Shown here in pieces: positions 1 through 64,000 of a stretch of DNA of 64,000 nt. The stretch's first letter is position 1. Every line of letters begins with the position of its first letter. A program made the position numbers and the translations under genes. Origin of the DNA: Actinoplanes lobatus (GTDB taxonomy: Bacteria; Actinomycetota; Actinomycetes; Mycobacteriales; Micromonosporaceae); assembly GCF_014205215.1 (NCBI RefSeq), contig NZ_JACHNC010000001.1, positions 811,001 through 875,000 on the forward strand. Direction: 5' to 3'. The notes under the pieces were generated by a model. The model ran no database searches and was not told where the DNA came from. It saw only the letters and a program-made list of their open reading frames with translations.

Positions 1-240
1 ACCCCGACCCTCACGCCGCCGGCCGGAAGTCTGGCCGGCCCCGCAGCCGATGAACGGTGCGACCGCTGCAATGCAGCCGGGAAGCTCCGTTTGACCCTGG
101 CGGGTGGTGGAGAGCTGGTGTTCTGCGGCCACCACGCCAACCGGTACGCCGAGGACCTGGTGAAGATCGCGGTGCAGTACGCGGCCGATCCCGAGTTCAC
201 CTGGCGCGGCGCGGACATGATGTCGAACTCCAGCAACTAG
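1..240 (+). CDS. DUF7455 family small protein (5' end cut by window)
   Basis: The gene is already open at base 1 and ends with TAG at 238-240, giving 79 visible residues. Two short cysteine/histidine motifs are visible, CDRCNAAGK and FCGHHANRY, followed by an acidic-aromatic tail ending in MMSNSSN. This is the pattern of the DUF7455 proteins of actinobacteria (about 75-80 residues), often found just upstream of sigB, so only a few residues should be missing. The motifs look like a small metal-binding or zinc-ribbon fold. The function is unknown. The hairpin at 271-306 ends its transcript. Confidence 0.75.
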   Translation, partial: TPTLTPPAGSLAGPAADERCDRCNAAGKLRLTLAGGGELVFCGHHANRYAEDLVKIAVQYAADPEFTWRGADMMSNSSN

Positions 241-270
241 CAGCGGTCCCCCAACCGATACATGTGACGA

Positions 271-306
271 AGAGAGGGCGCTTCCCCTGCAGGGAGCGCC
301 CTCTCT
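271..306. terminator. Bidirectional hairpin terminator
   Basis: A stem pairs 271-285 with 292-306 (one G-U pair) around a 6-base loop. It lies 31 bases after the DUF7455 stop and 13 bases from the stop of the convergent HTH gene, so it can serve both strands. Confidence 0.75.
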
Positions 307-318
307 GCTGTGCCCGGC

Positions 319-543
319 TCAGTGGCCCCAGAGGTCCTCGACGGTGACGCCCAGCACCCGGGCCACCTTGATGGCCAGGTAGACCGAGGGCGCGTAGTCG
401 CCGGTCTCCATCGCGATGACGGTCTGCCGGCTCACCTGGATCTCGGCGGCCATGCCCTGCTGGGTCAGCCCGGCCGCCTTGCGGGCGTCCCGGATCCGGG
501 CGCCGGTCGTGCCGTCGGGCTCGGCGGCCCGCACCGGGGCCAT
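319..543 (-). CDS. XRE-family HTH transcriptional regulator
   Basis: A 74-residue protein that is almost entirely one Cro/CI-type helix-turn-helix. The sequence runs from IRDARKAAGLTQQGMA (helices 1-2) through VSRQTVIAMETGDYAPS (recognition helix) to the conserved LGVTVEDLW end. I chose the ATG at 541-543 because it overlaps the stop of the upstream membrane-protein gene as TGATG, so the two are probably translationally coupled. Small XRE proteins paired with a 4-helix membrane protein are common in actinobacteria and Firmicutes, and they typically repress their own operon. The palindromes at 1058-1076 are the likely operator. No toxin-like partner is visible. Confidence 0.85.
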   Translation of the reverse strand: MAPVRAAEPDGTTGARIRDARKAAGLTQQGMAAEIQVSRQTVIAMETGDYAPSVYLAIKVARVLGVTVEDLWGH

Positions 544-1040
544 CAGTCGTCGTCCCCGGCGAGCAGCGCGTCCCGGCGGCGCACCCGGCGGGTCTGCACG
601 GCCTGGATCACCGCGCCGGCGGCGAGGCCGATGAACGAGCCGACGAGGGCCGAGCGCCAGCTGTCCGACTCCGGGTAGGCGTGGTAGAGGAAACCGATCC
701 CGAAGGCCACGTAGGGGGCGCCCAGCAGGGTCGAGACGATCAGCCGCTTGCGGCTCCACGTGCGTGGGGTGGTGTCGACCCGGCGGCTCTGCACGTAGAT
801 CGAGGCGAAGCCGATCGGGACCAGGAACACCGCCAGCAGGATGAGCAGCGGCCAGGCGACCGGCTCACCGACGGTCCAGACCAGGGCGGTGGCCGCCCAC
901 GGGACGACGATGGCCTGGAGCTGGAAGGAGACGGTGACGGCCTCGTACCACCGCAGGCGCTCGCGCTCGTCACGGCCGTAGAGGTCACCGTCGAAGTCGA
1001 GGTTCCAGCGAACGAATCGATCCATCAGCGTCGTGGTCAT
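543..1040 (-). CDS. Four-helix membrane protein partnered with XRE regulator
   Basis: 165 residues. After a charged N-terminal segment (about 1-30) there are four hydrophobic stretches near residues 38-55, 62-82, 100-120 and 130-148, and an Arg-rich then Asp-rich tail (ending GDDD). I recognise no catalytic motif. Similar proteins are annotated only as DUF2178-like or hypothetical membrane proteins and usually precede a small XRE regulator, as here. Its start lies 18 bases from a strong double palindrome that may overlap the promoter. It could be a membrane sensor for the regulator, but that is inference. Confidence 0.7.
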   Translation of the reverse strand: MTTTLMDRFVRWNLDFDGDLYGRDERERLRWYEAVTVSFQLQAIVVPWAATALVWTVGEPVAWPLLILLAVFLVPIGFASIYVQSRRVDTTPRTWSRKRLIVSTLLGAPYVAFGIGFLYHAYPESDSWRSALVGSFIGLAAGAVIQAVQTRRVRRRDALLAGDDD

Positions 1041-1057
1041 GCATCCATGATGATGTT

Positions 1058-1076
1058 AAGTCGACTTGACGTCAAG
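1058..1076. promoter_or_regulatory. Overlapping palindromes, likely operator of the XRE operon
   Basis: AAGTCGACTT (1058-1067) and CTTGACGTCAAG (1065-1076) are both perfect palindromes and overlap by three bases. They sit 18 bases upstream of the membrane-protein start on the minus strand. The second also contains a TTGACG that could serve as a -35 element for the minus strand. No good -10 is visible. Confidence 0.5.
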
Positions 1077-1087
1077 TTCTCTTTACA

Positions 1088-2890
1088 TCAGAACGTTTGG
1101 ATCGTCGCGATCCGCTCCTCCAGCTGCTCGATCGTGGCCTGCGCGCTGGGCGGCCCGCCGCAGAGCCGGCGAAGCTCCGCGTGGATCTTCCCGTGCGGCA
1201 GGTTGGTCCGGTGGTGATGCGCCGCCACCAGCGTGTTGAGCTGGCGGCGCAGGCTGTTGCGGCGCTCGCCCGCGCTCATCGGCACGATCGGCTCCCGGAC
1301 CGCGGGCTCCTGCTTCCTCGCCTCGTCCGCCTGCCGCCTCGACGCGGCCGCCATCTGCTCCTGCTGCCGCTTGTTCAGCAGGGTGGTCACCTGGTCCGGG
1401 GTGAGCAGGCCGGGCAGCCCCAGATAGTCGGCCTCCTCGGGGGTGCCGGTCCGGGCCGCCATGCCGAACGAGGTGCCGTCGTAGATGACCTGATCCAGCT
1501 CGGCCGTCGCGGACAGCGCCTCGAACTTCTTGTCCAGGTCGCCCAGGGCGTCCTCGGACTTCTGCGCCCGCTCGATCAGCTCGTCGTCCAGGCCGTCCTT
1601 GTCCTTCGGCGCGCCCAGCACGTGGTTGCGCTGCGCCTCCATCTCGCTGGCCAGCCCGAGCAGGTGCGGCACGCTGGGCAGGAAGACGGTGGCGGTCTCA
1701 CCGGGGCGCCGGGACCGGACGAACCGGCCGATCGCCTGGGCGAAGTAGAGCGGGGTGGAGGCGCTCGTCGCGTACACCCCCACGGCCAGGCGGGGGATGT
1801 CGACACCCTCCGACACCATCCGGACCGCGACCATCCAGCGCTTCTCGGACGCGGCGAACTCGGCGATCCGGCCGGAGGCGCCCTCGTCGTCGGAGAGCAC
1901 CACGACGGCCGACTCGCCGGTGAGGTCGTGGAGAAGCTTCGCGTACGCCCGGGCCGACTGCTGGTCGCTGGCGATGACCAGGCCGCCCGCGTCCGGCATG
2001 CCGTGCTCGCGGATCTTCGTGAGCCGGGCGTCGGCGGCCCGCATGACCTGCGGCATCCAGTCGCCCCGGTGGTCCAGGGCGGTACGCCAGGCCTGCGCCA
2101 CCAGGTCCTTGGTCATCGGCTCACCCAGCCGGGCGGCCAGTTCGTCGCCGGCGTTGGTGCGCCAGCGGGTCTCCCCCGAGTACGCCATGAACAGCACCGG
2201 GCGGACGACCTGGTCCCGGAGGGCGTCGGCGTACCCGTACACCGAGTCGGCGTGGGACCGCTGGACACCGTCAGAGCCCCGCTCGTACGACACGAAGGGG
2301 ATCGGGTTCTCGTCGGACCGGAACGGGGTCCCGGTGAGCAGGAGACGCCGTACAGCGGGCTCGAAGGCGTCCTTGACGCCGTCCCCCCAGGTACGCGAGT
2401 CGCCGGCGTGGTGGATCTCGTCCAGGATCACGAACGTGCGCCGGGTGATGGTGCGCCGCTTGTGCACGGCCGGCGCCATGCCCACCTGGGCGTAGGTCAG
2501 GACGGCGCCGTGGAAGTCCCGCGACGAGTGCACGTCCGAGTTGCGGAAGTGCGGGTCCAGCTGGATGCCGACCCGGGCCGCGGCGTGCGCCCACTGCGTC
2601 TTGAGGTGCTCGGTGGGACACACCACGGTGACCGCGTCGCAGGTCCCGTCGACGAGCATCTCGGCCGCGATCCGCAGAGCGAACGTGGTCTTGCCGGCGC
2701 CGGGCGTCGCCACGGCCATGAAGTCCTCGGAACGGCGACGCAGGTACGTCACCATCGCCTTGCGCTGCCAGTCCCGCAGCGGCGGAAAGATCTCCAGGTT
2801 CGGCACAGGCGGGCTCAAGCTGCGGTGATCCCTTCTCCACGGAAAAACCCCCGCGATGAGAGGCGCGGAGGCGGGCTTCAGCATAGCCAC
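1088..2890 (-). CDS. DEAD/DEAH-box superfamily 2 helicase
   Basis: 600 residues as drawn. The superfamily 2 motifs are in order: Q-like WQRKAM, Walker A ATPGAGKTT (about 61-69), DEIH box (about 157), motif III TGTPFRSD, motif V VSEGVDIP and motif VI QAIGRFVRS. The last 200 residues are charged and helical with no further domain I can name. This is the standalone actinobacterial DEAD/DEAH helicase often annotated only as 'ATP-dependent helicase'. Its substrate is unknown. The GTG start at 2890 lacks a clear Shine-Dalgarno. A TTG at 2818 preceded by GAAGGGAT would give 576 residues and fits the start of conserved sequence (LEIFPPLRDWQ) better. Confidence 0.85.
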   Translation of the reverse strand: MAMLKPASAPLIAGVFPWRRDHRSLSPPVPNLEIFPPLRDWQRKAMVTYLRRRSEDFMAVATPGAGKTTFALRIAAEMLVDGTCDAVTVVCPTEHLKTQWAHAAARVGIQLDPHFRNSDVHSSRDFHGAVLTYAQVGMAPAVHKRRTITRRTFVILDEIHHAGDSRTWGDGVKDAFEPAVRRLLLTGTPFRSDENPIPFVSYERGSDGVQRSHADSVYGYADALRDQVVRPVLFMAYSGETRWRTNAGDELAARLGEPMTKDLVAQAWRTALDHRGDWMPQVMRAADARLTKIREHGMPDAGGLVIASDQQSARAYAKLLHDLTGESAVVVLSDDEGASGRIAEFAASEKRWMVAVRMVSEGVDIPRLAVGVYATSASTPLYFAQAIGRFVRSRRPGETATVFLPSVPHLLGLASEMEAQRNHVLGAPKDKDGLDDELIERAQKSEDALGDLDKKFEALSATAELDQVIYDGTSFGMAARTGTPEEADYLGLPGLLTPDQVTTLLNKRQQEQMAAASRRQADEARKQEPAVREPIVPMSAGERRNSLRRQLNTLVAAHHHRTNLPHGKIHAELRRLCGGPPSAQATIEQLEERIATIQTF

Positions 2891-2909
2891 GTGAGGTTGC
2901 GGAGCGGGT

Positions 2910-3524
2910 CTACGGCACCGCCACCGGAGCCGACCAGCGGCGGCGGAGGGCGAGCAGCCGGACGCCCGTCATCAGGGCCGCGGAGGCGGCCAGCGGCAGC
3001 AGACCGGTGAGCTGGAACCGGTGCAGGACAGCGACCAGCACGGCGCCGCCGAGCGCGACCACCGCGTAGATCTCTCGTTGCAGGACCGCCGGGATCTCCC
3101 CGGTGAGCAGGTCGCGGGTCAGGCCTCCGCCGATCGCTGTGAGCATCCCCACGAGACAGGCGCCGACCTCCGGAACGCCGGCGTCGAGCGCCTTGAGCGT
3201 GCCGGTTACGGTGAAGAGGCCCATGCCGGCCGCGTCCAGCGCCAGCACGGTTCGCCGGACCCGGTGCAGCGCCGGGTACAGCCAGAAGACCGCGACCGAG
3301 GCGGCCACCGCGGTCACCGCGTAGCGCCAGTCGGCGAACGCCAGCGGGGGCGCAGCGCCGATGACCAGGTCGCGCAGAATGCCACCACCGAGCGCGGCCG
3401 CGAAGCCGACGAACGCGACACCGAACAGGTCGAGTCGTTTCGCGACGCCGGCCGAGGCGCCCGAGGCGGCGAACACCGCCACACCGATCAGATCCGCGAC
3501 GAGCAGCGCATATCCGCCCGTCAC
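2910..3524 (-). CDS. TRIC-type (YicG/UPF0126) cation channel family membrane protein
   Basis: 204 residues, nearly all hydrophobic, with about seven membrane segments. It contains the internal duplication of the prokaryotic TRIC family, each half carrying the glycine-rich kink signature GGG..RDL (LGGGILRDLVIG and IGGGLTRDLLTG). Characterised relatives form trimeric monovalent cation channels; the role in actinobacteria is not established. It ends 20 bases before the helicase start and may share its transcript. Confidence 0.85.
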   Translation of the reverse strand: MTGGYALLVADLIGVAVFAASGASAGVAKRLDLFGVAFVGFAAALGGGILRDLVIGAAPPLAFADWRYAVTAVAASVAVFWLYPALHRVRRTVLALDAAGMGLFTVTGTLKALDAGVPEVGACLVGMLTAIGGGLTRDLLTGEIPAVLQREIYAVVALGGAVLVAVLHRFQLTGLLPLAASAALMTGVRLLALRRRWSAPVAVP

Positions 3525-3531
3525 GCCCGGA

Positions 3532-3750
3532 TCAGGCCTTCATGGATTCGTAGATCTCCTTGCACTGGGGGCAGACGGGCGACCCCGGCTTCGGCGACTT
3601 GGTCACCGGGAAGGTCTCACCGCAGAGAGCCACCACGTAGGTGCCCATGACCGCGCTCTCGGCGATCTTCTCTTTGCGGACGTAATGGAACATCTCCGGC
3701 CCGGTGTCGGCGTCACGGGTCTCCGGACGCTCCAGGATCTGGGTGCTCAC
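3532..3750 (-). CDS. DUF3039 family protein
   Basis: 72 residues, matching the DUF3039 family found across actinobacteria near sigB/ideR. The core FHYVRKEKI...ALCGETFPV followed by CPQCKEIYE provides one cysteine and a CxxC pair, so a small zinc-binding fold is likely. The function is unknown. Start is GTG with AGGGCAGAT upstream. It lies 8 bases beyond the TRIC gene start on the same strand. Confidence 0.85.
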   Translation of the reverse strand: MSTQILERPETRDADTGPEMFHYVRKEKIAESAVMGTYVVALCGETFPVTKSPKPGSPVCPQCKEIYESMKA

Positions 3751-3859
3751 GGTTATCTGCCCTTCGGGAAATCAGCAAAGCCTCAGCGGCCAAGTCTGAC
3801 ACCTCACGCCTGGTCGGTCCAACGACAACGCAGGGGGTCCGGCCCGTACGGTAACCAGC

Positions 3860-4813
3860 GTGACGACTGACTTCGCGATTCGATACGGCGAGCATGTGAC
3901 CCGTGCCCGCCGGGACGGCCGGCCGGTGGTGGCGCTCGAGAGCACGATCATCTCGCACGGCCTGCCGCACCCCGACAACATCCGGGTGGCCCGGGAGATC
4001 GAGCAGGCCGTCCGCGACAACGGCGCGGTCCCGGCCACCATCGGCATGATCGGCGGCGAGGTGGTCGTCGGGCTGGAGGACGACCAGGTCGAGCGGCTCG
4101 CGTCGGCCGAGTCGGTGGCCAAGCTCTCGGTGCGGGACCTGGCCATCGCGGCGGCCCGGCGCGCCGACGGGGCGACCACGGTGGCGGCCACCAGCGCGAT
4201 CGCCGCCGCCGCGGGCATCGGGGTGTTCGCCACCGGCGGTCTCGGCGGGGTGCACCGCGAGGCGAACGTCACGTACGACGAGTCGGCCGACCTCACGGCG
4301 CTGGCCCGAACCCCCATCGTGGTGGTCTGCGCCGGGGTGAAGTCGATCCTCGACGTGGGCGCCACCCTGGAGCGGCTGGAGACGCTGGGCGTGTCGGTGG
4401 CCGGTTTCCGGACCCGGCGCTTCCCCGGCTTCTTCATCACCGACGGCGGCTTCGACCTGGACTGGCAGCTGGACTCGCCGGAGCAGGTGGCCGACTTCAT
4501 CCGGGCCCGTGCCGTGCAGGGCGTCTCCGAGGGGGCGCTGGTGCTGGCCAACCCGCTGCCCACCGACGAGCAGCTGGACCCGGCACTGCACGACCGGACC
4601 CTGGCGACCGGGCTGAACCTGCTCGCCGAGCAGAACATCATCGGCAAGGCGGTCACGCCGTTCCTGCTCGGCCACTTCCACTCCAGCACCGAGGGGAAGA
4701 GCCTGGCGGTCAACATCCGGATCATCCTGCGCAACGCCGCGCTGGCCGCGAAGATCGCGGTGGCCACCAGCAGCGGGTCGTCCGCGCCGGTCGGATTCGC
4801 CGTCCCGGCGTGA
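3860..4813 (+). CDS. psuG: Pseudouridine-5'-phosphate glycosidase
   Basis: 317 residues, the normal family length. PsuG splits pseudouridine 5'-phosphate into uracil and ribose 5-phosphate in the cytoplasm, the second step of pseudouridine catabolism. Family landmarks are present: the LESTIISHG segment with the catalytic glutamate, a lysine in AKLSVRDLA, GVHREANVTYD, and AGVKSILD with the Schiff-base lysine. The C-terminal NIIGKAVTPFLL and ANPLP motifs also fit. Its TGA overlaps the GTG of the following kinase gene, so the two steps are encoded as a coupled pair. Confidence 0.93.
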   Translation: MTTDFAIRYGEHVTRARRDGRPVVALESTIISHGLPHPDNIRVAREIEQAVRDNGAVPATIGMIGGEVVVGLEDDQVERLASAESVAKLSVRDLAIAAARRADGATTVAATSAIAAAAGIGVFATGGLGGVHREANVTYDESADLTALARTPIVVVCAGVKSILDVGATLERLETLGVSVAGFRTRRFPGFFITDGGFDLDWQLDSPEQVADFIRARAVQGVSEGALVLANPLPTDEQLDPALHDRTLATGLNLLAEQNIIGKAVTPFLLGHFHSSTEGKSLAVNIRIILRNAALAAKIAVATSSGSSAPVGFAVPA

Positions 4814-5697
4814 CCATGATCCTCGTCGTCGGCGACCTGGTCACCGACGTCCTGGTCGAGCACCGTGGGCCGATCCAGCCCGGCTCGGACACGGACGCGG
4901 TGATCCGGGTCGCCGGTGGCGGCCAGGGCGCGAACACGGCCGCCTGGCTGGCCCACGCCGGCCGGGTGGTCACCCTGGTCGCGGCGGTCGGCGACGACCG
5001 GCCCGGCCGGGACCGGGTCGCCGAGCTGGAGGCGGGCGGGGTGCGGTGCGCGGTCCGGATCGCGGACGCCGCCACCGGCAGCGTGGTGGTGCTCACCGGC
5101 GCCGCGGAACGCACCATGATCACCGATCGCGGCGCGTCGCTGCTGCTCGACCCGGACCACGTCACCGCGGTGGTCTCGGCCGCGCCGGCCGGCGGGCACC
5201 TGCATCTCTCCGGCTATCCCCTGCTGCACGCCGGGTCGCGCCCGGCCGGCCTCGCGGCACTGACGGCCGCGGCCTCGAGAGGACTCACGGTGAGCGTCGA
5301 CGCGGCCTCGGCGGCCCCGTTGCGCGCCGTCGGGGCCGAGGCCTTCCTGGATTGGGTACGGGGAGCCGACCTGCTCCTGTGCAACGCCGACGAGGCCGAC
5401 GTGCTGGCCGGACCGGGCACGCCCGCCGAGCAGGCGGAACGGCTCGCCGGACGGGTCCGCAACGTGGTGGTGAAACAGGGTGCGGGCGGGGCGCTCTGGC
5501 ACGGCCCGGACGGGGTCGCGACGGTGGCGGCGGAGTCGGTGCCGGTGAAGGACCCGACCGGGGCGGGTGACGCCTTCGCGGCCGGGCTGCTCGCGGCGTG
5601 GTGCTCCGGGGCCGATCCGGAGGCGGCGCTGCGGGCCGGCAACACGCTCGGGGCCACCGCGGTCTCGACCGTCGGCGGGCGCCCATCGCCCCGCTGA
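4810..5697 (+). CDS. psuK: PfkB-family sugar kinase, probable pseudouridine kinase
   Basis: 295 residues. It has the ribokinase fold with the N-terminal GGGQGANTAAWLA substrate/lid motif and the C-terminal signature DPTGAGDAF containing the catalytic aspartate. Context makes pseudouridine the likely substrate: it overlaps psuG by four bases (GTGA), so the kinase would make pseudouridine 5'-phosphate for PsuG. The family alone does not fix the substrate; ribokinase activity cannot be excluded. The start may be GTG at 4810 or ATG at 4816. It converges on the DUF3099 gene with a two-base gap. Confidence 0.85.
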   Translation: MTMILVVGDLVTDVLVEHRGPIQPGSDTDAVIRVAGGGQGANTAAWLAHAGRVVTLVAAVGDDRPGRDRVAELEAGGVRCAVRIADAATGSVVVLTGAAERTMITDRGASLLLDPDHVTAVVSAAPAGGHLHLSGYPLLHAGSRPAGLAALTAAASRGLTVSVDAASAAPLRAVGAEAFLDWVRGADLLLCNADEADVLAGPGTPAEQAERLAGRVRNVVVKQGAGGALWHGPDGVATVAAESVPVKDPTGAGDAFAAGLLAAWCSGADPEAALRAGNTLGATAVSTVGGRPSPR

Positions 5698-5699
5698 GA

Positions 5700-6080
5700 T
5701 CAGTCGGGGCGGCCTCGCGCCTCGTCGACCACCTCGGCGTCGATGGTGATGTGGTCCGGCTCGGGGGCCGGCTGGGTCAGGGCACGCCGGGTGTCCTCCC
5801 GGGCGGCCGCGTCGGCGGCCCGCTCGGCCTTGGTCTTGGGCGGCCGGTCGTTCGCGATCAGCACCGCCATCCAGGGGAGGAGGACCATGCCGAGCGCGCA
5901 GAGGGCCAGCCACAGCGGGAGCAACGGGGCCCGGGCGCTGATCAGGATCGCTCCCAGGATCAGGCATCCGGCCCGCACCGACATCATCGTGACGTAGCGG
6001 ATCTGCCGGCGGCGGAGCTGGTCCTCCTGGCTGGTGGCGGCGTCGGTGATCAACACCGGGCGCTCCGGGTGTCTCTTCAC
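5700..6080 (-). CDS. DUF3099 family membrane protein
   Basis: 126 residues with the typical DUF3099 opening PVLITDAATS near residue 8, an Arg-rich RRRQIRYV segment, then two membrane helices (about 33-50 and 55-75). The tail is acidic and cytoplasmic. DUF3099 proteins are actinobacterial, of unknown function, and regularly occur in the sigB neighbourhood. Start is GTG. Confidence 0.85.
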   Translation of the reverse strand: MKRHPERPVLITDAATSQEDQLRRRQIRYVTMMSVRAGCLILGAILISARAPLLPLWLALCALGMVLLPWMAVLIANDRPPKTKAERAADAAAREDTRRALTQPAPEPDHITIDAEVVDEARGRPD

Positions 6081-6147
6081 GCGAGCTCTCCGATCGACCC
6101 CGCCATCCTTGCACCGGACGGGCCGTCCCGCCCACCGGGTCGGGACC

Positions 6148-6735
6148 TCAGGCCTCCTTGGCCGCTTTCGCCTCGGCCTTGGCCTGCTTCTTGTAGGCGC
6201 GCACCCGGGCCAGCGAATCGGCGTCGACGATGTCGGCCACCGACCGGTACGACCCCTCCTCGCCGTAGCCGCCGGCCGCCTCCCGCCAGCCCTCCGGCCG
6301 CACGTCGTAGAGCTTGCCGAGCAGCGCCACGAAGATCTGCGCCTTCTGCTTCCCGAAGCCGGGCAGGGCGAGGATCCGGCGGTACAGCTCGGCGCCGGTC
6401 TTCGCGTCGCGCCACAGGTTCGCGGGGTCGCCGTCGTACCGGTCGGCGATGATCCGGCACACCTCCTGGGACCGCACCGCCATCGCCTTGGGGAAGCGGT
6501 GCAGCGCCGGCGGCTCGGCGAAGATCGCGATCAGCCGCTCGGAGTCGAAGTCGGCGATCTCGGTGGCGGTCGGCTCGTGCCCGAGCCGCTGCGCCAGCAC
6601 CCACGGCGAGGTGAACGCCTTCTCCAGGGTGATCTGCTGGTCCAGCACGATGCCCAGGGTCACGGCGAGCGGGTCGCGGTTGAGAAGGTCGTTGGCTTCG
6701 GCCGGCACCGGCAGGGAGAACGTCACGACAATCAT
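6148..6735 (-). CDS. HhH-GPD-type base excision repair protein
   Basis: 195 residues from the ATG at 6733-6735 (MIVVTFSLP). The family is a single-domain helix-hairpin-helix glycosylase-like protein. The segment [13 protein letters not shown] corresponds to the conserved 'QQ...A' region of the GPD superfamily, and [12 protein letters not shown] is the helix-hairpin-helix that binds the DNA backbone. The tail is Lys/Ala-rich ([12 protein letters not shown]). Actinobacterial members are annotated as base-excision repair proteins without a defined substrate. The start lies 34 bases from the divergent dtd start, so both promoters share a short region. Confidence 0.85.
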
Positions 6736-6769
6736 GATGGCAGGTCGGGCTGCGGTACCGTCCACGGTC

Positions 6770-7189
6770 ATGCGCGCAGTGGTACAGACCGTGAGCCGGG
6801 CGAGCGTGACGGTCGACGACGAGGTGGTCGGCAAGATCGAGGACGGTCTGCTGGTCCTGGTCGGGGTCACCCACGACGACACCGCGGCCAAGGCCGCCGA
6901 ACTGGCCCGCAAGACCTGGGAGCTGCGGGTGCTGGACGACCGGTCGGCCGCGGACCACAACGCGCCGATCCTGGTGGTCAGCCAGTTCACCCTCTACGGC
7001 GACGCCCGCAAGGGGCGCCGCCCGAGCTGGAGCGCGGCCGCGCCGGCCGAGACCGCCGAGCCGCTCGTCGAGGAGTACGTGACAGCACTGCGCGCCCGGG
7101 GAGCGACGGTAGAGACCGGTCGCTTCCGGGCGCACATGCTGGTGGAAAGCGTGAACGTGGGACCCTGCACGGTCCTGCTCGAGCTCTAG
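6770..7189 (+). CDS. dtd: D-aminoacyl-tRNA deacylase
   Basis: 139 residues, close to the usual 141-150. The enzyme hydrolyses D-amino acids (and glycine mis-attached to tRNA-Ala) from tRNA using backbone chemistry. The two active-site segments are present: [16 protein letters not shown] and [10 protein letters not shown], the cross-subunit Gly-Pro motif (most relatives have GPVT; here GPCT). It begins [15 protein letters not shown] as in other family members. Its stop and the stop of the convergent spo0M gene share one CTAG at 7186-7189. Confidence 0.95.
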
Positions 7190-7974
7190 AAGAACAGCCC
7201 CCGGCGGGACGCCGACTGGCGCAGCCACTGGTCCAGACGCGACACCCAGTCCACCTGGTCGGCGGTGGCGTAGTCGACGTCGAAGCTGCCGAACGCGTCG
7301 TGCCCCTCGGTGAAGACGCCGCCGCGCTTGTCCAGCTCCAGCACCACCTGGAGCTTCTGCGGGGTGGGCAGGAAGGTCAGCTCCAGCTGGTTGATGCCGC
7401 TCGCGTACTGCGGCGGCGGGTAGAACTCGATCTCCTGGTAGAACGGCAGGTGCTGCTCCACCCCGTAGACCCGGCCCTGCTCCACGTCGGCCTTGCTGAA
7501 CCGGAAACCGATCTGGAGCAGCGCGTTCAGGATGCGCTCCTGGGCCGGCAGCGGGTGCACGGCGACCGTGTCGAGATCCGACTTGTCGACGGCACGGGCC
7601 ACCTCCAGCTCCGTGGCGAGACCCATCGTCATGCCGTGCAGATGCTGCCCGTACACCTCGGTGATCGGGGTCTGCCACGGCACCTCGAACCGGAACGGCA
7701 CGTCGTGACGGACGCCCGGCTCCAGCTTGAACGAACCGGTCAGCCGCTGCCGCTGGAACTCCTGGTTCGACTGGTACTCACTGTCGCCGCTCTCCACCTC
7801 GACCCGGGTGGTGAGGGCGACGGCCACGTACTCGATATCCACCGCGTGGTCACCGCCGACCACGTGGACGTGCCCCTCGAGGAAGCCGCCCGGATAGGTG
7901 TTGGGGTTGGTCAGCACGGTGTCGACCGACGGCCCACCGACGCCGAGCGCTTGCAACATCTTCTTGAAGACCAC
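7186..7974 (-). CDS. Sporulation-control protein Spo0M (arrestin-like)
   Basis: 262 residues. The N-terminal two thirds form the Spo0M/arrestin-type beta-sandwich: [21 protein letters not shown] at the start, then [15 protein letters not shown] and the conserved [13 protein letters not shown]. The C-terminal third is an actinobacterial extension ending RRGLFF. Bacillus Spo0M affects sporulation and cytoskeleton-linked functions; in actinobacteria the role is not settled. Presence fits a sporulating host. It converges with dtd through a shared CTAG stop. Confidence 0.9.
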
Positions 7975-8051
7975 GCAGATCCCCTCCTAGGGCCAAGCAC
8001 ATTATCGGCCAGCGGCAAGTGTCCCGGTGCCTCGAACGCCCGGTTGTCGGT

Positions 8052-8080
8052 TTGACGACCACAGGCTTCTCCCCGATTCA
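8052..8080 (+). promoter_or_regulatory. Candidate promoter upstream of the sigma factor gene
   Basis: TTGACG at 8052-8057, a 17-base spacer and GATTCA at 8075-8080 resemble a housekeeping-type promoter. It would leave a leader of roughly 110 bases before the GTG. The -10 is only a partial match. Confidence 0.3.
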
Positions 8081-8196
8081 TGCCACCTGGACGCTGGCCT
8101 CACCTCCGCTTAACGCGCCTCGGACGAAGCTAGCCCTCACACCGGCACGCAGCGGCTGGTTCGCACGAGACGTTATCGCGGGGGAGGGGACTCAAA

Positions 8197-9200
<1,004 letters not shown>

Positions 9201-9204
9201 CCCC

Positions 9205-11751
9205 TCACACCCTCCGCAACCTCCGGGGGCCGGTGTCCGGCCGGGCCCCCGGGTCACCGAACTCGACGGCCGCGTGCAGGACGGTCCAGCCGTCCGGGCG
9301 GGCCAGCACCGGGTTCAGGGTCAGCGACCGGACCCGCGGGTGCTCGTCGGCCAGCCGGCCCACCCGCAGCAGCAGGTCGATCAGGGCGGCCCGGTCCACC
9401 GGTGTGGAGCCACGGTAACCGTGCAGCAGCGGGGCCGCCCGGGGCTCGTCGACCAGCGCCTCCGCCGCGCGGTCGGTGAGCGGCGCGGCCCGCCAGGCCA
9501 GGTCGCCGAGCAGCTCACTCGCCACACCGCCGAGCCCGAAACCGATCACCGGGCCGAACGCCGGGTCCTCGACCATCTCGACGACGCAGGCGACGCCCGG
9601 CGGAACCATGGTCTGCACCAGCACGTCCGGACCGAAGTCCCCGGCCAGTTCGCGGTACGCCGCGCGTACCCCCTCCTCTCCGGCGAGGGTGAGGCGCACC
9701 GCGCCGAGGTCGATCCGATGGCGCAACGAACCGCCCGCCGCCTTGAGGGCGACCGGATAGCCCACCTCGGCCGCCGCGTCGACCGCCGCGTCCTCGTCGG
9801 TGACCTGCATCGCCGGCACCACCGGGATACCGTAGGCGGCGAGCAGCCCGGCCGGGTCCTCCGCGGTCTCGGCGGCCACCGGGTCCACGCCGGACAGCTC
9901 GGGCAGCACGCCCGGCGGGCGCCGCAGCCAGTCGGCGTAATCGGCCACCCGGGACAGCGCGCGGACCGCCTCCTCGACCGACGGATAGCCGGGCACCCGC
10001 GGCGGGGCCTGCCCGAAGACCATCGTCGCGACGGTCGGCTTCTCCCCCGCCAGGGCCACGCTCGCCAAGGCCGCCGCGAAATCGGCGTCCTCGTCGGCGT
10101 GCCGGCCGGGCACCGGCGGGGCGAAGACCACCAGCAGCGCGTCCACCCGGTCGTCGACGGCCGCGTCGGCCAGCGCGTCGGCGAGATCGTGCGCGCCGGC
10201 GTCCGGACCGGTGTCGTGCGGGTAACCGTCGGCCACCAGGAGACCGGCCGACCGGCAGGCGACCACGGCCAGTTCGGCGAGCGCCGACGAGTTGCCGACC
10301 ACGGCGACCCGGCGGCCGGTCGGCAGCGGCTGATGGGCCAGGATCATGCCGACGTCGAAGAGCTCCTGCACGGTGTCGACCCGGATGACGCCGGAGCGGG
10401 CGAACAGAGCGGTCACCGCGTGCGCGTCCGGGCCGGGCGTGTCGCCGGCCAGACCGGGCGGGCGGGTCGCCGACGCCACCGCCACCACCGGCTTGATCCG
10501 GCTCATCCGGCGGGCCAGGCGGGCGAACTTGCGCGGGTTGCCGAAGGTCTCCAGATAGAGCAGCACCACGTCGGTGCCGGGGTCGTCCTGCCAGTACTGG
10601 AGCAGGTCGTTGCCGGAGACGTCGGCACGGTTGCCGGCCGACACGAAGCTGGACAGGCCCAGACCCCGGCGGTCGGCCTCGGCCAGCAGCGCCACACCGA
10701 GCGCGCCGCTCTGGCTGAAGAAGCCGACCCGGCCGGCGATCGGCAGGCGTGGGGAGAGGGTGGCGTTCAGGCGTACCCCGGGGTCGGTGTTGGCGATCCC
10801 GAAGCTGCTCGGGCCCACCACGCGCAACCCCGCGGCCCGCGCGGCCTCGATCAGGCCGCGCTGCTGGGCGCCGCCCTCCGGGCCGGTCTCGGCGAAGCCG
10901 GCCGAGACCACCACCGCGCCGCCCGCTCCGGCGCGGGCCGCGTCGCGCCCGGCCTCGGCGACCCGGTCCGCGGGCACGGCGATCAGGGCCAGGTCGATCG
11001 GGACACCGGCTTCCGAGGCCATCCGGTACGCGGTGAGCCCGGCCACCCGTTCGGCGGACGGATGCACCGGGACGATCGCGCCGGTGTAGCCGCCGTCACG
11101 CAGGTTGCCCAGGATGTGCGCGCCGATCCCGTGACCGGTGGCGCTGGCGCCGTAGACGGCGATGCCCCGGGGCGCCAGCAGCCGGGCGATCGACCGGGCC
11201 TCGGTGACGTGCTCGCGGGACTCCTGCACCTCACGGGACTTCTCGGTGGGCTCGATCGGGAAGCCCAGGTGCACCACCCCGTCGGCGTAGCGGCGCTGCA
11301 CCTGGTAGCCGGTGTCGCCGAAGACCCGCAGCATGCCGCTGTTCTCCGGCAGCACCTCGGCCACGAACCGGGTGATGCCGTGCTCACGGGCGGCGTCGGC
11401 GAGATGCTCCAGCAGCACCGAGCCGATGCCCCGGCCCTGGAGCGCGTCCTCCACCACGAAGGCGACCTCGGCCTCCGGGGAGTCCGGGCCGAGCCGTTCG
11501 TACCGGCCGACCGCCGTGATCCGCCCGTCGGCGACGGTGACGAACGCCTCCCGGTCGCGGTGGTCGACGTTCACGAACCGGTGCAGGTCGCGTTCCGGGA
11601 TCCGGGGGTACGGCGAGAAGTAGCGGAGGTACCGGGTCCGGTCGCTCATCCGGGAGTGGAAGTCCACGATGGCCGGCGCGTCCTCCGGCCGGATCCGGCG
11701 CAGGTGCGCCGTGGTGCCGTCGGAGAGCAGGACGTCCGCACTGCGTTCCAC
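9205..11751 (-). CDS. GNAT acetyltransferase fused to a CoA-binding/NDP-forming acyl-CoA ligase module (Pat-type protein lysine acetyltransferase)
   Basis: 848 residues from the GTG at 11749-11751, two bases after the acuC stop. The N-terminal GNAT domain (about 5-160) has the acetyl-CoA loop LQGRGIGSVLLEHL. Then come the CoA-binding domain (IAVYGASATGHGIGAHILGN), the succinyl-CoA-ligase-like domain (FFSQSGALGVALL) and an ATP-grasp part (YGIPVVPAMQV, GYPVALKAAG, VLVQTMVPPGV). Proteins of this kind acetylate and switch off acetyl-CoA synthetase and other targets. In Salmonella Pat the GNAT is C-terminal; here it is N-terminal, as I recall for the Streptomyces-type enzyme. Overlap-range coupling with acuC supports a reversible acetylation switch. 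Confidence 0.85.
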   Translation of the reverse strand: MERSADVLLSDGTTAHLRRIRPEDAPAIVDFHSRMSDRTRYLRYFSPYPRIPERDLHRFVNVDHRDREAFVTVADGRITAVGRYERLGPDSPEAEVAFVVEDALQGRGIGSVLLEHLADAAREHGITRFVAEVLPENSGMLRVFGDTGYQVQRRYADGVVHLGFPIEPTEKSREVQESREHVTEARSIARLLAPRGIAVYGASATGHGIGAHILGNLRDGGYTGAIVPVHPSAERVAGLTAYRMASEAGVPIDLALIAVPADRVAEAGRDAARAGAGGAVVVSAGFAETGPEGGAQQRGLIEAARAAGLRVVGPSSFGIANTDPGVRLNATLSPRLPIAGRVGFFSQSGALGVALLAEADRRGLGLSSFVSAGNRADVSGNDLLQYWQDDPGTDVVLLYLETFGNPRKFARLARRMSRIKPVVAVASATRPPGLAGDTPGPDAHAVTALFARSGVIRVDTVQELFDVGMILAHQPLPTGRRVAVVGNSSALAELAVVACRSAGLLVADGYPHDTGPDAGAHDLADALADAAVDDRVDALLVVFAPPVPGRHADEDADFAAALASVALAGEKPTVATMVFGQAPPRVPGYPSVEEAVRALSRVADYADWLRRPPGVLPELSGVDPVAAETAEDPAGLLAAYGIPVVPAMQVTDEDAAVDAAAEVGYPVALKAAGGSLRHRIDLGAVRLTLAGEEGVRAAYRELAGDFGPDVLVQTMVPPGVACVVEMVEDPAFGPVIGFGLGGVASELLGDLAWRAAPLTDRAAEALVDEPRAAPLLHGYRGSTPVDRAALIDLLLRVGRLADEHPRVRSLTLNPVLARPDGWTVLHAAVEFGDPGARPDTGPRRLRRV

Positions 11752-11753
11752 CG

Positions 11754-12944
11754 TCAGTCCCGGGGATCGTGCGGGTCGAGGCCGTACAGCGGGAAGACCG
11801 CCGTCCGGGTGGCGAGGACGGCGCGGTCCACGGCGTCCTCGTTCGGGCCGGGCCAGCGTTCCACCGGCGGCTCGATCCCGTCGGTCATCGTCTCCGGGAC
11901 GGTGGTCCCCGGCCGGCGCGACCCGGCCAGCGCACGCCACGGCTGCGGGATCCGGGTCTCCGGGGGCAGCGGGTCGCCGGTGACCACGGCGAGCAGGTGC
12001 GCCCAGGCCCGGGGCACCACCTCGACCAGCGCGTAGCCCCCGCCGCCGGTGGCCACCCAGCGGCCGTCGCAGACCTCGTCGGCCAGGGCCCGCATGGCGA
12101 TGTACGCCGCGCGCTGGCCGTCCACCGACAGCCGCAGGTCGGCGAGCGGGTCGAGCCGGTGGGCGTCGGCGCCGCACTGGCTGACGATGATCTCCGGGGC
12201 GAAGGCGCGGACCACCGACGGGACGATCGCGTGGAAGGCCCGCAGCCAGCCGGCGTCGCCGGTGGACGGTGGCAGCGGCACGTTGACCGCGGTGCCCTCG
12301 GCGTTCGGCCCGCCGATCTCGTCGGCGAACCCGGTGCCGGGGAAGAGCGCCAGCGGGGTCTCGTGCAGGCTCACCGTGAGCACCCGCGGGTCGTCGTAGA
12401 AGACGGCCTGCACACCGTCACCGTGGTGCACGTCGACGTCGATGTACGCCACCCGCCGCGCCCCGTTCTCCAGCAGCCAGGCGATCGCCACCGCCGGGTC
12501 GTTGTAGACGCAGAAGCCGGCGGCCCGGGCCGGCATGGCGTGGTGCAGCCCACCGGCCACGTTGACGGCGCGGCGGGCCGTCCCGTGCCAGACGGCCTGC
12601 GCGGCGGCGAGGGTGGCGCCGCAGATCCGGGCGGAGGCCTCGTGCATGTCGTCGAAGACGGGGTTGTCCGGTGTGTTCAGCCCCCAGCCCGTGAAGAAGG
12701 GATCTATCGGGGCAAGGCGGACGGCGTCCAGATAGTCCGCACGGTGCACACGGGTGAGATCGAGATCACTGGCCTGTCCGGGAGTGATCATCTGAACTCC
12801 GGGGCGGTCCAGAACGCCCAGTTCACGGGCGAGTGCCATGGTGAGTTCCACCCGCACCGGATTGAGCGGGTGGTCGCCCATGTCATAGTCCAGCAGGGCA
12901 CTGTCCCAGACCACCGCCGCCACATCGTCCGCCATGACCGTCAT
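11754..12944 (-). CDS. acuC: AcuC-type histone deacetylase family protein
   Basis: 396 residues from the ATG at 12942-12944. It is a zinc-dependent class I/II-like deacetylase fold. The His-His pair (GGLHHAMP), zinc ligands in DVDVHHGDG, and the C-terminal GGGGYAL motif are all present. AcuC reactivates acetylated acetyl-CoA synthetase in Bacillus, and here it is followed after two bases by the acetyltransferase, so the writer and eraser are one operon. Acetoin deacetylation was the original name only. Other possible starts are 12935 (MADDV) and 12977; none has a strong Shine-Dalgarno. Confidence 0.9.
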   Translation of the reverse strand: MTVMADDVAAVVWDSALLDYDMGDHPLNPVRVELTMALARELGVLDRPGVQMITPGQASDLDLTRVHRADYLDAVRLAPIDPFFTGWGLNTPDNPVFDDMHEASARICGATLAAAQAVWHGTARRAVNVAGGLHHAMPARAAGFCVYNDPAVAIAWLLENGARRVAYIDVDVHHGDGVQAVFYDDPRVLTVSLHETPLALFPGTGFADEIGGPNAEGTAVNVPLPPSTGDAGWLRAFHAIVPSVVRAFAPEIIVSQCGADAHRLDPLADLRLSVDGQRAAYIAMRALADEVCDGRWVATGGGGYALVEVVPRAWAHLLAVVTGDPLPPETRIPQPWRALAGSRRPGTTVPETMTDGIEPPVERWPGPNEDAVDRAVLATRTAVFPLYGLDPHDPRD

Positions 12945-13062
12945 GCTGCCATGTGACACGGTCCCCCGGACGGGCACGACGTGCCGTTAGCACAGGTGTT
13001 CCGGCGTCGGGTAGGGTCGGACGGCACTTGTCCGGGGCGGAGGCCAACCCCCCGCAACGCGT

Positions 13063-13068
13063 TATTAT
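13063..13068 (+). promoter_or_regulatory. Candidate -10 element of ideR
   Basis: TATTAT lies 22 bases before the ideR GTG in otherwise GC-rich DNA and is the only AT-rich hexamer there. No matching -35 sits at the right distance. I see no iron-box palindrome. Confidence 0.3.
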
Positions 13069-13089
13069 CGCTGCTGGGAGGACCGCATC

Positions 13090-13773
13090 GTGAACGATCT
13101 CGTCGATACCACTGAGATGTACCTTCGCACCATCCTCGAGCTAGAGGAAGAGGGTGTGCCCGCACTTCGCGCCCGCATCGCCGAGCGCCTGCACCAAAGC
13201 GGTCCCACGGTCAGCCAGACCGTCGCCCGGATGGAACGGGACGGCCTGCTCACCGTCGAGGGCGACCGTCATCTCGTCCTGACCGAGCTGGGCCGCGCCA
13301 GCGCCGTCGCGGTGATGCGCAAGCACCGCCTCGCCGAGCTGCTGCTCGTCAACGTCATCGGCATGCCCTACGAGGAGGCCCACGAGGAGGCCTGCCGGTG
13401 GGAGCACGTGATGAGCGACGCCGTCGAGAAGCGGGTCTACGAGCTGCTCAACAAGCCGACCCGCTCGCCGTACGGTAACCCGATCCCCGGCCTCGAACAG
13501 CTCGGCGCCGTGGACGACGCCGCCGAGGCCCTCACCCGCGGCGAGCGCAACCTCGCCTTCCCGGGGCTGAGCGGCAGCGTCGAGATCCGCCGCATCTGCG
13601 AGAGCGTGCAGACCAACTCCGACGTGCTGCGCCAGCTGCACGCCGCCGGCATCAACCCGGGCACGACGGTGACCGTGGCACAGGAGCGCGACGGGGTGAC
13701 CATCGACCGCTCCGGCGACAAGATCCGGCTGCCGCGTGAGGTGGCGTCCCGGGTGTTCGTCGCCGCCGGCTAG
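13090..13773 (+). CDS. ideR: Iron-dependent repressor, DtxR/IdeR family
   Basis: 227 residues, matching IdeR/DtxR length. The order is an N-terminal winged HTH (VPALRARIAERLHQSGPTVSQ recognition region), the dimerisation/metal domain (MRKHRLAELLL, EEAHEEACRWEHVMSD with the Glu/Cys/His metal ligands, NPTRSPYGNPIPG-like segment), and a C-terminal SH3-like domain. With bound Fe2+ it represses siderophore and iron-uptake genes. GTG start with GGGAGGA upstream. Position downstream of sigB is the classic actinobacterial arrangement, although two genes are interposed here on the other strand. Its stop shares CTAG with the convergent lipoprotein gene. Confidence 0.95.
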   Translation: MNDLVDTTEMYLRTILELEEEGVPALRARIAERLHQSGPTVSQTVARMERDGLLTVEGDRHLVLTELGRASAVAVMRKHRLAELLLVNVIGMPYEEAHEEACRWEHVMSDAVEKRVYELLNKPTRSPYGNPIPGLEQLGAVDDAAEALTRGERNLAFPGLSGSVEIRRICESVQTNSDVLRQLHAAGINPGTTVTVAQERDGVTIDRSGDKIRLPREVASRVFVAAG

Positions 13774-14333
13774 CCGTTGGTGGTGCTCAGCGCCTTGGCG
13801 AGTTCGAGCAGCTTCGCGTTCATGTCCTTCACCTCGGCCGCCGGCGCGCCCTTGGCGAAGGTGAAGCGCAACGTCTGAAGCTGCTTGGCCTCGCTGAGCC
13901 AGCCGATCTCCACGATCGGCCCGTGGCCCGCGGCGGCCTTCGCGGTGAGCCGGTAACCGGCACGCCCCAGGCCGCTCAGCTTCGTCGCCTTCTCCGGCAT
14001 CCGCTCGCTCAGGAAGATGTCGGCGTTCGCCTTCGTGGTCTCCACCACCGAAAGCGTCAGATCCGGCCAGGCGGCCTCCAGCGTCTGCACCACACAGCTC
14101 GACGTGTCCTGCACCTGGTCCGAGGCGGCCACCGCGAAACGCACGCCGGTGGTCTGCTCGATGAGCCCGTAGTCCCACAGGATGCAGGCCCCACCGGCGG
14201 TCGCCGCGGGCTCCTCCACGATCTCCTCGGCCGGGGCCGACGGGGTGACCGCGCCGGCGGCGCCCTCACCGGCCTCGCAGCCCGCGGCGGCGAGCAGCAC
14301 CACGGCGCCGAGCAGAGCCAAACGCGTACGCAC
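13770..14333 (-). CDS. Secreted lipoprotein of unknown function
   Basis: 187 residues from the GTG at 14331-14333, 8 bases after AAGGA (a TTG at 14336 is also possible). A signal peptide ends in the lipobox LAAAGC, so the mature protein would be anchored to the outer face of the membrane. After a Pro/Glu linker there is one compact domain of about 140 residues with two cysteines (GACILWDYGL and SSCVVQT) that could form a disulfide. It resembles the small DUF3558-like lipoproteins of actinobacteria but I cannot assign it firmly. Confidence 0.75.
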   Translation of the reverse strand: MRTRLALLGAVVLLAAAGCEAGEGAAGAVTPSAPAEEIVEEPAATAGGACILWDYGLIEQTTGVRFAVAASDQVQDTSSCVVQTLEAAWPDLTLSVVETTKANADIFLSERMPEKATKLSGLGRAGYRLTAKAAAGHGPIVEIGWLSEAKQLQTLRFTFAKGAPAAEVKDMNAKLLELAKALSTTNG

Positions 14334-14405
14334 CAAGCGATCCTTCCGGGGGAACGAGCGGACACACCGTACTGGGCGGCCCGGTGGCAGCGGAAGAGCG
14401 TGCGA

Positions 14406-14636
14406 TCACGTGTCGGCCACATAGGGGCAGTGACGGCAGCCGCGGGTGCAGCAGGTGCCGCGCTTGGCCAGGAATCCGGCGGTCAGGACGAACAGGCCGG
14501 TGTCCGGGTCCGGATAGCCGGGCTGACCGCCGGCGAGGGCCGCGGCGTGGGCGGCCAGGATCTCCGGGCGGCGCGGATGGTCCGGTGCCAGCCGGCTGGG
14601 ATGAGGTTCGGTCAACGGACGCGGCGCCGGCTCCAC
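14406..14636 (-). CDS. DUF5522 family protein
   Basis: About 76 residues from the GTG at 14634-14636; a GTG at 14660 would add eight residues and overlap the inverted repeat at 14653-14671. The C-terminal signature TCCTRGCRHCPY has four cysteines and one histidine typical of DUF5522 and is probably a metal site. The upstream YPDPDTGLFVLTA segment is also conserved in the family. The function is unknown; many relatives are annotated as cysteine-rich small proteins. Confidence 0.8.
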   Translation of the reverse strand: MEPAPRPLTEPHPSRLAPDHPRRPEILAAHAAALAGGQPGYPDPDTGLFVLTAGFLAKRGTCCTRGCRHCPYVADT

Positions 14637-14652
14637 ACCCGGAACCCTATCG

Positions 14653-14683
14653 CTTGACACTTGCTGTCAAGTAGGGACAGGAT
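14653..14683 (+). promoter_or_regulatory. Promoter with inverted-repeat operator for the HTH-hydrolase pair
   Basis: CTTGACA-N5-TGTCAAG at 14653-14671 is a perfect 7-base inverted repeat. It contains a consensus -35 (TTGACA, 14654-14659). CAGGAT at 14678-14683 is an acceptable -10 after 18 bases. Transcription would then start near the GTG at 14690, giving a leaderless or nearly leaderless mRNA. The repeat covers the -35, as a repressor site would. Confidence 0.5.
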
Positions 14684-14689
14684 GGCCTC

Positions 14690-15148
14690 GTGGACCTCGC
14701 CGGGCAGCTGTTCCGCCTGCTGGACAACCGCCTGCTCGACCCGCTGGAGATCCTCCTGGAGGACGCCCGGCCGGGCGATGCGGTTCGTCCGCTCCTGCGG
14801 CACCGGGTGATCGAGTGGACCCGGGTCCTGGAGGGCGACGACGACGCGGCGGCCGTCCACGTGATCGCCCGGCTGATCGGCACGCTCTACCCCGACGATC
14901 ACGCCTTCCATCCACCGGCCGACTGGTGGCGCACCCCGCTCGGCCGCGTCGTGGCCCGCCGGGCCGGTCACCCGTTCGCGACCACGGTGTCCCTGTCCAC
15001 CGTCGGCGCGATGCTGGGCATCAGCCGGCAGGGTGTGCACGACCTGGTGCGCCGGGGCCGCCTGCCCCGCCATCCGGACGGCGGCGTGCCCGTCTCCGCC
15101 ATCCGCGACCGACTTCGCGACAACCCTCCCACCGAGGAGTCCTCATGA
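14690..15148 (+). CDS. HTH-domain DNA-binding protein
   Basis: 152 residues. The first 100 are a helical domain without a name I recognise. The C-terminal 45 residues hold an excisionase/MerR-like helix-turn-helix: STVGAMLGISRQGVHDLVRR followed by GRLPRHPDGGVPVSAIRDRL, the usual wing. GTG start at 14690. Its TGA overlaps the ATG of the hydrolase gene (ATGA), so the two are co-translated. It is the best candidate to bind the inverted repeat that overlaps its own promoter. Confidence 0.7.
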   Translation: MDLAGQLFRLLDNRLLDPLEILLEDARPGDAVRPLLRHRVIEWTRVLEGDDDAAAVHVIARLIGTLYPDDHAFHPPADWWRTPLGRVVARRAGHPFATTVSLSTVGAMLGISRQGVHDLVRRGRLPRHPDGGVPVSAIRDRLRDNPPTEESS

Positions 15149-16044
15149 TCAACGACCGCCTGATCGACGCCGGCGAGGTTCAGCTGGCCGTCCGCGACTT
15201 CGGCGGCGACCAGCCGCCGCTCCTGCTCCTGCACGGCGCCGGCGGCAACCTGGCGTACATGACCACGCTGGCCCGGGCGCTGCGCCCGCACCACCGGGTG
15301 GTCACCCTCGACCTGCGAGGGCACGGCCGCTCCGCCGACGGCTCATGGACGTGGGAGGCCGCGCTCGGCGACCTGGCCGCCGTCTGCGTCCAGCTGGAGC
15401 TGGAGCGGCCCGCGGTGGTCGGCCATTCGCTCGGCGGCATGCTGGCCGCGCTCTGGGGGCAGCGCCACCCGGAGTCCCCGGGCATCGTGAGCCTCGACGG
15501 CAACCCGCCGCCGACCACCCCCGGGCACCTGCCCGGCCTCGACCCGGAGAAGGCGACGGCCGAGCTGGCCCGGCTGCACGCGGTCTTCGACGCCATGCAG
15601 GCCGCCGCCGGCCAGGTGATCCCGGCCGACCAGCTGCCCGACCTGGTGGAGCGGCAGCAGATGGCGGCCCGCGACATGGGCGCCAACGAGAAGGTGTGGG
15701 TCGAGGGGTTCCGGCGCAACCTGGTCCACCAGCACGGCGACACCTCGATCCGCCCGTCGGCCGGGCTCACCGCCCAGCTGCGGACCGCGATGAACGAGCT
15801 GGACCTGACCCCGGTGTACGCGGCGACCACCTGCCCCGAGCTGGTCGTGCTGCCCACCCGCAACCTGCCCGAGCAGGAGCCCTTCGCCGAGCTGTACGAA
15901 GCCCACCGCCGGTTCCTGGTGGAGCAGGCGCGGGCCGTGCCCCACCTGCGTCACCTGTCACTGGCCGACGCATCGCACGCCATGGTGATCGAGCAGCCGA
16001 CCGCCCTGGCCGGGGTGATCACCGACTTCCTCGGCTCCCACTAG
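15145..16044 (+). CDS. Alpha/beta hydrolase
   Basis: 299 residues of alpha/beta-hydrolase fold. The oxyanion-hole segment LLLHGAGGN lies near residue 30, the nucleophile elbow GHSLGG (serine about 96) follows, and the C-terminal DASHAMVIEQP supplies the catalytic histidine. The acidic residue is probably in the VLPTRNLPEQE region. Substrate unknown. It overlaps the upstream HTH gene by four bases, suggesting that gene controls it. Its TAG shares a CTAG with the stop of the convergent SGNH hydrolase. Confidence 0.85.
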   Translation: MINDRLIDAGEVQLAVRDFGGDQPPLLLLHGAGGNLAYMTTLARALRPHHRVVTLDLRGHGRSADGSWTWEAALGDLAAVCVQLELERPAVVGHSLGGMLAALWGQRHPESPGIVSLDGNPPPTTPGHLPGLDPEKATAELARLHAVFDAMQAAAGQVIPADQLPDLVERQQMAARDMGANEKVWVEGFRRNLVHQHGDTSIRPSAGLTAQLRTAMNELDLTPVYAATTCPELVVLPTRNLPEQEPFAELYEAHRRFLVEQARAVPHLRHLSLADASHAMVIEQPTALAGVITDFLGSH

Positions 16045-16994
16045 ACACTGGACCAGTGGGCCACCTGGCGCTTCTTCGTCACGTAGCGGCCGGGCACCCA
16101 GGTCCTGGCCCGGCCACGGTGCTCGTAACGGCCGGGCTGCCACTCACGGAACGTCTCGGTGGTCCAGCGCCGGGTCTGCCAGCGCTCCACCGTGGTGGCG
16201 CCGCCGGCCGTGCTCACCTTTCGCAGGTACCACCAGCGGCAGTCGCGTACGGCCTGGTTCCGCGCGTGACACAGGTAGGCCTGCCGCGCCCGGAACGGGT
16301 CCCCGGCGGACCACAGCTCCGGGTACTGTGCGGCGCGCAGCGCCTGGTACCAGGTGTAGGACATCTTGCGGTAGCCGAACTCGTTCGGGTGGTGCCGGTC
16401 GTAGATGTCCAGCCCGGCCACCGTCGACTGGTCGACCAGGTGCACCATCGCGTCCTTCGCCGCCACCACACTCGGGATCAGCGCGTTGTAGGCCCGGTTG
16501 GCGGGCTCCTCGGACGCCACCGAGGTTCCGATGATCTTCGCAACGTAGATGTGCGCCCGGGGTGCGCCCAGGCGTACCCGATCGATGAGGCCGGAGAGTT
16601 TGCCGGCGACCGCGACCGGGTCCTCGGACCGGGTGATGTTGTTGGTGCCGGCGTGCAGCAGCACGACGTCCGGTGCGGACTCGGCGAGGCGCTGGTCGAC
16701 CTGGGCGGCGATCTGGTCGATCGTCCAGCCGCCGACACCCTCGTGGTCCCCGTCGCCCGCGGTGCCGTCGCGGTGCGAGCCGACGAAGTCCACCGCCAGA
16801 CCGGCGTCCCGCAGACGGCGCTGGAGGTCGATCCGGTAGCCATTCCTACCGGGCGAGCCGACCCCGACCGTGATGCTGTCACCGAGCGGCATGATCCGCA
16901 GCGGAGCCTGGGCCGCGGCCGGGGTCGACAACCCGGCGCCGACCAGTAGTCCGGCCAGCGGAGCCGCGAACGCGCCGAGCAGGGTACGCCTCAT
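16041..16994 (-). CDS. Secreted SGNH/GDSL hydrolase with Trp/Arg-rich tail
   Basis: 317 residues. The signal peptide (about 1-28) ends AAA-Q. The SGNH blocks are complete: block I GDSITVG (Ser), block II glycine in GGWTIDQI, block III GTNN (Asn), block V DIYDRHHPNEFGY (Asp/His). Such enzymes are secreted esterases or lipases acting on carbohydrate esters or lipids. The last 80 residues do not belong to the SGNH fold. They contain CRWWYLRK, VERWQTRRWTTETFREW and two PGRY units, suggesting a small wall- or carbohydrate-binding tail; that is inference. Confidence 0.85.
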   Translation of the reverse strand: MRRTLLGAFAAPLAGLLVGAGLSTPAAAQAPLRIMPLGDSITVGVGSPGRNGYRIDLQRRLRDAGLAVDFVGSHRDGTAGDGDHEGVGGWTIDQIAAQVDQRLAESAPDVVLLHAGTNNITRSEDPVAVAGKLSGLIDRVRLGAPRAHIYVAKIIGTSVASEEPANRAYNALIPSVVAAKDAMVHLVDQSTVAGLDIYDRHHPNEFGYRKMSYTWYQALRAAQYPELWSAGDPFRARQAYLCHARNQAVRDCRWWYLRKVSTAGGATTVERWQTRRWTTETFREWQPGRYEHRGRARTWVPGRYVTKKRQVAHWSSV

Positions 16995-17063
16995 CTGTGC
17001 CCGTCCTGGAGTGCCGATGTCTGCGACCTGGACATCGGTGGGCCCCGGCGGGGCGATGAGACA

Positions 17064-17612
17064 TCAGCGGGTGTTGCGCTCGGTTCGCAACCAGACGCCG
17101 AACTCCACCGCGGTACGCACCCCGTGCTCCAGCACCGCCGTGCAGATGTCGAAGCCGCTCACCTCGTCCGGGTACTCCGGGCGCTGATGCCACACGTTCT
17201 TGATCGCGAGGATCGCCTGCCGCTCCTCGTCGCTGAGCCGCCCGGCCAGCTCGCGGTGCCACTCGGCGCCGTCGGCGTGGTCGTCGTGCAGCCAGATCGA
17301 CAGATCGACACGCCACTCGCCCACGGTGAGGGTGACGTGGTGGCGCTCGTCCCGCGGCTTCCCGGTCGGTGACCGGTCGCCCCGCTCGTCGGTGTAGGTG
17401 AAACCGGTCAGCCCGGGGACGGCGACCACCCGCCCGAGCAGCGCGACGACGTCACCCGGGGCGAACTCCGGTCCCCCGGCCAGCATCACATCGAGGTCGC
17501 GCCACACCATGAGCCCTGAGACGTAGCTGCCGGTCGGCAGCAGCGGCCCCAGGGGCTCCAGCAGCGCGAGCACCGAACGCGCCTCCGCCTGCAGATCCTC
17601 GGGCCGGCCCAT
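17064..17612 (-). CDS. Nucleotidyltransferase-fold protein
   Basis: 182 residues from the ATG at 17610-17612, preceded by GGGAGGGAG. The N-terminal part has the polymerase-beta nucleotidyltransferase signature: PTGSYVSGLMVWRDLDVML (GS then DxD), with a further carboxylate in EWRVDLSIWL. This is the minimal three-strand catalytic core used by kanamycin nucleotidyltransferases, MNT toxins and similar proteins. The C-terminal half is helical (RLSDEERQAILAIKNVWH). No antitoxin partner is next to it, so a resistance-type or orphan enzyme is as likely as anything else. Confidence 0.7.
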   Translation of the reverse strand: MGRPEDLQAEARSVLALLEPLGPLLPTGSYVSGLMVWRDLDVMLAGGPEFAPGDVVALLGRVVAVPGLTGFTYTDERGDRSPTGKPRDERHHVTLTVGEWRVDLSIWLHDDHADGAEWHRELAGRLSDEERQAILAIKNVWHQRPEYPDEVSGFDICTAVLEHGVRTAVEFGVWLRTERNTR

Positions 17613-17715
17613 CCTGCTCTCCCTCCCATCCGAATGCCTCCATGACCCCCGTAGACGGACATTGTCGGATGTGGCCGATCGGCGGGTGGGTTCGGGGCGT
17701 GGCGAGCCCCTGAAG

Positions 17716-17758
17716 ACGGTGATGCCTCCCACCCGTACCGGGTGGGAGGCATCACCGT
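17716..17758 (-). terminator. Strong intrinsic terminator after nrdJ
   Basis: A perfect 20-base stem (17716-17735 with 17739-17758) closes on a 3-base loop, starting 12 bases after the nrdJ stop codon. It is the longest perfect hairpin I found in the window. Confidence 0.85.
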
Positions 17759-17770
17759 AGTGACTCCAGG

Positions 17771-20665
17771 TCAGCTGCAACCGGAGGTGGAGCCGCAGCC
17801 CTCGCAGACGTAGCAGCTTCCGGCGCGGCGCATCTTGGTGCCGCAGGTGAAGCAGAGCGGCGCGTCCGCGGCGTGGCCGGTGACGATCTCCAGCAGCTCG
17901 GTGGAGGATCCGGCGGAGACCGGGGTCTCCTTGTCCGGAGCCGACGCGGCCTTGATCTCGGCCACCGTCACCTTGGCGGAGCTCGCCGTGGTGACGACCG
18001 GCGCGGAGATGGCCATCGCGGCCATCTCCTCGGCGGCCGCTTCCGCGGCGGCCTCGGCGGCAGCCTGCGCGGTGCGCTCCTTCGCCGTGAAGATGCCCAG
18101 CTCAGCGCGGGTCTCGTAGGGCAGGAAGTCCAGTGCCAGGCGACGGAAGATGTAGTCCATCACCGAGGAGGCCATGCGGACGTCCGAGTCGTCGGTCATG
18201 CCGGCCGGCTCGAAGCGCATGTTGGTGAACTTCCCGACGTACGTCTCCAGCGGCACGCCGTACTGAAGGCCTATCGAGATGGCGACCGAGAAGGCGTCCA
18301 TCACCCCGGCCAGGGTGGAGCCCTGCTTCGACATCTTCAGGAAGACCTCGCCGAGGCCGTCGTCCGGGTAGGACGACGCGGTGAGGTAGCCCTTGGCGCC
18401 GCCGACCGAGAAGGACACCGTCTCCGACGGGCGCTTCTTCGGCAGCCGCTTGCGGACCGGGCGGTACTCGATGACCTTCTCGACGATCTTTTCTGTCGCC
18501 GCGACCACAGGTGCGTCAAGGGCAACAGACTTCTTCTTCGCAGCAGAAAGCGGCTGCCCGACCTTGCAGTTGTCGCGGTAGATCGCGAGCGCCTTGAGGC
18601 CCAGCTTCCAGCCCTGGAAGTGGATGTCCTCGATCTCCTCGACGGTCGCCGACTCCGGCATGTTGACCGTCTTCGAGATGGCGCCGGAGATGAACGGCTG
18701 CACCGCGGCCATCATCCGGACGTGACCGATCGGGGCGATCACCCGGTCGCCCATGGCGCAGTCGAAGATCGCGTAGTGCTCCGGCTTGAGGCCGGGCGCG
18801 TCGACGACGTTGCCGTGCTCGGAGATGTGCTCGACGATCGCCTCGACCTGCTCCTCGGGGTAGCCGATGCTGCGCAGGGCCCGCGGGACGGTCTGGTTGA
18901 CGATCTGCATGGAGCCGCCGCCGACCAGCTTCTTGAACTTGACCAGGGCCAGGTCGGGCTCGATGCCGGTGGTGTCGCAGTCCATCATCAGGCCGATGGT
19001 GCCGGTCGGGGCGAGCACCGACGCCTGGGCGTTGCGCCAGCCGTTCTTCGCGCCGATCTTGTTGCCGTTCTGCCACTGGCGGGTCGACTCGCGGACGATC
19101 TCTCCTGCGACGGCGCCCTGCGGGCGGATCTCGTCGTTCGCGGCGGCGTGCTTGCGCATGACGCGCTGGTGCGCCTCGGCGTTGCGGGCGTAGCCGTCGT
19201 ACGCGCCGACGACACCGGCCAGCTCGGCGGAGCGGCGGTACGCGGTGCCGGTCATCAGCGAGGTGATCGCCGCGGCGACGCTACGACCACCCTCCGAGTC
19301 GTAGGGCAGGCCGGACGCCATGAGCAGGGCGCCGAGGTTCGCGTACCCGATGCCGAGCTGACGGTAGGCACGGGTGGTGATCCCGATCTTCTCGGTCGGG
19401 AAGTCGGCGAAGCAGATCGAGATGTCCATCGCGGTGATGATGAACTCGACGCTCTTGACGAACTTCTCCACCTCGAAGCCGCCGTCGGCCTTGAGGAACT
19501 TCATCAGGTTGAGCGAGGCCAGGTTGCAGGACGAGTCGTCCAGCGACATGTACTCCGAGCACGGGTTGGACGCGGTGATGCGGCCGGTCTCGGGGTTGGT
19601 GTGCCAGTCGTTGATGGTGTCGTCGTACTGGAGGCCGGGGTCGGCGCACTCCCAGGCGGCCCGGGCGATGTCGCGGAACAGCTTCTTGGCGTCGATCTCC
19701 TCGATCACCTCGCCGTTCAGCCGGCCACGGAGCGCGAACTTGCCGCCCTCCTCGACCGCCCGCATGAACTCGTCGCTGACCCGCACCGAGTTGTTGGCGT
19801 TCTGGTACTGCACGCTGACGATGTCGGCGCCGCCCAGGTCCATGTCGAAGCCGGCGTCCCGCAGCGCGCGGATCTTGTTCTCCTCGCGCGCCTTGGTCCA
19901 GACGAACTCCTCCACGTCGGGGTGGTCGACGTCGATGATGACCATCTTGGCCGCGCGGCGGGTGGCGCCACCGGACTTGATCGTGCCGGCGCTGGCGTCG
20001 GCGCCGCGCATGAAGCTGACCGGGCCGCTGGCCGTGCCGCCGGACGAGAGCAGCTCACGGGAGGACCGGATCCGGGAGAGGTTCACACCCGAGCCGGAGC
20101 CGCCCTTGAAGATCAGGCCCTCCTCCTTGTACCACTCGAGGATCGAGTCCATCGAGTCGTCCACGGAGAGGATGAAGCAGGCGCTGACCTGCTGCGGCGA
20201 CTGGGTGCCGACGTTGAACCAGACCGGCGAGTTGAAGCTGAACACCTGGTGCAGCAGCATCCACGTCAGCTCATGGTCGAACAGCTCGGCGTCGGCCGCG
20301 GTGGCGAAGTAGCCGTGCTCCTCGCCCGCCTTGCGGTAGGTCCGGACGACACGGTCGATCAGCTGCTTCAGCGACCACTCCCGCTCGGGGGTGCCCACCG
20401 CGCCACGGAAGTACTTGGTCGTGACGATGTTCGCCGCGTTCACGCTCCAGAACGCGGGGTACTCCACGCCGCGCTGCTCGAAGTTGATCGAGCCGTCGCG
20501 CCAGTTCGTCATGACGACGTCGCGGCGTTCCCACTCGACCTCGTCGTACGGGTGAACGCCCTCGGTCGTCCAGACCCGCTCCACTCGCAGCCCCCCGGCC
20601 GCCGCGCCGCCGCTGCCGTTCGCACGGCTGCGCTGACGACCTGCAGTGATGCCGTCTCCGGCCAT
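17771..20665 (-). CDS. nrdJ: Adenosylcobalamin-dependent ribonucleoside-diphosphate reductase (class II)
   Basis: 964 residues. It makes deoxyribonucleotides using coenzyme B12 radicals, independent of oxygen. Visible landmarks are SFNSPVWFNVG and CFILSVDDSMDS in the N-terminal half, the NPCSEYMSLDDSSCNL active-site region with the catalytic cysteine and glutamate, and APTGTIGLMMDCDTTG in the barrel. A C-terminal CFTCGTKM...CYVCEGCGSTSGCS zinc ribbon carries the re-reducing cysteines. An Ala/Glu-rich linker (about 880-930) joins the ribbon to the core. It follows nrdR by 89 bases on the same strand and is probably repressed by it. Confidence 0.95.
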   Translation of the reverse strand: MAGDGITAGRQRSRANGSGGAAAGGLRVERVWTTEGVHPYDEVEWERRDVVMTNWRDGSINFEQRGVEYPAFWSVNAANIVTTKYFRGAVGTPEREWSLKQLIDRVVRTYRKAGEEHGYFATAADAELFDHELTWMLLHQVFSFNSPVWFNVGTQSPQQVSACFILSVDDSMDSILEWYKEEGLIFKGGSGSGVNLSRIRSSRELLSSGGTASGPVSFMRGADASAGTIKSGGATRRAAKMVIIDVDHPDVEEFVWTKAREENKIRALRDAGFDMDLGGADIVSVQYQNANNSVRVSDEFMRAVEEGGKFALRGRLNGEVIEEIDAKKLFRDIARAAWECADPGLQYDDTINDWHTNPETGRITASNPCSEYMSLDDSSCNLASLNLMKFLKADGGFEVEKFVKSVEFIITAMDISICFADFPTEKIGITTRAYRQLGIGYANLGALLMASGLPYDSEGGRSVAAAITSLMTGTAYRRSAELAGVVGAYDGYARNAEAHQRVMRKHAAANDEIRPQGAVAGEIVRESTRQWQNGNKIGAKNGWRNAQASVLAPTGTIGLMMDCDTTGIEPDLALVKFKKLVGGGSMQIVNQTVPRALRSIGYPEEQVEAIVEHISEHGNVVDAPGLKPEHYAIFDCAMGDRVIAPIGHVRMMAAVQPFISGAISKTVNMPESATVEEIEDIHFQGWKLGLKALAIYRDNCKVGQPLSAAKKKSVALDAPVVAATEKIVEKVIEYRPVRKRLPKKRPSETVSFSVGGAKGYLTASSYPDDGLGEVFLKMSKQGSTLAGVMDAFSVAISIGLQYGVPLETYVGKFTNMRFEPAGMTDDSDVRMASSVMDYIFRRLALDFLPYETRAELGIFTAKERTAQAAAEAAAEAAAEEMAAMAISAPVVTTASSAKVTVAEIKAASAPDKETPVSAGSSTELLEIVTGHAADAPLCFTCGTKMRRAGSCYVCEGCGSTSGCS

Positions 20666-20754
20666 ATGGATGTGCTCCCCCTCGTAGGTACCGCTACAGG
20701 TGTGTCGGTAAGAAGTGAGTCAGTCAGACTGGGATCGGCCGCTGCCGCGCCGTC

Positions 20755-21273
20755 TCAGCCGTTGAGCTTGGGTGCGCGTCCCCCGGACCGTGGCGCGACA
20801 GCGTGTCGCGTCCCGGCTTCCCGGACGGGAACGGCGTCGCGCAGCGCGGCGATCTCCTTCTCGAATTCGTCGAGAGAGTCGAAGGACTTGTACACGCTGG
20901 CGAACCGGAGATAGGCCACCTGATCCAGCTCACGCAACGGCGTGAGGATCGCCAGGCCCACCTCGTGGCTGGGAATCTCGGCGGCGCCACGCGCCCGGAC
21001 GGTCTCCTCCACCCTCTGCGCGAGCAGAGCGATGGAGTCCTCGTCGACGGGCCGGCCCTGACAGGCCTTGCGCACCCCGCTCATGATCTTCGTCCGGCTG
21101 AAGGGCTCGGTGACGCCGCTGCGCTTGACGACCGCGAGGACCGCCTCCTCGACGGTCGTGAAGCGCTTGCCACACTCGGGGCACGCCCGCCGGCGACGGA
21201 TCAACTGACCGTCGTCGGCCTCACGCGAGTCGACCACGCGCGAATCGGCATGGCGACAGTACGGGCAGCGCAC
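20755..21273 (-). CDS. nrdR: Transcriptional repressor NrdR
   Basis: 172 residues from the GTG at 21271-21273 (GGGAGA 7 bases upstream). The N-terminal zinc ribbon reads RCPYCRH...[14 protein letters not shown], and the ATP-cone domain follows ([20 protein letters not shown]...). NrdR senses ATP/dATP and represses ribonucleotide reductase genes by binding paired NrdR boxes; nrdJ lies immediately downstream. The C-terminal extension ([20 protein letters not shown]) is longer than in E. coli. Possible regulatory sites lie at 21357-21438. Confidence 0.95.
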
Positions 21274-21356
21274 CGTGATCTCCCTTCGGCCCCTTCTCGA
21301 CGGGCTCCGGGCACGCCGAAACGCAGCGGAACCGATGTCGGAACGACCGGTAACGC

Positions 21357-21407
21357 TGTGGATGGCATGTGGATAACCAGGGAGAATGAAACCCAACCTG
21401 TGGACAA
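21357..21407. promoter_or_regulatory. Cluster of three DnaA-box sequences upstream of nrdR-nrdJ
   Basis: Same-orientation 9-mers at 21357-21365 (TGTGGATGG), 21368-21376 (TGTGGATAA, a perfect E. coli-type box) and 21399-21407 (TGTGGACAA, complement of the actinobacterial TTGTCCACA). Start-to-start spacings of 11 and 31 bases place them on one face of the helix. DnaA regulates nrdAB in E. coli; control of nrdRJ here is inference. Confidence 0.55.
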
Positions 21408-21422
21408 CTTGCATCAGTGTAA

Positions 21423-21438
21423 CCACTAGATGTTGGGG
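21423..21438. promoter_or_regulatory. Candidate NrdR box
   Basis: CCACTAGATGTTGGGG matches 10 of 16 positions of the general NrdR box ACACTATATATAGTGT. It lies 150 bases upstream of the nrdR start. NrdR boxes normally come as pairs about 31 bases apart; the second is not clear, though the expected place coincides with the DnaA-like box at 21399. From 21439 to 21623 I see nothing further. Confidence 0.35.
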
Positions 21439-21623
21439 TAAACGCTAGGCCCCGGCGGACGCCGATGCAAGCTCAGCAACGTGCCGACGCGCCGTATTTT
21501 GCACCTCACCACCAGCGGTGATGTCACGATCACTCGCAGCGCCCGCTACGGGCCACGCGACGCGCCGGAAAATCGGGCGGGACACCCGACGGAGATCAAC
21601 CCGGGACGCCCGGGACAGCCAGG

Positions 21624-21761
21624 TCAGGCCTGGGAAGCCGTAGTGAAGAGCACAACACTCGCCAGGCCCACCATGGCGAAGAAGACACCGAGCAGCACGA
21701 CCCGGCCACGCCGCGTGAGCCGCAACGACGGCCCGACGTGTCGCGCACCACTGACGGTCAT
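21624..21761 (-). CDS. 45-residue single-pass membrane protein in the chiZ/divS position
   Basis: ATG at 21759-21761 follows an excellent Shine-Dalgarno (GAGGAGGGAT). The product has a basic N-terminus (RLTRRGR) and one hydrophobic helix, [19 protein letters not shown], ending TTASQA then stop. In mycobacteria and corynebacteria the gene between nrdR and lexA encodes an SOS-induced cell-division inhibitor with one membrane helix and a LysM domain (ChiZ, DivS). This protein keeps the basic-helix part but has no LysM, and the bases after its stop do not encode one. LexA-box candidates lie 31 and 57 bases upstream. SOS-controlled division block is a good guess, not shown. Confidence 0.7.
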
Positions 21762-21791
21762 GGCGATCCCTCCTCTAGGACACCCGTTCGA

Positions 21792-21829
21792 TAGAACGTC
21801 CGTACGACGGTCTATCAGAACAGGGGTAC
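21792..21829. promoter_or_regulatory. Two LexA (SOS) box candidates between the mini-gene and lexA
   Basis: TAGAAC-N4-GTACGA at 21792-21807 matches 10 of 12 fixed positions of the actinobacterial SOS box TCGAAC-N4-GTTCGA. A second core GAAC-N4-GTAC lies at 21818-21829. The pair is 31-68 bases upstream of the divergent mini-gene and about 190-220 bases upstream of lexA. Both differ from consensus at the same position. Confidence 0.6.
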
Positions 21830-22014
21830 GGAAGTCGAGCATCCGGGAGCGACACGCCGGGGAAATCTCGTACAGATGTTTGAATATGTCGCACCTGCCC
21901 ATTAGGTTCTCCGTCAAGAGGGGTCAGCCGGACAAACGCCATCCCCACGGCGTTGCCCCCGGCTCCGCGACGCACCACGTGCCGACGAGGCACTGGCCGA
22001 CAGGGAGGGCGGAC

Positions 22015-22788
22015 GTGTCGACCGACGACCGCACGAGCCGACAGCAGCAGACCAGGAAGACCGAGACCGGCCGCCGCCGGACGACGAGCCGTTCCCGCGG
22101 TCCCGAGGCGCCCCAGTTACGCGCGGTCACACCGGTCGGCCACCTGCCCGAGGTGGTGGCCGTCGACCTCACCGCCCGGCAGCGCCGCATCCTCGAGTTC
22201 ATCCGTGACTGGGTGGAGAAGTACGGCTACCCGCCCAGCGTCCGCGAGATCGGCGAGGCGGTCGGCCTGGTCTCCCCGTCCAGCGTGGCGTACCAGTTGA
22301 AGGCCCTGGAGAGCAAGGGATACCTCCGGCGCGACCCCAACCGGCCCCGCGCCGTGGACGTGCGGGCGCCCGGCGAGCTGGTCGACGACGAGGCCCTGCG
22401 GGCCGCCCGGCCGCAGCCGGCGTACGTGCCCCTGGTCGGCCGGATCGCCGCCGGTGGCCCGATCCTGGCCGAGCAGGCCGTGGAGGACTTCTTCCCGCTG
22501 CCGCGCGAGCTGGTCGGCGAGGGCGACGTCTTCATGCTGGAGGTCAAGGGCGACTCGATGATCGACGCGGCGATCTGCAACGGCGACTGGGTGGTGGTCC
22601 GCCAGCAGCCCAACGCCGAGGCGGGCGACATCGTGGCCGCGATGATCGACGGCGAGGCGACGGTGAAGAGCTACCGCCAGCGGGACGGGCACGTCTGGCT
22701 GATGCCGGCCAACCCGGCCTTCGATCCGATCCCGGGCGACGACGCGACCATCATGGGCCGCGTGGTGGCCGTCCTGCGCCGCGTCTGA
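22015..22788 (+). CDS. lexA: LexA repressor
   Basis: 257 residues from the GTG at 22015 (AGGGAGGG upstream). A basic, disordered N-terminal tail of about 50 residues precedes the winged HTH ([33 protein letters not shown]). Self-cleavage is expected between Ala146 and Gly147 (RIAAGGPI), with catalytic Ser181 (KGDSMID) and Lys218 (ATVKSY). RecA filaments trigger cleavage and induce the SOS genes, here presumably recA (56.0 kb), the mini-gene at 21.7 kb and lexA itself. The hairpin at 22811-22843 ends the transcript. Confidence 0.95.
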
Positions 22789-22810
22789 CCCGGCAGGCCG
22801 GGAAACGTCG

Positions 22811-22843
22811 AAGGCCGGCCCCGCATCGCGCGGGGCCGGCCTT
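22811..22843. terminator. Bidirectional terminator between lexA and the propeller gene
   Basis: A perfect 14-base stem (22811-22824 with 22830-22843) with a 5-base loop lies between two convergent stop codons. Confidence 0.85.
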
Positions 22844-22860
22844 CGTTCGGTCAAGGGGGA

Positions 22861-24576
22861 CTAGCGGTTGTCGGGGCCCGGCGGGCGGCCACCGCCGCCA
22901 TACATGCCCGGGCCCTGCTGGGGGCCACGCGGCTGCTGCTGACCGCCGTAGACTCCGCCACCGCCACCGCCACCGGGCGGCTGCGGAGGACGGCCGGGCT
23001 GCTGCTGCTGCTGCTGCGGCCCACGTGGGGGCTGCTGCGGGTTGCGCGGCGGCACCTGACCCGGGCCACGGCCGGGCGGCGGCTGCTGACCACGGCCGGG
23101 CGCCTGCTGCGGACTGCGGGGCGGCTGCTGCTGCGGGCCGCGAGGCGCCTGCTGGGGGCCGCGCGGCGGCTGCTGCTGGGGACCGCGGGGCGGCTGCTGC
23201 TGCGGGCCGCGAGGCGCCTGCTGGGGGCCACGCGGCGGCTGCTGCTGCGGGCCACGGGCGGGCGGCTGACCGGCGGGGCGGCCGTACTGTGGGCCGCCGG
23301 GCGCCGGGCCGGACCCGGCGCCGCCGTAGACCGGGCCGCCGCCACCGGGACGGCCGGAGCCGTAGGCCGCGCCCCGCTGAGGCGCCCCGCCGACCCCGAT
23401 CAGTTCGGTCTCCGGGTCGTCCTTGTCGATGCCGCCGGGCAGGTCGTCGTCGAGCGGGCCGGTCGCCTGCGGCGACTTGCGGAACCGGACGATGCCGAAG
23501 ACGCCGGCGCCGACCAGGAGCAGGCCGACCAGACCGACACCGCCCACCGCATACATCAGATTGTCCGGGGAGTAATACCACGGCGTGCCCGTGGTGTCGC
23601 TGCCCTGCTTGTCCGACTTCTTGGCGACCTCGGTGGCCGGCGTGTACTGCCGGATGTGGTTGGCGGTGGCAGTGTCACCGCTCATGTCGGAGATGGTGAG
23701 GAAGGTCTTGCCGTCCGCCGAGTACGAGATCGCCTCACCGAACTGCTCGTTGGGCAGGCCGGTGGTCCGCGGCACCTTCTTCAGGGCGGCCAGCACGTCA
23801 CCGTTGGCCACGTCCCACTCGAGGGCGTCGGTGTACGTCCGCAGGACGACCTTGCCGCCGCCCGGGGCGATCGCACCGCCGGTGATGGTCTTGTTGCCGA
23901 TCCGGGCGACCCGGTTGCCGGCGGTCTCGGTGGCCGAGAGGGTGATCTCACCGACCCGCTCCATCGGCACGCCGGCGGAGTTGTTGACCTTGAGCGCGGC
24001 CGTCGGCCGGTAGACGCCGGCCGGCTTGCCGATCTCCTTGGTCACGATGAGCGGGGTGCCGTCGCCGTTGAGGAGCAGCGCCTCGGCGTCGTGCGCGTCC
24101 CCGCCCGGGTAGCTGAGGCGGTGGAGTTTCGGCTTGTCCGAACCGTCCGCCTTCATGCTCCACAGGCCGATGGTGGACCGCGGGTCGGGCGGCGAGTCGC
24201 GGACGCCGTTGTCGCCGGTGTCCGCGATCCACAGGGTCTCGCCGTCGGCCGAGAGCACGATGTCCTCGGTGTCGGCCGGGTTGCCGCTGAACGAGACCTT
24301 GTCGACGACCTTGCACTGGTTGTTGAGGAAGAAGACCTGCTCCCGGCTGCCGCCGTCCTCACCCGCGCCGTCGTTGACGGCGACGTAACCCGACTTGGTC
24401 GCCACCAGGCCGGAGATCTCGGACAAGTCGGCATCGCCGATCTTGCAGAGCTTCTTGCCCGGCGTCGCCTTCGCGCTGACCGTGGGGGCCGGCGTCGGGT
24501 CATCGGCGGACGCGCCGGAGGAGCCGACCATCACGAGACCGAAAGCCACGATGGTCGAGAACACGAGACGCCGCAT
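22861..24576 (-). CDS. Secreted beta-propeller protein with one membrane helix and Pro/Gln-rich cytoplasmic tail
   Basis: 571 residues from the ATG at 24574-24576, which starts a clear signal peptide (MRRLVFSTIVAFG...ASA-DD). Residues about 40-330 look like a propeller with blades such as ISGLVATKSGYVAVND, DTEDIVLSADGETLWIADTGDN and AISYSADGKTFLTISD, similar to esterase-like/phytase-like or NHL proteins. One membrane helix (YAVGGVGLVGLLLVGAGVFG) follows near 345. The last 190 residues are disordered Gly/Pro/Gln repeats of the GPQQQPPR type. It is probably a surface sensor or wall-associated protein tethered to cytoplasmic partners; the function is unknown. Upstream DNA up to hflX (24577-24789) has no gene. 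Confidence 0.75.
   Translation of the reverse strand: MRRLVFSTIVAFGLVMVGSSGASADDPTPAPTVSAKATPGKKLCKIGDADLSEISGLVATKSGYVAVNDGAGEDGGSREQVFFLNNQCKVVDKVSFSGNPADTEDIVLSADGETLWIADTGDNGVRDSPPDPRSTIGLWSMKADGSDKPKLHRLSYPGGDAHDAEALLLNGDGTPLIVTKEIGKPAGVYRPTAALKVNNSAGVPMERVGEITLSATETAGNRVARIGNKTITGGAIAPGGGKVVLRTYTDALEWDVANGDVLAALKKVPRTTGLPNEQFGEAISYSADGKTFLTISDMSGDTATANHIRQYTPATEVAKKSDKQGSDTTGTPWYYSPDNLMYAVGGVGLVGLLLVGAGVFGIVRFRKSPQATGPLDDDLPGGIDKDDPETELIGVGGAPQRGAAYGSGRPGGGGPVYGGAGSGPAPGGPQYGRPAGQPPARGPQQQPPRGPQQAPRGPQQQPPRGPQQQPPRGPQQAPRGPQQQPPRSPQQAPGRGQQPPPGRGPGQVPPRNPQQPPRGPQQQQQQPGRPPQPPGGGGGGGVYGGQQQPRGPQQGPGMYGGGGRPPGPDNR
23000..23275 (-). repeat. In-gene tandem repeat encoding GPQQ(Q)xPR units
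   Basis: About twelve copies of a 21-30 base unit read as GPQQQPPR, GPQQAPR or close variants on the minus strand. They keep the reading frame despite length variation. The tract is coding and low-complexity, prone to slippage and mis-assembly. Confidence 0.8.
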
Positions 24577-24789
24577 TCGCACAGTGTCGCATGCGGAAAC
24601 ACGTGCCGGTATTACGTGTGGATCAAAGCTGGGACGAGTCGGGCACTCCTGTGATATCACGCCTTCACACTCGGTGATTGACATGACCGGATTGACCGCA
24701 CCCGTCCCAAGCGGGGTCGGATGCGGCCTCCTCGCGAACGAAATTTTGTTCACGTTCATCCCGTCGCCACGGCGGACGAAGCCACGGGA

Positions 24790-26202
24790 TCAGGAACGAA
24801 ACTCCGCCAACTCGGCCGCGAGCCGCTCGTCGACTCGTACGAGCAGTTCGGTTCCGTCGTCCAGGTGTCGGGACTGGAGCACCTGACCGGACCGGTGCAC
24901 CCGGGCCACCAAGTCTCCCCGGTCGTACGGCACCAGGAGCCGCAGCTCGACGGCCGGCCGGGGCAGCCGGTCGGCGATCGCCTTGTGCAGCTCCGGGATG
25001 CCGGCGCCGGACCGCGCGGAGACGAAGATCGCATCCGGCCACGTCCGCTTCAGGCGCAGCACGGTCTCCTCGTCGGCCGCGTCCAACTTGTTGATCACCA
25101 GGAGTTCGGGCAGCCGGTCGGCGCCGACCTCGCCGAGCACCTCGCGGACCGCGCTGACCTGGCCCTCCGGGTCCGGGTGGGCGCCGTCGACGACGTGCAC
25201 CACCAGGTCGGCCTGGGCCACCTCCTCCAGCGTCGAGCGGAACGCCTCGACGATCTGGTGCGGCAGGTGCCGGACGAAGCCGACCGTGTCGGAGAGCGTG
25301 AAGACACGCCCGTCCTCCGCGGCGGTCCGGCGGGTGGTCGGGTCCAGGGTGGCGAACAGCGCGTTCTCCACCAGGACCCCGGCCTGGGTCAGGCGGTTCA
25401 GCAGGCTGGACTTGCCGGCGTTGGTGTAACCGGCGATCGCCACGGCCGGCACCCCGCTGGCGGCACGGCGGGAGCGCTTGGTCTCCCGGACCGTCTTCAT
25501 GGATTTGATCTCACGCCGCAGCTTGCTGATCCGGGTGTTGATCCGCCGCCGGTCGGTTTCCAGCTTGGTCTCACCGGGACCACGGGTGCCGACACCGCCG
25601 CCACCCGAGCCGCCGCCGGCGCCGCCGCCCTGCCGGGACATCGCCTCACCCCAGCCGCGCAGACGCGGCAGGAGGTATTGCAGCTGGGCGAGCTCGACCT
25701 GGGCCTTGCCCTCCCGGCTCTTGGCGTGCTGGGCGAAGATATCGAGGATCAGGGCGGTCCGGTCGACCACCTTGACCTTGACCTGCTGCTCCAGGTTGCG
25801 CAGCTGGGACGGGGACAGCTCGCCGTCGCAGATGACCGTGTCCGCGCCGGTCATGACGACCACGTCGCGGAGCTCGTCGACCTTGCCGCGGCCGATGAAG
25901 GTGGCCGCGTCCGGCTGCTTCCGGCGCTGGATCAGGCCCTCGAGGACCTGGGATCCGGCGGTCTCGGCGAGGGCCGCGAGCTCGGTCAGGGAATTGTCGG
26001 CATCTTCCACACTTCCTTCGGTCCACACTCCGACCAGCACGACTCGTTCGAGCCGCAACTGCCGGTACTCGACCTCGGTGACATCGGTCAGCTCGGTGGA
26101 AAGACCGGCCACCCGCCTGAGCGAGTGCCGCTCCTCGAGCTCCAGGTCTCCGGTGGTGGGATCCAGCTCGTCAAGGACGGGTGTCTGGTACGTGTTTCGC
26201 AA
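24790..26202 (-). CDS. hflX: Ribosome-associated GTPase HflX
   Basis: 470 residues from a TTG at 26200-26202, chosen because GGAGGAGG lies 7 bases upstream and the next residues (RNTYQTPVLDEL) fit the family. The N-terminal HflX domain has FIGRGKVDEL, and a Gly-rich linker precedes GTRGPGETKLETDRRRI. The GTPase domain carries G1 GYTNAGKSS, G3 DTVGFVRHLP and G4 INKLD. HflX rescues stalled ribosomes by splitting them, notably under heat stress or macrolide exposure. Adjacent dapF and miaA are the usual actinobacterial neighbours, but malic enzyme and GDPD genes lie between here. Confidence 0.95.
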   Translation of the reverse strand: MRNTYQTPVLDELDPTTGDLELEERHSLRRVAGLSTELTDVTEVEYRQLRLERVVLVGVWTEGSVEDADNSLTELAALAETAGSQVLEGLIQRRKQPDAATFIGRGKVDELRDVVVMTGADTVICDGELSPSQLRNLEQQVKVKVVDRTALILDIFAQHAKSREGKAQVELAQLQYLLPRLRGWGEAMSRQGGGAGGGSGGGGVGTRGPGETKLETDRRRINTRISKLRREIKSMKTVRETKRSRRAASGVPAVAIAGYTNAGKSSLLNRLTQAGVLVENALFATLDPTTRRTAAEDGRVFTLSDTVGFVRHLPHQIVEAFRSTLEEVAQADLVVHVVDGAHPDPEGQVSAVREVLGEVGADRLPELLVINKLDAADEETVLRLKRTWPDAIFVSARSGAGIPELHKAIADRLPRPAVELRLLVPYDRGDLVARVHRSGQVLQSRHLDDGTELLVRVDERLAAELAEFRS

Positions 26203-26355
26203 AAGTGACCTCCTCCGCACGATCGTGGCACGTCGTGCGGGCGCATGCATCCAGATAACAGGGCCTAACTCACGGGTAACCACCGCGAAGGGATCGAACA
26301 TTCCGCGCGAGCGACAATTCCAACTGCTCGCCCCACCAACGTCGGAGGGAAAACC

Positions 26356-27816
26356 GTGGTGACCACCCGCCTGCCGAGCGCAGGATTCTCGATCACGATT
26401 CGCATCGCCGTAACCGCGGACGCCTCGTCCATCGGCCGGCTCACCACCTGCGTGGGTGAGGCCGGGGCGATCGTGACGGCGCTGGACGTGGTGGACTCCG
26501 ACCCCACCCACGTGCTGGTCGACCTCACCTGTGACACCGCCGACGCCGCGCACGCCGACCAGGTCGTCAAGCAGTTGGAGGACCAGGACGGGGTGGACGT
26601 CCGCAAGGTGTCCGACCGCACGTTCCTGCTGCACCTGGGCGGCAAGATCGAGGTGTCGTCGAAGGTCGCGCTGCGCAACCGGGACGAGCTGTCCCGCGCG
26701 TACACCCCGGGGGTGGCTCGGGTCTGCATGGCGATCGCGGAGAACCCGGCGGACGCCCGCCGCCTCACCATCAAGCGCAACACGGTCGCCGTGGTCAGCG
26801 ACGGCTCGGCCGTGCTCGGCCTGGGCAACATCGGGCCGGCCGCGGCGATGCCGGTGATGGAGGGCAAGGCCGCGCTGTTCAAGCGGTTCGGCGGTGTGGA
26901 CGCCTGGCCGGTGGTGCTGGACACGCAGGACACCGACGAGATCGTGGCCATCGTGAAGGCGATCGCCCCGGCCTACGGCGGCATCAACCTGGAGGACATC
27001 GCGGCGCCGCGGTGCTTCGAGATCGAGGCGCGGCTGCGTGAGCTGCTGGACATCCCGGTCTTCCACGACGACCAGCACGGCACCGCGATCTGCGTGCTGG
27101 CCGCGCTCACCAACGCGATGCGGGTGGTGGGCAAGCGGATGGAGGACGTGAAGGTGGTCGTGTCCGGCGCCGGCGCGGCCGGCACCGCGATCATGAAGCT
27201 GCTGATGCGGCAGGGGGTGGGCGACATCATCGCCTACGACCGCCGGGGCGCCCTGCACCGTGGCATGCCCGGCCTGAACGAGTCGATGCAGTGGCTGGCC
27301 GACCACACCAACCGGGAGAACTACTCCGGCGACCTGCCCGGCGCGATCGCCGGGGCGGACGTCTTCATCGGCGTCTCCGCGCCGAACCTGCTCACCGGCG
27401 ACGACATCGCCCGGATGGCGGACAGGGCGATCGTGTTCGCGATGGCCAACCCGGACCCGGAGGTCGACCCGCGGGAGGCCCGCAAGCACGCCGCGATCGT
27501 CGCGACCGGCCGCTCCGACCAGCCCAACCAGATCAACAACGTGCTGGCCTTCCCGGGCGTCTTCCGCGGCCTGCTGGACGCCGGCGCCGAGGAGTTCACC
27601 GAGGAGATGGCGCTGGCCGCGGCCCGGGCCATCGCCGACGTGGTGGGCGAGGACAAGCTCAACCCCACGGTGATCATCCCGAGCGTCTTCGACCAGCGGG
27701 TCACCCCGGCGGTGGCGGCGGCGATCCGCGCGGTGGTCCGCGGCGGGCACGCCCCGTCCAATTCCGCGGCCCTTCCGGAGTCGGAGCTCGACAAGGCCCC
27801 GGAGACGACCTTTTAA
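26356..27816 (+). CDS. NAD-dependent malic enzyme with N-terminal ACT domain
   Basis: 486 residues. An ACT-like regulatory domain (about 10-85: [20 protein letters not shown]) precedes the malic enzyme core. The core shows AYTPGVARV, the catalytic lysine in [12 protein letters not shown], metal-site DDQHGTA, and the Rossmann motif [13 protein letters not shown]. It oxidatively decarboxylates malate to pyruvate, linking the TCA cycle to gluconeogenesis or NAD(P)H supply. The ACT domain implies allosteric control by a small ligand such as an amino acid. GTG start with GGAGGGA upstream; terminated by the hairpin at 27817-27863. Confidence 0.92.
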
Positions 27817-27863
27817 ACCTTTTGCCGGGTACGGGGACGCGCACCCGTACCCGGTGAAAAGGT
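27817..27863. terminator. Bidirectional terminator after malic enzyme
   Basis: An imperfect stem of about 18 base pairs (27817-27834 with 27843-27863) has T- and A-rich bases at its foot. It separates the convergent malic-enzyme and GDPD genes and nearly touches both stops. Confidence 0.75.
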
Positions 27864-27864
27864 C

Positions 27865-28605
27865 CTACTCCGCGCCCGCCCAGCCGGTGAGCTCGCCGAC
27901 CAGGTCGGTGATCAGGCCGGACACACCCGCGTCCACCAGGGGACGCCACTGGGCCATGTCGTTGGGGGTCCACGGCATCACGCCGATCCCGGCCGCGGCC
28001 AGCCCGGCCATCGTCTCCGGGCCGTGCAGCACGTCCTCCACCGACGGGTTCGTGCAGGCCACGCCCAGCTCCCGGGACAGTTCGACGGTCTCCGCGTCGA
28101 ACCGGAACAGCAGCAGCCCGCGCCGCACCTCGGGCGCCACGTCACGGACCTTGCGGACCACGTCGGCGTCGAAGCTCTGCAACACCGAGCGGCCCAGCAG
28201 GTCGCGCTCGGCGAGCTCGGCCACGATCGACTTCACCTCGTCGAGGGTGGCCGGCGGTTTGATCTCGACGAGGATCTCGGCCGGCCCGGGGGCGAGCAGG
28301 TCCAGGGTCTCGGCCAGCGTGGGCACCCGCAGCCCGGTGAACCCGGCGCCGAACCAGGAACCGGCGTCCAGCTCGGCGATCTCGTCGTAGGTCAGGTCCC
28401 AGACCCGGCCGGAGCCGTTCGTGGTCCGGTCGACCGTCCGGTCGTGGATCACCACGGGCACGGCGTCCCGGGTCACCCGGACGTCGAACTCGACGAAGGT
28501 GGCCCCGGCCCGCAGCGCGGCGGCGAAGGCGGGCAGCGTGTTCTCCGGGGCGACGGTCGAGTAGCCCCGGTGCGCGACTCGGTGCACTGCGGCGCGGGGC
28601 GGCAT
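27865..28605 (-). CDS. Glycerophosphodiester phosphodiesterase family protein
   Basis: 246 residues, a complete single GDPD TIM barrel. Catalytic and metal residues appear in order: HRGYSTVAPENT (His, Glu), FVEFDVRVTRD (Glu-Asp), IHDRTVDRTT (His), EILVEIKPP (Glu), and PWTPND near the end. The enzyme hydrolyses glycerophosphodiesters to glycerol 3-phosphate and an alcohol. No signal peptide is visible, so it should act in the cytoplasm. Its ATG overlaps the dapF stop as TGATG, so it is the third gene of a miaA-dapF-GDPD operon. Confidence 0.9.
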   Translation of the reverse strand: MPPRAAVHRVAHRGYSTVAPENTLPAFAAALRAGATFVEFDVRVTRDAVPVVIHDRTVDRTTNGSGRVWDLTYDEIAELDAGSWFGAGFTGLRVPTLAETLDLLAPGPAEILVEIKPPATLDEVKSIVAELAERDLLGRSVLQSFDADVVRKVRDVAPEVRRGLLLFRFDAETVELSRELGVACTNPSVEDVLHGPETMAGLAAAGIGVMPWTPNDMAQWRPLVDAGVSGLITDLVGELTGWAGAE

Positions 28606-29459
28606 CAGAGCACGGCCGCCGGGTCGACCTCGCCGTCGGCGACCAGCACGGCCGGGCCCTCCAGCCACCACCCGCCCTCGGCGTCGTGGGTCACCACCAG
28701 GCGGCCGCCGGGCAGGTCCACCGCGATCGAGCCGGTGGCCAGGCCGGCGTCGCGCAACGCCACCGCGCCGACCGCGAGCGCGCCCGTGCCGCAGGACTGG
28801 GTCTCGCCGGAGCCGCGCTCGTGGACCCGCATCCGGACGTGGCCGTCGGCCCCCTCGACCGGCTCGGCGGGCTGGACGAACTCGACGTTCACCCCGTGCG
28901 GGAAGACGGCCGGGTCGTGCAGCGGCGGGCGGGTCAGGTCGAGGGCGGCCAGCTCCGTCCCGTCGTGCAGACCGCAGACCAGGTGTGGGTTGCCGGTGTC
29001 CACGGCGACACCGGGCACGGTGAGGGCGCCGACGGTCGCCGTGCTTCCCGCGTACACCTTGGGGGTCGTCATCCGCGCACGGACCGTGCCGTCACCGATC
29101 AGGGTGACCAGGACGCCGGCCCGGGTGGCCACCGGAAGGCCCTCGGGGCCGGGCGTGGCGAGGCCGCGGTCCAGCAGGTAGCGCACGAAGACGCGCAGGC
29201 CGTTGCCGCACATCTCGGCGATCGAGCCGTCGCTGTTGCGGTAGTCCATGAACCACTCGGCCTCGGCGGCGAACCCGGCGGCCTCGGGATGTTCGGCGCT
29301 GCGGACCACCCGGAGCACACCGTCGCCGCCGATCCCCCGGCGGCGGTCGCAGAGCGCCGCGACGAGCTCCGCGGTCAGGTCGAGCTCCCCGAACGGGTCG
29401 GGGATGATGACGAAGTCGTTGCCGGTCCCGTGGCCTTTGGTGAAACGCACGCCGCCCAT
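28605..29459 (-). CDS. dapF: Diaminopimelate epimerase
   Basis: 284 residues. It converts LL- to meso-diaminopimelate for lysine and peptidoglycan synthesis. The two active-site cysteines are visible in EMCGNGLR and QSCGTGA, together with the N-terminal GHGTGNDFVI motif and DTGNPHLV. The ATG at 29457-29459 overlaps the miaA stop (TGATG); an ATG one codon upstream is equally possible. The order miaA-dapF is conserved in actinobacteria. Confidence 0.95.
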   Translation of the reverse strand: MGGVRFTKGHGTGNDFVIIPDPFGELDLTAELVAALCDRRRGIGGDGVLRVVRSAEHPEAAGFAAEAEWFMDYRNSDGSIAEMCGNGLRVFVRYLLDRGLATPGPEGLPVATRAGVLVTLIGDGTVRARMTTPKVYAGSTATVGALTVPGVAVDTGNPHLVCGLHDGTELAALDLTRPPLHDPAVFPHGVNVEFVQPAEPVEGADGHVRMRVHERGSGETQSCGTGALAVGAVALRDAGLATGSIAVDLPGGRLVVTHDAEGGWWLEGPAVLVADGEVDPAAVL

Positions 29460-30382
29460 CATCCCGCAAGCGCGATCGCCTCCGCCACGAGCTTCGGATC
29501 CGCCCCGTCCAGCCAGGTGATCGAGGGGTCGCGCCGGAACCAGGACCGCTGCCGGCGGACGAACCGGCGGGTGCCCTGGACGGTGTCCGCCTTCGCCTGC
29601 TCCTCGGTCAGCGCGCCGTCGATCTGGGCGAGCGCCTGCTGGTACCCGAGCGCACGGGAGGCGGTCCGGCCCTCCCGGATCCCGGTCAGGCCCCGCACCT
29701 CGCCGATCAGCCCGGCCGCCCACATCAGGTCGACCCGCAGCGCGATCCGCTCGTCCAGCGCGGCGGTGTCCCGGTCGACGCCGATCTGCACCGACTCGTA
29801 GACCGGCCGCGGATCGGGCAGGCTCGCGGTGAACGGCAGCCCGGTCAGCTCGATCACCTCCAGGGCGCGGACGATCCGGCGGCCGTTGCTCGGCAGGATC
29901 TTGGCGGCGGCCGCCGGGTCGCGCTCGGCGAGCCGGGCGTGCAGCGCCGCCGGGCCGGCCGCGGTCAGCTCCTGTTCGAGCCGGGCCCGGATCTCCGGGT
30001 CGGTGCCCGGGAACTCGAAGTCCTCCAGGACCGCCCGGACGTACAGGCCGGAGCCGCCGACCAGCAGCGGCACCCGGCCGCGGGCGAACACGTCGTCGAT
30101 CGCGGCCCGGGCCAGCCGCTGGTACTCGGCGACCGCGGCGGGCTCGGTCACGTCCCAGATGTCGAGCAGATGGTGCGGCACGCCCTCGCGCTCGGCCGCG
30201 GTGAGCTTGGCGGTGCCGATGTCCATCCCGCGGTAGAGCTGCATCGAGTCGGCGTTGATCACCTCGCCGTCCAGCACGTGGGCGAGGGCGATGCTCAGCG
30301 CGGATTTGCCGGCCGCCGTCGGACCGACGACGGTGACCACCCGCTGACCTGTCCGGAACCGCACCGGCCAACCGTAGGACAC
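29459..30382 (-). CDS. miaA: tRNA dimethylallyltransferase
   Basis: 307 residues. It adds the dimethylallyl group to A37 of tRNAs that read UNN codons; MiaB at 44-46 kb does the next step. Visible are the P-loop GPTAAGKSALSIALA, the DSMQLYRGMDIGTAK motif, the LVGGSGLY segment, and the tRNA-binding ALGYQQAL region. Length is normal. In Mycobacterium miaA and miaB lie within a few genes; here about 14 kb separates them, most of it the accessory island. Confidence 0.95.
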   Translation of the reverse strand: MSYGWPVRFRTGQRVVTVVGPTAAGKSALSIALAHVLDGEVINADSMQLYRGMDIGTAKLTAAEREGVPHHLLDIWDVTEPAAVAEYQRLARAAIDDVFARGRVPLLVGGSGLYVRAVLEDFEFPGTDPEIRARLEQELTAAGPAALHARLAERDPAAAAKILPSNGRRIVRALEVIELTGLPFTASLPDPRPVYESVQIGVDRDTAALDERIALRVDLMWAAGLIGEVRGLTGIREGRTASRALGYQQALAQIDGALTEEQAKADTVQGTRRFVRRQRSWFRRDPSITWLDGADPKLVAEAIALAG

Positions 30383-30544
30383 CGTTGTGTCACGGTCGTC
30401 GGCGGGAGCTTTCCCCTAACCGGGTTGGACCTGTGACAATGCGCGAGAAAGAATGCCGTTGGGAAGTTGGCATTCGAGGCTGCGCTATGGCGGTGGCCGA
30501 GGGTCCGGTTGGACCTGCGGCGCCGGGAGAACGAGGATGAGCTC

Positions 30545-31753
30545 ATGAACGACTGGACGGCCTTCGGGCGCGTGGATGCCGACGGCACCGTGTACGTGAA
30601 GACCGCCGAGGGCGACCGTGTGGTCGGCTCCTGGCAGGCGGGCACCCCTGAGGAGGGGCTCGCGCACTTCGCCCGGCGATTCGACGACCTGGTGACCGAG
30701 GTCGACCTCGTCGAGGCTCGCCTCAAGTCCGGCGCGGCGGACGCGGCCCACTCGCTGAGCAGCGTGAAGCGGCTGCGGACCCAGCTCGACGAGGCCCACG
30801 TGGTGGGTGACATCGACGGTCTCGCGGCCCGCCTGGACCGGCTCGCCACCCTCGCCGAGGAGAAGGCCGGTGAGGCCCGCGCGGCCCGCGAGGTGGCCCG
30901 CACCGAGGCGGTGGCCCGCAAGACCGCCCTGGTCGAGGAGGCGGAGAAGATCGCCGCCGACGCCACCGGGTGGAAGTCGGCGGGAGACCGGCTCAAGGAG
31001 ATCCTCGACGAGTGGAAGACGATCCGCGGCGTCGACAAGAAGACCGACGGCGAGCTGTGGAAGCGGTTCGCCGCCGCCCGGGACGGCTTCACCCGCCGCC
31101 GGGGCGCCCACTTCGCCACCCTCGACGGCCAGCGCAAGCAGGCGCAGACCGCCAAGGAGGAACTGGTCACCGAGGCGGAGAGCCTGGCCGAGTCGACCGA
31201 GTGGTCGAGCACCGCCAACCGGCTCAAGGAGCTGATGACCGAGTGGAAGTCGGCGCCGCGCGCCGCGAAGGAGGCCGAGCAGCGCCTCTGGGAGCGCTTC
31301 CGGGCCGCTCAGGACGCCTTCTTCACCCGGCGCAGCGAGGTCTTCTCGGCCCGTGACGCGGAGTACCAGGGCAACCTGGAGAAGAAGCAGGCGATCCTGT
31401 CCGAGGTCGAGGCCATCGACGTCGACGCCGACCCGCGCGGCGCGCAGAACCGCATGCGGGACGCGCAGGCCTCCTGGCACGACGCCGGCCGGGTGCCCCG
31501 GGAGGCCGCCGCCTCGCTGGACCGCCGCTGGCGGGCCGCCGAGGAGCGGATCCGGGTGGCGATGGACTCGGCGTGGCGCAAGACCAGCCCGCAGGACAAC
31601 CCGCTGCTGCGGCAGATGCGCGAGCAGGTCGCCGAGGCCGAGGAGAAGCTGGCCCGCGCCCGTTCCGCCGGCGACAACCGGCGGATCAAGGAGGCCGAGC
31701 AGGCGCTCGCCTCGAAGAAGCAGTTCCTCGCTCTGGCCGAGCAGGCGAACTGA
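30545..31753 (+). CDS. DUF349 domain-containing protein
   Basis: 402 residues from the ATG at 30545. It has repeated DUF349 units of about 70 residues: KSAGDRLKEILDEWKTI...ELWKRFAAARDGFTRR, then STANRLKELMTEWKSAP...RLWERFRAAQDAFFTRR, and a third weaker one. Each is helical with a Trp/Arg-Phe pattern, and the C-terminus is a coiled coil (EAEEKLARARSAGDN). The family is cytoplasmic and of unknown function. It corresponds by type and place to mycobacterial Rv2731, whose neighbour is close to miaB, so this gene marks the left edge of the island. Confidence 0.85.
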   Translation: MNDWTAFGRVDADGTVYVKTAEGDRVVGSWQAGTPEEGLAHFARRFDDLVTEVDLVEARLKSGAADAAHSLSSVKRLRTQLDEAHVVGDIDGLAARLDRLATLAEEKAGEARAAREVARTEAVARKTALVEEAEKIAADATGWKSAGDRLKEILDEWKTIRGVDKKTDGELWKRFAAARDGFTRRRGAHFATLDGQRKQAQTAKEELVTEAESLAESTEWSSTANRLKELMTEWKSAPRAAKEAEQRLWERFRAAQDAFFTRRSEVFSARDAEYQGNLEKKQAILSEVEAIDVDADPRGAQNRMRDAQASWHDAGRVPREAAASLDRRWRAAEERIRVAMDSAWRKTSPQDNPLLRQMREQVAEAEEKLARARSAGDNRRIKEAEQALASKKQFLALAEQAN

Positions 31754-31770
31754 TTTCACGCTCCGGTGAC

Positions 31771-31801
31771 GGGGGCGACGGACCACTGGTCCGTCGCCCC
31801 C
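31771..31801 (+). terminator. Intrinsic terminator after the DUF349 gene
   Basis: A 13-base stem (31771-31783 with 31789-31801, GGGGGCGACGGAC arm) is followed by GTTTCT, beginning 17 bases after the stop codon. Confidence 0.85.
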
Positions 31802-31995
31802 GTTTCTCGTGTACCCGATTGTGCCCTCCGATCGTTCCGCTGTGGAGGGTCGCGCGATTTTTCCGGCCCGTTGCGCTACTTTGGAGCGTCGTCGAGGTTG
31901 GTACCTTGACGAGTGCGACATCATGAGGGAGCCGGCACCGCCGCGTGCCTTCTCGGTGCGGTCGGCGAGGTCCGCAGAGATGGTGGTGTGCACCA

Positions 31996-33897
31996 GTGAG
32001 GATCGAACCGCGACAGCACCTGCTGGAGACGTGGAAAGCGACGGTCCAGAGTTCCTGGCGCGACGGCGCCTGGCACTGGGGCGGCCGGGACGGATCGAAT
32101 TCGATCAGTGATGCCGAGCAGTTGCTCTGCATCCTCCTGCCGGCGACCCAGGTGGGCCCGTTCGGGCTGGACCGGCCGAACGCCACGGCCGACGCCATGC
32201 TGGAAGCGCTCCGCCCGCTCGGCGACGAGAAGACCATCCCGCTGAACCTGGTGCGGATCGCCACGGAGTATTTCACCCGGTATGTGGACAACGACCGGCC
32301 GATATTCTCCGGTGGCAGCTACTACAAGCCCGACGACGGCGCGAAGCTGACCGAGGTCCAGCAGACCCGCGACATCGTGGACTCGTTCGCCATCTCGGTC
32401 ACCCTCTCCCTGGCCACCATCGGTTTCGTCCGGATCTTCCGGCAGTCGGTCACCCGGATGGGGCTGCGCCGCGAGCTGCGGCAGCTGGAGCGGCTGGCCA
32501 GCACCCGGCTCACCGCGGCGATGGTCGGCCTGCTGCGCAGCTTCTCCACACACGTCTTCGAGGCCGACGACGACCCGGGGCAGATCCTGCTGCAGACCGT
32601 CAACAAGGCGGGCCTGCCGTCCAAGACGGTGGTCAACCAGTTCCGCTCGGTGCTCCAGGAGACCATCGCGTCGTTCAACGAGGTGCTGATCGGGTCGGGC
32701 CAGACCGAGAACCTGGAGAGCGCCAACGCCCTGTTCGAGTGCGGTTGGTCCTGGGGCATCGTCAAGGACGCCCCGGCCGTCCCCCTGGAGTACAAATCGT
32801 CCGGCCGGGAGAAGGAGAGCACCTCCGCCGGCGCCCCGGACGAGCCGGCGGAGGAGATCGGCCCGCAGCCCGACGGGGTGGCGGAGAACAAGCCGTACCT
32901 CTACTTCACCGTGGTGGCGGTCGACGCCATCGAGGACCTCTTCTCCGAACGGACCCGGGTGCTGGGCCTGCTCAACGAGGAGCAGCAGCGTCTCTCCCGT
33001 GCCCTCCAGCTGCGCTGGGATCTCACCCTCACCTACTGGGCCACGGTCGCCACCTTCGGCGGCGGCCCGGTGTGGCCGCTGGAGGACCCGCCCTGGCAGA
33101 CCACCGACGGCCTGCGCAGCGAGTACTACACCCTCCTGGTGACCTCGATCGTCGTCAAGGACCTGGTCCGTAAGCGCGGCTCGGACACCCGCCTGGCCCG
33201 GATCGGCTCGGTCCTGTCCGACCTGGCCAACGAGGCCCGGGTGACCCGCAAGCACCGGCCCGGCGACTCCGGGGTCAAGCTGCACGCCCCCGGCCTCCGG
33301 GTCTCCCTGGAGGGCAGTCTCGAGGACTCGCCGGACGACAAGGCCAACGCGGTCTGGTTCGTCGGCGAGTTCGCCTCGCTGCTGCTCCAGCGGTGCATCG
33401 CGATCGCCGGCCTGCTGAGCGACGTGGAGGAGCGGGCCGTGCTCCTGCGCCTCGCCGACCGGGTGTGGGACCATCTCGCCCGCCGCCGCCTCATCGAGAC
33501 CGAACACCGGAAGTTGTGGGACCAGCCGGCGCTGATCTTCGACGATCTGCCGGAGTACGAAACCCCCTCCTGGTACTACACCGAACGGGTGGTCGCCGGC
33601 CTGGTGAGCGCGGCGAACCTGCTGAGCGAGGAGCCGCTCGTCAACGACCGGCTCGTGGTCCGCGCCTTCGACCTGCTCTACGAAGCCGAGCACCTGTACG
33701 ACATGGAGCTCATGCGGGGCTCCGCCGATGCCAGCCTCGAGGTGATGGACGTCTTGACCGAGATCCGGGCCAAACTCGAGCGGGCCCGTGCCATCGCCCG
33801 TACCCGGCCGGGGGCCGCCTCCGCCCTGGTGAACTGGGTCCTGATGGAACTCGACGGCCTCGAGGCCGTCCGGCACAGCGAGAGCACGGCGATCTGA
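31996..33897 (+). CDS. SCO2524 family protein
   Basis: 633 residues from the GTG at 31996 (VRIEPRQHLLETW). I recognise the family by its opening, especially WHWGGRDGSNSISDAEQLLC, then IATEYFTRYVD, FECGWSWGIVKDAP, LGLLNEEQQRLSRALQLRWD and the late ETPSWYYTERVV. It is known from streptomycetes and other filamentous actinomycetes and always sits in a cluster with the SCO2523, SCO2522 and SCO2521 families. It has no signal peptide, no clear enzyme motif and no membrane span; it looks like a large helical scaffold. Its TGA overlaps the next ATG. A weak promoter (TTTGGA-N16-TACCTT) ends at 31907. Function unknown. Confidence 0.8.
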   Translation: MRIEPRQHLLETWKATVQSSWRDGAWHWGGRDGSNSISDAEQLLCILLPATQVGPFGLDRPNATADAMLEALRPLGDEKTIPLNLVRIATEYFTRYVDNDRPIFSGGSYYKPDDGAKLTEVQQTRDIVDSFAISVTLSLATIGFVRIFRQSVTRMGLRRELRQLERLASTRLTAAMVGLLRSFSTHVFEADDDPGQILLQTVNKAGLPSKTVVNQFRSVLQETIASFNEVLIGSGQTENLESANALFECGWSWGIVKDAPAVPLEYKSSGREKESTSAGAPDEPAEEIGPQPDGVAENKPYLYFTVVAVDAIEDLFSERTRVLGLLNEEQQRLSRALQLRWDLTLTYWATVATFGGGPVWPLEDPPWQTTDGLRSEYYTLLVTSIVVKDLVRKRGSDTRLARIGSVLSDLANEARVTRKHRPGDSGVKLHAPGLRVSLEGSLEDSPDDKANAVWFVGEFASLLLQRCIAIAGLLSDVEERAVLLRLADRVWDHLARRRLIETEHRKLWDQPALIFDDLPEYETPSWYYTERVVAGLVSAANLLSEEPLVNDRLVVRAFDLLYEAEHLYDMELMRGSADASLEVMDVLTEIRAKLERARAIARTRPGAASALVNWVLMELDGLEAVRHSESTAI

Positions 33898-34814
33898 TGT
33901 TCGTTTTCGCCGCGTCCGACAAAGGCGGCACCGGTCGTTCGGTGACCAGCAGCAACCTGCTGTACCGCAGCGCCCTCCAGGGGAACGACGTCTGTTACCT
34001 CGACTTCGACTTCGGCTCGCCGACGGCCGGCGCCATCTTCGGCATCGAGCGCGCGGAGAACGGCACGACCAGCGGTTCCGGCATGCACCGGTTCCTGCTC
34101 CAGGAGGTCTATCAACCGGAGCGGGTCGACGTCTGGACCGCCACCGACCGGCGCGGGATCCGGGACGGGCAGGCCAACACCGGCCGCCTGGTCCTGCTGC
34201 CCGGTGACGTGGGCGGCGGCGACTTCCCGGACCGCGCCGACCTGGTGGGCCGGTGCCTCGAACTGTTCCTGCGGCTCAACGAGGAGTTCAGCCTCTGCAT
34301 GGTGGACCTGAGCGCGGGCCGCAACCTGGCCGTCGAGATGGTGCTCAAGGTGACCGCCATGCCCGAGATGCAGAAGATCACCAGTCGCTGGCTGGTGTAC
34401 CACCGGTGGACCCGGCAGCACGTGGTGGCGGCGGGCGGGCTGGTGAACGGTCCACGCGGGCTGCTCACGATCGCCGAGAAGTCCGGGCACGACCGGCAGC
34501 AGTTCGCCAACAACCTGCGCTACGTGCGTACCGCGGTGATCGATCCGGCGCCGTCGACCCAGAGCGGCCTCACCGCGAAACAGGGCATTTGGCTCGATGA
34601 GTGCAATCGACGGCTCACTCGATTGGCTGGAGAGCACCAAGTCGGCAAAAATCTATTACTAGGGTCCGTACCACTCGATCCCATGCTCCAATGGCAAGAA
34701 CAGTTGATCACTGACAAAGACGTGGTGAGCGGCGTCGCGAACCAGGAGACCCGGAACGCGTTCGACTTGCTGGCGAGGCGCCTCGTCGACGACTCCTCTT
34801 GGGAGACCCTATGA
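33897..34814 (+). CDS. SCO2523 family variant P-loop protein (ParA/MinD-like)
   Basis: 305 residues from the ATG that overlaps the previous stop (TGATG). The N-terminus ASDKGGTGRSVTSSNLL is a deviant Walker A of ParA/MinD proteins, but the lysine of GKS/GKT is arginine (KGGTGRS, residues 9-15). CYLDFDFGSPTAG takes the place of the switch I/Walker A' aspartate region, and FSLCMVDLSAGRNLAVEMV is the Walker B/switch II area. The remaining signalling lysine (KGG) is kept. NTP binding or hydrolysis is probably altered. Its TGA overlaps the next ATG, so three proteins are made stoichiometrically. Function unknown. Confidence 0.85.
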   Translation: MFVFAASDKGGTGRSVTSSNLLYRSALQGNDVCYLDFDFGSPTAGAIFGIERAENGTTSGSGMHRFLLQEVYQPERVDVWTATDRRGIRDGQANTGRLVLLPGDVGGGDFPDRADLVGRCLELFLRLNEEFSLCMVDLSAGRNLAVEMVLKVTAMPEMQKITSRWLVYHRWTRQHVVAAGGLVNGPRGLLTIAEKSGHDRQQFANNLRYVRTAVIDPAPSTQSGLTAKQGIWLDECNRRLTRLAGEHQVGKNLLLGSVPLDPMLQWQEQLITDKDVVSGVANQETRNAFDLLARRLVDDSSWETL

Positions 34815-35785
34815 CGGTCGCGCTGCACCGCATGGATTACCGGGAGCAGGCGACGGAGTATGTCGCCCCCTCCGTCGGCCTGTCGCACGTCTCACTGGAG
34901 CTCGGCCACCTCTACATGGAGGACCTGCAGGCCCGGGAGGGTGAGAGCAGGCTGGCGGACTACTTCGTGAGTGTGTACCCCTGGGTCAAGGCCATCGAGT
35001 CGATGGGCCGCTGGGGCACCACCTCGCCACGGATCAGCACCTGCTTTCTGATCGACGACTACTTCAGCCGCCTCGACGAGCCGGGCGTCATCATCAAGAA
35101 GGTCGTCGACGCGGCCGCGAAGAGCGGACTGTCCATCGACTACATCGCCCGTGAGTCGAGCTGTGCCGAGTTCGGCGACACCCGGCTGGCCCAGCTGGTG
35201 TTCGACCAGATCGTCCCGGAGCCGCTGCGGGGCGCCAACGGTGGCCGGCCCACCGTCAAGGACAGCGGCTGGCTGTCGAACGGGCGGCGCTCCCCCAACA
35301 CCGCGGCGGCCCCGGCGATGGCCGCGGAACCGTGGCAGAGCCCGGAGCAGACCGCGGCGAACCGGCACTCCGTCTTCATGGACGTGGAGATCCGCGACGA
35401 CGAGCTGTGGTCCTGCTCGTTCCTGGCGTCGGTGTGGCAACTGCTCCGGCTGGGCCTGCTCCGGCCGGAGGAGAAGCAGCTCACCAAGCCGGTCCGGGTC
35501 GACGGTGACTATCCGAGCGACTGGTCCGACCTGCCGCCGGTGATCAAGCTGACCGACACGAAGAACTCGTTCTGCGCGTACCGGAGCTTCTCGATCCTGC
35601 CGACCCGGTTCATGGAGATCGAAATGGCGGCGCGCACCGTGCTGCACCAGGTCCGGGTCGATCCCCTGATCATGGAGGACCTGGAGACCCGGGCCGCGCC
35701 GGAGAGCATCGAGCTGCCGCCGACCATCCTGGACCGGATCGACTACGCCTTCATCAACGACTGGACCCCGGCCAGCGGTCGCTGA
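34811..35785 (+). CDS. SCO2522 family protein
   Basis: 324 residues from the ATG overlapping the P-loop gene stop (ATGA). Family features are GLSHVSLELGHLYMEDL at the N-terminus, PRISTCFLIDDYFSR, IDYIARESSCAEF, and RHSVFMDVEIRDDELWSCSF followed by ASVWQLLRLGLLR. There is no signal peptide or membrane helix and I can name no catalytic motif, although the CFLIDDYF segment with paired aspartates may be a binding site. The last 32 bases overlap, tail to tail, the 3' end of the STAND gene on the other strand. Confidence 0.8.
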   Translation: MTVALHRMDYREQATEYVAPSVGLSHVSLELGHLYMEDLQAREGESRLADYFVSVYPWVKAIESMGRWGTTSPRISTCFLIDDYFSRLDEPGVIIKKVVDAAAKSGLSIDYIARESSCAEFGDTRLAQLVFDQIVPEPLRGANGGRPTVKDSGWLSNGRRSPNTAAAPAMAAEPWQSPEQTAANRHSVFMDVEIRDDELWSCSFLASVWQLLRLGLLRPEEKQLTKPVRVDGDYPSDWSDLPPVIKLTDTKNSFCAYRSFSILPTRFMEIEMAARTVLHQVRVDPLIMEDLETRAAPESIELPPTILDRIDYAFINDWTPASGR

Positions 35786-38700
35786 GCCGCAGCAACGCGT
35801 CGGCCGTCTTACGGACGGCGAAGTCCTCGTCCTCGGTGCAGCCGATCAGGATGTCGCGGACCTCGTCGAGGTGGGCGATCGGCGCCAGCATCTCCACGGC
35901 CGCGCGCCGGGCCTCATGCGCCTCGGCGGTGCGGGCGTGGCTCAGCAGCACCCGGCGGACGTCGTCGTCGGCGATCCAGTGCGCCAGCGCCCGGATCAGG
36001 ACCGGACGGATCACCGGGTCGGCGCCGGTGAGGCGGGCCAGCAGGTCGGTACGGGTCCCGTCCTCGCGCAGCGCCGCGGCGGCACGGGCGGCCGCGGCGA
36101 CCACCGCCGGGTCGGTGTCCACCCGGACCCGGTCGCGCAGCACCTCGCCGGCCGCCTTGACGTCGCCGCCGGAGCCGAGGATCTCCACGGCCGCCGCGCG
36201 GATCTCCGGGTTCGGGTCGGCGCCGGCGCGTTCGGCGATCACGGTCCAGAGACGGCCGGCGTCGGCGCGGTCCAGCACAGCGGCCCGGGCGGCGGCCGCG
36301 AACACCTCACCCACGCTGTCGTTGCTCGTCCGGTCCAGCAGCAGGGCCGGCAGGTCGATGTCGGGCGGACAGTCGGCGATCAGCACCCGCAGCGCCTCGA
36401 GCCGGATCTCCGGATGGCCGTGGCCGGTCAGCTCCAGCAGCCGGCGGGCGTCGGCCAGCTCCAGGATCCGGCCGCACAGGCCACGCAGCGCCGCGGTCCG
36501 CGTCTCGGTGTCGGCGTCGTGCACCGAGGCGGTGATCAGCGCCCGGGTCGCGGTGGGGCCCCGGTCGCCGGCCAGCGACTCGACCGCGGCCCGCCGGACC
36601 GACGGTGTCGGATCCTGCCCGGCGACCCGGGCCAGCACGGCCTCCCGGGACGGGGCGGCCGGGAGCGCGGCCAGCCCGCTCACGGCGGCCAGCCGTACGG
36701 CCGGCTCGGTGTCCGAGGTCGCCGCCCCGGTGAGGATCTCCTCGGTCCGCGGATAGGCCCGGTAGGTGGCCCCGAGCACCCGGACGAGGGCCACCCGGAG
36801 CACCTCGTCCGGTTCGGCGGCCAGCCGGGCCACCAGCGCCTGCCAGGACCGCTCCCCCGGCCGGTTCCCGCGCCCGGCCAGCGCCACGGCCGCCGCGCGG
36901 ACGACCGCCCCGTCCGGATCGGTCTCGATCCGTTCGAGCAGCCGCGCCTCCGGGCCGCTGCGGGCCAGCAGGCGCACCGCCGCCCGGCGGACCCCGGCCG
37001 CCGGGTCGGTCCGCATCCGCCCCAGCAGCAGCTCACGAACCGGCCCGTCGCTGCCGGCCCGGGGCAGCAGGATCCCGGCCGCCGCCTCCACCACCTCGGG
37101 CGCCGTGTCGTCCCGGCAGGCGTCCACCAGGTCCTGCGCCACCGCGACGGACAGCTGCCGGGGGCGGGCCAGGACGCGCAGCGCGCCCGCCCGGACGGCC
37201 GGGTGCGGGTCGCTGCGGCGGCACTCCAGCAGGATCTCCTCGATCCCGGGCTCGGCCCGCAGCCGCTCACCGAGGATCTGCACGGCGGAGAGCCGGACCG
37301 TGGAGAAGCCGTCGCGCCGCCGCGGGTCCGGTGAGACCGCCCGGACCAGCACGGCGCGGGCCTCCGGATAGACGGCGGCCAGCGGCGCGAGCGCCTGCAC
37401 GGACGCGAGCCGGACCACGGCGCGCGCGTCATCGGCGGCGCGGACCAGCGGGTCGAGCGCGAGCCGGCCCTCGTCGGCGCGCTCCTGCCGGACCGCCTGG
37501 TGGGCCATCTCGCCGAGGCCGGCGACCGCGGCGCAGACCACCCGTACGTCGTCGGCCTCGCCGATCCGGGCCTTGAAGATCTCGTCGAAGTGGTCGTCGG
37601 GCCGGGCCAGGACGGCCGCGATCCGGGCGGCGGAGGCGGCCGCCGGGTTGCCGACGATCTCCACCCCGGCGGTGCGGTACCAGTCGAGGTAGGCCTCGCG
37701 GTCCGGCCAGTTCGGCCCGATCGCCTCGATCGCCGGGATGAACTCGTCGACCAGCAGATCCGCGTAGTCGGGGCCGGGCAGGTCCCGGTCCGGGGTGGCG
37801 GCGCAGTACTCGATGATCCGGACCACCTCGCGCAGCGCCAGCTCGGCGGCGTGCCGGGCGTCGGCGATCTGGCGGACCCCGGCCAGGCACTGCACGGCCA
37901 GCGCGACGTTCCACGGCGGGCCGGGGCGCGGCGCCCGGCCGGACGGGCCGGGGTACTCCCACCACTCCGGGTTGACCTCGGTGATCAGCATCTCGACCAG
38001 CTCCGCCGCGAAACCCGCCGACAGCTGGCCGGCGACCAGGCGCAGGGTCTCCCGCCAGGCAGGGTCGGCCCAGTTCTCCCGGAACACCGCCCGGATCTCG
38101 TCGAACCGGGACCCGCCGGGGCTGAACCGTTCGATGATCGCCCAGGCGCAGTAGAACTCCTGGAAGGTGCGGTGCACGAACCGGTAGTCGGCCCGGCCGT
38201 ACCGGCCCAGCACGTAGCTGCGCCGGCGGAGCTGGTCGATGGCCTGACGGGCGAACTCGCCGGCCTCCGCCCAGCCGAGGCCGTGCCGTTCCAGGTGCTG
38301 GGTGAAGATCCGCCGCAGCTGGTCGCCGCCGACGTGGTCACGGTGCCCCAGCCGCCCGGACATCATGTCGAAGGCGAGGCCGCGCAGCAGCTCGTGTTTG
38401 ACCTCGGCGTCCAGGCGCTGCGAGCCGGCCGGCGCGTCCACCATCCGGCTGTCGTCCCAGCTGTCCACCAGGGTGACGGCGACCTGCTCGTACAGCCGCC
38501 AGCGTTGTTTCGGCAGCATCCGGTGCCGGCCGATCACGGCGAGGATGCTGAGCAGCATCGGGTTGCCGGCCAGCTCGGTGAGCTCCGGCGAGCGGCGGAT
38601 GGTGCCGATCACCACCTCCCGGCGGACCGTCGCGTCGGCGCCCGGCGCCTCCGGCAGCGCCTCGAACCAGCGGCGCAGGAACTCGGCGGTCTGCTCCGGC

Positions 38701-39944
38701 ACGAACCGTTGCAGGGTGTGGTGAGCGAACCCGGCGGCGGCCAGGGCACGCCTGTTGTACTCCGCGGGCCGGGTGGTGACCACCACCCGCGCCTCCGGGA
38801 ACGTCTCCGCGAACGTGGCGATCTGACCGGCGGTCTCCTCACGGATCCGCCGTTCCAGGATCTCGTCCAGGCCGTCGAAGACGACCACGGCCGGGTCGCC
38901 GCGGGCCAGGTGCAGGGACAGGCCTTCGGGCTCCTCCTGGTAGCCGTCGGTGGCGGCGCGGTGCGCCAGATACTCCCGCAGGTTGCGGCACTGCCCGGCG
39001 GCCACGGCCGCGGCATAGGAGCGCAATTCCACGAGTACGGGCAGATGCCCGGCCAGTGGCGCCAGCCGCTCGTCGGCGTGCGCCCGGGCCAGCGCCAGGG
39101 TCAGGTAGCGGACCACCGCCGACTTGCCCGCCCCGGGATCGCCGACCAGCACGAACCGGCGCTGTGCCCGCTCGCAGAGCACGTCGAAGACCGGCTGCCC
39201 GGGCCAGGACAGCGGGAGCGCGTCCCGGTCCAGCCGCTCGGCCTCGCCGGCGCCCTCACCCCACGGCGCCCGGGTCAGCTGCGGCGGATGGTCGGCGCGG
39301 GCGAACGGCTCGACGAAGACGTCGAACAACTGCGTTCCCAGGTACGGCGACGACTGCTGGGCCAGGTTCATCAGGTCGAGCCCGCCGTACTGCTGGCGGA
39401 GACGCTCGAAGTAGTGGGCGGTCACCGCGGCGCTCAGGCCGGGGGCCACCGGGACGGCCGGCGCCGCGGTGACACCCCGGGACCGCTGCTCCAGCAGTTT
39501 GTGGACGGCGGCGTAGACGAGCAGCCCGAGGTCGGCCGGCGCGTCGAAGAAGCTGCACAGGTGCTCACGCTGGAGCACGTCACGCAACGCGTCGACCTGG
39601 GCCGCCTTCGGACCACGGTCGACGAACCGCACCGGCCAGGCGGCCTGCTCGCTGAGCAGGAAGATGAGGCAGTCCTTGCCACTGGCGACGGCGTGCTCGT
39701 ACTCCAGGTGGGTGATCGACTTGGACTGCTTGGGTGGGGTGTAGCCGTACCGCCAGGCGAAGATGCCGATGTAGATGTCGCAGGACTCGACGTCGTCGAG
39801 ACAGCGCGCGAGCGGGGCGGTGGCGCCCGCCACGTACTCCTCCATGGTCTTGAACCGGAGGCCGATGAGGCCGAGCGCATGGCGGACGGCCTCGCGACAC
39901 TCCTTCAGATCCTCGAAGGTCGCGGAGATGTAGGCCTCGCTCAA
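35754..39944 (-). CDS. STAND NTPase: DUF4062-NACHT-HEAT repeat protein
   Basis: 1396 residues. Residues 1-150 are a DUF4062 domain (AYISATFEDLKECREAV, DIYIGIFAWRYGYTP, ITHLEYEHA). A NACHT-type ATPase follows with Walker A GDPGAGKS (268-275), Walker B AVVVFDGLDEI (about 352-362), sensor-like VVVTTRPAEY, and the helical domain to about 690. The C-terminal half is HEAT/Armadillo-like repeats (units such as PAVRLAAVSGLAALP, PSVRRAAVESLAGD). Such proteins are nucleotide-driven signal switches, several with proven phage-defence roles, in which repeats sense and N-terminal domains signal. The start is TTG at 39944 with GGGGAG upstream. It follows the oxidase gene by 27 bases. Confidence 0.9.
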   Translation of the reverse strand: MSEAYISATFEDLKECREAVRHALGLIGLRFKTMEEYVAGATAPLARCLDDVESCDIYIGIFAWRYGYTPPKQSKSITHLEYEHAVASGKDCLIFLLSEQAAWPVRFVDRGPKAAQVDALRDVLQREHLCSFFDAPADLGLLVYAAVHKLLEQRSRGVTAAPAVPVAPGLSAAVTAHYFERLRQQYGGLDLMNLAQQSSPYLGTQLFDVFVEPFARADHPPQLTRAPWGEGAGEAERLDRDALPLSWPGQPVFDVLCERAQRRFVLVGDPGAGKSAVVRYLTLALARAHADERLAPLAGHLPVLVELRSYAAAVAAGQCRNLREYLAHRAATDGYQEEPEGLSLHLARGDPAVVVFDGLDEILERRIREETAGQIATFAETFPEARVVVTTRPAEYNRRALAAAGFAHHTLQRFVPEQTAEFLRRWFEALPEAPGADATVRREVVIGTIRRSPELTELAGNPMLLSILAVIGRHRMLPKQRWRLYEQVAVTLVDSWDDSRMVDAPAGSQRLDAEVKHELLRGLAFDMMSGRLGHRDHVGGDQLRRIFTQHLERHGLGWAEAGEFARQAIDQLRRRSYVLGRYGRADYRFVHRTFQEFYCAWAIIERFSPGGSRFDEIRAVFRENWADPAWRETLRLVAGQLSAGFAAELVEMLITEVNPEWWEYPGPSGRAPRPGPPWNVALAVQCLAGVRQIADARHAAELALREVVRIIEYCAATPDRDLPGPDYADLLVDEFIPAIEAIGPNWPDREAYLDWYRTAGVEIVGNPAAASAARIAAVLARPDDHFDEIFKARIGEADDVRVVCAAVAGLGEMAHQAVRQERADEGRLALDPLVRAADDARAVVRLASVQALAPLAAVYPEARAVLVRAVSPDPRRRDGFSTVRLSAVQILGERLRAEPGIEEILLECRRSDPHPAVRAGALRVLARPRQLSVAVAQDLVDACRDDTAPEVVEAAAGILLPRAGSDGPVRELLLGRMRTDPAAGVRRAAVRLLARSGPEARLLERIETDPDGAVVRAAAVALAGRGNRPGERSWQALVARLAAEPDEVLRVALVRVLGATYRAYPRTEEILTGAATSDTEPAVRLAAVSGLAALPAAPSREAVLARVAGQDPTPSVRRAAVESLAGDRGPTATRALITASVHDADTETRTAALRGLCGRILELADARRLLELTGHGHPEIRLEALRVLIADCPPDIDLPALLLDRTSNDSVGEVFAAAARAAVLDRADAGRLWTVIAERAGADPNPEIRAAAVEILGSGGDVKAAGEVLRDRVRVDTDPAVVAAAARAAAALREDGTRTDLLARLTGADPVIRPVLIRALAHWIADDDVRRVLLSHARTAEAHEARRAAVEMLAPIAHLDEVRDILIGCTEDEDFAVRKTADALLRLSDRWPGSSR

Positions 39945-39971
39945 GCGAATCTCCCCACGCCGCGTAGCGAA

Positions 39972-40937
39972 TCAATGTAGTCGCGTGAGGCAAGCCTCCA
40001 CCATGGACGCCACGTCTCGTCCACAGCCCCAGGAGACGGTCACGCCGCCACCGCCGTGACCGTAGTTGTGGATCACCACCTGGCCGTCCCGGGTGGTGGT
40101 CTCCAGCCGGATCCGGTCGCGGACCGGCCGGCGCCCGGAGCGGACGCCGATCACCGGCGCGTCCCGCAGCAGCGGCTCGATGTCGGCACACCGGCGGCGG
40201 ATCCGCTCGGCCGCGACGGCCTCCGGCAGCGCCACCCCGCCGGGCGCCTCGATGGTGCTGCCGAGCACGACCGTGTCGCCGTGCGGGATGTAGTAGGTGA
40301 GCTCCGGGCCCTCGCCGTCCTCGGCGAAGAACGTGTCGATGCCGGGATTGCGGACCACCACCACGAGGCCGCGCACCGGAACCAGGCCGGGGTCGCCGGC
40401 CAGCCGGCGGGCGCCGCTGCCGCTGCAGTTCACGATCACCGGAGCCCGGCCGGACAGCTCGCGCAGCGACCGCAGCTCGCGCTGCTCCACCCGGACACCC
40501 TCGGCCCGCAGCTCGGCCATCAGATACTCCGAGTAGACCGGCATGTCGACCACCGCCGTGGTGTAGCGCCAGGCGCTGCGGTACTCCGGCCAGGCCCACT
40601 CGTCGCAACGCTCCAGGTCCCCGGTGAGGTGCAGCCAGGGATGCGGATCGGCGACGCCCCGGGCGACCTCGACGCCATGCACCATGGTGACTCCGGCGGT
40701 GCGCGCCGCGGCCAGCTCACGGAAGGCGGTCAGGCCCTCCCCGGCCCAGCGCTCGGCCTCCGGGTGATCGACCAGGAACGGCCCCCACATGGCGCCGGCG
40801 GCGCAGGAATCCGTGGCGGGCGGCAGCCGCCGCGCCACGACACTCACCGCGAGACCCCGCCGGGCCAGGCACAGTGCGCTGGTCAAACCGCAGACGCCCG
40901 CACCGACCACAATGGCATCGATGTTGGTAACGGTCAC
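39972..40937 (-). CDS. FAD-dependent oxidoreductase, D-amino-acid oxidase family
   Basis: 321 residues. The N-terminal dinucleotide-binding motif is VVGAGVCGLTSALCLARRG. The substrate region includes YYIPHGDTVVLGS, and the C-terminal D-amino-acid oxidase signature reads VIHNYGHGGGGVTVSWGC with the conserved VRSGRRPVRDRIRLE before it. Such enzymes oxidise neutral D-amino acids to 2-oxo acids, ammonia and H2O2, or act on related amines and glycine. No peroxisome-like signal or secretion signal is present. GTG start; same strand as the STAND gene with a 27-base gap, so probably co-transcribed. The role inside the island is unknown. Confidence 0.88.
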   Translation of the reverse strand: MTVTNIDAIVVGAGVCGLTSALCLARRGLAVSVVARRLPPATDSCAAGAMWGPFLVDHPEAERWAGEGLTAFRELAAARTAGVTMVHGVEVARGVADPHPWLHLTGDLERCDEWAWPEYRSAWRYTTAVVDMPVYSEYLMAELRAEGVRVEQRELRSLRELSGRAPVIVNCSGSGARRLAGDPGLVPVRGLVVVVRNPGIDTFFAEDGEGPELTYYIPHGDTVVLGSTIEAPGGVALPEAVAAERIRRRCADIEPLLRDAPVIGVRSGRRPVRDRIRLETTTRDGQVVIHNYGHGGGGVTVSWGCGRDVASMVEACLTRLH

Positions 40938-41107
40938 CCCCCGACACTAACGGCTTACTCGGCGGCGTCGCACGGGCTGAAATTTCGGCACCCGGCCGCA
41001 CCTGAGCCGACCTCGGCTGACGAGCCCTTATCCTTCCGGCGCGGGGTGATTGCCGGGTCTCGCCACGGAACGCCACGATGGAATCAGGAAACGGCCGCGG
41101 AGGATTC

Positions 41108-42049
41108 ATGTTGGCTTTCGGAGAGGTCCAGACCGGCCTCCTGCAGAACTCCGTCGCCCTCCCCCGGCGCGCCACCGAGCACCTGCTCAGCAACGAGGCC
41201 GACGAGCGGGTCCGCTCGGTCGAGCGGCCCATCGCCCGGTCCGTCTCACCGGACCGGCTCGAGGGCGTGGACTGCCGCCTGCCGACCACTTCCGGACGTC
41301 AGACCAGAGCCATCGGTACGGTCGTGTCGCGCGCCGTCGTGGTGGCCGGCCACGTCGCGCAGGGTTCGGCGTACGCCCGGGTGGCGCCCGCCCGCACCAC
41401 GATCCGGCTGCCGTGGTCGCACTACCTGGCCAGTCCCGGTCATCTGGAGGCGATCGGCAAGCTGCACCAGGCCGACCTGGAGCAGGGTGTGCTCACCGGC
41501 GCGCGGACCACCGAGACTCTGGAGCTGAGCGCGATCGCGGCCCGGATGCTCGACACGGTCCAGCGGTCCCGGGTGATCGACCACGCCCCGCCATTGCGTA
41601 CCCCGCGGGTCCGGCTGCGCTGGACCGCCCTGCTGGACCGGACCGTGGAACGGCCGGGCGGCACGTTCACGCTGGTCTCCGAGGACGTCCGCTCGCTCCG
41701 GCTGCGGGTGCCGACCACCGACCTGGGCGCCGTGGTCGCCCTCTGCGAGGACCTGGCCGTACACGACTGGCTGCTCACCACGGTGCTGTCGGTCCTGGAC
41801 GCGACGCTGGCCCACGACCACAGCCGGGCCGAGCGGGTGAGCCGGTTGCAGCCGCTGCTGGAGCACCTGCCGCATCTGTGGATGCCGGGCGCGCACGTGC
41901 CCGAGGAGTTGCTGCCGATCTGGTCGGCGCTGGATCAGCGGCCGGGCTTCACCCGGCAGTGGGACGGGGCGATGGCCCGGGTCCGGGACCAGATCACGAT
42001 CGGCGCGCTGGATCTGTTGCAGGGCGCCTCCACTAAACCGGCACGGTGA
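41108..42049 (+). CDS. SCO2521 family protein
   Basis: 313 residues from the ATG at 41108 (GGAGGA six bases upstream). Family landmarks are MLAFGEVQTGLLQNSVALP, VRSVERPIARSVSPDRLEGVDC, AVVVAGHVAQGSAYARV, LPWSHYLASPGHLEAIG and the C-terminal HLWMPGAHVPEELLPIW and RPGFTRQWDGAM. No membrane helix or known enzyme motif is visible. In Streptomyces its relative lies directly after the SCO2522 gene, as I recall. Here 5.3 kb with two oppositely oriented genes intervene. It converges on the SLOG gene with a 17-base overlap. Function unknown. Confidence 0.8.
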   Translation: MLAFGEVQTGLLQNSVALPRRATEHLLSNEADERVRSVERPIARSVSPDRLEGVDCRLPTTSGRQTRAIGTVVSRAVVVAGHVAQGSAYARVAPARTTIRLPWSHYLASPGHLEAIGKLHQADLEQGVLTGARTTETLELSAIAARMLDTVQRSRVIDHAPPLRTPRVRLRWTALLDRTVERPGGTFTLVSEDVRSLRLRVPTTDLGAVVALCEDLAVHDWLLTTVLSVLDATLAHDHSRAERVSRLQPLLEHLPHLWMPGAHVPEELLPIWSALDQRPGFTRQWDGAMARVRDQITIGALDLLQGASTKPAR

Positions 42050-42506
42050 GGCGTTCCGCTCCCTCGGGCCAGACCCGGACGACCCGGCGGCCCAGCGCCT
42101 TGGCCCACTCCACCGTCTCGGCCGTGCCGCCGCGGCCGCCGGCCGGATCACCGTCCCAGACCGCGACCAGGATGTCGCTGCGCTCCACCACCTCGCGGCT
42201 GGCCGCCTCGTAGGCCGCCTCGGGCGGGCCGGCCACCTCGAGCCGGGTCACCCGGCGGGCCTGGCGCAGCAGGTGGGACGGTGGCGCGGCGGGTGGCGAC
42301 GCCGCGGCGGGCACCGGCAGCACCACCTCGAAGGTGCCCCGGCAGGCCTGGACGGCCCGGGCGAAGATCTGGTCGGAGCCCTCGGCCAGGCAGGTGACCC
42401 CGTGCACCCGTGGATAGCCGGACAGCAGCTGGACCAGCTCCCGGAGGATGAGCCGGTGGGTGGCCGGCCGCAACCGGATGTGCCCGGTGACGCCGATCGT
42501 CGTCAT
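42033..42506 (-). CDS. SLOG-type Rossmann-fold protein, putative nucleotide-ligand sensor
   Basis: 157 residues from the ATG at 42504-42506. A Rossmannoid fold with features of the SLOG (Smf/LOG/YtoQ-like) group: IGVTGHIRL at the N-terminus, GVTCLAEGSDQIFARAV, then VVERSDILVAVWDGDPAGGRGGTAETVEWA near the end. The acid-rich and Gly-rich loops are where nucleotides bind in relatives. SLOG domains are proposed to bind or cleave nucleotide-derived signals in bacterial conflict systems. It lies 17 bases after the RyR-channel gene stop, so the two are an operon. Confidence 0.72.
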   Translation of the reverse strand: MTTIGVTGHIRLRPATHRLILRELVQLLSGYPRVHGVTCLAEGSDQIFARAVQACRGTFEVVLPVPAAASPPAAPPSHLLRQARRVTRLEVAGPPEAAYEAASREVVERSDILVAVWDGDPAGGRGGTAETVEWAKALGRRVVRVWPEGAERLTVPV

Positions 42507-42523
42507 GCCCGCTCCCGTGGGGA

Positions 42524-44311
42524 TCACGCCGGGTTCAGCGCCCGGCTGACTCCAGTGTCCGTCAGCCGGACCACCCGGAACCCGGCGTCCGCCAGGATCT
42601 GCGGAATCTCCAGCACCGCGGCGCGACATTTGGCACGTCCCTCCGGCCCGAGTTCCTCCCAGTCGACCAGATCGGGCGTCTGCCGCAGTGCGCTGTCCCG
42701 CTGTGCGCCGCGCACCCAGCCGTTGCCGCGGGCCGCCTCCGCCCAGCGCTGCTGCTCCCGGCGGGCCAGCAGCTCGACCTCGGCCTCGGTGAAACAGAAG
42801 TCGTCGTCACCGCCGTCGGCCGGCACCACCGCGCACCCGGCCATGTGGAGCTTGATCCCGAAGTCGCCGGCCTGTTGCCGGTTCGACCGGCGCAGCTCCT
42901 CGTCCAGCTCGGACCAGGGGCACAGCGCCGGGCCGCTGCCCAGCCGCTCACCCCGCAGCAGGCTGGCCTCGACGAACCGCTCGTGGATGAGCCTGCCCAG
43001 CCGCTCGGACAGGTCCTCGGCGATCAGCGCCGGATCGCAGCCGGCCGCCACCGCCGAGAAGAGCCGGACCCGGCCGTCGATCGGGTCGAGCAGCGGCTCC
43101 TCCCGCTGGTCCCGGCTGAACGCCTCGGTGATCGCGGCCAGCGCGTCCACCACCACGATGATGTCGCCGGAGACCCGGCGCCACAGGCGGTGCTCACGCA
43201 GCGCCAGCTCCAGCCCCACACGGTCGTCGGCGAAACAGAGGAAGACCCGGTCGTAGCCGGCCCGGCCGGGGTCGTCGAGCAGGGCGGAGACGTCGGTCTC
43301 GTACGCCGTCACCCGGCACCCGTCCTGGACCACCCCGCCCCGCTCGGCGAACCGGTCCCGCACTCGGATCGCGTCCGGCGCCACCAGGTCCACGACGACC
43401 CGCTGCGCCGGACTCGACCGGCGCAGCCGCCAGTGCCGGGCGATCTCCACGATCAGCGCGCGGACCAGCGAGGAGTCGCCGGCCACCAGCAGCCGGGGTG
43501 CCCGGTCCGGGCGGTTCGGCAGCGGCCGCTGGTCCAGCAGGACGTGCACCGCCAACTGGTCCAGGTGGAAGAAGTCCAGCCGCTGGCCGGGCGTGTGCGG
43601 CACACCGAGCCGCCGGGCCTGGAGGGTGAGCGCCCAGTCCGCCTCGTGGATCTGGGCGTAGACGGCGAGGTCGTTGCGCGGGGCGGCCATCCGGGCGGCG
43701 GCCGCGGCGATCTCCAGGTTGGCCGCGCTCGTCTCGGCGCAGGCGTACAGCGTCGCGGCCCGGGGGACGCCGGCGCCACGCAGCACGTCCGGGTCGCGGG
43801 CGTCGCCGTTGACCCCGAGCAGCCCGCGCCGGCGCAACTCCAGCGGGCCGATCGGCTGCGTACGAACCACCACGACGCGATGGCCGCTCAGGTGCAGGCG
43901 GTGCGCCAGCGTCCGGGCGACCGAGGAGTCGCCGCAGACCACCACGTGCCGGCGGGAGCGGCGGGCCCGCAGGCGGCGCATCTCGCTGGCCAGCAGGACC
44001 CGGGCGGCCTCGGCGAAGGCGTACAGCGTGACGATCGGGGCCACGAACCGGGCCACCTGCAGCGCCGGCGGGAACTCGGTGCCGCCCTCCAGCGGATCGG
44101 ATCCCAGGACGAACAGCTGCAACGTGCCGTACAGCAGGTTCAGCGGGTCACGGTCGGTGACACCTTGCGAAGCGAGGTACTGGTCCAGGCCGATGAAACC
44201 GAGAACCAGCGCCAGCACCCCGGCCAGGGCGAACACGGCCCGCGTCACGGTGACGGCGGGCTGCCCCTGGTCGTCGGCGAGGGACAGCGGGGTGCGGGGA
44301 AAGGTGGCCAT
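42524..44311 (-). CDS. Channel-like 2TM protein with two TrkA-N domains and a C-terminal RyR domain
   Basis: 595 residues. Two membrane helices (about 22-43 and 85-107) flank a pore-helix-like LNLLYGTLQLFVLG (58-71), but no TVGYG potassium filter. Then come two tandem Rossmann TrkA-N/RCK-type domains (HVVVCGDSSVARTLAHRL at 122; RLLVAGDSSLVRALIVEI at 273). The C-terminal region (about 435-582) reads PWSELDEELRRSNRQQA, then FTEAEVELLARREQQRWAEA, GWVRGAQRD and DLVDWEEL, which match the RyR domain. Such proteins occur in proposed bacterial nucleotide-signalling and conflict systems, where ligand binding would open a membrane pore. The downstream SLOG gene is a likely partner. Confidence 0.85.
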   Translation of the reverse strand: MATFPRTPLSLADDQGQPAVTVTRAVFALAGVLALVLGFIGLDQYLASQGVTDRDPLNLLYGTLQLFVLGSDPLEGGTEFPPALQVARFVAPIVTLYAFAEAARVLLASEMRRLRARRSRRHVVVCGDSSVARTLAHRLHLSGHRVVVVRTQPIGPLELRRRGLLGVNGDARDPDVLRGAGVPRAATLYACAETSAANLEIAAAAARMAAPRNDLAVYAQIHEADWALTLQARRLGVPHTPGQRLDFFHLDQLAVHVLLDQRPLPNRPDRAPRLLVAGDSSLVRALIVEIARHWRLRRSSPAQRVVVDLVAPDAIRVRDRFAERGGVVQDGCRVTAYETDVSALLDDPGRAGYDRVFLCFADDRVGLELALREHRLWRRVSGDIIVVVDALAAITEAFSRDQREEPLLDPIDGRVRLFSAVAAGCDPALIAEDLSERLGRLIHERFVEASLLRGERLGSGPALCPWSELDEELRRSNRQQAGDFGIKLHMAGCAVVPADGGDDDFCFTEAEVELLARREQQRWAEAARGNGWVRGAQRDSALRQTPDLVDWEELGPEGRAKCRAAVLEIPQILADAGFRVVRLTDTGVSRALNPA

Positions 44312-44355
44312 CGATCCACATTGTCACACCCCGCCGCCGTGCGGCTACGCAGCGA

Positions 44356-45843
44356 TCAGAGGGCGCATCCTTCGGACGCGGGCGGCAGCGGGGCCGGCAC
44401 ACCGACGCCCGGCAGGCCGAGCGACACACCCTTCAACTTCGGGGTACGACCGGACTCGTACGCGTCGCCGGCCCGGGTACGGCGGTGGCTGAGCGGGTTC
44501 CCGTCGGCGTTCAGGTGGTGCGGCGCGGCGTAGGTCACCACGGTCTCGACGATGTCGCCGGGACGCGGCACGGTGTCCCCGGTCGCGAAGTGCACGAGCC
44601 GGCCGTCCCTGGCCCGCCCGCTGTGCCGGCCGGTCCGCTCGTCCTTGCGGCCCTCGCCGACCGCGACCAGCACCTCGACCTTCTCCCCGACGAGCCTCTT
44701 GTTCTCCGCCCAGGTGATCTCTTCGAGGGTGGCGATGAGCCGGTTGTAGCGGTCCTGGACGACCGCCTTCGGCACCTGCTCCTCCATGGTGGCGGCGGGC
44801 GTGCCGGGCCGTTTGGAGTACTGGAAGGTGAAGGCGCTGGAGAACCGGGCCTGCCGGACCACCTCGAGGGTCTGCTCGAAGTCCTCCTCGGTCTCGCCGG
44901 GGAAGCCGACGATGATGTCGGTGGTGATCGCGGCGTCCGGCATGGCGGCCCGGACCTTCTCGATGATGCCCAGGTACTTCTCCTGGCGGTAGCTGCGGCG
45001 CATCGCCTTCAGCACCCGGTCGGAGCCGGACTGCAACGGCATGTGCAGCGAGTGGCACACGTTCGGCGTCTCGGCCATCGCGGCGATCACGTCGTCGGTG
45101 AAGTCCTTCGGGTGCGGGCTGGTGAACCGGACCCGCTCCAGACCCTCGATGTCCCCGGTGGCGCGCAGCAGCTTGCCGAAGGCGAGCCGGTCGCCGAACT
45201 CGACGCCGTAGGAGTTCACGTTCTGCCCCAGCAGGGTGACCTCGAGGACGCCCTCCCTGGTGAGGGCCTCCACCTCGGCGAGGATCTCGCCGGGACGGCG
45301 GTCCTTCTCCTTGCCACGCAGGCTCGGAACGATGCAGAACGTGCAGGTGTTGTTGCAGCCCACCGAGATGGAGACCCAGCCGGAGTAGGTCGACTCGCGC
45401 TTGGTCGGCAGGGTGGAGGGGAAGACCTCGAGCGACTCGAGGATCTCGACCTGCGCCTCCTCGTTGTGCCGGGCGCGCTCCAGCAGGGCCGGCAGCGACC
45501 CGATGTTGTGGGTGCCGAAGACCACGTCGACCCAGGGCGCCTTCTTGACGATGTCGCCCTGATCCTTCTGCGCCAGACAGCCGCCGACCGCGATCTGCAT
45601 GCCCGGGTTCTTGAGCTTGGTGGGGCGCAGGTGGCCGAGGTTGCCGTAGAGGCGGTTGTCGGCGTTCTCCCGGACCGCGCAGGTGTTGAAGACCACGACG
45701 TCCGCCGCGTCCGCGTCCGCGGCGCGCACATAACCCGCGTCCTCCATCAGGCCGGAGATCCGCTCGCTGTCGTGCACGTTCATCTGGCAGCCGTAGGTGC
45801 GCACATCATAGGTGCGCGCGCTGCCGGTCATCTCGGTAGTCAT
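44356..45843 (-). CDS. miaB: tRNA-2-methylthio-N6-dimethylallyladenosine synthase
   Basis: 495 residues. MiaB methylthiolates i6A37 made by MiaA. The N-terminal UPF0004 domain has cysteines 19, 55 and 89 (auxiliary Fe-S cluster), and the radical-SAM domain has the CxxxCxxC motif CNNTCTFC (Cys163, 167, 170). The C-terminal part covers TRAM (about 380-450: [17 protein letters not shown]) and a Gly/Pro-rich tail longer than in E. coli. A start at residue 5 (MTGSARTY) would be equally possible. It marks the right edge of the accessory island. Confidence 0.95.
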
Positions 45844-45864
45844 GGCAATTGACCAGGCTACCCG

Positions 45865-46338
45865 TTACGCCGCGGCGGGCCGCTCCGGCGTCGGGCCGGG
45901 TTTCCACCGCGATCGGTCACAACCGGCCGTGGCGGCGCACGCCGGGTCGGCGCCGGTACAGGGCCGGACGTTGCGGCGCTCCGCCCCGTCGTCGGTCTCC
46001 ACCTCGTCGACGTGCACCGCCCGTAACGATCCGTCCGGCTCCGCCAGCACGTACCGGGACGGGTTGAGGGTGTCGTCGGGAAGCAGGACCGCGGCACCCA
46101 GCCGGACCGCGACGGCGCTCGCGATGGTCTCCTCGGCGACGCCGGCGGGCGTCACGTAGACGTCGACCAGGGTCGGGAAGTCGCCTCCGACGTGGTAGAC
46201 GTCGCAGAGCAGGTCAGCGCCGGGCACCATGCCGTGGACCGGGCGCTCGAGCGCACCGGCGAGCGCGCCCATCACCCGGTCGGGCTCCCATCGACCGGCG
46301 ACACACCAGTTCCACGGGCCGTCCGCCATGTACTCCAT
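45865..46338 (-). CDS. Hypothetical protein
   Basis: 157 residues. I do not recognise a family. The N-terminus MEYMADGPWNWCVAGRWEPDRVM is rich in tryptophan. A middle part alternates hydrophobic strands (LVDVYVTPAGVAEETIASAVAVRLGAAVLLP would be one helix-strand unit), and the tail has three cysteines (RPCTGADPACAATAGC). No signal peptide or membrane helix. It has AGGGG nine bases before the ATG at 46338; the coding frame has the GC-rich third positions of neighbours, so it is probably a real gene. It lies 21 bases upstream of miaB on the same strand. Confidence 0.65.
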   Translation of the reverse strand: MEYMADGPWNWCVAGRWEPDRVMGALAGALERPVHGMVPGADLLCDVYHVGGDFPTLVDVYVTPAGVAEETIASAVAVRLGAAVLLPDDTLNPSRYVLAEPDGSLRAVHVDEVETDDGAERRNVRPCTGADPACAATAGCDRSRWKPGPTPERPAAA

Positions 46339-46467
46339 GCTCTCGGCCCCTCTCTCAGCGCAATGGCTGTGTTACCGCTCCGTGACCATTCTCGACACAA
46401 TCCGATACGAGCGGCCCCATAGGGTGTGTCCATTCGAGTGAACCGAGAACGAGTGGATGGACCAGGG

Positions 46468-47211
46468 GTGACAGACGAGGCTCTCATCGTCCTTGAGAAC
46501 GTCAACAAGTGGTTCGGCCCCTTGCACGTGCTGCAGGACGTGGACCTGTCCGTCGCACGCGGCGAGGTCGTGGTCGTGATCGGACCCTCCGGGTCCGGCA
46601 AGTCCACGCTGTGCCGCGCCATCAACCGGCTGGAGCCGATCGACTCCGGCCGAATCATCTTCGACGGGCGCCCCCTCCCCGCGGAGGGCCGGGCACTGGC
46701 CCGGCTGCGCAGCGAGGTCGGCATGGTGTTCCAGTCGTTCAACCTCTTCGCGCACAAGACGATCCTGCAGAACGTGATGCTGGGGCCGGTCAAGGTGCGC
46801 CGGGAGCAACCCGCGGTCGTCCGCGACCGGGCCATGGCGCTGCTGGAGCGTGTGGGCATCGCCAACCAGGCGGAGAAGTACCCGGCTCAGCTCTCCGGCG
46901 GCCAGCAGCAGCGCGTCGCGATCGCACGGGCGCTCGCCATGCAGCCGAAGGCGCTGCTCTTCGACGAGCCCACCAGCGCGCTCGACCCGGAGATGGTCGG
47001 CGAGGTGCTGGACGTGATGACATCGCTGGCACGCGAGGGCATGACCATGGTGGTCGTCACCCATGAGATGGGCTTCGCCCGCCACGCGGCCGACCGCGTC
47101 GTGTTCATGGCCGACGGTCAGCTCGTCGAGCAGGCTGCGCCGGAGGAGTTCTTCGCGAACCCGCGCAGTGACCGCGCCAAGGACTTCCTTTCCAAGATCC
47201 TCACGCACTGA
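46468..47211 (+). CDS. gluA: Amino-acid ABC transporter ATP-binding protein (GluA type)
   Basis: 247 residues from the GTG at 46468 ([17 protein letters not shown]), matching corynebacterial GluA length. A GTG at 46426 would add 14 residues. Walker [10 protein letters not shown], signature [15 protein letters not shown], Walker [13 protein letters not shown] and the H-loop VVTHEM are intact. It powers uptake of glutamate or related amino acids with the two permeases and the lipoprotein downstream. The gluABCD-recX arrangement is also seen in Corynebacterium. Confidence 0.92.
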
Positions 47212-47266
47212 TGTGCCCCTCAGGGTCGCCACACGACGGCGGTCCTGATCGAAAAGGAGATGAAGT

Positions 47267-48151
47267 ATGCGTTTCACTCGCGTAGCCGTTGCGGCCACCG
47301 CCGCGGCTCTCACCTTCACCCTGACCGCATGCGCCGGCGAGGACGCCGGATCGGGCGGTGACACCGGCGGCGCTGCCAAGTCCTTCGCCGCCGGCAGCAC
47401 GATGGAGCGGCTCAACAAGGCCCAGTCGGTCAAGGTCGGCACGAAGTTCGACCAGCCGGGCTTCGGTCTCAAGGGCCTGTCCGGCAAGCCCGAGGGCTTC
47501 GACGTCGAGGTCGCGAAGATCATCACCAAGGAACTCGGAATCCCCACGGACAAGATCGAGTTCGTCGAGACGACCTCGAAGGTCCGCGAGGACGCCATCG
47601 TGAACAACAACGTCGACTTCATCGTGGCGACGTACACGATCAACGACAAGCGTAAGGAGCGCGTCGCGTTCGCCGGGCCCTACTACGAGGCCGGCCAGAA
47701 CATCCTGGTCAAGGCGGACGACGCGACCATCACCGGCCCGGACGCCTTCAAGGCCGGCGACAAGAAGGTCTGCTCGGTCACCGGCTCCACCCCCGCCGAG
47801 AACATCAAGACCTATGTCAAGGACGTCGCCGCCCAGGTGGTGCTCTTCGACACCTACGACAAGTGCATCAGCGCTCTCGACGGCGGCCAGGTCAACGCCG
47901 TGACCACCGACAACGTCATCCTGCTCGGCTACATCGCCAAGAACGAGGGCAAGTACAAGCTGGCCGGCGACAACTTCACGAAGGAGCCGTACGGCATCGG
48001 CGTGAAGATCGACGACAAGGACTTCCGGACCTTCATCAACGACACCCTCGAGAAGGCCTACGCCGACGGCAGCTGGAAGAAGGCGTGGGACGACACCGCC
48101 GGCAAGTTCGGCGCCGAACTGGGCACCGCGCCGGCCGTCAACCGTTACTGA
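47267..48151 (+). CDS. gluB: Glutamate-type ABC transporter substrate-binding lipoprotein
   Basis: 294 residues. The signal peptide ends in lipobox LTAC, so the mature protein is tethered outside. The body is a family-3 solute-binding domain (VKVGTKFDQPGFGLKG, EGFDVEVAKIITKELG, DFIVATYTINDKRKERVAFA, VLFDTYDKCISALDGGQVNAV). It delivers glutamate or another acidic amino acid to the GluC/GluD permease. AAAAGGAG precedes the ATG. Two cysteines in the body may pair. Confidence 0.92.
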   Translation: MRFTRVAVAATAAALTFTLTACAGEDAGSGGDTGGAAKSFAAGSTMERLNKAQSVKVGTKFDQPGFGLKGLSGKPEGFDVEVAKIITKELGIPTDKIEFVETTSKVREDAIVNNNVDFIVATYTINDKRKERVAFAGPYYEAGQNILVKADDATITGPDAFKAGDKKVCSVTGSTPAENIKTYVKDVAAQVVLFDTYDKCISALDGGQVNAVTTDNVILLGYIAKNEGKYKLAGDNFTKEPYGIGVKIDDKDFRTFINDTLEKAYADGSWKKAWDDTAGKFGAELGTAPAVNRY

Positions 48152-48181
48152 TCTCATCAGCTGATCCGGGAGTCTCCGTCC

Positions 48182-48892
48182 GTGAATGTGCTCATAGACA
48201 AGTTCGACGTCTTCGCGGGCGGGTTCTGGTTGACTCTCCAGATCTGCGTGCTCGCCGCGATCGGCGCCCTCATTCTGGGCGCCGTCGTGGCGGTGCTCCG
48301 CATCTCGCCGGTGCCGCCGCTGCGGGCGGTCGGCACCGCGTACGTCACGGTCTTTCGCAACATGCCCCTGACCGTAGTCATGTTCTTCGCCGCGTTCGCG
48401 CTGCCTGCCCTCGGCTCCAATGCGGATTTCCTGCGGCTCCCGGGCCTCGATGTGGTCTTCACCCGGCTCGACACCGACCTGCCGTACTTCCGATTCGCCT
48501 TGATCGCGCTGACCCTCTACACCGCCGCGTTCGTCTGCGAGGCGCTGCGGTCCGGGATCAACGCGGTGCCGCCCGGCCAGGCCGAGGCCGCCCGCTCGCT
48601 CGGGCTGACCTTCGGGCAGAACCTGCGGTACGTGGTGCTGCCGCAGTCATGGAAGGCCTCGATCGTCCCGCTCGGGTCGGTGATCATCGCGATGATCAAG
48701 AACTCGGCGCTGATCGGCTTCTTCGGCGTCGTCGGGGACCTCTCTCAGAGTGCCGACCAGCTCACCTCGGCTGAGGGCTACGCCTTCATCCCCGTCGCCA
48801 TCGGCATCTCGATCGGATACCTGATCATGACCGTTCCCCTCGGGGCCCTCCTGGACCGGATCGAGCGCCGGCAGGCGGTGGCGGCCCGATGA
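48182..48892 (+). CDS. gluC: Amino-acid ABC transporter permease (GluC type)
   Basis: 236 residues, five or so membrane helices, His/Glu/Gln-type polar amino-acid permease. The EAA coupling loop reads EALRSGINAVPPGQAEAARS. GTG start 30 bases after the gluB stop. Its TGA overlaps the gluD ATG (ATGA). With GluD it forms the heterodimeric channel. A short insertion (GSNADFLRLPGLDVVFTRL) in the periplasm-facing loop is longer than in many relatives. Confidence 0.9.
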   Translation: MNVLIDKFDVFAGGFWLTLQICVLAAIGALILGAVVAVLRISPVPPLRAVGTAYVTVFRNMPLTVVMFFAAFALPALGSNADFLRLPGLDVVFTRLDTDLPYFRFALIALTLYTAAFVCEALRSGINAVPPGQAEAARSLGLTFGQNLRYVVLPQSWKASIVPLGSVIIAMIKNSALIGFFGVVGDLSQSADQLTSAEGYAFIPVAIGISIGYLIMTVPLGALLDRIERRQAVAAR

Positions 48893-49851
48893 GCAGTGTC
48901 CTCTACGACGTCCCCGGCCCGCGCCAGCGGCGCCTCACCCTGATTCTCAGTGTCGCGGCCACCATCCTGGTGCTGACCGGCGCGTACTACCTGATCTATC
49001 TGCCCCTGGACGAGAAGGGGCAGTTCTCGATGGAGCTCTGGGGGCCGCTGGTCGACCCCTCGAACGAGAACTTCGTCCTGGTCTGGGAACGGATCTGGGT
49101 CGGCATCAAGAACACGCTGGCCGCGGCCGCTCTGGCCATCGTCGCATCACTGATCATCGGCACCCTGCTGGCCGTGCTTCGCCTGCAGCTCAAGAGCCTC
49201 GCCGGGAACCGGTACGCCGGGCTGTCCGCCCCGGTCGCCTATCTGCTGCGTGGGCTCGGCAGCGGCCTGGCCGTGCTCACCCGGGTCTGTGTCGAGGTGT
49301 TCCGGGGCCTGCCCGTGGTCATCACCATCTTCTTCGTGGCGCGGGGGCTGCCTGAATTCGGCATCACCCTCGAAACGCTGTGGTACCTGGTGATCGGCCT
49401 CACCATTTACAACGGTGTGGTCATCGCCGAGATCCTGCGCTCCGGCATGGAGGGCCTGCCGTTCGGCCAGCGGGAGGCGGCGCTCGCGATCGGTCTCTCC
49501 CCGTTCCAGACCACCACGCTGATCCTGCTGCCGCAGTCCTTCCGGATCATGCTGCCGGCACTGATCAGCCAGCTCGTCGTGGTACTCAAGGACACCTCGC
49601 TCGGCTTCATCATCAGCTACGAGGAGACCCTGAACATCGGCAAGCAGATCATCGGTGTGCTGAGCAACCCGATCCAGGTCTACTTCGTGATCGCGGTGCT
49701 CTTCATCCTGGTCAACTACTCGCTGTCCAAGCTCGCCCAGTACGTCGAGCGCCGGCTCTCACGGGGCCGCAAGACCGCCGGCCTGGCAGCCCCGACGCCG
49801 CCGCCTGCGGCCCTCACCGCCCAGGCCGAAGGCGGCGCCGCGGCCACGTGA
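48889..49851 (+). CDS. gluD: Amino-acid ABC transporter permease (GluD type)
   Basis: 320 residues with an N-terminal extra membrane helix and a long periplasmic segment before the permease core; the EAA loop is EILRSGMEGLPFGQREAALA. The C-terminal tail is Ala/Pro-rich. Translationally coupled to gluC. The hairpin at 49864-49889 ends the transporter operon. Confidence 0.9.
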   Translation: MSSVLYDVPGPRQRRLTLILSVAATILVLTGAYYLIYLPLDEKGQFSMELWGPLVDPSNENFVLVWERIWVGIKNTLAAAALAIVASLIIGTLLAVLRLQLKSLAGNRYAGLSAPVAYLLRGLGSGLAVLTRVCVEVFRGLPVVITIFFVARGLPEFGITLETLWYLVIGLTIYNGVVIAEILRSGMEGLPFGQREAALAIGLSPFQTTTLILLPQSFRIMLPALISQLVVVLKDTSLGFIISYEETLNIGKQIIGVLSNPIQVYFVIAVLFILVNYSLSKLAQYVERRLSRGRKTAGLAAPTPPPAALTAQAEGGAAAT

Positions 49852-49863
49852 CCACGATGCGAC

Positions 49864-49889
49864 TCGGCCGGCCGGACATGGCCGGCCGA
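49864..49889 (+). terminator. Terminator after gluD
   Basis: A perfect 10-base stem (49864-49873 with 49880-49889; arm TCGGCCGGCC) with a 6-base loop begins 12 bases after the gluD stop. No T-run follows. Confidence 0.6.
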
Positions 49890-49921
49890 ACCGCACCGGT
49901 CACTCTGAAGACCGGCTCACA

Positions 49922-50377
49922 TCACGCGACATTGCAATAGACGTCGTACCGTTCCTCACCCGACTGCCACGAGCAATTGGCATACTTTCCGCCAGGGATC
50001 TTGGTCCACTTGTTGTTGGCTACCCAGCGCCAGGGCGACGAAGAGCTGACGTTGAATCGCACATAGTATCCGCCGGTGGACACGTTGGTGAACGTAAATC
50101 CATCGGTGTCGTACCAGTAGCTCCCGGACTCAACCCTCGCGGGAAGCCCTCGCGTGGTGCAGCGCCAGGTCACGGGGTCTATCGTCGCATTCCCCTGCTC
50201 ATTCCAGACGTTACAGCTAGACGCCGCCCCGCTCTCGAACTTAGCAATCTTTGCGGTGAAGGAAGTGTTCTGATACACCTTCCCACCCACCGGATCCGCG
50301 CTAGCCGGACTCGCACCCAAAGTGAGGCCCAGGGCAATTGCCGAGCTAGTCGCCAGAATTCGGAATAGCGTCCTCAT
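49922..50377 (-). CDS. Low-GC secreted protein of unknown function
   Basis: 151 residues with a clear signal peptide ending in ASPASA-DP. The mature domain has four cysteines (SSCNVW, WRCTTR, ANCSW, VYCNVA) and many Trp/Tyr/Asn residues, so a small disulfide-linked beta fold is likely. GC content by eye is about 55 percent against about 70 in the flanks, and codons such as ATA, TTA and AAT appear, so the gene was probably acquired recently. There is no recognisable Shine-Dalgarno before the ATG. It has no neighbours of related function. I do not recognise the family. Confidence 0.75.
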   Translation of the reverse strand: MRTLFRILATSSAIALGLTLGASPASADPVGGKVYQNTSFTAKIAKFESGAASSCNVWNEQGNATIDPVTWRCTTRGLPARVESGSYWYDTDGFTFTNVSTGGYYVRFNVSSSSPWRWVANNKWTKIPGGKYANCSWQSGEERYDVYCNVA

Positions 50378-50393
50378 ATAGGTAGAAACTAAT

Positions 50394-50426
50394 GCACTTA
50401 TGCTCTTTATTCAAGAGCATAAGTGC
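50394..50426. terminator. AT-rich hairpin between rny and the low-GC gene
   Basis: A perfect 14-base stem (50394-50407 with 50413-50426, arm GCACTTATGCTCTT) with a 5-base loop. It touches the rny stop codon and lies 16 bases before the low-GC gene start. It can end rny transcription, but its base composition suits the acquired segment instead. Confidence 0.55.
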
Positions 50427-52154
50427 CTACCGGGCCAGTTCGGTCACCCGGGACTCACGGACCACGGTGACCCGGATCTGGCCCGGGTAGGTCAGCTCCT
50501 CCTCGATCTGCTTCGCCACGTCACGGGCCAGCACGGCGGCGCCGATGTCGTCGATGTCGTCCGGCCGGACCATCACCCGGATCTCGCGGCCGGCCTGCAT
50601 CGCGAAGACCTTCTCCACCCCGAGCTTGCCGCCGGCGATCTCCTCGATCCGCTCCAGGCGCTTGACGTACGCCTCCAGACTCTCCCGCCGGGCCCCCGGC
50701 CGGCCGCCCGAGCAGGCGTCCGCGGCCTGCGTCAGCACCGCCTCGATGGTCTGCGGCGGCACCTCGTTGTGGTGCGCCTCGATCGCGTGGACGATGTCCT
50801 CGTGCTCGCCGTACTTGCGGGCCAGGTCGGCGCCGATCAGGGCGTGGCTGCCCTCCACCTCGTGGGTCAGCGCCTTGCCGATGTCGTGCAGGAAGGCGGC
50901 CCGCTTCATGGTCGGCACGTCCAGGCCCATCTCGGCGGCCATGATCCCGGCGATGTGCGCCGTCTCCACCAGGTGCTTCAGCACGTTCTGGCCGTAGCTC
51001 GTCCGGTACCGCAGCCGGCCCAGCAGCTTCGCCAGCTCCGGGTGGATGTTCGTGATCCCGACATCGACCAGGGCCTCCTCGGCCGCCCGGTCACAGAGCC
51101 GCTCCACCTCGTTCTTCGCGCTGTCGAAGACCTCCTCGATCCGGTGCGGATGGATCCGGCCGTCCAGGACCAGCTTCTCCAGCGTGAGGCGGCCCACCTC
51201 ACGGCGTACCGGATCGAAACAGGAGAGAAGGACCGCCTCCGGGGTGTCATCGATGATCAGGTTGACGCCGGTGGTCGACTCGAACGCCCGGATGTTGCGG
51301 CCCTCACGGCCGATGATCCGGCCCTTCATCTCGTCGCTCGGCAGATGCAGCACGCTGACCACGCTCTCCGCGGTCTGCTCGCTGGCGATCCGCTGGATCG
51401 CGTCCACCACGATGTGCCGGGCCCGGGTGTCCGCGGTGTTCTTCGCCTCGGTCTCGATGTCCCGGACCAGAATCGCCGCCTCGCGCTTCGCCTGCCCCTC
51501 GATCGCCTCGATCAGCTCGGTCCGGGCCGACTCGGCGGTCAGCCCGGCGATCCGCTCCAGCTCCCGGCGCCTGACCTCCTCGGCCTTCGTCAGGTCGGCC
51601 TCCCGCGTGGTCAGGGCCACCTCCCGCGCCGACAGATCCGTCTCCAGCGTGGCCAGGCGGCGCTCCCGCTCCACGAGGCGCTCCACCTCCTCGCCGTGCA
51701 GCCGCTCCCGCTCGTCGATCCGCGCGGCCCGGCGCTCCACCTCGGCCGCCTGCTCCTTCACCGTGGCGTTGAGCAGCGCGATCTCCCGCTCACCGGACCG
51801 GCGGGCGGCGGCGCGCAGCTGCTCCGCGTCGGACTCGGCCTGACGGTGGGCGTGTTCCAGGATGGTGTCGGCCTCGCTGTGCGCGGTCTCCAGAACCCGG
51901 CGGGCCTCGGCCCGGGCGGCACTCGCCTCGGCCTTCGCGGCGGCGGCCTCGGCGCGAACCGACGCGGCCTTGGCGTTGGCGTCCTCCACCTTCGCCCGGG
52001 CGTCACCGACCGCCTGCTCCTGTCGCTCCTGGGCGTCCTGCCGGTCGGCGCGCAGCTGGCGCAGCGCCCGTGTCCCGAGGACCAGTCCCGCTATCACCGC
52101 TACGGCGATCACGATGATGGCAACCACCAGCACCCAGTCCAGCGGGGTCATCAT
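50427..52154 (-). CDS. rny: Ribonuclease Y
   Basis: 575 residues from the ATG at 52152-52154 (GGGAGA nine bases upstream; a second ATG follows). An N-terminal membrane anchor (WVLVVAIIVIAVAVIAGLVLG) leads into a long coiled coil (about 35-230: many Glu/Ala/Arg heptads). Then come a KH domain (MKGRIIGREGRNIRAFE) and an HD domain (FLHDIGKALTHE with the HD pair; IEAHHNE). RNase Y starts mRNA decay at the membrane. The same frame stays open upstream to 52991, but that region is low-complexity and the anchor must be N-terminal. Confidence 0.93.
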   Translation of the reverse strand: MMTPLDWVLVVAIIVIAVAVIAGLVLGTRALRQLRADRQDAQERQEQAVGDARAKVEDANAKAASVRAEAAAAKAEASAARAEARRVLETAHSEADTILEHAHRQAESDAEQLRAAARRSGEREIALLNATVKEQAAEVERRAARIDERERLHGEEVERLVERERRLATLETDLSAREVALTTREADLTKAEEVRRRELERIAGLTAESARTELIEAIEGQAKREAAILVRDIETEAKNTADTRARHIVVDAIQRIASEQTAESVVSVLHLPSDEMKGRIIGREGRNIRAFESTTGVNLIIDDTPEAVLLSCFDPVRREVGRLTLEKLVLDGRIHPHRIEEVFDSAKNEVERLCDRAAEEALVDVGITNIHPELAKLLGRLRYRTSYGQNVLKHLVETAHIAGIMAAEMGLDVPTMKRAAFLHDIGKALTHEVEGSHALIGADLARKYGEHEDIVHAIEAHHNEVPPQTIEAVLTQAADACSGGRPGARRESLEAYVKRLERIEEIAGGKLGVEKVFAMQAGREIRVMVRPDDIDDIGAAVLARDVAKQIEEELTYPGQIRVTVVRESRVTELAR

Positions 52155-54231
52155 CTCGCCGCGTCTCCCTTCGCCGCCGGCGCGGTGCACACGCGCGGGC
52201 CTCTCTGCGGGATGCCCGACCAAGGCAGCAGATCGCGGGCGGCACCGGCCCCCGGGTACACGCGCTCCGCCGTTCGGCCACCCCGGCTTCCAGTCTCCGT
52301 CCGGCGCCGGCATTCCGCCGGGCACCGGGTGCGGCTCACTGCGCCGGGGCCGGGCCGCCCTCGCCGGATCACCGGGTCGGGTGGCTCTGCTCCGGGCCTC
52401 GGTCGCGGGCTTCCGGACGGCCTTGGCTGCGGTCGGGGTTCCGGTCGCCTCTCCGGTTACCCCGGAGCCGCCCGGGTTACCCAGAGCCTTACCACCCGGT
52501 GCCTTCCGGTTGGCCCGATGCGCCCGGCGGCCCTCCGGGTCACCGGAGCCCTGGGTCACCCGGAACCTCGGCTGCCCGAAGCCCTCCGGCCCTTGGCCAC
52601 TTCGGCTCGCCTGCCGCCGAGGTGCCGGACACCGAAGTCCTTCGGTTGCCCGAGAGCTCCAGCCCGGTTGAGCCTTCGCCCGCCGCCGGCCTGTCAGTGA
52701 GCCGAATCGCCGGAATCCCTCGGTTGCCCGTGGTTCTCCCGGAGCCTTCGGTCGCCTGAGCCTTCGGTCACCCGAAGCCCGCTGGTGTCCGTGGCCCTTC
52801 CGGTCGCGAACGCGGATCGCCTCGGGAGCCGCGGCATCGTGGTCGCCGCGGAAGCGATCCGGCCGCTGCCCCGGCCGGCCGGGTCTCGAACGTCTCGGCG
52901 ACCTGGGAATCCGTGGCGACCCGGTCCTCAACCCGGTCGCGCCGAAATCCGCAACCGCCTGCTCGGCCAGCCCGGCCGCCGTGGGTTCCAAAGCCTCCTG
53001 AATCGCTTCAACCTGGCGGCTGCCGCCGCCCGATCGCCTCGATTCCGTCGCTTCGCCTACCCGAGCGGCCCGGTCGCTGTGGAGAGCCGGTCGAGACGGC
53101 TGTATCAGCCGAACCGTCCGGATCTCGGTCAGCGACCGGTCTTCGGACCAGTCGCTCCGCTCCGGCAGGACGACCGGTTCAGAATCGGAACATCCGCCGG
53201 CCTGAGCCGGAGACGATGTGCCGAAATCCGTCCCTGCCGCCCACCGTCACGGAGGGCGCTCGAGCTCCTCGGCCGGGGAACCGCTGCCCGATGATGACCA
53301 TGTGGACATCCGGCCAGCGTTTCCCTGCGTAGCCTCGCCACCGCGGTCGCCCCGCCAACCGGGAACATCGTTACCGTCCGTGGGATACGACAATGTCTCG
53401 AGCGATCTTCCTCGCCCGAGACGCCATCTGATGATCCTCCGGCCGGCTCAGGTGCCCCCTGTCGGCGAGCCGCCCGTCAGCCGCTCGAATCAGAGTGTGT
53501 GGAGTTGTGGGGTTGACCGCCGGTATGTCGCGCCATCAGCCGCGCGGTCAGCGGCCGACGGCGGCATCTCACGGACGTCGGACCGTCCAAGTGATGCCGT
53601 AATGTAATGCGATCTATGTTGTGCCTGTTGCATGAGATGGTCGAACAAACCTTGTGTAACGCGAGGCTAGGTCGCGAGCACCGCTTCGGTCAAGGACTCA
53701 TGATTCGGCAGCGGATGGGACGTACGGCACAGACCCGCTTACGCCCAGCTCACGAACCCACAGGACATTCCCGGCGTACCGTGCGATCACGCCACAGTGA
53801 CAATGAGCCACTCCAGACTTCAACCATTATCACCACCGCCGCCAGCGCTCTCACTGTGCGACACGGAGCGTGACAGTAACGCGCGGTAACGGAGCGTATC
53901 AGCCGCCCCGGCCTCGAGGCCGTTGCGTGATATCGCACCGAATGGACACCAGCGGAGCAATCCTCACATCAGGACTATATCGGCGAAATCCCTGGTCCCG
54001 GCGCCAACACCCGGTCTCGGGGCCCGACTCGATCCGCGAAAGTTTCGGCCGCTGCCGCAGCGGTTGACGGAAATCCGCCACCGGCCGTTCGAGGCGGGTG
54101 ACGCTACCCACGGGTCTGCCCGAACCCCTCACAACGAAGAGCCCTCACCGAACTGGTCCCGCTTCACGGCCGCGACGCGCCTCGGGCGCCGTCGTCATCC
54201 ACGCGGCGGCTGGGCGCGTGGCAGCCCGTCG
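52155..54231. other. 2.1 kb gene-poor tract between rny and recX
   Basis: Several open frames exist on both strands (for example plus-strand 52785-53294 and 53218-53607), but their third-position GC is not elevated, their products are low-complexity Arg/Pro/Ser, and none has a family motif. The part at 53580-54060 is noticeably AT-richer. The rest holds a degenerate short repeat. I see no tRNA or known RNA fold. A TTGACC with CTAGCC 17 bases away near 53690 (minus strand) is the only promoter-like pair. Confidence 0.6.
52430..52800. repeat. Degenerate interspersed repeat upstream of rny
   Basis: About twelve copies of a 17-base unit close to TTCGGTYRCCCGRAGCC (plus strand). Examples are TCGGCTGCCCGAAGCC near 52568, TTCGGTTGCCCG near 52640 and TTCGGTCACCCGAAGCC near 52764. 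Copies are tandem to loosely spaced. Several units are partly self-complementary. Non-coding or relic; begins about 280 bases upstream of rny. Confidence 0.5.
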
Positions 54232-54960
54232 TCAGAGGCCGGTGGCCCCGTCCTCGAGCGCATCCGCGTCGATCGCGTCGGCGAATTCGGCGGCCTCCGC
54301 GTCACGGGCGGCCAGCGCGTCCTTGACGGCGCGGATGGCGATACCGGCCGGATATCCCTTGCGGGCGAGCATCGCGACCAGCCGCCGGAAGACCGCCTCC
54401 GGGGCACCCGTCGCCGACCGAAGCTTGCGATCGACCAGCGCCCGGGCGGCGGCCGCCTCCGCCTCGTCGTCGACCGCCTCCAGCGCTTCGGAGGCCACCT
54501 CGTCGTCGACCCCACGCTGGCGCAGCTCATTGGCCAGCGCCCGTCGCGCCAGCCCTCTGCCGTGATGACGACTGGAAACCCACGCCCGGGCGAAGGCCGC
54601 GTCGTCGATGATGCCGACCTCGTCGTACCGGTCGAGGACCTCGGCGATCACCTCTTCCGAGATCTCCTTGCGGACCAGCGCCTTCGCCAGCTCTGCCCGG
54701 GTTCGTGGTCGAACCGCGAGCTGGCGAAGACAGATCTCCCGGGCGATCTCGGACTCGCTGCGCGGCGGCTCCGCCCGCTCCCGCCCGTCTCCACCCACGC
54801 GGTCGTCCGGCATGTCGGATCCGGCCGGCCGCCGGCGGGCGCCACGGCCACCGGCACGGCGGGGCGCACCCGCCTCTCCGTCCTCCGGCATGCCGGAGGC
54901 GGCCCGGGGCGGGATGGCATCCCACCCTCGCCCGGACCGTGCACCGCGCCGTCCAGCCAT
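54232..54960 (-). CDS. recX: Regulatory protein RecX
   Basis: 242 residues. After an N-terminal disordered, Arg/Gly-rich extension of about 70 residues come three-helix RecX repeats: REICLRQLAVRPRTRAELAKAL, VIAEVLDRYDEVGIIDDAAFARAWV and the GRGLARRALANELRQRGVD region. The C-terminus adds an acidic tail. RecX caps RecA filaments and limits recombination. It starts 14 bases after the recA stop on the same strand, the standard pair. Confidence 0.93.
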   Translation of the reverse strand: MAGRRGARSGRGWDAIPPRAASGMPEDGEAGAPRRAGGRGARRRPAGSDMPDDRVGGDGRERAEPPRSESEIAREICLRQLAVRPRTRAELAKALVRKEISEEVIAEVLDRYDEVGIIDDAAFARAWVSSRHHGRGLARRALANELRQRGVDDEVASEALEAVDDEAEAAAARALVDRKLRSATGAPEAVFRRLVAMLARKGYPAGIAIRAVKDALAARDAEAAEFADAIDADALEDGATGL

Positions 54961-54974
54961 CGCCGGTTACCGGA

Positions 54975-56024
<1,050 letters not shown>

Positions 56025-56134
56025 TCCCGCCACCCCTGTATTCGATTTCGCGTTCTTCGCCGACGAGCTCTTGTTCACCACGGTCGACACGGTAGGCGGT
56101 GGGTATGACAAAAGTCCTCCGCCCTGTCGTGTGC

Positions 56135-56161
56135 TGTGGATGACCGAGCCGCTGTGGACAA
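56135..56161. promoter_or_regulatory. Two DnaA-box-like sites upstream of recA
   Basis: TGTGGATGA at 56135-56143 and TGTGGACAA (complement of the actinobacterial DnaA box TTGTCCACA) at 56153-56161, same orientation, 18 bases apart. They lie between the recA start and the SOS-box candidate. Confidence 0.45.
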
Positions 56162-56164
56162 TAG

Positions 56165-56180
56165 CCGAACACCTGTACGA
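56165..56180. promoter_or_regulatory. LexA (SOS) box candidate of recA
   Basis: CCGAAC-N4-GTACGA matches 10 of 12 fixed positions of TCGAAC-N4-GTTCGA. It starts 141 bases upstream of the recA ATG. Like the two sites near lexA, it has GTAC where consensus has GTTC. Confidence 0.65.
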
Positions 56181-56219
56181 GGATCGAGAGACGCGCCCGA
56201 ACAGACGTGCTAATGCAGC

Positions 56220-56420
56220 TCAGCGTAGCCGCACAGGCACCCGATCGGGGTATGCGGCGACCACCGCGCGCCAGATGGTAGCCGTTTCGACACCCTGAGC
56301 GATGGCCGCGTCGATGGTCCGGCCGCCCAGCTCCGTGAAGGCGTGATCCGCCGCGATGCTGCGGGCGTAGACGGACCCGAAACTCTGCTCCAGGCGTTCC
56401 CAGAAATCTGTCAGGCGCAC
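56220..56420 (-). CDS. DUF3046 family protein
   Basis: 66 residues, complete: MRLTDFWERLEQSFGSVYAR at the start, GGRTIDAAIAQGVETATIWRAV in the middle. DUF3046 proteins sit upstream of recA in most actinobacteria (Rv2738c in Mycobacterium). Cytoplasmic, helical, function unknown. The start lies 35 bases from the stop of udgX on the same strand. Confidence 0.9.
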   Translation of the reverse strand: MRLTDFWERLEQSFGSVYARSIAADHAFTELGGRTIDAAIAQGVETATIWRAVVAAYPDRVPVRLR

Positions 56421-56455
56421 CGTGAAAGGGTACCCACGAAGGGGCCGCCGACCCG

Positions 56456-57118
56456 TCAGGCGACCGCCGCGGCCGCGACCCGGAGGTCGTCGACCAGTCC
56501 CCGGTACGCCGTCTCGCGATCATCCGCGCGCAGGACCGCCGAGGGGTGGATCGTGGCCAGCGCCTGGATCTCGGCCACCGGGAAGTCCTCGGGGTGCTGG
56601 GCCGACGCCGGCCATGGCATCAGCTGCCCGCGCGACCGGGTCACCCGGAACGACGGACCGAGCAGCGCCTTGCCCGCGGTGGCGCCCAGGATGACCACGA
56701 GCTCCGGCTTGAGCAGCGCGAACTCCGAGACCAGCCACGGACGGCAGGCGGTGATGTGGGCGGGCCCCGGGTTCTGGTGGATCCGCCGGTTGCCCCGCAG
56801 CTCGAACCTGAAGTGCTTCACCGAATTCGTGATGTAGAGATCGGCCGGGTCGATGCCGGCGTCGTCGACCGCCTCCCGCAGCAGCCGGCCCGCCGGCCCC
56901 ACGAACGGCAGTCCCTGCCGGTCCTCGATGTCACCGGGCTGCTCGCCGACGAAGACGATCTTCGCATGCGGCGCCCCGCGCCCGAACACGGTCTGGGTCG
57001 CGCTCTCGTGGAGCTCGCAGCCCTGACAGTCCGCCGCGGCCGACTTCAGCTCGTCGATGCTCCGGGGGTGCGGCGGCACCCATCGCTGCGCGCCCACCGG
57101 CGCCTCCGTCCATGGCAT
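56456..57118 (-). CDS. UdgX-type uracil-DNA glycosylase
   Basis: 220 residues. It is a family 4-like uracil-DNA glycosylase fold. Motif A is GEQPGDIEDRQGLPFVGPAG, motif B HPSAVLR. The UdgX-specific R-loop appears in RGNRRIHQNP, whose histidine forms a covalent bond to the uracil-excised DNA in the mycobacterial enzyme. Cysteines for the Fe-S cluster are visible in CQGCELH, with others further on (for example CRPW). It lies close to recA and DUF3046, consistent with a DNA-repair group. Confidence 0.88.
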   Translation of the reverse strand: MPWTEAPVGAQRWVPPHPRSIDELKSAAADCQGCELHESATQTVFGRGAPHAKIVFVGEQPGDIEDRQGLPFVGPAGRLLREAVDDAGIDPADLYITNSVKHFRFELRGNRRIHQNPGPAHITACRPWLVSEFALLKPELVVILGATAGKALLGPSFRVTRSRGQLMPWPASAQHPEDFPVAEIQALATIHPSAVLRADDRETAYRGLVDDLRVAAAAVA

Positions 57119-57204
57119 TGCACCGTTCTACCCGCAGCCACCGACAAAATTGCCACCGCCCCAACCCTTCCGGATGACGGCGGTCCACCCTTCCCGCGGA
57201 GACC

Positions 57205-58551
57205 TCACCTCATCGGCGGAACCACGCCGGCCGGGTTGACCGCGGCCGCCACCGCGCCGGCCAGTTCCGTCGCCTCCGCGGGCTCGAGTGTGCTGATCGT
57301 GATGCGGATCCCCGGCGGGGAACCCATCCGGAAGAGGGCGCCGGGCGCCACCGCGTACCCCCGATCGCGGAGCGCCGCGACCGCCCGGGTCTCGTCGGGC
57401 ACCGGAACCCAGACGTTGATACCGGTCTCGCCGAAGGCTTCGACGCCCTCCGCCCGGAGCGCCGCCTGGAGCGCCCGGCGGCGTTCCCCGTACTTCCTCG
57501 CGGCGTGCGCGACCAGCTCGGTGGTCTCCTCGTCCCGCCAGAGCCGGAGCAGCAGCCGCTGCAGGACGGTGGACACCCAGCCCATGCCGATCCGCATCCG
57601 GCCGGCCACCCGGGCACCGGTCGTCTCGTCACCCGCGAGCACGGCGATGCGCAGATCCGGTCCGAAGGGCTTGGAGGCGGACCGGACGAACGCCCAGGAG
57701 CCGGTCACCGGCCCGATGCAGTTCGGCTCACGCTCGGCCAGCTCGGCCGCGTGATCATCCTCGATGACGACGACGCCCGGATGGCCGGCCAGCAGTTCGC
57801 GGAGCCGGGCGGCCCGCTCGGGGCCGACCGCGGCGCCGGTCGGATTCTGCGCGCGGACGGTTATCACGACGGCCCGGGCGCCGGCTCGCAACGCCGCGGC
57901 CAGCGCTTCCGGATCGGGTCCCTCGGCATCGACGGTGAACGGCACCGCGCGCAGGCCCAAGGCGGCCACCAGGTCGATCAGGGCGGCCCACCCCGGATCC
58001 TCGATCGCGACGCCGTCGCCTGGTCGAAGGTGGGCGGCGAGGACCCGCTCGATCGAGTCGAGCGCCCCCGAGGTGACCACGATCACCGCGCCGGAGACGG
58101 GGACGCCCTCGCCCAGCAGGCGGGGCCGGGCCGCGTCGGCCAGCTCCGGCATGGTCACCGCGGACGCGTACCCCTGAGGCGGGCCGGTTTGCGCCGCGAG
58201 CGCGGCGATCGCCGGAGCCAAGGGTGGCAGCAGATGCGGATCCGGCTCTCCGGTGGAGAGGTCGCGCAGGCCCGGCGGAGCCGGCGTACGCAGAGCCGCT
58301 CGCGTCACCGCGACGGCCGGGCGGTGGCGGACCCGGGTGCCGCGCCGGCCCTCGGTCTCGATCACGCCGCGCTGGCGCAGCTCCTGATAGGCCTTGGCCA
58401 CGGTGGCCGGGCTGACGTGCAGAGAGCCCGCGAGGACGCGGACCGACGGCAGCGCCGCCCCGGCGATCCAGTCGCCCCGGACGATGCCCGCCTCGATGCT
58501 GGCCGAAATCTCGGCGGCGTTGTCACCGCTGACCTGATACTGTGCTGACAC
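57205..58551 (-). CDS. MocR-type regulator: GntR HTH fused to PLP-dependent aminotransferase
   Basis: 448 residues. The winged HTH (about 10-75: IVRGDWIAGAALPSVRVLAG, VSPATVAKAYQELRQRGVIE) is followed by an aminotransferase class I fold. That fold contains SGALDSIERVLAAHL, IEDPGWAAL, the NPTG motif (VRAQNPTGAAV), IEDDHAAEL, and the PLP-lysine region FVRSASKPFGPDLRIAVLAG. MocR proteins control vitamin B6 or amino-acid genes, sensing PLP or an aminated effector. The divergent gene encodes a flavin/pyridoxamine-oxidase-fold protein, so B6-linked regulation is plausible. Palindromes at 58540-58574 are likely its operator. Confidence 0.9.
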   Translation of the reverse strand: MSAQYQVSGDNAAEISASIEAGIVRGDWIAGAALPSVRVLAGSLHVSPATVAKAYQELRQRGVIETEGRRGTRVRHRPAVAVTRAALRTPAPPGLRDLSTGEPDPHLLPPLAPAIAALAAQTGPPQGYASAVTMPELADAARPRLLGEGVPVSGAVIVVTSGALDSIERVLAAHLRPGDGVAIEDPGWAALIDLVAALGLRAVPFTVDAEGPDPEALAAALRAGARAVVITVRAQNPTGAAVGPERAARLRELLAGHPGVVVIEDDHAAELAEREPNCIGPVTGSWAFVRSASKPFGPDLRIAVLAGDETTGARVAGRMRIGMGWVSTVLQRLLLRLWRDEETTELVAHAARKYGERRRALQAALRAEGVEAFGETGINVWVPVPDETRAVAALRDRGYAVAPGALFRMGSPPGIRITISTLEPAEATELAGAVAAAVNPAGVVPPMR

Positions 58552-58574
58552 AGCAAGCAGTGTGTACTAGTACA
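58540..58574. promoter_or_regulatory. Palindromes between the MocR gene and the flavin/GNAT gene
   Basis: CTGTG-N4-CACAG at 58540-58553 overlaps the MocR start codon, and TGTACTAGTACA at 58563-58574 is a perfect 12-base palindrome. Both lie within 60 bases of two divergent starts, as expected for a repressor/activator of both genes. Confidence 0.5.
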
Positions 58575-58610
58575 AGGTCATTCGCAAGCGGAACAGCCGG
58601 GGAGGCCACC

Positions 58611-59849
58611 ATGACCGACCTCTACACCCCCACTTCTCGTACGACGGCCACACGCACCCGGAAGCGGATGCACTACGAGCGCGACACGGCCCACGCCATT
58701 CTCGACGAGGCGTTCGACTGCGCGGTCGGTTTCGTGGTCGACGGTGAGCCCCGGGTGCTGCCCAACCTGCACGTCCGCCTCGGCGACACCCTCTATCTGC
58801 ACGGCTCCACCGGCTCGCGGCTCGGCCTGGCGGCCCGTGGCGACGGCGTCCCGGTGTGCGTGACCGTGACCCTGCTGGACGCGCTGGTCTACGCGCGGTC
58901 GCAGTTCAACCACAGTGCCAACTACCGTTCCGTGGTCGCTCTCGGGACCGCGCGGCCGGTCACCGACGACGCCGAGAAGCTGCGTGTGCTGTCCGCCCTG
59001 GCCGACAAGGTCGGTGACGGCCGCTCCCGGGACAGCCGGCCGGCCACCCGCCAGGAGCTCGCCCAGACGACCGTGCTGGCGCTTCCGCTCGTCGAGGTGT
59101 CGGTGCGGATCCGGGCCGCCGGCGCCGTGGACGACCCGGAGGACCTGGATCTGCCGCACTGGGCCGGGATCCTGCCGCTGCGGACGGTGGCCGGGCCCCC
59201 GGTGACGGAGCCGGGCGTCGCGGCCGCCCCGCCGGCGTATCTTCCGGGCGCCCCGTCGGAGTGGCAGACCCCGGTCGTGCTGGAGGGCCGGCACGTGCGG
59301 CTCGAGCCCCTCACACCCGGCCATGTGGAGCGCCTGTTCGAGGCTCTGGACGACGAGGAGGTCTGGCGGCACATCCCCTTCCCCCGGCCGCGCACGGCGG
59401 AGGACCTGGCCGAGGACGTCGCGGGTGTGCTGCGTGGTCAGTGGCTGGGCCAGCGTTCCGGCTGGGCACAGGTCGACCCGGCCACCGGCGCGGTGATGGG
59501 CATGACGACCTACCACGACATCGACACGAACCTGCGTGCCCTCGGCATCGGTCACACCATGCTCGGCCGGAAGTGGTGGCGGACCGGGGTCAACACCGAG
59601 GCGAAGCTGCTGCTGCTGGAGCGGGCGTTCGACGTGCTCGGCGCCGAACGCGTGTTCTGGTATACGGACGTTCGCAACGAGCGTTCCCAGCGGGCGATCG
59701 CACGGCTGGGCGCCAGCCGTGACGGGATGATCCGCCGGCAGCGCAAGCGGCCCGACGGCAGCTGGCGGGACACCGTGCTGTTTGCCATGACGGTGGACGA
59801 GTGGCCGGCCGCGGCCCAGCGCCTCAGGGACCGGCTGGCCACGGGATGA
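58611..59849 (+). CDS. Fusion of a pyridoxamine-oxidase-fold flavin-binding domain and a GNAT acetyltransferase
   Basis: 412 residues from the ATG at 58611 (GGGGAGG upstream). Residues about 15-210 are a split-barrel flavin-binding domain of the PNPOx-like type: TAHAILDEAFDCAVGFVVDG, LYLHGSTGSRL, FNHSANYRSVVALG and VEVSVRIRAAGAVDDPEDL. Residues about 225-405 are a RimJ/RimL-type GNAT domain (VVLEGRHVRLEPLTPGHVE, IGHTMLGRKWWRTGVNTEAK, RVFWYTDVRNERSQRAIARLGA). Each domain is common alone; the fusion is rare in my experience. The substrate is unknown, and the acetyltransferase could modify a pyridoxal-linked or amino-acid product. Confidence 0.88.
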   Translation: MTDLYTPTSRTTATRTRKRMHYERDTAHAILDEAFDCAVGFVVDGEPRVLPNLHVRLGDTLYLHGSTGSRLGLAARGDGVPVCVTVTLLDALVYARSQFNHSANYRSVVALGTARPVTDDAEKLRVLSALADKVGDGRSRDSRPATRQELAQTTVLALPLVEVSVRIRAAGAVDDPEDLDLPHWAGILPLRTVAGPPVTEPGVAAAPPAYLPGAPSEWQTPVVLEGRHVRLEPLTPGHVERLFEALDDEEVWRHIPFPRPRTAEDLAEDVAGVLRGQWLGQRSGWAQVDPATGAVMGMTTYHDIDTNLRALGIGHTMLGRKWWRTGVNTEAKLLLLERAFDVLGAERVFWYTDVRNERSQRAIARLGASRDGMIRRQRKRPDGSWRDTVLFAMTVDEWPAAAQRLRDRLATG

Positions 59850-59896
59850 GTCCCGTCAGCGATACTCCGGGGCGCTCCGGCGAGAAAGGTTGACCA

Positions 59897-60550
59897 ATGC
59901 TCGGTATCACTGATTTCTGGACGTACGTGCTGGGCGTGGTGGCCATCATCCTCCTGCCCGGCCCGAACTCCGTCTTCGTGCTTTCGGTGGGTGCCCAGCG
60001 TGGCGTCCGCGCCGGCTACCAGGCCGCGTGTGGCGTGTTCCTGGGCGACGCGGTGCTCATGTTCCTCTCGGCGGCCGGTGTCGCCTCCCTGATCGCCGCC
60101 TACCCGGCCCTGTTCCTCGTGCTGAAGTACGCGGGGGCGGCGTACCTGTCCTGGGTCGGCGTCAACATCATCCGCATCGCCTGGCGACGGTGGCGCGACC
60201 GTGCCGTGCCAACCCCGGCACCGGCCGGCGAGCCACCGGCCGGGATGCAGCGCCCCTTCCGCCGGGCCGCCGTGATCAGCCTGCTCAACCCCAAGGCGAT
60301 CCTGTTCTTCATGTCGTTCTTCATCCAGTTCGTCCAGCCCGGCTATCCGCATCCGGAGCTGTCGTTCCTGGTCCTCGGCACGGTCGTGCAGTTCTTCAGC
60401 GCGCTCTACCTGTCCGCGCTGATCTTCGGGGGCCGTTACCTCGCCGGGCAGTTCCGGGAGCGACGGCGGCTGGCCACCGGAGCGTCCACCGCGGTGGGCA
60501 CGCTGTTCGTGGGATTCGGGATCAAGCTCGCCACGGCCAGCGTGGGCTGA
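59897..60550 (+). CDS. LysE/RhtB-family exporter, LeuE-like
   Basis: 217 residues and six membrane segments. The family motif LPGPNSVFVLSVGAQRGVRAGY lies near residue 20, with NPKAILFFMSFFIQFVQP in helix 4-5. The best match by sequence memory is leucine exporter LeuE. It follows the flavin/GNAT fusion by 48 bases with GAGAAAGG upstream, so exporter and enzyme could share a transcript controlled by the MocR regulator. Confidence 0.9.
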   Translation: MLGITDFWTYVLGVVAIILLPGPNSVFVLSVGAQRGVRAGYQAACGVFLGDAVLMFLSAAGVASLIAAYPALFLVLKYAGAAYLSWVGVNIIRIAWRRWRDRAVPTPAPAGEPPAGMQRPFRRAAVISLLNPKAILFFMSFFIQFVQPGYPHPELSFLVLGTVVQFFSALYLSALIFGGRYLAGQFRERRRLATGASTAVGTLFVGFGIKLATASVG

Positions 60551-60562
60551 GACGCCCCACGA

Positions 60563-63172
60563 TCAGGACGGGCTCGGGGCCGGGTGGCGGGTGGCGCCCA
60601 CCGCGTAGAAGGTGCCGCGGACCATCTGGAGCTTGCCGAGGTCCGTGGTCCACGTCTTCTCCGCAGTGGTCCACCCCAGCACGAAGGCCCGGCCGTCGAC
60701 CACGAACCATCGGACGATGGTGTGCCGGGCGGCGCCGTCCCGGGTCCGGTAGCGGTACTCCCAGTCGGCGGCCCGGTGCAGCAGGGCCACCGCTTCGAGA
60801 CCCGCTCTCGTGTAGCCGGGCAGCCCACCCGGTCCGGCTAGACGGCCTTCCTCCGCCTGCAACGCCTGGACCGGGTCGACGGCGGGATCCTGGCCGGTGT
60901 CGAGGCTCAGCACTCTGGAGTTCCGGGGGTTCCGAAAGCAGTAGGTCGTACCGATCCGCTGGTAGGTCCAGTCGTCAGGGACCGCGATGTGAAAACCGGA
61001 TCCGTCGGTGAAGTAGGACCAGCCGGAAGGCAGGGTCCACCCGTTGACGCCTCGGGTCGCGCCCTTCCGCGGGGTCGCCGGGAGGCCCGTCGGCGGTGAC
61101 GTGTCGCAGAGGGCGGATACGAAGGCTCGCCGCTGCGGCGAACTCGCTGCGGTGGAGGGGACCACGGTGGACGGTTTCGCGGGCGCCGGCGAGCCGGACG
61201 GCTCCGTCGGCGAGACCTGGGAAGCCTGGGCGCTCGGGGGCGCCTGGGAAATCCGGGAGCTCTGGGGCGCCTGGAAGGCCGAGGAGTGGGCGGCCTGGGA
61301 GCTCGGGGAAGCTGGGGAGGTTCGGGAAGCCGGGGTTTCGGCGGGCGGCACCGGGACGGAGGGTGACGGCGTGGTCGTCACCAGCGACTCCGTCACGGCC
61401 GATGGGGACGGGAGGAAGACCTGGGGGCGGGGCTCGTCGCGGTCGGCCACGTAGCCCGCGAACAGACTGCCGCCGAGCGCCAGCATGACCAGGGCGGTGA
61501 CGGCGATCCGGGCCGGTGTCACCCGTACCGGTCGGGTGGGGTTCGGGTTTGACGGCCGGCTCGTCGTGCCGCCCGAGGCCGCACGGACGACGGCCGTGCC
61601 CGCCGTGGGCGGGAGCCGGGAGGTCTTCGGCTTCGCCGGGCCGGAGGGCAGCGGGTCCGTGCCCTGACGGCCGGCCTGGCCGTCGGCGGGACTCCCCTCC
61701 GGGAAGCGCATTCCGGCGGCTGGCGCGCCGGACGGCGCTGTTGGCTGCCAAAGCTCGAGTTTCGTGCCTGTCATGCCGGATGCGGAGACGTCGTCCCGGT
61801 CCGCTTCCGGATCGTGCGGGGTCGTTCCAGGCCTGCCCGCGGCCGCTGCGGGGGGATCCCACCCCGGGGGTGGGCCGGACGGGTCCGGCTCGCGGGCCAT
61901 CGCGGGGGGCTTGGCGTTCGGTCCCGCTGGAGTCGGCGTGTCGTCCTGATGGGTGCCGCTGACGGGAGTGCTCGGCACGTCTCGAACATCCTCCGCGCCT
62001 CTGCCGGCGGAGGAACCCGGCACCGGCCCGGACGAAGCGGCGGCGTTCGGGGACAGGCCGGACGGCGGTATCCGCGCGTCGGCCGGTGACGGCTCGCCAC
62101 CGGAGGGCGGGACCGGCGCCGCGCCCGTGGCTCTCCGTACCGGATCGGGCGAGGACCTCGGCCGCGTTCCCGTCTCCGGCGCGGCGGCCGCCGGAGACGC
62201 AGTGGCCGCCGGAGACGACCTTCCCGCCACCGAGGCCGTCCCCCGGTGCGGCCGCGCCGGAGACCCGGCCGCGTGAGGGGATCCCGGCCCGGCCGTCCCG
62301 CGTGCCCGCCGGCCGTCGCGCTGGCCGGGCAGGAACGGGATCTTCTCCTGCGGGTCCTCGAACACGATCATGCGCAGCCGCCGCTCGACCTCCGGAACCG
62401 TCAGGCGGGTGGCCGGTTCGTATCGGAGGAGGCCGTCGAGCACCGATGCCAGCGGGCCGGCGCGGACCGGCGGGTCCGGAGGTTCCGTGGCGAGCGCCGC
62501 AAGGGTCGCCATCGCGGTCTCACGGGCGTAGGGCGACCGCCCTTCGACGGCCGCGTACAGGGTCGCTCCCAATGACCACAGATCCGATTCGACGGTGGAG
62601 GCGCCGTCGCGGGCCCGCTCCGGCGACACGTACTGGGGCGAACCGACGATCAGGCCGGGGGCGGTCACCGACCCGTCGTCGACGAACGTCGCGAGACCGA
62701 AATCGGTCAGCACCACCCGCCCGTCGGTCCCGATGAGCACGTTGTGCGGTTTCACGTCGCGGTGCAGCACCCCGGCCCGGTGCGCCGCGGCGAGGGCGTC
62801 CAGGACGGCCAGGCCGATCCGCGCGGCCACCGCCGGCTCGTACGGCCCTTCCTCGTGAAGCACCTGTTGGAGCGACCGGGACTGCACGTACTCCATGACG
62901 ATCCAGGACAGTCCTTCGGCGTGCACGACGTCGTAGATCCGGACCACGTGGGGGTGGTTGAGACGGGCCGCGCTCCGCGCCTCGCGAAGGGTCCGCGCAC
63001 GCAGGCGTTCCTTTTCGGCACTGGTCATCCAGTCCGGCGGAACGATCTCCTTGACGGCTACCTCGCGGTGGAGCATCTCGTCCCGGGCCAGCCAGACCCG
63101 CCCCATGCCACCGGCGCCGACCGGCTCCAGGAGACGGTACCGGCCGGCGACAAGCATCTGCCTTTCCGCCAT
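60563..63172 (-). CDS. Transmembrane serine/threonine protein kinase
   Basis: 869 residues from the ATG at 63170-63172. The kinase domain (about 10-270) has GAGGMGRV, catalytic lysine in VAVKEI, HRDVKPHN, and DFGLA. A Pro/Ser/Gly-rich juxtamembrane segment of about 300 residues follows, then a single membrane helix (IAVTALVMLALGGSLFAGYVA near 545). The extracellular part starts with a Ser/Pro-rich stalk and ends in a 150-residue domain (SALCDTSPPTGLP...) with cysteines, perhaps a ligand sensor. Domain order is that of PknB-like receptors, but no PASTA repeats are present. The start lies 142 bases from the divergent helicase gene. Confidence 0.9.
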   Translation of the reverse strand: MAERQMLVAGRYRLLEPVGAGGMGRVWLARDEMLHREVAVKEIVPPDWMTSAEKERLRARTLREARSAARLNHPHVVRIYDVVHAEGLSWIVMEYVQSRSLQQVLHEEGPYEPAVAARIGLAVLDALAAAHRAGVLHRDVKPHNVLIGTDGRVVLTDFGLATFVDDGSVTAPGLIVGSPQYVSPERARDGASTVESDLWSLGATLYAAVEGRSPYARETAMATLAALATEPPDPPVRAGPLASVLDGLLRYEPATRLTVPEVERRLRMIVFEDPQEKIPFLPGQRDGRRARGTAGPGSPHAAGSPARPHRGTASVAGRSSPAATASPAAAAPETGTRPRSSPDPVRRATGAAPVPPSGGEPSPADARIPPSGLSPNAAASSGPVPGSSAGRGAEDVRDVPSTPVSGTHQDDTPTPAGPNAKPPAMAREPDPSGPPPGWDPPAAAAGRPGTTPHDPEADRDDVSASGMTGTKLELWQPTAPSGAPAAGMRFPEGSPADGQAGRQGTDPLPSGPAKPKTSRLPPTAGTAVVRAASGGTTSRPSNPNPTRPVRVTPARIAVTALVMLALGGSLFAGYVADRDEPRPQVFLPSPSAVTESLVTTTPSPSVPVPPAETPASRTSPASPSSQAAHSSAFQAPQSSRISQAPPSAQASQVSPTEPSGSPAPAKPSTVVPSTAASSPQRRAFVSALCDTSPPTGLPATPRKGATRGVNGWTLPSGWSYFTDGSGFHIAVPDDWTYQRIGTTYCFRNPRNSRVLSLDTGQDPAVDPVQALQAEEGRLAGPGGLPGYTRAGLEAVALLHRAADWEYRYRTRDGAARHTIVRWFVVDGRAFVLGWTTAEKTWTTDLGKLQMVRGTFYAVGATRHPAPSPS

Positions 63173-63314
63173 CGGCACCTACCCATCAAGTCGGGTATCA
63201 GGATAATCAGCCACAGACCGCCCAAGGAACGACGATCACCCGGCCCCCGCGTGCGGTTTCCCGCTGCGCCGGGAGGGCGGTTTTCTGTCGTACCCCCGGG
63301 GCAGGATGTGAGGC

Positions 63315-64000
63315 GTGCGAGAGGTGCTAGAGAAGTTCGGTCCGGCCACCCGGGAGTGGTTCACGGCCGCCTTCGCCGCGCCCACCGCCGCTCAGGCCGG
63401 GGCGTGGCGGGCGGTCGGCGCGGGGCGTAACGCCCTGGTGGTCGCGCCGACCGGGTCCGGCAAGACGCTGGCCGCCTTCCTCTGGTCGCTCGACCGGCTG
63501 GCCCGTGAGCCGGTCCCCGAGCAGCCCCGGCAGCGATGCCGGGTGCTCTATGTGAGCCCGCTGAAGGCGCTGGCCGTCGATGTCGAGCGCAACCTGCGCG
63601 CCCCGCTCACCGGGATCCGCCAGGCGGCCGGGCGGCTGGGGCTGCCGCCTCCGGAGATCACCGTCGGGATGCGGACGGGCGACACTCCGGCCGACGAGCG
63701 GCGGGGCTTCACGCGGACCCCGCCGGACATTCTGATCACCACGCCCGAGTCACTGTTCCTGCTGCTCACCTCGGCCGCGCGGGAGTCGTTGCGCGGCGTC
63801 CAGACGGTGATCATCGATGAGGTGCACGCGGTCGCCGCCACCAAGCGCGGCGCGCATCTGGCCCTCTCCCTGGAGCGGCTGGACGCGCTTCTCGACCGGC
63901 CGGCCCAGCGGATCGGCCTGTCCGCCACGGTGCGCCCGATCGACGAGACGGCCCGGTTCCTCGCCGGCGCCCAGGATGTGGAGGTCGTCCAGCCGCGCAG
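63315..64000 (+). CDS. lhr: Lhr-type ATP-dependent helicase (3' end beyond window)
   Basis: 228 codons from the GTG at 63315 to the window edge. Helicase motifs at the N-terminus: APTGSGKTLAAFLWSLDRL (Walker A), VSPLKALAVDVERNL (Ia), TTPESLFLLL (Ic), DEVHAVAATKRGAHLALSLERL (Walker B/DEVH) and LSATV (III). The DEVH box and the spacing are those of Lhr, a large superfamily 2 helicase of about 1500 residues in actinobacteria that acts in DNA repair. No stop occurs before base 64000. Confidence 0.9.
   Translation, partial: MREVLEKFGPATREWFTAAFAAPTAAQAGAWRAVGAGRNALVVAPTGSGKTLAAFLWSLDRLAREPVPEQPRQRCRVLYVSPLKALAVDVERNLRAPLTGIRQAAGRLGLPPPEITVGMRTGDTPADERRGFTRTPPDILITTPESLFLLLTSAARESLRGVQTVIIDEVHAVAATKRGAHLALSLERLDALLDRPAQRIGLSATVRPIDETARFLAGAQDVEVVQPR

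Follow-up and report, generated by a model that had tools for sequence, protein, structure and literature searches.

The locus studied here raises the question of whether an immune-type STAND NTPase lying inside a set of four conserved genes is an accidental interruption of that set or one of its interchangeable parts. The SCO2521-2524 families are conserved in many actinobacteria, with 1492 homologous proteins among 7995 candidates scored, and are without a functional name. In the literature searched, three papers mention any of SCO2521-SCO2525, but neither are the family names in use nor is DUF6879, a domain relevant below, named. The window, a 64,000-nucleotide stretch of the Actinoplanes lobatus genome, carries on its forward strand a SCO2524-family gene (31996..33897, 633 aa), a SCO2523-family gene for a variant MinD/ParA-like P-loop protein with a KGGTGRS motif (33897..34814, 305 aa), a SCO2522-family gene (34811..35785, 324 aa) and a SCO2521-family gene (41078..42049, 323 aa). 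These identities, proposed in a first-pass annotation, are upheld by NCBIfam profiles, as every curated cut-off is exceeded (NF040567, 886.9 bits against 300; NF040564, 473 against 200; NF040566, 378.8 against 200; NF040565, 407.5 against 150, in the order given above). Reading the junctions from the sequence likewise bears out the order, the overlaps of 1-4 bases and the strands: SCO2524 extends from a GTG start at 31996 to a stop ending at 33897 and overlaps SCO2523 (ATG at 33897) by one base, which in turn overlaps SCO2522 (ATG at 34811) by four (ATGA). SCO2521 begins, as had also been described, 5.3 kb beyond the end of SCO2522 in the same direction with opposite-strand genes between, and the family start is better matched by an alternative in-frame ATG at 41108. 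The first three genes are contiguous and SCO2521 is set off behind two others, so the window departs from the contiguous, co-directional 2524-2523-2522-2521 order that is present at most loci outside its family.

The two intervening genes are both on the reverse strand. The larger (35754..39944, 1396 aa) overlaps SCO2522 tail to tail by 32 bases and encodes a STAND NTPase, our proposed exchangeable output module, assembled from DUF4062 (PF13271, 73 bits, cut-off 24.7), NACHT (PF05729, 44.3 bits) and seven stretches of HEAT repeats (HEAT_2, PF13646, 128.7 bits). Its Walker A (GDPGAGKS) and Walker B (VFDGLDEI) motifs are kept, with motif residues invariant across 14 aligned rows, and together with the repeat sensor domain these identify it as a STAND/NACHT NTPase. 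Within DUF4062, Glu81 and Glu35 are both invariant in 37 of 37 rows; Glu81, picked by the TIR pattern and not by alignment to published proteins, is probably the catalytic glutamate. The immune-like character first ascribed to this part of the locus is supported by the three domains of the protein and the invariance of Glu81. The second gene (39972..40937, 321 aa) encodes DAO, a FAD-dependent amino-acid/amine oxidase-like flavoprotein (PF01266, 123.7 bits), and likely forms one operon with the STAND gene because the two are only 27 bases apart. An assignment of DAO as the glycine oxidase ThiO was rejected (56.8 bits against an NCBIfam cut-off of 250.8). DAO is divergent from SCO2521, and the region between them (40938..41077) is, judged from its sequence, a candidate shared promoter. 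Third-codon-position GC in both genes resembles that of their neighbours.

To place this arrangement in context, we compared neighborhoods in 111 stretches. The gene order of the set exceeds chance, as the same families recur together across these stretches. In 78 of the 111, the core is accompanied by F5, which is predicted to be a membrane protein and has a part resembling DUF6879, while the STAND gene is found in 15 (truncated in one, L063), and the two occur together in none; 13 stretches lack both F5 and any recognised NLR-like protein. A locus in another genus (L033) has STAND and DAO at the same place as the window, and two in further genera (L032, L039) have STAND alone beside the set. 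DAO lies divergent beside SCO2521 in 45 of 112 cases, mostly at loci without STAND. When a STAND profile was searched against 90 genomes, with up to six candidates scored per genome, all nine matches above 1800 bits were at SCO2521 loci, and the next-best of the candidates scored had 883 bits and covered 55% of the profile. Neither F5 nor a SCO2525-family protein over the cut-off was found in the window genome. Core-less F5-2525-DAO cassettes are present in three genomes, each with STAND at the core locus (truncated in one), and SCO2525 adjoins SCO2524 in 10 of 10 surveyed loci of family group f33.

Other NLR-like proteins also stand beside the core where F5 is missing. Three such loci (L067, L070, L073) carry two large P-loop proteins, the L067 pair comprising a WD40 protein and an NA-iREase3 protein with a sub-threshold NACHT match, while a TIR-NTPase is found at L107 and a WD40 protein overlapping SCO2522 by four bases at L100. 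Partners of TIR-like and NACHT type are characteristic of conflict systems.

The phylogeny of the core indicates how these partners have come and gone. In our careful core tree, the 14 STAND rows included form one clade with L057 and L047 (support 100/99), and L047, which carries F5, is yet nested inside it (100/98). The SCO2521 of L047/L055 clusters with the window's clade (98), whereas their F5 joins that of other Actinoplanes loci (98); their DAO is separate from the window type, although the deep forks are weak. From these sequence groupings, L047/L055 reads as a core of the STAND type joined to F5 and DAO of foreign origin, and because SCO2521, F5 and DAO group differently, the partners appear to have changed over a constant core. 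Exchange also fits the pattern better than interruption, since the closest locus outside the STAND clade (L038) bears F5 in place of STAND; the STAND gene thus looks like an exchanged module. When ancestry is taken into account, the exclusivity of STAND and F5 does not reach significance, and it reflects few independent events: independent pairs number 1-4 (means 2.6 and 3.6), all in the expected direction and none opposite, with median sign-test p values of 0.25 and 0.125.

The apparent exchange of an immune-type STAND for a membrane protein in Actinoplanes, a genus of soil actinobacteria, points to a modular system of stress response or defence and not to an insertion by chance. We favor, as close to an even call, an actinobacterial stress or immune system in which four core proteins work with exchangeable partner genes. 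The core would consist of the variant MinD-like P-loop protein, an aminoacyl-tRNA synthetase (aaRS)-fold protein and two proteins of unknown fold, and the output position would be held by F5 at most sampled loci and by STAND in the window's lineage. In the STAND protein, we infer that the HEAT repeats sense, the NACHT domain acts as an ATP-driven oligomerisation switch and DUF4062 acts as a TIR-like NADase. Further partners are DAO, the SCO2525-type methyltransferases and the GNAT acetyltransferases; their probable substrate is a small molecule, either an amine or similar to an amino acid, and the core may sense or process such a signal. Disturbance of the core, to which the STAND protein may be physically coupled, by phage infection or another stress would then release STAND, which would deplete NAD+ and lead to cell arrest or death. 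A fuller version is less probable: the four families as the core of an undescribed immune/stress system whose aaRS-fold and variant MinD-like proteins generate or guard the signal, with the DUF6879-like membrane protein as output in most sampled lineages and the TIR-like-NADase STAND or other NLR-like proteins in some.

An unlikely alternative, though the strongest of those considered, is that the core forms a pathway that makes or modifies a small molecule similar to an amino acid, built from an aaRS-fold protein, an N-methyltransferase, an acetyltransferase, a FAD oxidase and an enolase-type enzyme, with STAND as pathway guard or only a regulatory ATPase. SCO2522 is indeed predicted from its model to have the class I aaRS catalytic-domain fold, with class I enzymes and relatives (ArgRS, CysRS, MetRS, YadB) at 6-12% identity among the matches listed. 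However, class I enzymes have KMSKS and HIGH signatures, whereas no KMSKS is present among the near-invariant residues of SCO2522. Its nearly invariant ELGH motif, a candidate for HIGH, falls within strand 1 of the model. The AF2 model of SCO2521 (mean pLDDT 94.4) gave no clear fold match. The partners are in keeping with a pathway, as they include GNAT acetyltransferases, DAO, a SCO2525 protein that in the one member tested matches NF040568 (301.6 bits) and the NNMT/PNMT/TEMT Pfam family, and a gene, ENO45 (L066, L067, L070, L073), which we take from its sequence to belong to the enolase superfamily; the stand-alone F5-2525-DAO cassettes point the same way. The recurrence of NLR-like proteins where F5 is absent argues against this reading.

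Slightly less probable is that the set regulates growth or development of mycelial actinobacteria, with the STAND form serving there, and not in immunity, as a signalling ATPase. Published work describes SCO2525 as needed for normal growth of S. coelicolor and as morphogenetic, and counts the sco2521-sco2526 operon among HupS-controlled genes; these reports are also compatible with a developmental role. SCO2522 is present in 37 of 394 genomes of the class, and its homologues were found neither on plasmids (query from L118) nor in phages (query from the window) at E 1e-5. This reading sits poorly with the patchy presence of the set (71 of 150 genomes, counting that of the window itself), with the partial remnants at the miaA-miaB site in L153 and L156, and with the conflict-type TIR-like and NACHT partners. 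At the window's chromosomal site, the set comes and goes as a whole or in parts. Besides the few independent events behind the exclusivity, the 13 stretches without F5 or an NLR-like protein, the growth reports on SCO2525 and the inactive human proteins described below, further observations weigh against a modular immune system: F5 occurs elsewhere in the genome in 4 of 15 STAND genomes, the SCO2522 searches gave no plasmid or phage homologue, and PADLOC-DB 2.0.0 held no strong match for seven window proteins among nine scanned (best E 5e-4, partial).

Improbable, and largely contradicted by the evidence, is the insertion in this lineage of an unrelated STAND-DAO immune cassette whose proximity is functionally meaningless: the contiguity of the four genes at most loci outside the window's family, the opposite strand of both genes and the elevated GC of the STAND gene as a whole (0.77-0.79 at 36-38 kb, compared with 0.66-0.72 over the preceding 6 kb) are outweighed by the same arrangement in another genus, DAO beside SCO2521 without STAND, the nine of nine strong STAND matches at the core, no flanking direct repeats where these were looked for, and the nested return to F5 in L047/L055. 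The first-pass annotation had read the locus as an ancestral four-gene operon that received an insertion; the contiguous ancestral operon remains plausible, but an insertion limited to the window's lineage does not agree with L033, L032 and L039. An ancestral presence of STAND and DAO at this place, named there as the contrary outcome, is partly borne out by L033, by the 45 of 112 DAO neighbors and by the single clade of 14 STAND loci with L057 and L047.

A pattern in which, over one and the same core, a membrane protein gives way to a TIR-like-NADase NLR provides a concrete functional hypothesis for SCO2521-2524, and the swap pattern connects SCO2525, reported to influence S. coelicolor growth, with immune-type modules. 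The window and L047/L055 offer a natural swap for testing it.

Among known systems, a close parallel to the STAND protein is drawn through DUF4062, which a 2026 preprint (PMC13174449) describes as the TIR-like NADase of the antiphage system Swarozyc, in which the phage portal triggers assembly; its catalytic glutamate probably corresponds to Glu81 here, a position that we infer. The Klebsiella Swarozyc protein is described with helical stalks and another auxiliary domain, whereas the window protein has NACHT and HEAT and a conserved operon. The same source reports that of four purified human DUF4062-NACHT proteins only TEP1 was active, with NWD1, NWD2 and NPHP3 without NADase activity, so such activity is not to be assumed for the window's STAND. 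Bacterial NLR-related NACHT proteins, of which bNACHT25 (PMC12169576) is an example, share with it the NACHT NTPase, whose Walker A/B motifs are conserved here, while the DUF4062 N-terminus, the seven HEAT_2 stretches and the accompanying operon set the window protein apart by description. Finally, the S. coelicolor SCO2521-SCO2526 operon, named in PMC11472566, has the four core families in common with the window, which differs in carrying STAND and DAO instead of SCO2525 and F5, with SCO2521 separated from SCO2522.

The four core proteins of the window all pass the curated NCBIfam cut-offs for their families, SCO2524, SCO2523 and SCO2522 (31996-35785, forward strand) and SCO2521 (41078-42049, forward strand), and the first three genes are joined by overlaps of 1 and 4 bases read at the junctions, bearing out the gene set, order, overlaps and family identities of the first-pass annotation. 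On the minus strand lie a gene for a STAND protein with DUF4062, NACHT and HEAT-repeat domains (35754-39944), which shares 32 bases with the end of SCO2522, and, after a gap of 27 bases, a gene for a PF01266 flavoprotein (DAO; 39972-40937) divergent from SCO2521. The window belongs to an Actinoplanes chromosome: among named relatives, SCO2522 matches that of the window at 98% in A. flavus and 87% in A. couchii, and a 99% match in A. campanulatus covers the first 240 residues of the window STAND protein. No SCO2525-family protein, a methyltransferase type, scored above the cut-off of 240 in the window genome (best 44.8 bits). A profile comparison of the C-terminal part of SCO2524 (31996-33897) gave YacP as a very weak and unreliable match (E 0.046). 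A small minus-strand protein without a Pfam match, SLOG-like by eye (42033-42527), overlaps a TrkA_N-RyR protein (42524-44311, minus strand), and the two (42033-44311) look like a separate nucleotide-signalling pair.

SCO2521 was present in 71 of 150 genomes (77 places). A sample of 394 genomes from the class gave SCO2522 in 37; the window's own genome is counted in both surveys. The 111 stretches analyzed comprise 76 of the 77 SCO2521 places, a fragment on contig C82 of genome G043 being excluded, plus 35 SCO2522 places; the remaining two of the 37 were already among the stretches. The stretches are partly dependent, as several genomes contribute two or three and two stretches (L035 and L085) overlap, so that some genes are counted twice. 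Gene calling was scripted, and family assignment used profiles derived from the same loci. The window's family (Micromonosporaceae, inferred from genus) supplies 67 of the 111. Outside this family, most stretches have the one-strand order 2524-2523-2522-2521, often preceded by a GNAT gene and an SCO2525 methyltransferase gene and followed by F5. This predicted membrane protein, some 320 residues long, shows N-terminal hydrophobic segments by eye and matches DUF6879 weakly (one of two members scanned exceeds the gathering score). Within the family, SCO2521 mostly stands apart from the rest of the core with a divergent DAO adjoining. The upstream neighbour of the 112 SCO2521 genes is a same-strand SCO2522 in 52, a divergent DAO in 45 and a divergent STAND in 7; the DAO is therefore part of a usual SCO2521 neighbourhood.

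STAND and F5 were never found in the same stretch: among the 111, STAND occurs in 15 (L063 with a truncated copy, the other 14 full length), F5 in 78 and neither in 18 (Fisher p 7.6e-10, uncorrected for ancestry). Adding five F5-less loci with other NLR-like proteins (L067, L070, L073, L100 and L107), picked after inspection, gives 20 NLR-like, 78 F5, none with both and 13 with neither (Fisher 1e-13, likewise uncorrected). With ancestry allowed for, the mutual exclusion is not significant (median p 0.25 and 0.125), with one to four informative independent pairs in the expected direction (means 2.6 and 3.6) and none in the opposite one.

In a core tree of concatenated 2524, 2523 and 2522, hand-thinned to 53 of 104 rows, 14 STAND rows form one clade with L057 (neither partner) and the F5-bearing L047 (support 100/99), and L047 is nested within it (100/98). 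The closest row outside, L038, carries F5; the fifteenth STAND locus, L054, is absent from this tree and adjoins STAND rows in the SCO2521 tree. On its miaA-DUF349 side, the window's site is shared by L047 and L055; the L055 stretch extends to miaB, and that of L047 stops short of it. In both loci, SCO2521 clusters with the clade of the window (98) and F5 with that of further Actinoplanes loci (98). The DAO of both is separate from the window type, the deep forks of the DAO tree being weak. Most simply, STAND would have taken over from F5 at the clade's base, and an F5-DAO pair would later have displaced STAND and DAO in L047 and L055; we infer this direction, as the core tree is unrooted. The locus had initially been read as an ancestral four-gene operon split by an inserted STAND gene and oxidase gene. 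A modular account is preferred, since the DAO is a usual SCO2521 neighbour and the core tree points to STAND/F5 exchange: partner genes for output and enzymes would be interchangeable around a conserved core, the STAND form being one such version, and this reading should replace the insertion.

The STAND protein is tied to the SCO2521-2524 set. In 90 genomes, none from other genera of the family, with scoring limited to six candidates per genome, all nine matches above 1800 bits lay at SCO2521 loci, and the next best scored 883 bits, covering 55% of the profile. F5 was not found (E 1e-10) in 11 of the 15 STAND genomes and occurs elsewhere in four (G033, G011, G026 and G061). Three of these, with STAND at the core locus (truncated in G061), carry stand-alone F5-SCO2525-DAO cassettes with no core gene in the fetched stretch (L163, 8363-11612; L164, 2779-5716; L165, 7236-10126); in the fourth (L166), F5 is alone, close to a contig end.

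The set, whole or partial, comes and goes at the site between the DUF349 gene and miaB, surveyed in 18 hand-picked genomes of the 67 in the genus (L158 being too short to judge). The two genes are adjacent in L155 and L161, their matches lying some 83 and 60 bases apart, and these empty sites could mark where the variable segment starts and stops. The sole genes of the set are DAO in L153 and 2524 with 2523 in L156, and the SLOG-like/TrkA-RyR pair is present at the miaA-miaB site without the set in L146, L154 and L159. In nine stretches (L145, L147-L152, L157 and L162) the only assigned gene is F29, whose L042 homologue has a match to a PLP-dependent enzyme, and L160 has an unassigned 1.5 kb.

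Other partners appear where F5 is missing. One clade (L067, L070 and L073) has two large Walker A (P-loop) proteins on opposite strands adjoining SCO2524. In the pair scanned, that of L067, one is a WD40 protein, with NACHT not among the matches listed (25 of 63 families), and the other an NA-iREase3 protein whose NACHT match, at 25.0 bits, falls below the cut-off of 26.7. The WD40 protein of L100 overlaps SCO2522 by 4 bases, its N-terminal part resembling a STAND Walker B by eye. At L107, also without F5, a TIR_2-NTPase (5792-8173) lies 63 bases before SCO2524 and has a partial PADLOC match to ThsB (E 2e-11). A family without a Pfam match, convergent with SCO2521 and with two C-terminal membrane helices predicted by eye (L081, 12928-13779; L139, 7708-8529; L144, 11530-12390), is possibly a third kind of membrane partner.

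In the literature searched, three papers name any of these genes, and no use of the SCO252x family names or DUF6879 was found. PMC11472566 terms sco2521-sco2526 an operon, lists it among genes under HupS control solely and states that normal growth requires SCO2525; a second paper ascribes a morphogenetic role to SCO2525, and a third mentions it in connection with mutagenesis work, for which its reference entry is Gehring et al. 2004. The system may be immune, which is a fair bet.
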